Virus record (IMG/VR): IMGVR_UViG_3300007514_000054
Span: 1-26,701 of that record
DNA length: 26,701 nucleotides
From: a virus
Direction: 5' to 3' (one strand)
Positions 1 through 26,701 of this stretch are shown here, one piece after another. Numbering within the stretch: the stretch's first letter is position 1; each line of letters begins with the position of its first letter. The notes beneath the pieces are model-generated. The model searched no databases and was not told the DNA's origin. It saw only the letters and a list, made by a program, of their open reading frames with translations. The position numbers were made by a program, and so were the translations under genes.

Positions 1-138
1 ATTAGCATAGTTTTCGAATATATTTCGTTGCACCTGTGTACCAACTTTATTAAATTCGTCAGGTGTCATATATCCTCTTTGTTGTTGGTTAAGGATTAAT
101 AAAACAGTTTTGTATACAGTATCTACATTTATTGCCAT
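1..138 (-). CDS. Probable neck/connector structural protein, N-terminal part only
   Basis: The reading frame opens with ATG at 138 and stays open for 46 codons to the window edge, so the 3' part is missing. The start follows an A/T-rich leader without a Shine-Dalgarno sequence, like its neighbours. The visible protein begins MAINVDTVYKTVLLIL and continues with RGYMTPDEFNK, a short helix then a turn and another helix. From memory this opening occurs in uncharacterised structural proteins of marine tailed phages, usually close to head genes. Its place after the capsid gene and a 258-aa gene fits a head-completion, neck or connector role, but no catalytic motif is visible. I am fairly sure it is a gene and only moderately sure of the role. 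Confidence 0.7.
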   Translation of the reverse strand, partial: MAINVDTVYKTVLLILNQQQRGYMTPDEFNKVGTQVQRNIFENYAN

Positions 139-157
139 TATAGTATATTTTTATAAT

Positions 158-180
158 AAAGGCGGCGTGTTGCCGCCCTT
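158..180 (-). terminator. Hairpin, probable intrinsic terminator after the 258-aa gene
   Basis: On the minus strand GGCGGC, a five-base AACAC loop and GCCGCC form a GC stem. It extends by one G-U and two A-U pairs at the base, and a U-rich run TTTATTATAAAAAT follows. It sits just after the stop codon of the 258-aa gene and before the next start at 138. In so AT-rich a region this stem is not background. The U-tract is interrupted, so termination may be partial and would then lower expression of the downstream neck-like gene. Confidence 0.5.
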
Positions 181-193
181 ATTAAATTATATG

Positions 194-970
194 TTAAGAT
201 AGTCTTTTAGTTATCGTTTTATAGACTTCTACACCTTCATCAGTTTTAAACCATGCAGCTAATGCTGAATATGGATTTTCATCAAAAGGAACTGTCATTA
301 ACCTACGATCATTACTCCCCCAATGGACAGTCCTCTGATCGCCAGAAAGTTTTAATATTCCAGCCTCAACAGCTCTAATACCAAAATTTCTTAATTGAAC
401 ATTATCATCTTTAGCTAAAGCAATAAATTGTTTAGGATTAGATTTTGCAAATAATAACAAGTCTCTTCTAATTTCTTTGGAAGTCATTGTAGTAACTTTA
501 GTTCCACTTTGAACTCTCATTATTGCCTCTGCTTGATCAATTTCCATTTCTTTAGCCGCATTTAATGCTAAAATTTCAATTTCTAAATCTACTAATTCAT
601 CTTTAGCATCTTCAATAGGCTTCATTTCTTTATATCTCTTATCTCTATCGGGATGATAAAGTGATAATAATTTTTGCAAAGCTTGATGTTCTCTTGGAAC
701 ATGAAGAAAACCGTCTTTAAACACAATATGCCTTATTGTAACTTCTCCTTTTTGTTCATCAACAAATGGCGAAGCCTGATTTGTAGCATATCTTAATGCT
801 CTTTGAGAGCCTAATGTTTCATCAAAATAAGTTAAAGGATACTTTTCAGTATGTCTAGATTTTAATGTAAAAGTTAAAGGTTCTTTATTACCTTTTAATT
901 GATAATTTCTATCTTTTATTTCCCAACCTTCTTCTATAGAAGGTTTAGTTTTTTCTTTTGTTTTTGCCAT
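194..970 (-). CDS. Uncharacterised phage protein next to the capsid gene, 258 aa
   Basis: I do not recognise a named family. The N-terminal part (about residues 15-95) is rich in predicted beta strand, including FTLKSRHTEKYPLTYFDE and VTIRHIVFKDGFLHVP. The rest is mostly helical and charged, with an acidic helix near 120-150 (DAKDELVDLEIEILAL). There is no signal peptide, membrane segment or catalytic motif. It follows the major capsid gene across a strong hairpin and has a second hairpin after it, so it may be expressed at a level separate from capsid. Position suggests a minor head or head-tail joining protein; that is inference. The start has an A/T leader (TATATTATG) without a Shine-Dalgarno sequence. 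Confidence 0.75.
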   Translation of the reverse strand: MAKTKEKTKPSIEEGWEIKDRNYQLKGNKEPLTFTLKSRHTEKYPLTYFDETLGSQRALRYATNQASPFVDEQKGEVTIRHIVFKDGFLHVPREHQALQKLLSLYHPDRDKRYKEMKPIEDAKDELVDLEIEILALNAAKEMEIDQAEAIMRVQSGTKVTTMTSKEIRRDLLLFAKSNPKQFIALAKDDNVQLRNFGIRAVEAGILKLSGDQRTVHWGSNDRRLMTVPFDENPYSALAAWFKTDEGVEVYKTITKRLS

Positions 971-1001
971 AATATAATATAATTAAATAGTTAAAGGTAT
1001 T

Positions 1002-1017
1002 GGGCGCCGAAGCGCCC
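1002..1017 (-). terminator. UUCG-tetraloop hairpin after the capsid gene
   Basis: The minus strand reads GGGCGC TTCG GCGCCC, a perfect 6-bp GC stem closed by the very stable C(UUCG)G tetraloop, 16 nt after the capsid stop codon. The bases that follow (AATACCTTTAACTATTT) are not a clean U-tract. It may therefore be a leaky terminator or a 3'-end stabilising or processing hairpin for abundant capsid mRNA rather than a complete terminator. Confidence 0.5.
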
Positions 1018-1033
1018 TTACCTTATAAAAAAA

Positions 1034-2551
1034 TTAAGCTACAAATAATACGAAATTATTTCTTGCTTGAGTACATAGACATCTTTCTGATAAGAAGTTA
1101 ACCTCCATAGCATCTAGAGTAGAAGTAACAGCACCGCCAACAGAACCTGTTAACCATGATTTCATTCTTCTATCATCTGCTTGAGAAGCTCTATATCTTA
1201 CATGTAAGAAAGGTCTCCTAATGTTTGTTCCAAGTAACTGATCGTATACTGTAGAAGTACCAGCTGGTACTAATACACCATCAATGTTGTCACCGTTAAC
1301 AAAATTAGTTGAACCGCCTCTTGTAGAAGCGTCATTTAGATATTTCCAAGAAGTTTTATAGAAGTCATATGAACCTCTTCTAAAACCAGAGAAACCTAAG
1401 TTAAGCGCCATGTCTTCAGAGTTTTCAAATACACCATAAGATGTACCACCAGCTCCGTAAGAGTTTTGTTGCGCTAACATGTTATCAAATAATAACTCAG
1501 TTTTTCTATCTAAGAAAAGCATATTTTCTTCAATAGCTCCTTGAGTATCTAAATTCTCTAGAACTTGATCAAAGTCTTGTAAACTTCCAGCATAGCCAGA
1601 AAGTACATTACCACCATTATTAATAGCAGCAAATAAACCTTCAGTACCTAGAGTAGTTGTTGCAGCCGAGAACGAATTAACGTTAGCAAGGTTATCTGCA
1701 AAACTTTGAGCACCACCACCTGCAGCTGCAGTTGCTAGTTCACCTTCAACCATTGCCATTTCAAGATAATCTTCAAATCTCATTCTAGTTTCACCTTCAG
1801 CTTTTAAATACCAAAGATACCCACTAGTTCCATCTTCTCCCGCTACTTCAACCCAACCGATTTGCGCAGTATCAGATCCACTAACAGCGTATCTGTTTCT
1901 GATTATGATTGGTTTGTTTTGGAAAGTTGATAATTGAGGTTGAATAGATTCTCCTGTAGTAGCATTGTCTAATGAAGATCCTTTTGCATATTCAGAACCG
2001 TATACAAATACTTTTAATCCAGTTACTACTGCACCAGGTACAGCTGCTCCAGAAATAAAGCTTTGATTATAAGCATATGCAGTAAAAGTTGCATAAGCAG
2101 CAAGAGCACCAACTGGAGCACCTCCAGAGTTTCCTACTATTGCTTTAACGGTAAATGAAGGGTCATTAGGATTCATAACCACAACAGTTGCATTTGGCAT
2201 AATAGCATTTTGAATTGCTCCACCTGCTACAATTGCCGCACCTGCATTATCATTGATAGTCATTGTAAAACCATCAACAGCTAGACTTACATTATCATAA
2301 GCGATATGTAATCTATTTTGTTCAGACCAAACTACTTGGTCAGACATCATTGGCATTTCAGCGCCAACCATTCTTAAGAAGCCACTTAACGTTCTGTTTC
2401 CATAACGCTCTACCTCTGCTTCATAAATTTCTGGTAGATATTGTTGTGAGAAATCTCTAGTTCCATCAGTAAAACTCATATAGTTAGAAACTAATAGTTG
2501 CTGATCAGAACTTGGAGATAATCCCCCAAACTGAGGACTTAATACACCCAT
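1034..2551 (-). CDS. Major capsid protein
   Basis: This 505-aa protein is the expected HK97-fold major head protein, the shell subunit of the virion. Evidence is mainly position, directly downstream of terminase, portal and a scaffold-like gene, together with length and composition. The N-terminal arm mentions YLPEIYEAEVERYGNRTLSGFL, a helix as in capsid N-arms. A beta-rich, Ala/Gly/Val-rich middle part (about 90-200) is followed by a helical stretch with EGELATAAAGGGAQSF. The end, FLSERCLCTQARNNFVLFVA, resembles C-termini of capsid proteins I associate with marine flavobacterial phages. The start at 2551 lies 11 nt after the scaffold stop and has an AACAATTATG leader. A stable UUCG hairpin follows the stop. 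No protease cleavage site or prohead protease gene is evident in the window. Confidence 0.8.
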   Translation of the reverse strand: MGVLSPQFGGLSPSSDQQLLVSNYMSFTDGTRDFSQQYLPEIYEAEVERYGNRTLSGFLRMVGAEMPMMSDQVVWSEQNRLHIAYDNVSLAVDGFTMTINDNAGAAIVAGGAIQNAIMPNATVVVMNPNDPSFTVKAIVGNSGGAPVGALAAYATFTAYAYNQSFISGAAVPGAVVTGLKVFVYGSEYAKGSSLDNATTGESIQPQLSTFQNKPIIIRNRYAVSGSDTAQIGWVEVAGEDGTSGYLWYLKAEGETRMRFEDYLEMAMVEGELATAAAGGGAQSFADNLANVNSFSAATTTLGTEGLFAAINNGGNVLSGYAGSLQDFDQVLENLDTQGAIEENMLFLDRKTELLFDNMLAQQNSYGAGGTSYGVFENSEDMALNLGFSGFRRGSYDFYKTSWKYLNDASTRGGSTNFVNGDNIDGVLVPAGTSTVYDQLLGTNIRRPFLHVRYRASQADDRRMKSWLTGSVGGAVTSTLDAMEVNFLSERCLCTQARNNFVLFVA

Positions 2552-2562
2552 AATTGTTAATT

Positions 2563-3816
2563 TTAATTGTTAAATTTACTTCGTTTAATTTTCAATTTTG
2601 AACTATCTACACCGTCTATAGCTCGAACTTTAAATCCTCCAACGTATATATCTTCCGTGCCTGATTGGCGCGCTTGATCAATTGTAGGGTTCTTAGAACT
2701 TTCTACAACGTTTTTTATTCCATCAGATTTTCCTTGTTCGTAAAAATGATTTACTATTTTATCTATATTCTGTGCAGCATATATAGCTTTATGATAACCT
2801 TTCGTATCTTTAACATTCCCTTCTTTGTCTAAGAACTTCTCGACGAAGTTGTTTAGATTAGATTGATTTTCTGCAACCGCACTGGGATTCTTAACACCGT
2901 ATCTAAATTTCTTTTCACCAACTTCGAAATCAAAACCTTTGAATTCATCAGTGAACATTTTTTTAGTATTATTAAGAAATTTTTCATGCTTTTGCGTAGC
3001 TATTTCTTGTTCTTTACTGTAGCGATTAAAGAAGTCCATAGCTTTTTGTTGGTCTTGATTTACGCCCGGCCTCAACTTGATCTCGTCGTAATATTTATTT
3101 TTCATTTCCTCCAAAAAGTACTTCGCTTCTGCTACAGCTTCTTTTTTAGCGAGTTTTTTTCGTTTGACGTCTCGCTCTTCGTCAACTTCATTATCATAAT
3201 CAAAGCTTTCTTCTAATATAAAGTCAACTTCTTCTTTATTCAAATGAGGTTTTGTTTTAGTATAATACTCTCTTAATAAAGCATCATCATTTACGCTAGA
3301 ATAATCAGCGTTAAGTCTTACATAGTCTTCAACTGTTCCACCAGTATCTTTCATAAAATCTACCAGTTTTTCAACATTCTCTGGTAAATCCACAGTTTTA
3401 GGTGATACTTCATCTATTACTGTATTTTCTGGTTCTTTTACTTCTACCTCTTCTTCTTCAACTTCGACAATAGGCGATTCGGGTTCTGATACTTGCACAT
3501 CTTCCTTTGTATCGCTGACCCGTACTTCTCCGTCCACTCCCTCGCTATCTCCGGCTCGTTCGCCCACAGGTATTTCCTTTGTTTCTCCGATAGGAATGGC
3601 ATTGTCTTCTTCTTTTTTAGTTAAATCTACTTTTACTGGTTCTTCAATTTTAGCATTAGCTTCTAATGAAGTATCCACTTTAGATAAATCCACTTTAAAT
3701 GGTTTATCTTTTTCTGTTTTAAATTTTTCAAATTTAGGTTTGGATTTCATTTTCATATCCCCACCTTCTGATTTGACTTCTTTAGTCACCTCAGGTTTTG
3801 TTTCTGTTTTTGACAT
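2563..3816 (-). CDS. Scaffolding protein of the prohead
   Basis: The 417-aa product lies between portal and capsid, the usual scaffold slot. It is strongly charged and largely disordered or helical. Residues 1-135 are a Lys/Glu/Val-rich low-complexity region with acidic runs (VEVEEEEVEVKE). Residues 145-250 contain acidic and basic helices (YFLEEMKNKYYDEI), and the C-terminal part ends basic (KLKIKRSKFNN), as scaffolds often do where they touch the capsid. It should guide capsid assembly inside the prohead and leave before DNA packaging. A GC-rich patch in the N-terminal low-complexity region is unlike the rest of the gene. The start has the leader TATTATATTATG without a Shine-Dalgarno sequence. 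The function is inferred from context and composition. Confidence 0.7.
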   Translation of the reverse strand: MSKTETKPEVTKEVKSEGGDMKMKSKPKFEKFKTEKDKPFKVDLSKVDTSLEANAKIEEPVKVDLTKKEEDNAIPIGETKEIPVGERAGDSEGVDGEVRVSDTKEDVQVSEPESPIVEVEEEEVEVKEPENTVIDEVSPKTVDLPENVEKLVDFMKDTGGTVEDYVRLNADYSSVNDDALLREYYTKTKPHLNKEEVDFILEESFDYDNEVDEERDVKRKKLAKKEAVAEAKYFLEEMKNKYYDEIKLRPGVNQDQQKAMDFFNRYSKEQEIATQKHEKFLNNTKKMFTDEFKGFDFEVGEKKFRYGVKNPSAVAENQSNLNNFVEKFLDKEGNVKDTKGYHKAIYAAQNIDKIVNHFYEQGKSDGIKNVVESSKNPTIDQARQSGTEDIYVGGFKVRAIDGVDSSKLKIKRSKFNN

Positions 3817-3837
3817 AATATAATATTATAAAATTAA

Positions 3838-6219
3838 TTAAATACTCGGCTGTACATCCGAATTTCTTTTTTCAAAATCAATAGGCAATAAATCATGATT
3901 TCTTTGATCAATCATTTCACTTTGTTGTGTGCCTTCCATTTTAGTTCTTTTATCTTTACGATCTTCAATAGCTTTTTCTTTATCCCTCATCCCTTGGACT
4001 TCCAATTGTTTTAATTGCATATCATATTGAAATTGAGTTGCCATTTCTTGTTCAGTTAATTTAGCTTGAACCTGCATTCTTTGTATTTCCATTTGGGCTT
4101 TTGCTTTTTCTAATTCAGCATTTGCTCCAGAAATAGCTTGTTGTTTTTGTACTTCAAACATAGCTTGTTGTTCTTTTGCTTGAGATTCTGCTTGTGCTTG
4201 TGCTTGTATATTAGCTTGTTGTGCTTCTTGCTCTTGAATAATACGTTTTTTACGTTTTTGTTTTAATAAATCATTAGCTAATTTAAGATTTTTAATCTCT
4301 CTAATATCTATAGCATCTTCTAAATCAATTCCACCTTGTTGTAATGCCATTTGAATATTTTGTTCTAGCATAGCTTTTTCTTCTTCTTCTGGTTCTAATT
4401 GTAAATAAATACCAAAATCATGAAGATTTAAATTTTGGATTTCTGCTAGAGTCCCTACATTATAAGTAGATATAGAACTTTTTAATGAATTTAAAGTTAA
4501 TGGATAATGTAAAGAATCAGCTATTTTTAATGAAATATTTTCACATGTTCTTAATGTTAACCATAGACTAGCTTGTAATATATGTTTAGTAGCTGTATTA
4601 GAAGCATTGGCTGCCATTTTTTGTAATCCTACAAGAGCATCTTTATCTGGCATACTTCCATCTCGCGCCTCATTCAACCCGGTCACATCTCTAATTAACT
4701 GTAGATAATATTGATAAGTTTGAATTAAACTTTGAATTTTAGCTCCACCACTACTACTTTGTAATTCTTGAATAGGAACTTTACCCCTATTTAATTCTCC
4801 TTCTTGAGTTAACGATCTACCAATTATACTACCAGTTTGAAAATACATATTCAATGCTTCTGCTGGATTATAATTAGTACCATTCCCAAGATCAACTTCA
4901 GCAATTCCATCCATATCTAAGAACACACCATCTGGAACCATTCTAGCAATTACTTGTTGCAGTTTTAAATGAGTTAATTGAATTATATCAGCAAACCCAG
5001 TTATTTTACTTACTATAGAATTAATCTTACCATGATACATTCTAGGAGCAACAATTGCATAACTCATTTCCACCTTAGTAGTATCTGCAAAAGGCCTAGT
5101 CATATTCTCAGCAAGTTTCCATTCTACTAATTCATTAATTCCAATTACTTTACACCCTGTATATAATACTTCTATTTTTCTTGATACTTTTTTAAATGTA
5201 TCTGCTTCAGGTGGATTAAATTGATCTGTTTTAATTAAAGATTTTTCTAGACCTGCTTCAGTTTGTTTTATTTTAAATACTTGACTATTATAAGTTTTAT
5301 ATTCAAAAAACATAACTTGTACTGTATCAGGGTCATAAGTTTGCCATCCATATAAATGAGTTCTATTGCCTTTAGCTTTAGATATTCTTTCTAATTGGTC
5401 ATGAGTTAAATGTGGAAATTGCTTAGCTATTTCAGGGACAGTTAAACTTTTTACTTCTCCAACATAATATATATCTTCAAAATTAGGATCTTCAGTATAA
5501 GAATATATTAATCTTGCTGGATCTACGTAATCTATTTTAATACCATTAGCTTTATTCCAGTTAGTTTTTACAGCCCCAATACCTAAAGTTACTAAATCAT
5601 AATTAAATCTTTTCTTTATATTATCAAATTTATTTTTAGATAATTGATTATCAATAACTTCTTCTTCTGCAATTTCTATAGCTTGTTTATAACTTAATTG
5701 CATATGAAGATCTAATTCTTCTTCGCTTTCAGGAAGATTAGCAGGATTAGAAGTTTGGTATTCATCAATTCCAATACCTTGTAATTTTTCTAAATAAGGT
5801 TTAGCTAACATATCTTGATAAATAGCATTAGCATAATCCGTTCTTTTCTTTAAAGATACTGGGTCTTGGGCAAAAGCATTAATTTCAAATACTTTATTAG
5901 ATAACCCATTAACAACAATATCCACAAATTTAGCTACTACAGGCACAGGTTTCCAATCTAAATTAAGATAAGACATATCCCCATTAATAGCTAATTCATC
6001 TTTATATTTTTGGACAGGTTGTTCCCCACGAGCATATAATCTTAAAGTATGAAATCTATTATAAGAAGTAGCAAACCTACTGCCATTCCCGCCTTGTCTC
6101 CACCATTCACTTTCAATAGCCTGCGCTACTAATCTTCCATATTCTATAGAAGCTTTTTCAGCATCAGACACTACTTGACTAGGAAAAGCGCTATTTGGAT
6201 TTGCTAAATTTATATTCAT
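3838..6219 (-). CDS. Portal protein
   Basis: This 793-aa protein is a large portal, the dodecameric ring through which DNA enters and leaves the head. Recognisable parts are the N-terminal wing and clip region with WWRQGGNGSRFATSYNRFH, the core, and TGLNEARDGSMPDKDALVG at about residues 513-531, a signature I associate with portals of crAss-like and marine flavobacterial phages. From about 640 to 755 there is a long Q/A/E/K-rich coiled coil, and the C-terminus is polar. It is longer than classical 500-600-aa portals mainly through that tail. The start codon follows the terminase stop directly (TAAATG), so the two are probably translationally coupled. Portal identity is well supported by context; the crAss-like affinity is from memory. 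Confidence 0.85.
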   Translation of the reverse strand: MNINLANPNSAFPSQVVSDAEKASIEYGRLVAQAIESEWWRQGGNGSRFATSYNRFHTLRLYARGEQPVQKYKDELAINGDMSYLNLDWKPVPVVAKFVDIVVNGLSNKVFEINAFAQDPVSLKKRTDYANAIYQDMLAKPYLEKLQGIGIDEYQTSNPANLPESEEELDLHMQLSYKQAIEIAEEEVIDNQLSKNKFDNIKKRFNYDLVTLGIGAVKTNWNKANGIKIDYVDPARLIYSYTEDPNFEDIYYVGEVKSLTVPEIAKQFPHLTHDQLERISKAKGNRTHLYGWQTYDPDTVQVMFFEYKTYNSQVFKIKQTEAGLEKSLIKTDQFNPPEADTFKKVSRKIEVLYTGCKVIGINELVEWKLAENMTRPFADTTKVEMSYAIVAPRMYHGKINSIVSKITGFADIIQLTHLKLQQVIARMVPDGVFLDMDGIAEVDLGNGTNYNPAEALNMYFQTGSIIGRSLTQEGELNRGKVPIQELQSSSGGAKIQSLIQTYQYYLQLIRDVTGLNEARDGSMPDKDALVGLQKMAANASNTATKHILQASLWLTLRTCENISLKIADSLHYPLTLNSLKSSISTYNVGTLAEIQNLNLHDFGIYLQLEPEEEEKAMLEQNIQMALQQGGIDLEDAIDIREIKNLKLANDLLKQKRKKRIIQEQEAQQANIQAQAQAESQAKEQQAMFEVQKQQAISGANAELEKAKAQMEIQRMQVQAKLTEQEMATQFQYDMQLKQLEVQGMRDKEKAIEDRKDKRTKMEGTQQSEMIDQRNHDLLPIDFEKRNSDVQPSI

Positions 6220-8430
6220 TTACTTAATTATTTTTGAAACTAATCCTTTATTGTTATATTTTTTAATACCAAGATCAATTGGTTCTCTTTTTCTTCTGCT
6301 TACTGGCGCATATCTATTTTTATTACATGCCATTATTGCAAGTCCAGAACTAATAGAAGCATCATGACTAGTTCTGTTATTTATATCAAAAGCCGCCCAA
6401 TCTTCTAATGTTCTTTGAAAATACATATTTCCATAATCATCACCATTAAATCCTATAGAGCTTTCTATATAAGATTCAATAGCAGCAGCATGAGCTTGTT
6501 TAATATCTTCACTGGAGTTGGGTATTCCTCCAATTTCCCTTTCTGTAACAGATAATTTAATATAAATTTTATCTGGTCTATTCATTGCAAACCCTCTATA
6601 TCCTCTACGTTTAAAATGATATAGTAATCGGGGTTTATTATTTTCACATAATATTGGCATCCCATAAAATACACAAGCCATTAATACATCTTCAAAAAAA
6701 ACTTCTGCAGTTTGTGGTCGTGCTATATATTCTAAGAAAAAATGGTCAGATGGTGCTTCCTCCATACTAAACTTAGTTAAACCATGTAAAGATCCATTAG
6801 AGCCTCTTTTATCAACTGTCCCTGATATATCATAAGGGTCACAACCAAATGCACCCATATGTTCATTACCAGGGTATTTAATACCATTTTTTTCTATATA
6901 TCTATTTTGTAAATTTTTATTAGGCACCCAAGTTATAAAAAATCTACCTTGATTATTAGGAGCAAATATAACTCTTGTATCTTTAATACCATTTTCCCAT
7001 AAAAAATTTCCCTGTGTTACAGCCGCTTTATTATTAGAGTCTTCATTAAAATCTATTTGTTGGTATATCTTTGTTAGATTAAATAAAGAGGATTTAGATT
7101 CATCCCTAAACGCATGCTTAGTAGTTCTTGGAAATTGTCTATAAAATTCGTTTAAAGCATCTTGATCATTTTTTAATCCATCAACTTCGTTTTCCCAATA
7201 TTCGATGACCCCCAAATCAATAAATTCTCCTTGTGGCCCTTTAACTTCGGTAGTTGGGGTATTGAAGACAGGTATCCCATTAGCATCAATGTATCCCTCG
7301 TAGTTCCATTCCATAGGTATGAACAAAGAATATAGTCCTGAGCTAGTCTGTCCATTGCGGTTTCTTTTTGTAACATCTGAGTTATCATATAATTTTTTAA
7401 AGTTTCTACCTCCTTTATCTAAAGCATTTGAAGTACTACCCATCATACATTTACCAATAATCCTACTTCCTAATCTTAAAGTTGTTTTTGTTACTCGCCA
7501 ATTATTTAATATATTATTTGGCTTTTCCCATTTACCACTTTCATCATGTACTAATAGTTTTAATTTTTCACCATCATAACTATTATCTCCTGTATTTTTC
7601 CAGTCAATTGTAGTATCTAGTCCTTGTAATTCACTTGCTTCAGTTCCTAATTCTATCTTTCTTCTAGTAAACTTAGAAGCTGGGACTCTATATGCTAGTT
7701 CTGTTTTAGGTCGATCCATACCATCTTGAATCGGTTTAAAAAAGAATGGGTAATTTACTGATATAGGTACAACCTTGTCAGTAAACATTTTTTTCGCATC
7801 TGGTCCAGTTTTAGATAATATTCCATATCTCGAGTCACTTGCCAAAGTGGCTAAATTAACTACCTCCCCTGAGGCCATAAAAGAGAATCCTGATCTACGA
7901 TTTTTAAGGTAACACATTCCGTAACATCTTGTGTCTGCTTTACAAGCTTCCCAGAATATAAAGAATAATCTATTGGCTTCTCTAAAATCTGGTGCCCCAA
8001 CATCAATCTTACTCCACTGCAAGTACATATAGTGAGTACCAGTAAGGTAAGTAGGTTTATCTTGATTATAAAACCAAAAACCTTCTTCGCGCCTTTTAAA
8101 TTCTTCATCAATATATTCAAACCATTTTTCTTTAAAATCTTCAGGGTACTCTTTCCAATCAAAGACTGTTTTAATTCTTTTTAAAGATTTAGGATATTCG
8201 GTTTTAGTCCAAGTTTTATTCTCAAATTCATGAGGTTTTTCTTCTTTAGGTAAAGCTATTTTAAGATTTTGTATCTCATAAATCTCTCCTATTTTACCAG
8301 TTTTACTAATAACTATAATATCATGTTCTTTATTATATCCATATTTCCATTTATTATAACGATTTAATCGTTTAATAATTTTAGGTTTAATATGATCATC
8401 TATAATTTTATATAAAGCTTGTTCGTACAT
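6220..8430 (-). CDS. terL: Terminase large subunit
   Basis: This 736-aa protein is the DNA-packaging motor: an N-terminal ATPase and a C-terminal RNase H-fold nuclease that cuts the concatemer. The Walker A position holds the unusual LKNRRSGFSF (about 175-184) with no Lys after the Gly. Walker B is KLLVHDE (291-297, D296/E297), and the coupling motif is MGSTSN (330-335). Nuclease acidic residues are D531 in GAFGCDPYD, E596 in ILCENNKP and D690 in SHDASISSG. It is longer than many terminases because of an N-terminal extension of about 110 residues. The start overlaps the upstream stop (TAATG) and is the only one here with a strong Shine-Dalgarno sequence (8438-8448). Portal follows at once. 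Confidence 0.92.
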   Translation of the reverse strand: MYEQALYKIIDDHIKPKIIKRLNRYNKWKYGYNKEHDIIVISKTGKIGEIYEIQNLKIALPKEEKPHEFENKTWTKTEYPKSLKRIKTVFDWKEYPEDFKEKWFEYIDEEFKRREEGFWFYNQDKPTYLTGTHYMYLQWSKIDVGAPDFREANRLFFIFWEACKADTRCYGMCYLKNRRSGFSFMASGEVVNLATLASDSRYGILSKTGPDAKKMFTDKVVPISVNYPFFFKPIQDGMDRPKTELAYRVPASKFTRRKIELGTEASELQGLDTTIDWKNTGDNSYDGEKLKLLVHDESGKWEKPNNILNNWRVTKTTLRLGSRIIGKCMMGSTSNALDKGGRNFKKLYDNSDVTKRNRNGQTSSGLYSLFIPMEWNYEGYIDANGIPVFNTPTTEVKGPQGEFIDLGVIEYWENEVDGLKNDQDALNEFYRQFPRTTKHAFRDESKSSLFNLTKIYQQIDFNEDSNNKAAVTQGNFLWENGIKDTRVIFAPNNQGRFFITWVPNKNLQNRYIEKNGIKYPGNEHMGAFGCDPYDISGTVDKRGSNGSLHGLTKFSMEEAPSDHFFLEYIARPQTAEVFFEDVLMACVFYGMPILCENNKPRLLYHFKRRGYRGFAMNRPDKIYIKLSVTEREIGGIPNSSEDIKQAHAAAIESYIESSIGFNGDDYGNMYFQRTLEDWAAFDINNRTSHDASISSGLAIMACNKNRYAPVSRRKREPIDLGIKKYNNKGLVSKIIK

Positions 8431-8705
8431 TACTTAGACCTCCTTTCTGCAAAACCTCCAAAAGCTTTTTCTTTTTTAACTTCTTTAGGTTTATCTTCTA
8501 ACATATTTTTTTCTTCTTCAATTCTATTTAAAATTTCAAAAGCATCAAATATAGCTAACTTTTTAGTAGCTGCAGCATTTTTAAGTCTATCTGCGGAAAT
8601 ATCAGTATCAGAATCTACAATAGGCTCTTTAGCAACTTTAATTAATTCTTTAACTGCTACTTGCCCAGCTTGGATTATATTCTTCTTCGTTTCCTTTGTA
8701 TTCAT
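8430..8705 (-). CDS. Candidate small terminase subunit, 91 aa
   Basis: A small charged helical protein encoded immediately before the large terminase and sharing one base with it (TAATG). The predicted helices cover TKKNIIQAGQVAVKELIKVA (about 6-25) and ADRLKNAAATKKLAIFDAFEILNRIEEEKN (about 38-67), which could oligomerise as small terminases do, followed by a basic tail. The position fits the DNA-recognition subunit TerS, but no clear helix-turn-helix is seen and I infer the role from context. Its start lies 56 nt inside the upstream 201-aa gene in another frame, an unusually long overlap. The last codons (GAA AGG AGG) carry the ribosome-binding site of terL. Confidence 0.5.
   Translation of the reverse strand: MNTKETKKNIIQAGQVAVKELIKVAKEPIVDSDTDISADRLKNAAATKKLAIFDAFEILNRIEEEKNMLEDKPKEVKKEKAFGGFAERRSK
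8438..8448 (-). promoter_or_regulatory. Strong Shine-Dalgarno sequence of the large terminase
   Basis: The minus strand reads AGAAAGGAGGT, which is complementary over 11 bases to the usual bacterial 16S rRNA end ACCUCCUUUCU. Its AGGAGG core ends 8 nt before the terminase ATG, which is ideal spacing. It lies inside the last codons of the preceding gene. None of the other starts examined in this window has a comparable site. Confidence 0.75.
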
Positions 8706-9255
8706 ACTTTATAACAATATCATTTGATTTCATACAATAAATTCGCTTATTATCTATAATAAACTCCCATTCTCTTCCTGGTTTATACCCAACTAAGTCT
8801 CCTGGATTAATATTAGATGCTTTTAATTCATCATTACCTATTTTTAATATACCTATACACTTTTGTTCTAAATCTAGCGTTAAAGGATCAGTATCTTTAA
8901 TAGGCATTATAAAACATCTATTCATAAATGGTAACCAATTATCATCTTTTTTATATAAATAAATTTGATTAGGTTTACAAAAATATAAATCTTCTTTAAA
9001 ATATTGTGAACTATTTCTTTCATTACCTCTTACATCATACCATCTTCTAAATATATTATGATGTATTATTACTTCATCACCTTCTTTTATATCTGTGCAA
9101 TAAGCAATAGGAATAGATACAACTACAGCATGTCTACTCACTAGTTTATGATCTTCAATATTAGTATTTATTATAAGAGTTTTATCCCCTAATTTAATTT
9201 CATTATTATACCTATTTTCTTTTGGGGTTATAATAAAATCATATATACTATTCAT
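8650..9255 (-). CDS. Putative double GroES-fold protein, 201 aa
   Basis: The sequence appears to hold two GroES (Cpn10)-like beta barrels. Repeat 1 (about 17-101) has HAVVVSIPIAYCTDIKEGDEVIIHHNIFRR and then EDLYFCKPNQIYLYKK. Repeat 2 (about 111-186) has RCFIMPIK, IGILKIGND, INPGDLVGYKPG and FIIDNKRIYCMKSNDIVIKYE. The second lines up with E. coli GroES segments [36 protein letters not shown]. Neither repeat has a GroES mobile loop with the hydrophobic tripeptide, so it may not cap GroEL in the standard way. The start overlaps the previous stop (TAATG at 9255). The role is unknown; assembly help for head proteins encoded downstream is an inference. The fold assignment is by eye. Confidence 0.5.
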   Translation of the reverse strand: MNSIYDFIITPKENRYNNEIKLGDKTLIINTNIEDHKLVSRHAVVVSIPIAYCTDIKEGDEVIIHHNIFRRWYDVRGNERNSSQYFKEDLYFCKPNQIYLYKKDDNWLPFMNRCFIMPIKDTDPLTLDLEQKCIGILKIGNDELKASNINPGDLVGYKPGREWEFIIDNKRIYCMKSNDIVIKYEYKGNEEEYNPSWASSS

Positions 9256-9482
9256 TAATATTCTAAATCATATTCAACTGAGATAGCCATGTGAGAGTTA
9301 AACTTCTTCCATGGCATAACCTCATTGCCTTTTTTTATATAGATATTATAAGAACTGTCTTCTTCGTCTAAACTAATATTATGAATTACATGCCCTCCAT
9401 AAACTTGTTGGCCTACAGAATAATGCATAGCTTCATTTTTATAGTCTGCACCTATACTTATTTTTCTTATAATAGAGTCCAT
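9255..9482 (-). CDS. Small conserved phage protein of unknown function, 75 aa
   Basis: I recognise the overall pattern (ISIGADYKNEAMHYSVGQQVYGGH, then YIKKGNEVMPWKKFN) only as a small protein seen in uncultured marine phages, without a known function. It is predicted to be mostly beta strand, with no membrane segment or metal motif. It begins 3 nt after the stop of the 86-aa gene and ends in a one-base TAATG overlap with the double GroES-fold gene, so it is likely co-translated with that protein. Confidence 0.65.
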   Translation of the reverse strand: MDSIIRKISIGADYKNEAMHYSVGQQVYGGHVIHNISLDEEDSSYNIYIKKGNEVMPWKKFNSHMAISVEYDLEY

Positions 9483-9485
9483 GTC

Positions 9486-9746
9486 TTACTTTTCTTCAGA
9501 CTTATCCTCTTCTTTTATTTCTTCATAAGAACCGTCTTGTAAATTAATATTTACTTGACCGTATTTTTCTTCAAGTTCTTTTTTAGTAACTTCAAGTTCT
9601 TTAGCAAATTCACTATATGCTCCTAAAACTTCAGCTTTTCTTACTTCTAATGCACCTAAGTCCATTACAACTCGTTGAATTTTACCTTGTTGTTCTTTAA
9701 CAGTAGTTAATTCCTGTTCTTCAATTTTGTTTACTTTTTCTGCCAT
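9486..9746 (-). CDS. Small coiled-coil protein, 86 aa
   Basis: The 86-aa product is almost entirely charged alpha helix: VNKIEEQELTTVKEQQGKIQ and FAKELEVTKKELEEKYGQV have heptad-like spacing of hydrophobic residues, so a dimeric or trimeric coiled coil is likely. The tail is acidic (EEIKEEDKSEEK). No family is recognised. It stands between the holin-like gene and the small protein at 9482. A spanin or internal-scaffold role cannot be excluded, but there is no lipobox, signal or transmembrane segment. The start has an AATTAAAATTTAATCAAATG leader without a Shine-Dalgarno sequence. Confidence 0.65.
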   Translation of the reverse strand: MAEKVNKIEEQELTTVKEQQGKIQRVVMDLGALEVRKAEVLGAYSEFAKELEVTKKELEEKYGQVNINLQDGSYEEIKEEDKSEEK

Positions 9747-9805
9747 TTGATTAAATTTTAATTGTTATTATTACTCTATTTATTATTACTTATTAATATA
9801 TATTT

Positions 9806-10261
9806 TTACTTTTTATATATACTAGTTGCCTTTTCTGTAGTTCGTCCACCGAAATAGGCAAGAACGACCGACATCATTATCTTCTCGAAAGTATCATTCC
9901 ATAATTCATTTATATGAAAAGGTAAGCTTTCAATGCTATCTAAAATCCCTGCTAATGAAAAGATAACTATACACCATACCAATACTAATGGACGTACATT
10001 TTTCGAAAGCCAAGAATCAGATGCTGCATCTGCTTGCCATCTTGAAGTAATTGATTCTATTTCTTTATTCTGTTGTTCGTATATTATTTGTTGCAGTTTA
10101 ATTTTATCTTCTGCACTTACATCAGATTTTGTTATTTCTGCTATTGCTTCTTTTGGCGATGTAACACCTTGTAATACGTTCCCTAAAGTAGGGTTAATAA
10201 TAGAAGCCGCCCCAAATAATAGCTGCCCAACCGTCGTATCTTTAAATTTCTTTTTTGCCAT
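9806..10261 (-). CDS. Holin-like membrane protein (GTA-type holin family)
   Basis: This 151-aa protein has a soluble helical N-terminal half with amphipathic stretches, then the motif RWQADAASDSWLSKNVRPLV. A hydrophobic segment follows at about 90-107 (RPLVLVWCIVIFSLAGIL) and a second at about 127-138 (KIMMSVVLAYFG), with FGGRTTEK at the end. This order matches the family annotated as a three-TM holin of gene-transfer agents (PF11351), thought to sit in the inner membrane and help release particles at lysis. Only two clear membrane segments are visible; the third would have to be the weakly hydrophobic N-terminal helix (VGQLLFGAASIINP). It lies just after the 47-aa Cys peptide and the metalloprotease gene, which supports a lysis cluster. 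Confidence 0.7.
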   Translation of the reverse strand: MAKKKFKDTTVGQLLFGAASIINPTLGNVLQGVTSPKEAIAEITKSDVSAEDKIKLQQIIYEQQNKEIESITSRWQADAASDSWLSKNVRPLVLVWCIVIFSLAGILDSIESLPFHINELWNDTFEKIMMSVVLAYFGGRTTEKATSIYKK

Positions 10262-10262
10262 A

Positions 10263-10406
10263 TTATTTATTATAAGGAAATAATCTATTTAATATAGATT
10301 TTCTTGATTTACATCCGCATCCTCCTGGAATTTTATCTGCTAATTTTTTTATTCCTGTTGCTTGAGTGAATTTTTCAATAGTATCTCCTAATCCTTTTGA
10401 TTCCAT
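10263..10406 (-). CDS. 47-aa Cys-Gly-Cys phage peptide
   Basis: A short frame fills the otherwise empty gap between the metalloprotease and holin-like genes. It reads MESKGLGDTIEKFTQATG, then IKKLADKIPGGCGC and KSRKSILNRLFPYNK, with a stop at 10263. An amphipathic helix is followed by a CGC pair, a basic patch and an LFPY end. Small proteins with the same plan (GLGDTIEKxTKATGI ... CGCxxRKxxLNxLFPY) are, from memory, common in marine and gut phages with no assigned function. The start lies 4 nt after the preceding stop and it ends 1 nt before the holin-like start, so it is tightly embedded in the operon. The two Cys may bind metal or form a disulphide. Confidence 0.8.
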   Translation of the reverse strand: MESKGLGDTIEKFTQATGIKKLADKIPGGCGCKSRKSILNRLFPYNK

Positions 10407-10410
10407 TTTA

Positions 10411-10731
10411 TTATAATTTTTCGTAATCATCTGTTTTACTATAAGCTTCTTTTTCCCATGGTAAATTAGGATTACCTTCTTTCATTTTAGATCTTGGATA
10501 AGCTTTCCCTTTCCAATACACATTTTTATCATCATAATCTAAATCACCTCTTTTAATTTGATCTATATGAACTTTTTCATGATCAATAATACTTTGATGG
10601 TCCTTGGGGTGTAACTCATCTGAAATTAAAATAGTCCCATTATTGTTACCTTTTCCTAAACATCCTTCTTCTAAATCTCTCTCGTATATTGGAGGTTGTT
10701 CTTCAAATGGGGGTTTTAGTTTAAAGGCCAT
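10411..10731 (-). CDS. Mini HExxH zinc-metalloprotease-like protein
   Basis: The 106-aa product contains IIDHEKVHIDQIKRGD, an HExxH zinc-binding motif at residues 51-55 (H51, E52, H55), with a downstream PWEKEAY in which E93 or E95 could be the third ligand. That is the pattern of gluzincin-type minimal metalloproteases. The preceding strand TILISDEL and the helix around the motif fit such a fold. It is very small, and no signal peptide is present. The location beside a holin-like gene suggests either a lysis-associated peptidase or a virion or maturation protease; the sequence alone does not decide. The start overlaps the end of the 244-aa gene by 11 nt, so translation is probably coupled. 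Confidence 0.6.
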   Translation of the reverse strand: MAFKLKPPFEEQPPIYERDLEEGCLGKGNNNGTILISDELHPKDHQSIIDHEKVHIDQIKRGDLDYDDKNVYWKGKAYPRSKMKEGNPNLPWEKEAYSKTDDYEKL

Positions 10732-11455
10732 ATTTATTTGCTATTGTCATTGGATTACCGCTAGGTATAGTCATTCGTTTTTTAGTAGTAGGTTGAGTAA
10801 CTTTTTCACTATTTTCTTCATTAGGTGTAATAAAGAATGAAGCTACTTTTGGACCAAACCCAGTACTAATAACTGAGGGTATATTTGTAAGTGACTTTGT
10901 GAATTTCTTTTTTGCTATTTCTGAGGGGTTGGTACCAGTTTCATCCCCTATAAAATTATCTGCGCCCACTGCGGCTTCATATTTTGTAACTACTTCCGAA
11001 TAAGGTTTTACTTTACTAATATTCTTCATTATTCGTCCTCCTTTATTAATCATATTGCCTGCTGCAAATACATCCCCAAACCCAGGTATGGCTGAAAAGC
11101 CATATATTCCCATATTTTTAAGATGCTTAAGCCCTTCTTCTGTATTTCCTTTAGAAAAATTACTTATCATTCTACCTCCAGAAATAACAGTATTAGCTAT
11201 ATCAGCTAAAGGATTTACTAAACCTCCTAATGAAAGTGCATCTTGAAATTTATCTATATTACTTCTATCTCTTGCAAATTTTTCATTATTTTGAACAATA
11301 ATATCTTTATCTTTATTAATATCTATTTCAGGATCAATATCAACTTTTTTTGTATTTTCAACAACTTCTTCAGTTAATTTATTTAAAGGGGATAAAGAAT
11401 TACCTCCTACTACAGAACTTGTCCGTGAGAAACCAAAGGTTTGTGTATAAGGCAT
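10721..11455 (-). CDS. SPLN-tagged protein with Gly-rich hydrophobic centre, 244 aa
   Basis: No family is recognised with confidence. The N-terminus contains NSLSPLNKLTEE (SPLN at 22-25), the short tag shared with several genes upstream. A charged region follows (DIDPEIDINKDKD). The middle (about 74-145) holds GLVNPLADIANTVISGGRMI and YGFSAIPGFGDVFAAGNMINKGGR, Gly- and Ala-rich amphipathic helices. The PGFGD segment looks like the turn in pre-toxin domains of polymorphic toxins, and such helices could also insert into membranes. The C-terminal third is basic and polar. It may be a virion-carried, membrane-active protein, but this is speculation. It overlaps the metalloprotease start by 11 nt. 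Confidence 0.6.
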   Translation of the reverse strand: MPYTQTFGFSRTSSVVGGNSLSPLNKLTEEVVENTKKVDIDPEIDINKDKDIIVQNNEKFARDRSNIDKFQDALSLGGLVNPLADIANTVISGGRMISNFSKGNTEEGLKHLKNMGIYGFSAIPGFGDVFAAGNMINKGGRIMKNISKVKPYSEVVTKYEAAVGADNFIGDETGTNPSEIAKKKFTKSLTNIPSVISTGFGPKVASFFITPNEENSEKVTQPTTKKRMTIPSGNPMTIANKYGL

Positions 11456-11465
11456 AATTATTTAT

Positions 11466-11870
11466 TTACCAAGATTGTGCATTTTTAGCAAAGTTTGCCA
11501 TTTTAACTACTTCAGAACTATAGGCTCCTTTGTCGCTCATGACTTTATTTGCAGCCTCTGCAGCAGTCCATCCACGAGCTTTTGCCCATTTAGTAAACTT
11601 ACCTCTATTTTCAGGTTTTATTTCATTTAAAGGAGATGAAGTTTTTCTATCTACACCTTCTGGATAATGTCTACTTTTATCTTGACTAGCTACATAATCT
11701 GCATCATAATCTGGATGACTAGAAATAAAAGTTCCAGGATTTTTTTGCCCGTCACTAGTATCAAATGGATCACTCTCCCCATAAGGGTCCATATTTTCTT
11801 CAGTCCATGATATATTTTTAATTGGAGAAGTTTTTCTACTTATCGGATTGTTTGATTGTTTATAAGCCAT
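11466..11870 (-). CDS. Doubly SPLN-tagged protein with a KFTxWAK C-terminal module, 134 aa
   Basis: The N-terminus MAYKQSNNPISRKTSPIKN is clearly paralogous to that of the 64-aa gene at 12998. A second copy of the tag, DRKTSSPLN, is at residues 74-82. The C-terminal 45 residues form a separate module: GKFTKWAKARGWTAAEAANK followed by YSSEVVKMANFAKNAQSW. From memory this FTxxAK...KxANFAKNA pattern is widespread at protein ends in uncultured phages and some large viruses, with no known activity. The linker is acidic, Asp/Ser/Pro-rich and probably disordered. A virion component is likely, given its place among structural genes. The start has an A/T leader and no Shine-Dalgarno sequence. Confidence 0.65.
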   Translation of the reverse strand: MAYKQSNNPISRKTSPIKNISWTEENMDPYGESDPFDTSDGQKNPGTFISSHPDYDADYVASQDKSRHYPEGVDRKTSSPLNEIKPENRGKFTKWAKARGWTAAEAANKVMSDKGAYSSEVVKMANFAKNAQSW

Positions 11871-11881
11871 AACTGTTTGTT

Positions 11882-12211
11882 TTATTTAGTTGCTGCTCCG
11901 TGATCTAATTCAGGAATATATTTAAACTCATCTTTTCTTTTTGTAGCCGCTTTTTCATTAGCATCTAAAGGTGATGAAGATCTTCTTGATACTCCTTCTT
12001 TCTTTTCATCATGTCTTACATCTTCAGCTAAACGTGTGATGTGTTTTTCATCAGCTGTTTGCTTTTCATCTTTATCTTTTGCGTGATATCTTTGATCATC
12101 TAAAACATCTCTTTTAAGATAATCCATATGAGCTTTATCGTCTCTAATTGCTGCTTTCACATTACTTTTTGTAATATGAGTATGCATATGTTTGTGTATT
12201 GGATGTGCCAT
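11882..12211 (-). CDS. Histidine-rich helical SPLD-tagged protein, 109 aa
   Basis: Ten of 109 residues are histidine. The first twelve residues, MAHPIHKHMHTH, place His at 3, 6, 8, 10 and 12, a plausible metal-binding cluster. Residues 17-72 are a charged helix (NVKAAIRDDKAHMDYLKRDV and further), and SRRSSSPLD at 75-83 is another copy of the small-protein tag. The end is basic then polar. No known family is recognised. Composition and tag suggest a small virion or internal protein; metal binding is inference. It lies 11 nt upstream of the 134-aa gene in the same operon and starts from an AAATAAAAATG context. Confidence 0.6.
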   Translation of the reverse strand: MAHPIHKHMHTHITKSNVKAAIRDDKAHMDYLKRDVLDDQRYHAKDKDEKQTADEKHITRLAEDVRHDEKKEGVSRRSSSPLDANEKAATKRKDEFKYIPELDHGAATK

Positions 12212-12230
12212 TTTTATTTATTTTTAATTG

Positions 12231-12776
12231 TTATATATATGCTGTTATTTTTTCTGCAGTAGTTCTGGTATCTGGAGCACCATTAGCCCCTACCGCTCCT
12301 ACTAAAACTCTTTGTACTACAACAGACAATGTTTCCCCTGCAACTACTCCGGGTATAAGTATTTCATCGCCATCAATAGTTTTTACAAAAACATTCCCAG
12401 CAGTTCCTACCATCAACATAGCTGCTTTAGGATTTGCTTTATTAGCATCATATATTTGATACTTTTGAGTATTGCCTTTACTATCAGCTGCAGTAAAAAT
12501 ATCTGCTGATAATGATAATTGAGTATTACTATCTATACCTGTTATTACTGCAACACTAGGCATAAAAGCAGTACCTACTCTTGCTTGGGCCATATTATAT
12601 ACTACCATTCCTACGTGGACAGATCCTCCTGTAAACCCACCATTAGTATCAACAAGTTTATTTGCTGTTAAACTAGTAGTAGTACCAGAAACTCTAATTT
12701 TAGGTCCCGGAATATTAATTGTGTCACTAAGTGCTACCGGGACGGCGTTAGTATAAGTACTTGCATTTATTATCAT
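12231..12776 (-). CDS. Beta-rich decoration-like virion protein, 181 aa
   Basis: The protein is poor in charge and rich in Val, Thr, Ala and Gly, like many capsid decoration or head-fibre proteins. Strands alternate with short turns: VSGTTTSLTANKLVDTNGGF, VHVGMVVYNMAQARVGTAF, SVAVITGIDSNTQLSLSADI. The C-terminal part (VFVKTIDGDEILIPGVVAGE, then LSVVVQRVLVGA) resembles the motif of phage decoration proteins in which 'GGDEV...GLAAG...PVQVVRV' recurs. There is no catalytic motif or signal peptide. It is an odd neighbour for the SPLN-tagged genes on both sides and supports the idea that this block encodes virion surface parts. Role by composition only. Confidence 0.55.
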   Translation of the reverse strand: MIINASTYTNAVPVALSDTINIPGPKIRVSGTTTSLTANKLVDTNGGFTGGSVHVGMVVYNMAQARVGTAFMPSVAVITGIDSNTQLSLSADIFTAADSKGNTQKYQIYDANKANPKAAMLMVGTAGNVFVKTIDGDEILIPGVVAGETLSVVVQRVLVGAVGANGAPDTRTTAEKITAYI

Positions 12777-12803
12777 GATTATTTATTTATTATTTTTATT
12801 TAT

Positions 12804-12998
12804 TTAGTCTTTATGCGCTTTTTTAGCTTCTTCTTGTGCTTTAAAAAGATGAGCATATGTTTCATAGAAGTCTCCTTCTGGTTGTTCTTTTTCCCATTTT
12901 GCTCTTGCAGCATCTATTTTCTTTTGCCACTCGCCATGTTTGTTTAATGGTGAACTAGATTTTCTAGATAGTGGGTTGTTTATTTGTCTATATGCCAT
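12804..12998 (-). CDS. Small SPLN-tagged protein, 64 aa
   Basis: The N-terminus MAYRQINNPLSRKSSSPLNK carries the canonical tag (S11-N19) and is paralogous to the start of the 134-aa gene. The rest is a charged helix, HGEWQKKIDAARAKWEKEQP, followed by FYETYAHLFKAQEEAKKAHK. No enzyme motif is present. It begins 2 nt after the stop of the preceding 75-aa gene and uses an AATAATTATG start without a Shine-Dalgarno sequence. Function is unknown; the tag plus a simple helix suggests a structural adaptor or cargo peptide, which is inference. Confidence 0.65.
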   Translation of the reverse strand: MAYRQINNPLSRKSSSPLNKHGEWQKKIDAARAKWEKEQPEGDFYETYAHLFKAQEEAKKAHKD

Positions 12999-13000
12999 AA

Positions 13001-13228
13001 TTATTTTCTTTTAGCGATTTGTGTTATTGGACCTGCTGTATAAGGAACTGCACCTAGTTTAAGTTTCATTCCATAAATTCCAGCACTCCATCCTTTTCCG
13101 TGAGGTCTATCTTCTTGATCTAGTGGTCCATCCCATATTTGAGATTCCCCAACTATACCTACAGAGTTGTTTTTAGAAGCATGTGTATGAGACTTGTCTT
13201 CTATCATTTTAAGTGGTGATTTTTTCAT
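13001..13228 (-). CDS. Small SPLK-tagged protein, 75 aa
   Basis: The product starts MKKSPLKMIEDKSHTHASKN, with SPLK at residues 4-7 and an HTH pair close behind. It ends with YGMKLKLGAVPYTAGPITQI and a basic tail. The middle is Gly/Asp/Trp-containing (QIWDGPLDQEDRPHGKGW) and probably lacks long helices. No domain is recognised. A short N-terminal basic 'SPL' start is common in small marine-phage proteins, from memory. It lies in a run of small genes between the chaperonin cassette and the lysis genes, 10 nt downstream of the 221-aa gene. Confidence 0.65.
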   Translation of the reverse strand: MKKSPLKMIEDKSHTHASKNNSVGIVGESQIWDGPLDQEDRPHGKGWSAGIYGMKLKLGAVPYTAGPITQIAKRK

Positions 13229-13238
13229 AATTTTATTT

Positions 13239-13904
13239 TTACGATGTTAGTATGTTTGTCAAATCATCAACCCCTGTTAAAGGAGCTGTTGATGGTGTAT
13301 AATTTTCTTGCCAAGCTATATTATTAGCTGAACCAGCTAAAGTTTCTGACCCAAATGCTGCTCCGGCACTGCCAAAAAACATATTTGCAGCAGCATCTGT
13401 AGTGGCAGGATCAAAAAGAGCGCTTGGAGATTGTAAAGTTGCTGCATATGCTTCAGGATTTAATGCAAAATCATTTCTATTACTAGTACTAGATCTATTT
13501 ATGGTTTCTAAAGGTTGCCCTGCAATACCTCCTAATGTTAATGAAGGATCTTTATAACTTGGCAAGCCACCATCTTTAGCAAATGGATTAGCTCCAAAAT
13601 CATCTGATTCATAAGAACTTCTCCTTGCTGCTCGCATTTCATCCATTTGTTTTTTTAAAGAAGCTATTTGAGATTCAGCCTTTTTTATTTTAAGTCGATG
13701 ATGTGCCTTTTTACCTAAATTTTTCCAAGGTTTACTATAGCGCTCATTTAATTCAGTCAGATAATTTTGTAGTGCATTTCTTTTTTGAGCCATTTCATTA
13801 GCGCTCATAGTATTAAATCCAGACCCTCTATTTCTTCCCGAATGCTCCTCATTTATTTTTGCAAATGTAGTTGGGTTAAAAATTGATTTTAAATTTATAG
13901 ACAT
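13239..13904 (-). CDS. Coiled-coil structural-like protein, 221 aa
   Basis: Residues about 35-95 form a charged helix with KRNALQNYLTELNERYSKPW and IKKAESQIASLKKQMDEMRA, consistent with a coiled coil. The C-terminal half is polar, Ala/Ser/Asn/Pro-rich and likely extended (AYAATLQSPSALFDPATTDA, FFGSAGAAFGSETLAGSANN). This two-part plan occurs in internal or tail-associated virion proteins, but no homologue is recognised. Its ATG overlaps the stop of the winged-helix gene by one base (TAATG), so the two are probably translated together. Confidence 0.65.
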   Translation of the reverse strand: MSINLKSIFNPTTFAKINEEHSGRNRGSGFNTMSANEMAQKRNALQNYLTELNERYSKPWKNLGKKAHHRLKIKKAESQIASLKKQMDEMRAARRSSYESDDFGANPFAKDGGLPSYKDPSLTLGGIAGQPLETINRSSTSNRNDFALNPEAYAATLQSPSALFDPATTDAAANMFFGSAGAAFGSETLAGSANNIAWQENYTPSTAPLTGVDDLTNILTS

Positions 13905-14350
13905 TATCTGCTTTTATCTTTATTTACATTATAAATAGCATAAGTTAAAACTTTATCTGTATATGTATTACCAGCTATTAATTTATTTCTACGTTCACTT
14001 GTTGGTATATCTTCACTTCCTAACATTATTCTATACATTCTGTTAATAAGTTGTTTACCTTTAAATGAAATTTTATATATATTATATGTTTGCGTGGTTC
14101 TATTTCTATGACGCCACACTTTAATCCAATCATCTTGGAGTAGTTTACTCCATCTCCTGTTATTCCAACTAAAAGAATATACTCCTGCTTCAAAATCTTT
14201 TCTTGTAAACAGTTCTATGCAGTCTAAATAAATTAATAACTCTAACTCTGCATCAGTTAAGCCGTTGTTTTTGGAAGCCCATTTGCGTATTATACGGTAA
14301 TGTTTTAACAAGTTCATCTCTTTCAGGTCTCTTGCTTCTAGCCTTTTCAT
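13904..14350 (-). CDS. Winged-helix (MarR-like) protein, 148 aa
   Basis: The sequence reads as a winged helix. A helix NLLKHYRIIRKWASKN comes first, then LTDAELELLIYLDCIELFTR, a possible recognition helix around SWNNRRWSKLLQDDWI, a wing with KVWRHRNRTTQTYNIYKIS, and a last helix KGKQLINRMYRIML. The protein is basic, which fits DNA binding. The gene overlaps the GroES stop by 4 nt and the next start by one base, placing it inside the chaperonin cassette rather than in an early regulatory region. It may be a late regulator or a structural wHTH protein. The fold is judged by eye; the target is unknown. Confidence 0.6.
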   Translation of the reverse strand: MKRLEARDLKEMNLLKHYRIIRKWASKNNGLTDAELELLIYLDCIELFTRKDFEAGVYSFSWNNRRWSKLLQDDWIKVWRHRNRTTQTYNIYKISFKGKQLINRMYRIMLGSEDIPTSERRNKLIAGNTYTDKVLTYAIYNVNKDKSR

Positions 14351-14607
14351 AAAACAACGACCACATTCTCTTGTCTAATGACATGATATGGTTCTTTTTT
14401 TATTTCTATTCTGTGAGCTGCTGCTTTATCAAAATAAATAATATCATTTTGTTTTACTGCAACTACAGTATCACCAACGGTTATTACTTTAGCTTGTTGA
14501 AACCTCACATCTTCACGTTGTTTCTCAGTTAAAAGTAATCCACCTTTAGTTTTTTGATTAGATTCTTCTATTTTTTTTATTATCAAGTTATTTCCTATCG
14601 CCCTCAT
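14347..14607 (-). CDS. groES: Co-chaperonin GroES
   Basis: The 86-aa protein is the heptameric lid of the chaperonin. It starts MRAIGNNLIIKKIEES, like the first GroES strand. The mobile loop, KTKGGLLLTEKQREDV, has the hydrophobic triad LLL (24-26) where E. coli has IVL, and this triad should dock on the GroEL apical domain. It continues VITVGD, QNDIIYFDKAAAHRIEI and ends VIRQENVVVVL. Compared with E. coli GroES (97 aa), the roof hairpin after VGN is missing, as in T4 gp31, and the mobile-loop region is about two residues longer. The start lies inside the end of groEL (20-bp overlap), so both are translated from one message, with GroES second. Confidence 0.85.
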   Translation of the reverse strand: MRAIGNNLIIKKIEESNQKTKGGLLLTEKQREDVRFQQAKVITVGDTVVAVKQNDIIYFDKAAAHRIEIKKEPYHVIRQENVVVVL

Positions 14608-16138
14608 GTAATCTAATATTATTTATTATACAATCAGTAGATAAAATAGTACTTGCTACAGAAGCTGCATTTAATAATGCACTTTTTGTTACTAATAATG
14701 GGTCAATAATCCCATTATCAATCATATTTACCATATTTCCTGTAACCACATCTATTCCAAAACCATCCTTTTCAGGTATTTTAGGTTCTAGGCCAGCGTT
14801 TTCTAGTATAATTTTATAAGGTGATAAAATAGATCTTGTTAAAATCTTTTCACCTTCATTTTTTTCTTTTATATTAGCGGCCGCATTTAATAATGCAATA
14901 CCACCGCCAGGAACTATACCTTCTTTTATTGCAGCTTTTGTAGCACAAATAGCATCTTCAACTCTATCACTCTTTTCTTTTAATTCGATTTCTGAGTTAG
15001 CACCTACTTTAACTACGGCTACTTTAGCAGCTAATAACGCAAGCCTTTTTTCATGTGCTAGTTTGTATCCAGGAATTTTCTCTACAGCTTGTTTTGCTTG
15101 AATTTCTTCAATTAAAACTTTCACAGCATCTGGAGTTTCTTTTACTTGTATTATTGTATTATCTTTATTACAGATTACTTTTTTAGCCCTACCTAAATGT
15201 TGCGGATGAATTAAATCCATATCATCACCTAAATCTTCATTTATAACAGTAGCACCAGTCATTAAAGCTAAATCATTTAACTTTTCTTTCTTTGTAAATC
15301 CATAGGTGGGAGCATCTACAATACAAGCTTTTATATTACCTTTCATCTTATTCATTGCAAGAGCAGCTAAAACTTGAGGTTCTACATCTGCTATTATAAA
15401 TAAAGATTCATTGGATTTTATAACATGTTCTAATATACTTTGGATTTTTCGTATATTTTCTATTTTAGATTCAACAACTAAAATAAGAGGATTTTTTAAT
15501 TCAGCAACACCCTTTGTTTTATCTGTTGCAAAATGTAAACTTTTTAAAGGTTTATCATATTGCATACCATCAATAATTTCAACTGATGAAGTTAAGTCTT
15601 TAGATTCTTCCATTATTACGATGCCAGTTTTATCTACACTTTTAAATGCTCCACCAATTAGTTTACCTAATTCTGAATCATTATTTGAAGAAATAGTGGC
15701 AACCTGATCAATCATGTCGCCTGTGACTTCGATAGTAATATCTTCTAAATATTTTATAACTTTTTTTACAGCTGAATTAATACCCTCTTTTAGTTGTCTA
15801 GTATTAATTTCTTTTTCGCTTGCTTCTTCTAGTATTGCTTGTGCTAATACCGTTGCCGTAGTAGTACCGTCACCGGCTTCTTCTACAGTTTTTCTAGCAG
15901 CTTCTTTTATAAGTGTTGCACCCATATTTTCAACAGCGTCAAATAACACTATTGAGTTTGCAACAGTTACACCATCTTTGGTTATAATGGGTTTTCCTTG
16001 ATCATCTTCGAGGATAACACACTTGCCGCTAGCCCCTAATGTGGAGCTAACAGCTTTAGTGAGTTTGTTTATCCCTTCAAATATTTGATCTTTTGCATCT
16101 TTACCGAAGTTAAGATGTTTCACAAGTTTATTGGACAT
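14588..16138 (-). CDS. groEL: Chaperonin GroEL, phage-encoded
   Basis: This 516-aa group I chaperonin should form the ATP-driven folding ring. Equatorial ATPase residues are intact: D55 (ITKDG), D90 in GDGTTTATVL and D395 in RVEDAICATKAA, with GGG at 411-413. Apical residues known to bind substrate and GroES in E. coli are altered: Y199 is L198, Y203 is H202, L234 is Q233, V263 is A and V264 is M. F204, L237 and L259 equivalents remain. The C-terminus ends IRLHEGDRK, without the GGM tail. The nucleotide-loop TLGPKG reads TLGASG. Viral chaperonins of this kind are known from phage EL and marine viral metagenomes. groES follows with a 20-bp overlap. Confidence 0.95.
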   Translation of the reverse strand: MSNKLVKHLNFGKDAKDQIFEGINKLTKAVSSTLGASGKCVILEDDQGKPIITKDGVTVANSIVLFDAVENMGATLIKEAARKTVEEAGDGTTTATVLAQAILEEASEKEINTRQLKEGINSAVKKVIKYLEDITIEVTGDMIDQVATISSNNDSELGKLIGGAFKSVDKTGIVIMEESKDLTSSVEIIDGMQYDKPLKSLHFATDKTKGVAELKNPLILVVESKIENIRKIQSILEHVIKSNESLFIIADVEPQVLAALAMNKMKGNIKACIVDAPTYGFTKKEKLNDLALMTGATVINEDLGDDMDLIHPQHLGRAKKVICNKDNTIIQVKETPDAVKVLIEEIQAKQAVEKIPGYKLAHEKRLALLAAKVAVVKVGANSEIELKEKSDRVEDAICATKAAIKEGIVPGGGIALLNAAANIKEKNEGEKILTRSILSPYKIILENAGLEPKIPEKDGFGIDVVTGNMVNMIDNGIIDPLLVTKSALLNAASVASTILSTDCIINNIRLHEGDRK

Positions 16139-16157
16139 AATTCAATTATATTTGATT

Positions 16158-16448
16158 TTATTTAAAGGTTTTCACGACTTTTGGCCCTTTGACAAAATCT
16201 ACTTTTTTAGCATAGTGGTCTACTGATCCATCAATAGCAGCTTCTGCTCCTTCTATAGTTTCTCTTCGGGTTACGTCGATCCAAGTATCTTCCTTTTCAG
16301 GATTCTGGTACTCGGTTTGATAGAAACCGTTAACTAATTGAACTATCCTCCAGTTTTTCTTATCTGCAAGATGTTTCCATAGGTTAATAGTTTCTTCGGT
16401 TAATTGTGGTTGACTATTCCACGTTTTAGTCTGATAATAAAACGTCAT
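16158..16448 (-). CDS. Uncharacterised small phage protein, 96 aa
   Basis: I recognise the general look (NLWKHLADKKNWRIVQLVNG, then WIDVTRRETIEGAEAAIDGS and HYAKKVDFVKGPKVVKTF) only as a small protein in marine phages without a function. It is probably an alpha/beta fold: an N-terminal helix, a strand pair around RIVQLVNGFYQTEY, and a helix containing EGAEAAIDGSVDHYAKK. There are no Cys, membrane segments or catalytic motifs. It lies between the last tail-type gene and groEL, 19 nt upstream of the groEL start. Confidence 0.65.
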   Translation of the reverse strand: MTFYYQTKTWNSQPQLTEETINLWKHLADKKNWRIVQLVNGFYQTEYQNPEKEDTWIDVTRRETIEGAEAAIDGSVDHYAKKVDFVKGPKVVKTFK

Positions 16449-16481
16449 TGGTTTTGGTTTTAAAGGTTAATAAAAATTGTT

Positions 16482-16922
16482 TTAGCTAATTACAACAGTA
16501 GCCCATGCAATTACACTACCATCTTGAGTAGTTAATTGTGCAGAAGACTTACCTTGTAAAACAGAATTGTTTACTGGTGTTTTTGTGTAGTCAGAACTTT
16601 GAGGATCTGGAGAATAAGTTTGATCCCACACTACTGATGGTGAAGGCCATATTACCATATTCCAAGGTAATGCCTGAGCATCAATAATTGCTTCCCAAAC
16701 TCCTTTTTCTACATTAGCATTCATTGCATCACTAGTCCATGTAGTAGCGTTAGTTTGTCCACTGGCAGTTAAAGTAGCTTTTTTTCCACTTGCATAGAAA
16801 ATTTCAACTTTACCTGCAGCACTACCATTAGTTCCTTTTGTAGCTGTTACCCCAACAACATCATCAATGTTCACTGGAGTTTGTACTGAATTAATCAATA
16901 CGTTAATAAATTTGTTTGCCAT
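16482..16922 (-). CDS. Beta-rich structural-like protein, 146 aa
   Basis: The protein is low in charge and rich in Thr, Val, Ala, Ser and Asn, and predicted to be beta strand with short loops: FINVLINSVQTPVNIDDVVG, KVEIFYASGKKATLTASGQT. One helix-like segment is NANVEKGVWEAIIDAQALPW. Composition fits a virion or tail accessory protein. It is the first gene after a 118-bp gap that could hold a promoter, so it may lead the chaperonin transcript. No named family is recognised. The start context is CAAAAAAAATG. Confidence 0.6.
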   Translation of the reverse strand: MANKFINVLINSVQTPVNIDDVVGVTATKGTNGSAAGKVEIFYASGKKATLTASGQTNATTWTSDAMNANVEKGVWEAIIDAQALPWNMVIWPSPSVVWDQTYSPDPQSSDYTKTPVNNSVLQGKSSAQLTTQDGSVIAWATVVIS

Positions 16923-16945
16923 TTTTTTTGTTTTAAATGGTTACC

Positions 16946-16984
16946 GGTTTACGCGTTTATTTAGATATAAAAGATAGGTAAACC
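16946..16984. repeat. Imperfect inverted repeat in the largest intergenic gap
   Basis: GGTTTAC (16946-16952) and GTAAACC (16978-16984) form a 7-bp inverted repeat separated by 25 bases, in the 118-bp gap that separates the tail genes from the chaperonin-side genes. It overlaps a promoter-like pair. It could be an operator or a weak structure. Chance is a real possibility for so short an element. Confidence 0.3.
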
Positions 16985-16986
16985 AA
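16958..16986 (-). promoter_or_regulatory. Possible promoter for the chaperonin-side transcript
   Basis: On the minus strand TTGGTT (16981-16986), a 17-nt spacer and TAAATA (16958-16963) resemble a sigma70-type -35/-10 pair 36 nt upstream of the 146-aa start. The pattern does not match the Bacteroidetes TTTG/TAnnTTTG consensus exactly. It is offered because this is the only sizeable gap in the window. Confidence 0.25.
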
Positions 16987-17040
16987 AAAATACCCTTTAT
17001 ACCTTATATTGTATTATTACTTGTTTTTAATCATTTTTAC

Positions 17041-17763
17041 TTAAACTCCTATAATTTCACTTATATCTGCTGTTGCAACAGCGTTTACGGAGTCAATATT
17101 GCTGCTAGAAACGCCTATTACATCATTTCCATAGCCTATGGGAGTAGCAGTAAAGCTTAAATAAGGTTTATATCCATCACCTTCCCAGTCATAATTACCA
17201 TAACCGCTTATAAGAGTGCCGTTAATAGGGGCAGCATTACTGTAATCATGTACATATTCTAGTATACATACTTTTAAATAACTACCACTAAATGCTGATA
17301 TAGCGGTTGAATTTAAATCAAAATAACTTAATGTAGTTCCATCCAACCATACATCTGTTCCATCATTATCTGCATAATCTACACTTTGATCATAACTATC
17401 AAAATCTGCAGTAGTAAGATCTGAATTTGCATTTCCTTGAGCAGTTGATTTAACTATTGCTACTTTTGATGTAGCTCCTGATGGAGTAGCACTGGTACTA
17501 GCTGTAGGTTTATAATAAAGTTTTAAATTTGTTATAGTATAATCTGTAGCATAAGATGAAACATCAAAAGCAATAAACCATCTTCTAATAGTCCATTCAC
17601 TTCCTTTACTTCCTGATGTGTACTCTAGATAAAAACTTTTATAATTATTACTAGTAGGGTTATTATAAGTACTACTACCAGTTCCGGCACTACGAGTGGC
17701 ACTCCAAGAAGATGTACCCTCGTATTTTACCATTCCCCATTTTGATGCATTTACTGTTGCCAT
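17041..17763 (-). CDS. Tail adhesin with DNRLRE-like beta domain, 240 aa
   Basis: The central part has the layout of a DNRLRE-type beta sandwich, a carbohydrate-binding-like domain of surface proteins. Seen in order are RRWFIAFDVSSY, YTITNLKLYYKP, SKVAIVKSTAQG, TADFDSYDQSVDY, YFDLNSTAI and the end of the domain KPYLSFTATP. The C-terminus, GYGNDVIGVSSSNIDSVNAV and ISEIIGV, is a short Ser/Asn/Val tail that recurs in marine-phage tail proteins. The gene starts 3 nt after the stop of the giant fibre, so it is probably a tip or accessory receptor-binding protein of the same tail apparatus. No catalytic residues were noticed. Specific ligand unknown. Confidence 0.6.
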   Translation of the reverse strand: MATVNASKWGMVKYEGTSSWSATRSAGTGSSTYNNPTSNNYKSFYLEYTSGSKGSEWTIRRWFIAFDVSSYATDYTITNLKLYYKPTASTSATPSGATSKVAIVKSTAQGNANSDLTTADFDSYDQSVDYADNDGTDVWLDGTTLSYFDLNSTAISAFSGSYLKVCILEYVHDYSNAAPINGTLISGYGNYDWEGDGYKPYLSFTATPIGYGNDVIGVSSSNIDSVNAVATADISEIIGV

Positions 17764-17766
17764 AAT

Positions 17767-20700
17767 TTAATCAATTTTTACCCATGTAGTATCTGGGCAA
17801 AAGTAAATATGATTTGCATCTAATGCATAACCTACTATTCTAACTACTTCCCCACTCCCACTTGGCGCAGTAGTAGTTAGCGTGCCTGTAGAAACTCCTA
17901 TATATATAGGTAATCCAACTGTAAAGCCATGACTTGCATCATAAATTACTCCATTTAATAACATTCCATCATCTTGTGCATTTGTACCAAGAGAATAAGC
18001 TAATAATCCAGTACCAGAAAGACTTTCAGTGCCCGCTGAAGTCCTATCCCATGCTCCACCACCACCACCTGCTCCTCGTATATAAACCTCTCCTGCAGCG
18101 ACAGTTTGATCACCAATCTTAATTATTGTGCCTGAAGTTTTACTAGTTGTTAATGAAGAATCAAGTATAATATGAGAATCACCATTTAATGTTATACTAT
18201 GATCTGCCGCCATAAGCATACCATCGCCGTTAATTTCAAGAGATGATCCCCCACTGGCCTTAAAGTTTATTCTAGTAATATCACTTCCGCCATCCACATC
18301 TCCTATTTCAAGTGCAGCAGCACTACTACTATTAGATATAGTTTTAAATCCATTTGTAGTAATATCTCCACCACTCACCGTAATATCACCTGCAAAAGTT
18401 GCATTTTGAGACGTACTTAATGAAAAACCCTGTGTTGAGTTATTTGCTGATAAACTATTTGCATCCCCGCCAGTATATATTTTAAATGCACCATTATGAC
18501 TTCTTAATCTTATAGAACCACCAGTGTCTGCCCAAACTTGATCTGCATAAACATCAGATGATGCATTCATAATAAGAAGTTCATTTTGAGTCCCTGATTC
18601 AGTTATAGTAATTCGTCCACCATCTACAGCTACATTACCTGCAAAAGTTACATTTCCTGAAGCATCAAAAGTTTGCCAATCATTTGTTCCTAAATCTCCA
18701 CTATGTGATATTTTAAAGAAACCATCACTTCTATCTATTCCTATACTAATATCTCTTTGACCCTGTGTTTCAAATGATATTTTAGCATCATCTGCCGCAT
18801 TGGTTCCTTTATTATGTATTAAAATACCTATTGAATCTGAACTACCATCTTTATGTATTTCTAAACCAAATCCAGCTTCATCAGGTGAATCACCTATCCC
18901 AACATTATTTGCCATTGTTACCTTTTGAGTTGATCCGTCAATAACAATACCATCTGAACTATCAGTTTGCAATATTAAACTATTACCTGTAGTAGTTTTT
19001 ATAGTACCACTACCTGATGTAAAACTAATTCTTCTACTTGCCCCTGCTATTACAAGATCTGTTGATCCTGAAACAGTTACATCACCACCAATCAGTAATC
19101 TTTCACTACCACTACCATAAAACTCATGTTGTTTATTTGCTGGTAGATAATATACTAAGTCTTCATTAGAATCATGACTTATATAAGCTGTTTGAGTACT
19201 ACTACTACCATCGTTATTATACCAACTAAGTTTACCATAACCAGCGTCTGTCTTTTTAATTCTTACTTCTGCTGTTGCGCTTTCACCAACTACAAGTTTT
19301 GTAGGTGTATTTATATCATCACCTGCAGTGATTTCCGAGGCAAAATCTCCAGTTCCTAAATTGCTAACTTGAAAGACATAGCTATTAGAATTTGTATTTT
19401 TTAATATAATAGCAGGTTCTTCAACTGTATTACCAAGACCATCCGTAGATTTCGTTTCAAACCCATAGGCTGCAGCATATAATCCACTACCATTATCTTG
19501 ATAACCTAATAAAAATTTAGCCCCACCATTGGACTCGGTTATCCAGCACGGTGTTGCTGTTGCCCCCCATATTCCATCAGCAACATAAGATGAGTTCCTT
19601 GCACCAGAAATATGCATTCTATCCTGGTCAACAACCCTTGTAGTTAAGGAATTATTAGTATGATTATAAATAAAACCACCCACACTATGTGAATCTGTAT
19701 CAGAAAGATATATATTAGAATATCCTGTATTACCAGCGGCTATTTGTATTTGAGCAGTAGTGCTTGCAGCTGAACTATGCTGTACAAATAAATCGGTATC
19801 TCCGTGGGCATTTATAGTACCACCTGAACTAACTTCTAATTTAGCACTGGGGGAACTAGTTCCGATCCCTGACTCGCCGCCTGTTGATAATACTATCATT
19901 GCTACTTCAGAAGCATCATACATAGTTAATGCAGATGAATTACCACTTGCACCAACATAAAACTTAAATCTTTCTTCGTTATTATCCGCTCTAAATCTTA
20001 CGTATTTATAATCAGTTGATGATAATAATTCCAATCTACTAGAGGGAGCAACAACACCAATACCAATATTACCTAAATGGTCTTGTGTTAAACCTTGTGT
20101 AAGGGTTCCACCATCAGTAGTAGTAAGAAGCGACATATATGCATCACTACCTGAAGGTCCATTATAAACACGAACTGCTCCATGTGGTCCGTTTCCTCCA
20201 CCACCAATTTCAAAGGCTAATCCTAAGTATTCATCTGCATTATCAGCCCCTGATTTTAAATAAACAATATCTTCACTATTAGTAGTTGTACTCGTTACAG
20301 ATAGTTTTGCATCAGGGGAGGAAGTTCCAATTGCAACTTTACCATCATTTCTCACAAAGAAATCACCCGTTCCTGCTCCTCCATATACTGCTAAAGCATA
20401 TGTAGTTGTTGAAGCCATACCACCACAATCAACCGCTAATCCATATCCATCAGTTGTAGAATTTTTTATTCTAGCAGCCCAATCTGCAGCTGTACTTAAA
20501 ACATCAAGTTTAAAAGTTGCGTGAGGAGTTGTTCCAATAGCTAATCTACCTGATATTGCTGTATTAGCATTTATATCTAATGGAGAAGTTGGTGTTATAT
20601 CATTTATACCTATATATCCATCACTACCTTGTATAAATATATATCCAGTACCACCAATTAATTTTGTATCAACATCAGTTGAATTTCCTACTGTAATATA

Positions 20701-23700
20701 ATCTTGTGTTGTATTATTAAAATCTATAAATTCAACATTTCCTGCAACGTAAGTTTGTCTATCAGTTTGAAAATTTATATAAGTATTTACATTCCCTGTA
20801 TGATATATATATTGACCGGCATATAAGTTTGCAACTGTCAGATCGCCTGAAAAAGATGATGCACCTCCACCTGTTTGTGTAAAGGCGGCATCTACTGTAA
20901 CTGCTCCATTAAAATAACTAGTTCCATTGTTATAAAAATCATAACCAGTATTTGTAGAACCAACATATATTCCTGGAGCTTGTATATCACCTGTAAAAGT
21001 TGCATCACCAGCATATAAAGATAAAGTACCAGTACCTATTGTTGTACCTAAAGTTAAAGCTCCATCTTGTAATTGAAATATAGAGGCATTATTTGCTGCA
21101 TTACTTATGTCTAAATTACCAGCACCATCACAAGATATTTGTCTTGTATTGGAACTATTAGTTAATTTAAGTATTCCATTAGTAGTTTCAATAGTCCCTG
21201 CAAAAGTTGCATTACCACCAACAATTAAACCATTAGTTAACTCTAACTCTCCACTAGACCAAAGGCCTCTTTCTGTACCGTTTTGTACAAACCTTAATTT
21301 ACTTGATGAATTGTTTTGTATATACCACTCATCATTGTCTGCATTTATAAATTGTACATATGGAGAATTACCACTACCATCATCTAAAACTATATTACCT
21401 GCAAAAGTTGAATCATTTGTGCTAAAAGTAATTGGGCCATCAGCTAAAGTTTCTGAAGTTCCACTTCCATCCCATTTAACTACTTTTTGTCCTGTACCTG
21501 CTCCAGATATAACTGAACTATTATCTATTTTTTGCCATTCTCCAGAAGATCCTAGGTCCTCATTAAAAATTACCCAGTCGCCTACATGCCAAGAATCTGG
21601 TGTTGTTCCAGGGCCGTTTGGCGTTGCAGATCCCGCATTACTTACTATTAAATACCATCCATTTGTTTTATAATTAGATGTTAAATCTGGATTACCACCC
21701 GCGCCACTTCCGCCTTCAGCAGCAGTTCTAGCGTCCCAAGTTGTTTTATACGTAGCAGTGCCTGATATACTATCATCTACATATTTTTTGGTTGCAAAGT
21801 TTAAATCTGTTGATGGAGCAATACCAGTTACTAAACCTGTAAAAGTGGTGTTTCCGCCACTAATAGTAACTACAGCTGATGAAGAATTATCTCCTATAAG
21901 AGTTGAAGTACCAGTGTGGTTTAATATAGAGTTTCCACTCCATTTCAAAAGTTCACCATCTGTCATATTAATATCACCTGTAACAGTTACGTTACCAGAA
22001 GTATCTACCCTAAGTAATTCACCTGCTGAATCAACTCTGTCTAAATTGAAAGAATTAGTCGTTTGATCTATACGAAAACCATAATGAATTGTACTATCAT
22101 CAGGATTTACACTTAAAGCAACATCTCCTGCTGTATTACTTCTATCTCGTTTTGCTTGAAGATCTCCTGAGAAATAGGATACTCCTGTACCTGAAGCTTG
22201 TAAAGTTCCCCCAATAGTAACAAGACCTGTATTAGGATTTAGTGCAAGATTTTGTCCAGAAGTAGTTAGTATTTGAGCCCCAGACATGGTAAGGTTTCCG
22301 GCTAAAGTAGCATTGCCAGAATCATCCAAGGTTAAAGCTTTGGTTAAAGTTGTATTATTACCTGTTGCAAAATACATTCCTAAAGCGCCTCCACTTCCTT
22401 CATCATAAACACCTATACTTGCCGCTGTATTTGAACCTTCGCTCCAGCTTATACCTCCGCCATAATAATTAGTGGTTGTTGGAGGATTAAGCGTTATTAC
22501 ATGCTCATCTGGTACATCTGGTAAAGTGGCTTGGTTAATTGCATTAGTTAACCTTAAATAACTTGGAGCACTTATAATTCCTGCAAAAGTTGAGTTTTGA
22601 GATGTATCAATAGTTAAAGCAGTTTGTCCATTAGTTTGTAATTTTGTACCAACACCCGATTCTCCTCCGTATATCATACTACCAGAGTTATACACAGACA
22701 TTCCTTTTGATGTTCCGTCATATTTAAACCAAATTCCACCATAGTTATTTGCAGTTGGGTTTAATACTAACATTAATGATTCTGTTCCTGTTAAAGTTTC
22801 TGTTACACCTGTTATATTACCACTAACATTTAAAGTGTTTGATATAGTTGTGGCTTTTTCCATTTGGATTTCTTCACTACCATTTGTAGTAACAAATCTC
22901 ATATATAAATTACTACCTTCTTTAAATTCTAAAGCAGCGCCTAAATTATCAGGGAATATAATATCAGAACCAGAACTAAAAGTTATATTTCCTGCAAAAG
23001 TTGCACTTAAATCACTTTTTAATCTTAAAGTTTCTGTATGACTAGTTGTAGCATCTACACCAGCGTTTACATAAAATATATGTTGTGTAAGTCCTCTATA
23101 ATTCCCATCTGCGCTGCCATAATAAATAGTATTATTACTTGCGGTACAATATGTTTGGAATATACTTGTATTATTTCCAGCATAATTTTTTGTCATTATC
23201 CCAGATTGCTTATTAGTATCAGCAGCAGTACTGTTTGTGATTAATAGTTGGTTATAAGCATCCCCATTATTAATAGTGAGATCTTTTAGAAAAGTTGCAT
23301 CACCATTAGTATCTATATAAAATCTTTCAGTACCGTCAGTGTATATAGATATTCTTGAACCTACACCACCTGACATACCTCTTAACCCCCAACCAGAACC
23401 AAAATCATGAAATTGATAACCATCTGTTGCACCTAATCCACATGATATATAGCTATCTTTTGCCCATATATCACCAGCCACTTCTAATTGTACTTCAGGG
23501 GCAGTTTCTTTGATTCCCACATAACCTACATCACTACCTGTACCACCTAGAATAGTTATTGCTTCTTCATTTGCATTATGACCATAAGTTAAATGTAATT
23601 TATCGCTGCCACGTACAATACGCATTGCATCTGTATAAGCTGAATTTGTTTCGACAAAACCAAGTTGCGGAGAAGTTATACTGTCAATAGTTACTACAGC

Positions 23701-23949
23701 AATATTACTTGCGCTTTTATTGTATTTAAATCCAGAATCACCGTCAATTACAGAACTACCCGTCCAATAAGTTACTTGTTCATCAGCACCAGTTCCTGTA
23801 ACAGTACCACCACCACCAGTATTATCAATCCAATTTGTACCACTACCTGTAGTACTTAAAATCTGACCAGATGTTCCTGCATCACCACTTGTATCTAATA
23901 GTTTATCTATCGGTTGTAACTCGGTGTTTATCTTTTTAATTTCCGCCAT
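17767..23949 (-). CDS. Giant repeat-containing tail fibre, 2060 aa
   Basis: The N-terminus, INTELQPIDKLLDTSGDAGT followed by SGQILSTTGSGTNWIDN, is a fibre start familiar from marine phages. The body is built from two repeat types: about a dozen copies of ATFAG[D/N][I/V]TxSG, and several of IGIGTxSPxAKLxVxSG with the phrase near VAIGTSSPDAKL and SGIGTSSPSAKLEV. A module with YKTTWDA, GSATPNGPGTTPDSWHVGDW and WQKIDNSSVISGAGTG (21491-21750) is shared with the first fibre. The C-terminal domain ends NGVIYDASHGFTVGLPIYIG and DANHIYFCPDTTWVKID, probably the receptor-facing tip. No intramolecular-chaperone peptidase was recognised. It is expected to form a trimeric beta-rich fibre for host binding. 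The gene lies 3 nt downstream of fibre 1. Confidence 0.85.
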   Translation of the reverse strand: MAEIKKINTELQPIDKLLDTSGDAGTSGQILSTTGSGTNWIDNTGGGGTVTGTGADEQVTYWTGSSVIDGDSGFKYNKSASNIAVVTIDSITSPQLGFVETNSAYTDAMRIVRGSDKLHLTYGHNANEEAITILGGTGSDVGYVGIKETAPEVQLEVAGDIWAKDSYISCGLGATDGYQFHDFGSGWGLRGMSGGVGSRISIYTDGTERFYIDTNGDATFLKDLTINNGDAYNQLLITNSTAADTNKQSGIMTKNYAGNNTSIFQTYCTASNNTIYYGSADGNYRGLTQHIFYVNAGVDATTSHTETLRLKSDLSATFAGNITFSSGSDIIFPDNLGAALEFKEGSNLYMRFVTTNGSEEIQMEKATTISNTLNVSGNITGVTETLTGTESLMLVLNPTANNYGGIWFKYDGTSKGMSVYNSGSMIYGGESGVGTKLQTNGQTALTIDTSQNSTFAGIISAPSYLRLTNAINQATLPDVPDEHVITLNPPTTTNYYGGGISWSEGSNTAASIGVYDEGSGGALGMYFATGNNTTLTKALTLDDSGNATLAGNLTMSGAQILTTSGQNLALNPNTGLVTIGGTLQASGTGVSYFSGDLQAKRDRSNTAGDVALSVNPDDSTIHYGFRIDQTTNSFNLDRVDSAGELLRVDTSGNVTVTGDINMTDGELLKWSGNSILNHTGTSTLIGDNSSSAVVTISGGNTTFTGLVTGIAPSTDLNFATKKYVDDSISGTATYKTTWDARTAAEGGSGAGGNPDLTSNYKTNGWYLIVSNAGSATPNGPGTTPDSWHVGDWVIFNEDLGSSGEWQKIDNSSVISGAGTGQKVVKWDGSGTSETLADGPITFSTNDSTFAGNIVLDDGSGNSPYVQFINADNDEWYIQNNSSSKLRFVQNGTERGLWSSGELELTNGLIVGGNATFAGTIETTNGILKLTNSSNTRQISCDGAGNLDISNAANNASIFQLQDGALTLGTTIGTGTLSLYAGDATFTGDIQAPGIYVGSTNTGYDFYNNGTSYFNGAVTVDAAFTQTGGGASSFSGDLTVANLYAGQYIYHTGNVNTYINFQTDRQTYVAGNVEFIDFNNTTQDYITVGNSTDVDTKLIGGTGYIFIQGSDGYIGINDITPTSPLDINANTAISGRLAIGTTPHATFKLDVLSTAADWAARIKNSTTDGYGLAVDCGGMASTTTYALAVYGGAGTGDFFVRNDGKVAIGTSSPDAKLSVTSTTTNSEDIVYLKSGADNADEYLGLAFEIGGGGNGPHGAVRVYNGPSGSDAYMSLLTTTDGGTLTQGLTQDHLGNIGIGVVAPSSRLELLSSTDYKYVRFRADNNEERFKFYVGASGNSSALTMYDASEVAMIVLSTGGESGIGTSSPSAKLEVSSGGTINAHGDTDLFVQHSSAASTTAQIQIAAGNTGYSNIYLSDTDSHSVGGFIYNHTNNSLTTRVVDQDRMHISGARNSSYVADGIWGATATPCWITESNGGAKFLLGYQDNGSGLYAAAYGFETKSTDGLGNTVEEPAIILKNTNSNSYVFQVSNLGTGDFASEITAGDDINTPTKLVVGESATAEVRIKKTDAGYGKLSWYNNDGSSSTQTAYISHDSNEDLVYYLPANKQHEFYGSGSERLLIGGDVTVSGSTDLVIAGASRRISFTSGSGTIKTTTGNSLILQTDSSDGIVIDGSTQKVTMANNVGIGDSPDEAGFGLEIHKDGSSDSIGILIHNKGTNAADDAKISFETQGQRDISIGIDRSDGFFKISHSGDLGTNDWQTFDASGNVTFAGNVAVDGGRITITESGTQNELLIMNASSDVYADQVWADTGGSIRLRSHNGAFKIYTGGDANSLSANNSTQGFSLSTSQNATFAGDITVSGGDITTNGFKTISNSSSAAALEIGDVDGGSDITRINFKASGGSSLEINGDGMLMAADHSITLNGDSHIILDSSLTTSKTSGTIIKIGDQTVAAGEVYIRGAGGGGGAWDRTSAGTESLSGTGLLAYSLGTNAQDDGMLLNGVIYDASHGFTVGLPIYIGVSTGTLTTTAPSGSGEVVRIVGYALDANHIYFCPDTTWVKID

Positions 23950-24849
23950 ATCTTAATTTATATATGATGTTTGAATACTATTACCCATTGCTTCTACTGT
24001 AACTTTAGGCCAATAACTTTGTGTAGATGATCTTGCTTTAAATGTAAATGTAATATTATCTGAACCATCTGCAGCATATGTTACATCAAAAGCGTTTACA
24101 CCTTCATCTATATCTTTGTCTATATCCCATGTACCACTTACATTTTTACATGAATATATTATTCTTTGGTAACCATCTCCTCCAGAGCATGTGAAAATAA
24201 ATACTGCTGAATGGCCATTACTTCCTGTGCTTAATCCTGCTACAGCATTACCAGTTGTATTTAAACCTCCAGAATAATCTAGAGTATACATTGTTTTTCC
24301 ACCAGCAATAATTCCACCTTGAACATCTAAATTAGCTGCAGGAGTAATTGTTCTTATACCAACATTATGGCTAGCGTCTATATTTATATTATTGGTACTT
24401 ATTGAAGCAGTTCTTCCAACACCAAATATTCCATTTTCTGATACTAAATAACCATTTGTATCATTATCTCCTATTATTACTTGAGCTCTATTTGTTCTTG
24501 CTTTAAAAGAAGCAACCGCGCCAGCACCACCTTCATGGTTAACAACTAATTGAGCTGTTTCCCCGCTCGTTAATGCCCCAATAGTTACATCACCTGCAAA
24601 AGTTGCAGTATTGTCCCCATCCAGTCTTAAAGCTTCTGATAAATTACTTCCATCATATGTTGAAAATGTTAAACTATAGTTATTGGTTGAACCCTCTTTT
24701 ATCGAAGCATCGCCATTACCCCATATTATATCAGCACCAGAACTAAGATTAAGTTCTGACCACTGAGCACCACCTGTACCAAGTTCACCACCTGGGTTTG
24801 CAGACGGAATTAGATTTCCAGTAACTGTTACATCTCCTGCAAAAGTTGC
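18389..24849 (-). repeat. Dispersed 14-bp repeat encoding the ATFAG fibre motif
   Basis: The plus-strand word CCTGCAAAAGTTGC recurs exactly at 18389, 21197, 22991, 24593 and 24836, with one- or two-base variants at 18638, 21398, 20990 and 22580. It encodes the A-T-F-A-G core on the minus strand in both fibre genes. Conservation at nucleotide level beyond protein need suggests recent duplication or recombination between repeats. Confidence 0.7.
21491..21750 (-). repeat. Copy B of a shared fibre module
   Basis: This part of the giant fibre runs from YKTTWDA through GWYLIVSNAGSATPNG and DSWHVGDWVIFNEDLGSSGE to WQKIDNSSVISGAGTG. It is paralogous to copy A at 25469-25713. The pattern of W, G and Y resembles small carbohydrate-binding folds that precede fibre repeats. 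Confidence 0.75.
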
Positions 24850-26701
24850 AGCACCTGAAGCTGCTAAAGATAATGCTGCAGTTGCAACATTATCAGTATG
24901 AAAATCCATTCTTTCAGTACCTTGTAAATATCTTATTTGACCTCTTTTTTCTGTGGCATCATCTGCTGTACCATCTGCAAAGAATATTGAACCATATCCA
25001 CTAGTCCCACTATATATGGTTAATCCAGTATTACCACTTCCCGCACCAACTATAAGATCATCAGCGTCATCATGAAACTGATTAGGAGTTCCCCCAATAC
25101 CTATTGGTTTATTGAATACCCATTGATCATTTGAAATATTTACAACCTGTGTTCCTGCTACATAAATTTTTAAATTACTATCTGATTCTTCTGTTATATA
25201 AGTATGCCCACCGCCGCCATCTAATCTTATTGCTCTACCTTGTGGGATAGTAAGATCTGTGGAGCCTATAACATTAACATCCCCTGCAATTTGAAATCTA
25301 TCACTACCACCTGCAACAACTTTATAAGTATTAGCAGCACTAAAACCGAAATAAGTATCTGTATCTCCTGTGTGTTTTATATATTGTGGCATTAATATAT
25401 CACTACCTGATGCTTGCAATACTGAATCTCCTAGTGTTTCAGCATCTGTCCATCTCGCTAAATAATCTCCTGTACCAGCACCTGAAAGAACAGTTGTATT
25501 GTCAATTTTTTGCCATTGGCCACTTGCACCTAAATCGTCATTCCAGATAACCCAGTCACCAGTATGCCATGAATCAGGTTCTGTGCCTGCACCATTTGGT
25601 GTAGCGCTACCATTTGCACTACATATATAATAATATCCATTTACTTGTAAAGATCCAGTACTTAAATCAGGACTCCCGTATGTTCCACTGCTTGGATCCC
25701 ATGTTCCTTGATAAAGTGTTGCGCCTGTAATTAGGCTATCAACATAACCCTTAGTTGTAAGAGTAGTAGAGCCATCTCCATCAACTGTAGCGGCTGAAGT
25801 TCCTTTGCCAGTTAAAGTTAAAGTTGCTGCTGCAACATCACCGGTTACTGAAATTCCTGTACTTGCCGTAGAAAATTTAATCACATTATCATGGTATAAA
25901 TCTACTCCTTTATTACCACCAAATTTAGCAGCCATTTCGCCACCTTGTACTTTTATATCAACATCATCAGCTCCTTGTAAAATAAGATCATCGCCAGTAC
26001 TTTTTATCCATAAATCTCCAGTTGAATTTGTGATAAAAGATTCCGTACCGTCGTGATATATTTTAAGATCTTTATCTGTACCAAACTGAGCGTATACGCT
26101 ATCTAAATGCTTTGTATTTCTACTAAAAATTGTTTCTCCTTCTCCGCCATCTAAATGGAAATATTTAGTAATTCCCCCAGAGGTATCATCACAATAAAAT
26201 TCCATATCACCATCATCGAGTTGCTGTTCTATTCTGAAATCACCTGTATAGTTTTGGATATAGGAGGTTGAGCCATTATGTTGAATTTGTAGATCATCAG
26301 CTGTCCCGAAACACAGCGGTATACTATCTGGTATATCAATTCTTTTTGAACTACCATCTAAAGTTAAATAAGCTGTATGTCCACCACTACCATCATCAGA
26401 TAAAAGAATAATATCTTTATCATTAGCTGTTTGTCTTATATATAAATCACCAATATCATTTTGCCAACTACCATTACTACCATCGTGCCATATTGTCATC
26501 CCTGGAGTTGATACATTACCAAATGCTGCTTTAACACTAGTTTCAAAATTAATATCTTTGTAAGCTCTATTTTTTACAATACCTCCATCCATACTAAGAT
26601 ATGTAGTATAGCCGCCTGAGCCATCATCACACCTGAAATTAATATCCCCATCATCTGAGTAATTTCTAAACTCCCAATCAGCGCTTCCATCGTGATATAT
26701 T
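23953..26701 (-). CDS. Tail fibre 1, N-terminal part beyond the window
   Basis: An ATG at 26592 is internal. The frame stays open upstream to the window edge as IYHDGSADWEFRNYSDDGD and DDGSGGYTTYLS, which matches the next repeat IWHDGSNGSWQNDIGDLYI and DDGSGGHTAYLTLDGS. At least 915 residues are visible. The body has HDG/DDGSGG repeats, a YQGTW...DSWHTGDWVIWNDDLG module shared with fibre 2, ATFAGDVTVTG repeats and VGIRTITPAANLDVQGG. The C-terminal domain (from about MYTLDYSGGLNTTGN to TVEAMGNSIQTSYIN) is not repetitive and is probably the host-binding tip. Fibre 2 starts 3 nt after its stop. Expected to be a trimeric virion fibre. Confidence 0.85.
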   Translation of the reverse strand, partial: IYHDGSADWEFRNYSDDGDINFRCDDGSGGYTTYLSMDGGIVKNRAYKDINFETSVKAAFGNVSTPGMTIWHDGSNGSWQNDIGDLYIRQTANDKDIILLSDDGSGGHTAYLTLDGSSKRIDIPDSIPLCFGTADDLQIQHNGSTSYIQNYTGDFRIEQQLDDGDMEFYCDDTSGGITKYFHLDGGEGETIFSRNTKHLDSVYAQFGTDKDLKIYHDGTESFITNSTGDLWIKSTGDDLILQGADDVDIKVQGGEMAAKFGGNKGVDLYHDNVIKFSTASTGISVTGDVAAATLTLTGKGTSAATVDGDGSTTLTTKGYVDSLITGATLYQGTWDPSSGTYGSPDLSTGSLQVNGYYYICSANGSATPNGAGTEPDSWHTGDWVIWNDDLGASGQWQKIDNTTVLSGAGTGDYLARWTDAETLGDSVLQASGSDILMPQYIKHTGDTDTYFGFSAANTYKVVAGGSDRFQIAGDVNVIGSTDLTIPQGRAIRLDGGGGHTYITEESDSNLKIYVAGTQVVNISNDQWVFNKPIGIGGTPNQFHDDADDLIVGAGSGNTGLTIYSGTSGYGSIFFADGTADDATEKRGQIRYLQGTERMDFHTDNVATAALSLAASGAATFAGDVTVTGNLIPSANPGGELGTGGAQWSELNLSSGADIIWGNGDASIKEGSTNNYSLTFSTYDGSNLSEALRLDGDNTATFAGDVTIGALTSGETAQLVVNHEGGAGAVASFKARTNRAQVIIGDNDTNGYLVSENGIFGVGRTASISTNNINIDASHNVGIRTITPAANLDVQGGIIAGGKTMYTLDYSGGLNTTGNAVAGLSTGSNGHSAVFIFTCSGGDGYQRIIYSCKNVSGTWDIDKDIDEGVNAFDVTYAADGSDNITFTFKARSSTQSYWPKVTVEAMGNSIQTSYIN
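25469..25713 (-). repeat. Copy A of a shared fibre module
   Basis: This segment of fibre 1 encodes YQGTWDPSSG, GYYYICSANGSATPNGAGTE, DSWHTGDWVIWNDDLGASGQ and WQKIDNTTVLSGAGTG. It is the counterpart of 21491-21750 in the giant fibre. The conserved phrase DSWH-GDWVI-N-DLG-SG-WQKIDN marks a duplicated domain. Confidence 0.75.

Follow-up and report, generated by a model that had tools for sequence, protein, structure and literature searches.

In phage T4, the capsid targeting sequence (CTS) directs a protein into the prohead and is then removed by the prohead protease. It is the only feature common to the highly diverse small internal proteins of that phage group, and brings about their encapsidation into the precursor scaffolding core (PMC3012670). 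A second such system is that of the Family 1 encapsulins, in which a targeting peptide with the consensus SDGSLGIGSLKRS, mostly C-terminal, is read by an HK97-fold shell (PMC8346489). An address peptide on unrelated cargo is therefore known logic. Virions of the crassvirus crAss001 hold several megadaltons of cargo, including gp45, gp46 and RNA polymerase-associated proteins (PMC10172136).

The window considered here is a virus record of 26.7 kb, with all of the genes named below on the minus strand. It carries genes for fibres, GroEL, GroES and a winged-helix-like protein, then a run of small genes, and further genes for a holin-like protein, another GroES-like protein, large terminase (TerL), portal, scaffold-position protein and capsid protein. 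Between the chaperonin and packaging genes lie five small proteins that carry a short Ser-Pro tag, for which we see about an even chance that it is a cargo-loading or docking motif that would load proteins into the virion particle. The window portal is 41–49% identical to those of Elemovirus phages and of one spring-water phage, with more distant relatives infecting Cellulophaga and Maribacter; in the records examined, the named relatives are classified under Elemovirus, Pervagoviridae and Pachyviridae, not Crassvirales. The tag-using lineage consists of marine viruses, so far uncultured, that infect Bacteroidota, and the phage group is a large one: a single collection yields at least 600 matches to the terminase.

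Six tags in five carriers

The original prediction held that a short basic tag occurs in six copies on five neighbouring small proteins. All six copies are found where it placed them, on the minus strand (Table 1), with two adjustments. An untagged gene lies among the carriers, such that these make up five of six consecutive small genes, and the description of the tag as basic holds for five copies but not for NSLSPLN, which has zero basic residues. Chance does not account for the six tags. The window has 27 predicted proteins, and among them SP[LI][NKD] occurs seven times against an expectation of 0.51 (residue shuffling, maximum 4 in 5,000); six of these seven fall in the five carriers, for which 0.07 would be expected (maximum 2 in 20,000 residue shuffles), and the seventh is in a 2060-aa fibre.

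Table 1. Positions in the window of the tags, their carriers (T1 to T5) and associated genes
Feature	Position	Strand	Remark
Scaffold-position protein, acidic N-terminus	2563..3816	-	speculative candidate tag partner
Small acidic protein, 86 aa	9486..9746	-	speculative candidate tag partner
HEKVH metallopeptidase-like protein	10411..10731	-	N-terminus MAFKLKPPF resembles leader
T1, 244 aa	10721..11455	-	leader MPYTQ
Tag GGNSLSPLN in T1	11381..11407	-	originally given as NSLSPLN
T2, 134 aa	11466..11870	-	leader + tag + linker + tag + KFTxWAK module
T2 second tag copy, DRKTSSPLN	11625..11651	-	precedes KFTxWAK module
T2 first tag copy, ISRKTSPIK	11817..11843	-	originally given as SRKTSPIK
T2 N-terminal leader MAYKQSNNPISRK	11832..11870	-	residues 1-13; overlaps first tag
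T3, 109 aa	11882..12211	-	His-rich
Tag SRRSSSPLD in T3	11963..11989	-	SP at residue 80/109
Untagged neighbour, 181 aa	12231..12776	-	homologue of elemo phage gp41
T4, 64 aa	12804..12998	-	tagged protein
Tag SRKSSSPLN in T4	12942..12968	-	
T4 N-terminal leader MAYRQINNPLSRK	12960..12998	-	residues 1-13; overlaps T4 tag
T5, 75 aa	13001..13228	-	VGIVGESQIWDGPL family
Tag MKKSPLK in T5	13208..13228	-	start of T5

Tags recur among the relatives of these carriers, in 13 of the 17 members of the T1 similarity cluster and 22 of the 72 in that of T5; T3 has 36 homologous ORFs in the collected loci. T1 has no significant Pfam or PHROG match, and the KFTxWAK module of T2 gives weak matches to phrog_5333 and phrog_20603. 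Against 50,697 phage records, T2 was matched only via this module, in gut phages, and the bodies of T1 and T5, along with a DUF5872 tag protein, returned zero matches. The AF2 model of T5 is unstructured (pLDDT 59), too poor for a fold assignment, which was dropped.

Enrichment in relatives

Related loci were gathered with the terminase, the holin or T5 as query, and motifs were counted per genomic region against residue shuffles. Across all loci, [RK].{0,2}[ST]SP[LIMF] occurs 127 times in the GroES-to-terminase block, as opposed to 4.4 expected, and not once in any other region. Because the T5 query itself contains the tag, the key statistic leaves out the loci chosen with it and comes from a repeat count over the terminase- and holin-chosen loci only. 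Here, too, a search over related phage genomes of the kind suggested with the original prediction gives strong enrichment in the GroES-TerL interval alone, with 53 copies against 1.9 expected and 0 elsewhere; SPLN is seen in this interval 69 times against 1.4. The control TPL stays near expectation within the interval. At least two tagged proteins are present in 37 of the 49 complete intervals from these loci. Two others, both uncultured, have none, and the tags are thus non-essential to this morphogenesis system. The observation is real and much broader than the window.

Selection on the peptide

Residue statistics were drawn from 568 non-redundant interval proteins. SPL is enriched 11.8-fold, followed by SPF, SPM and SPA; SPLN occurs 105 times against 0.9 expected, with Asn after SPL enriched more than 100-fold and Arg at position -3 to the tag Ser 33-fold. 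TPL reaches merely 1.5-fold, and among XPL tripeptides only those with S and N attain 2-fold. Relatives show a broader core than the one originally described, namely [RM]-x-x-S-P-[L>F,M>I]-N. Some 219 of 483 SP[LIMF] copies (~45%) fall in residues 1–20, where 65 are expected, and 123 lie beyond residue 80, so the tags are not strictly terminal.

Codon use at the tags equals background, which places selection on the peptide and not on the DNA. The six window copies use differing synonymous codons, and with background codons at tags and six copies that differ, a DNA-level element or a recent duplication is ruled out. A neutral origin, with the tags as functionless remnants of repeated N-terminal gene duplication, might be read from the leaders that recur on many genes, including the 13 residues common to T2 and T4. 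We hold this to be very improbable: synonymous codons at background indicate DNA that has diverged while the peptide was held, tags also occur inside proteins, preceding domains, and position-specific constraints persist across dissimilar proteins.

The same residue statistics bear on the idea that the tags act as SPKK/SPXX-type turns that bind packaged DNA and condense or coat it. Like the motifs of sperm histones and H1, the tag sets Ser-Pro in a basic context and is sometimes repeated, and some relatives have Lys-rich proteins with many SPAK/SPM repeats. However, in SPKK it is Lys or Arg that follows Ser-Pro, whereas the tag has a hydrophobic third residue (L, F, M, I) and, in most copies, Asn as the fourth. 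SPK (9 against 29.0 expected) and SPR (4 against 12.9) are depleted to 0.3-fold each among the non-redundant proteins, as they are jointly in the interval of the terminase- and holin-chosen loci (17 against 44.4). We therefore give DNA binding hardly any credence.

Tags within a genome are slightly more alike than tags between genomes (0.98 against 0.84 identities of 8; 0/300 permutations), and the SPx residue tracks the genome only marginally. Genome-specific variants were considered as proof of a single receptor, a line of argument given up because the within-genome signal is only weak.

A shared leader and modular use

The original prediction took the bodies of the carriers to be otherwise unrelated. 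This is borne out in relatives, where, with tags masked before clustering, the tag is found on at least 59 of 160 similarity clusters, a rough figure given single linkage and the inclusion of one oversized cluster of 297. It does not extend to the N-termini of T2 and T4, which have in common a 13-residue leader, MAY[KR]QxNNP[LI]SRK, that had been missed, as had the MPYTQ start of T1. Many carriers in relatives likewise start with M[AG]YKQxNNP[LF]. A scan of 2.9 million viral contigs for M[AG]YKQxNNP yielded 54 stretches, on very different proteins, most of which also hold homologues of the window morphogenesis genes; of the 15 that lack clear morphogenesis genes, 14 belong to records encoding this portal and terminase. 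In genomes of bacteria and archaea, the leader opens a matching frame in one contig only, apparently a mis-binned phage from this group. The leader is thus nearly private to the lineage.

The tag stands directly ahead of several distinct domains, either at the protein start or inside fusions. It precedes KFTxWAK in 10 of 11 cases and the DUF5872-like module in 11 of 13, and is also seen ahead of CAKSEGG (‘DSPMN-ACAKSEGG’), DUF6321 and IWDGPL; the long PHROG profiles phrog_727 and phrog_3477 match both the DUF5872-like and DUF6321 modules. As read from the sequences, a peptide that is degenerate and modular and recurs in several copies on unrelated neighbours suggests that one partner recognises it. 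DUF6321 relatives occur in cyanophages and pelagiphages, the S-N03 copy lying just upstream of TerL. A virion annotation was looked for among these relatives and none was found, and they were dropped as proof of packaging.

The metallopeptidase-like neighbour

The HEKVH protein is conserved beside the carriers, with E52, H55 and E93 invariant and H51 nearly so, and the nearest structural matches of its AF2 model are minigluzincins and PprI/IrrE. Such a gene next door, together with the presence of tags at N-termini and domain borders, would fit a site at which a maturation protease, perhaps the HEKVH protein itself, recognises or cuts its substrates, trimming N-termini and separating fused domains. 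On the other hand, similarity at the fold level is weak (Foldseek E no better than 0.07, Z 4.7–6.0), and conservation covers the basic residues at -3 plus the N at +3. Homologues of the HEKVH protein in loci L041 and L253 bear full tags or leaders, and some tagged homologues have lost HExxH altogether (EELKH, EEVEH), such that the peptidase looks like cargo. A protease site is accordingly improbable in our view.

Proposed destination of the tagged proteins

The tag motif is absent from the terminase-portal-capsid genes (0 observed against 3.5 expected). Being missing from undoubted structural proteins, it marks a cargo-like subset and not virion proteins as a class, and its use as a marker of all structural proteins is ruled out. 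The proposal of a targeting or assembly-type signal is upheld to the extent that the tag is under protein-level selection, modular, borne by many unrelated bodies and confined to a single gene interval; it is not sustained for virion proteins at large.

A link to the virion is suggested by the cultured phage phi40:1, in which MS/MS identifies as virion proteins gp080, small and basic, whose gene lies between those for the wHTH and GroES2-like proteins, together with gp077, just upstream of it, and gp069, further upstream. Weak gp080 homologues occur in the tag-using genomes L161 and L130. None of these phi40:1 virion proteins, encoded at or close to the corresponding position, bears the tag, and phi40:1 and phi18:3, cultured relatives for which virion proteomics exist, have zero tagged proteins.

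The main alternative to virion loading is intracellular docking, in which the tag would recruit proteins, unpackaged, to a phage hub such as a replication, transcription or lysis complex. The evidence from clusters, codons, domains and residue statistics fits this equally, as do the lack of the motif in known structural proteins and the weak resemblance of the leader-bearing HExxH protein to intracellular regulatory peptidases (PprI/IrrE, minigluzincins). A holin-like gene also lies in the same block, so that the interval need not consist of virion genes throughout. Nevertheless, the location between chaperonin and packaging genes, with phi40:1 virion proteins detected by MS/MS at or near the matching place, favours late virion genes, and we consider intracellular docking unlikely.

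For virion loading, the reading we favour, we infer a binding role for the motif, a virion assembly component as its partner and packaging of the carriers. The short linear motif, with the core [R/K/M]-x-x-S-P-[L/F/M/I]-[N/K] and often the leader, would act as an address label on a changeable set of accessory proteins of marine Bacteroidota phages. Its reader would most likely be a hydrophobic pocket with an acidic patch beside it, on a single assembly component encoded by the phage, conceivably the scaffold or core, the portal or the capsid interior. Binding would load the tagged proteins into the procapsid, and these would then travel in the virion and be delivered with the DNA. Every cargo domain would bear its own tag, which would explain why fused domains keep internal copies.

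Two speculative candidates for the partner (Table 1) are present in tag users and missing or different in untagged cultured relatives. The small acidic protein has 171 homologous ORFs, none of them detected among the untagged cultured relatives. In the scaffold-position protein, the acidic N-terminus has conserved ‘KQEGDFKIK’ and ‘KVDLTK’ stretches, the former also kept in the untagged relative L101 (‘KQEGEFKLK’), which leaves this candidate only a lead.

The fuller proposal, that degenerate peptide and leader form a lineage-private address code loading dozens of unrelated small proteins into virions of uncultured, abundant marine Bacteroidota phages, we put at somewhat under even odds. Were it true, a new gene would become virion cargo by gaining a tag, and the repertoire would be fast-turning.

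Comparison with known systems

The original prediction knew of no named motif of this kind, and none is described in the papers and family libraries searched, most subscription journals being outside their scope. As far as this search reaches, what is new is the motif itself, the phage lineage that uses it and its occurrence inside proteins and in several copies. If the tag is a packaging signal, the virion cargo of uncultured marine phages becomes predictable from sequence alone, the DUF5872-like, DUF6321, KFTxWAK and other families of unknown function become candidate injected proteins, and the tag might be transferable for loading proteins into phage particles. Even with another complex as partner, it would represent a clear linear-motif system in a large phage group, undescribed within the same search.

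With crAss001 the tag-using phages may have in common the storage of cargo proteins in virions of Bacteroidota phages; the crAss001 cargo proteins are large, and the part of the account consulted describes no common tag for them. The encapsulin targeting peptide is similarly a short peptide on unrelated cargo, whereas the SPLN logo, [RM]xxSP[LFMI]N, is N-terminally biased and has no similarity to SDGSLGIGSLKRS. The closest parallel is the CTS of phage T4, which, like the tag, is a short peptide on several otherwise unrelated proteins of one phage. The CTS, however, sits at the extreme N-terminus, while fewer than half of SPLN tags are N-terminal and several copies per protein are possible; the phages and the sequences are unrelated. 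The tag thus appears comparable in logic to the T4 CTS, and not a member of that family.

Neighboring genes and related loci

The 55-aa CGC protein has 58 homologues, and no SP tag stands ahead of the module in any of them. The AF2 model of the HEKVH protein shows a weak resemblance to minigluzincins and PprI/IrrE, and HExxH is lost in some tag-bearing homologues. The second GroES-like protein is 201 aa long, its gene adjoining that for terminase.

Features of the window and of a compared phage locus
Feature	Location	Strand	Remarks
55-aa GLGDT...CGC..R..LN..FP protein	10263-10430	(-)	phrog_32048, phrog_27568
HEKVH metallopeptidase-like protein	10411-10731	(-)	conserved; adjoins tagged genes
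GroEL, GroES, second GroES-like protein	8650-9255 and 14347-16138	(-)	phage-encoded
500-aa protein, DUF6321 module at its end	L260:3681-5183 (Synechococcus phage S-N03)		immediately upstream of terminase

A contig binned as Woesearchaeota (L263, PBPJ01000034.1), which carries the leader, SP tags and neighbors, looks like a phage of the window's lineage. Lys-rich proteins in two tag-using genomes (L031:3592-4242 and L252) contain many SPAK/SPM repeats, which may represent the tag in multiple copies. The DUF6321 module, which in S-N03 ends the 500-aa protein, stands separately in the window's lineage, behind the leader.
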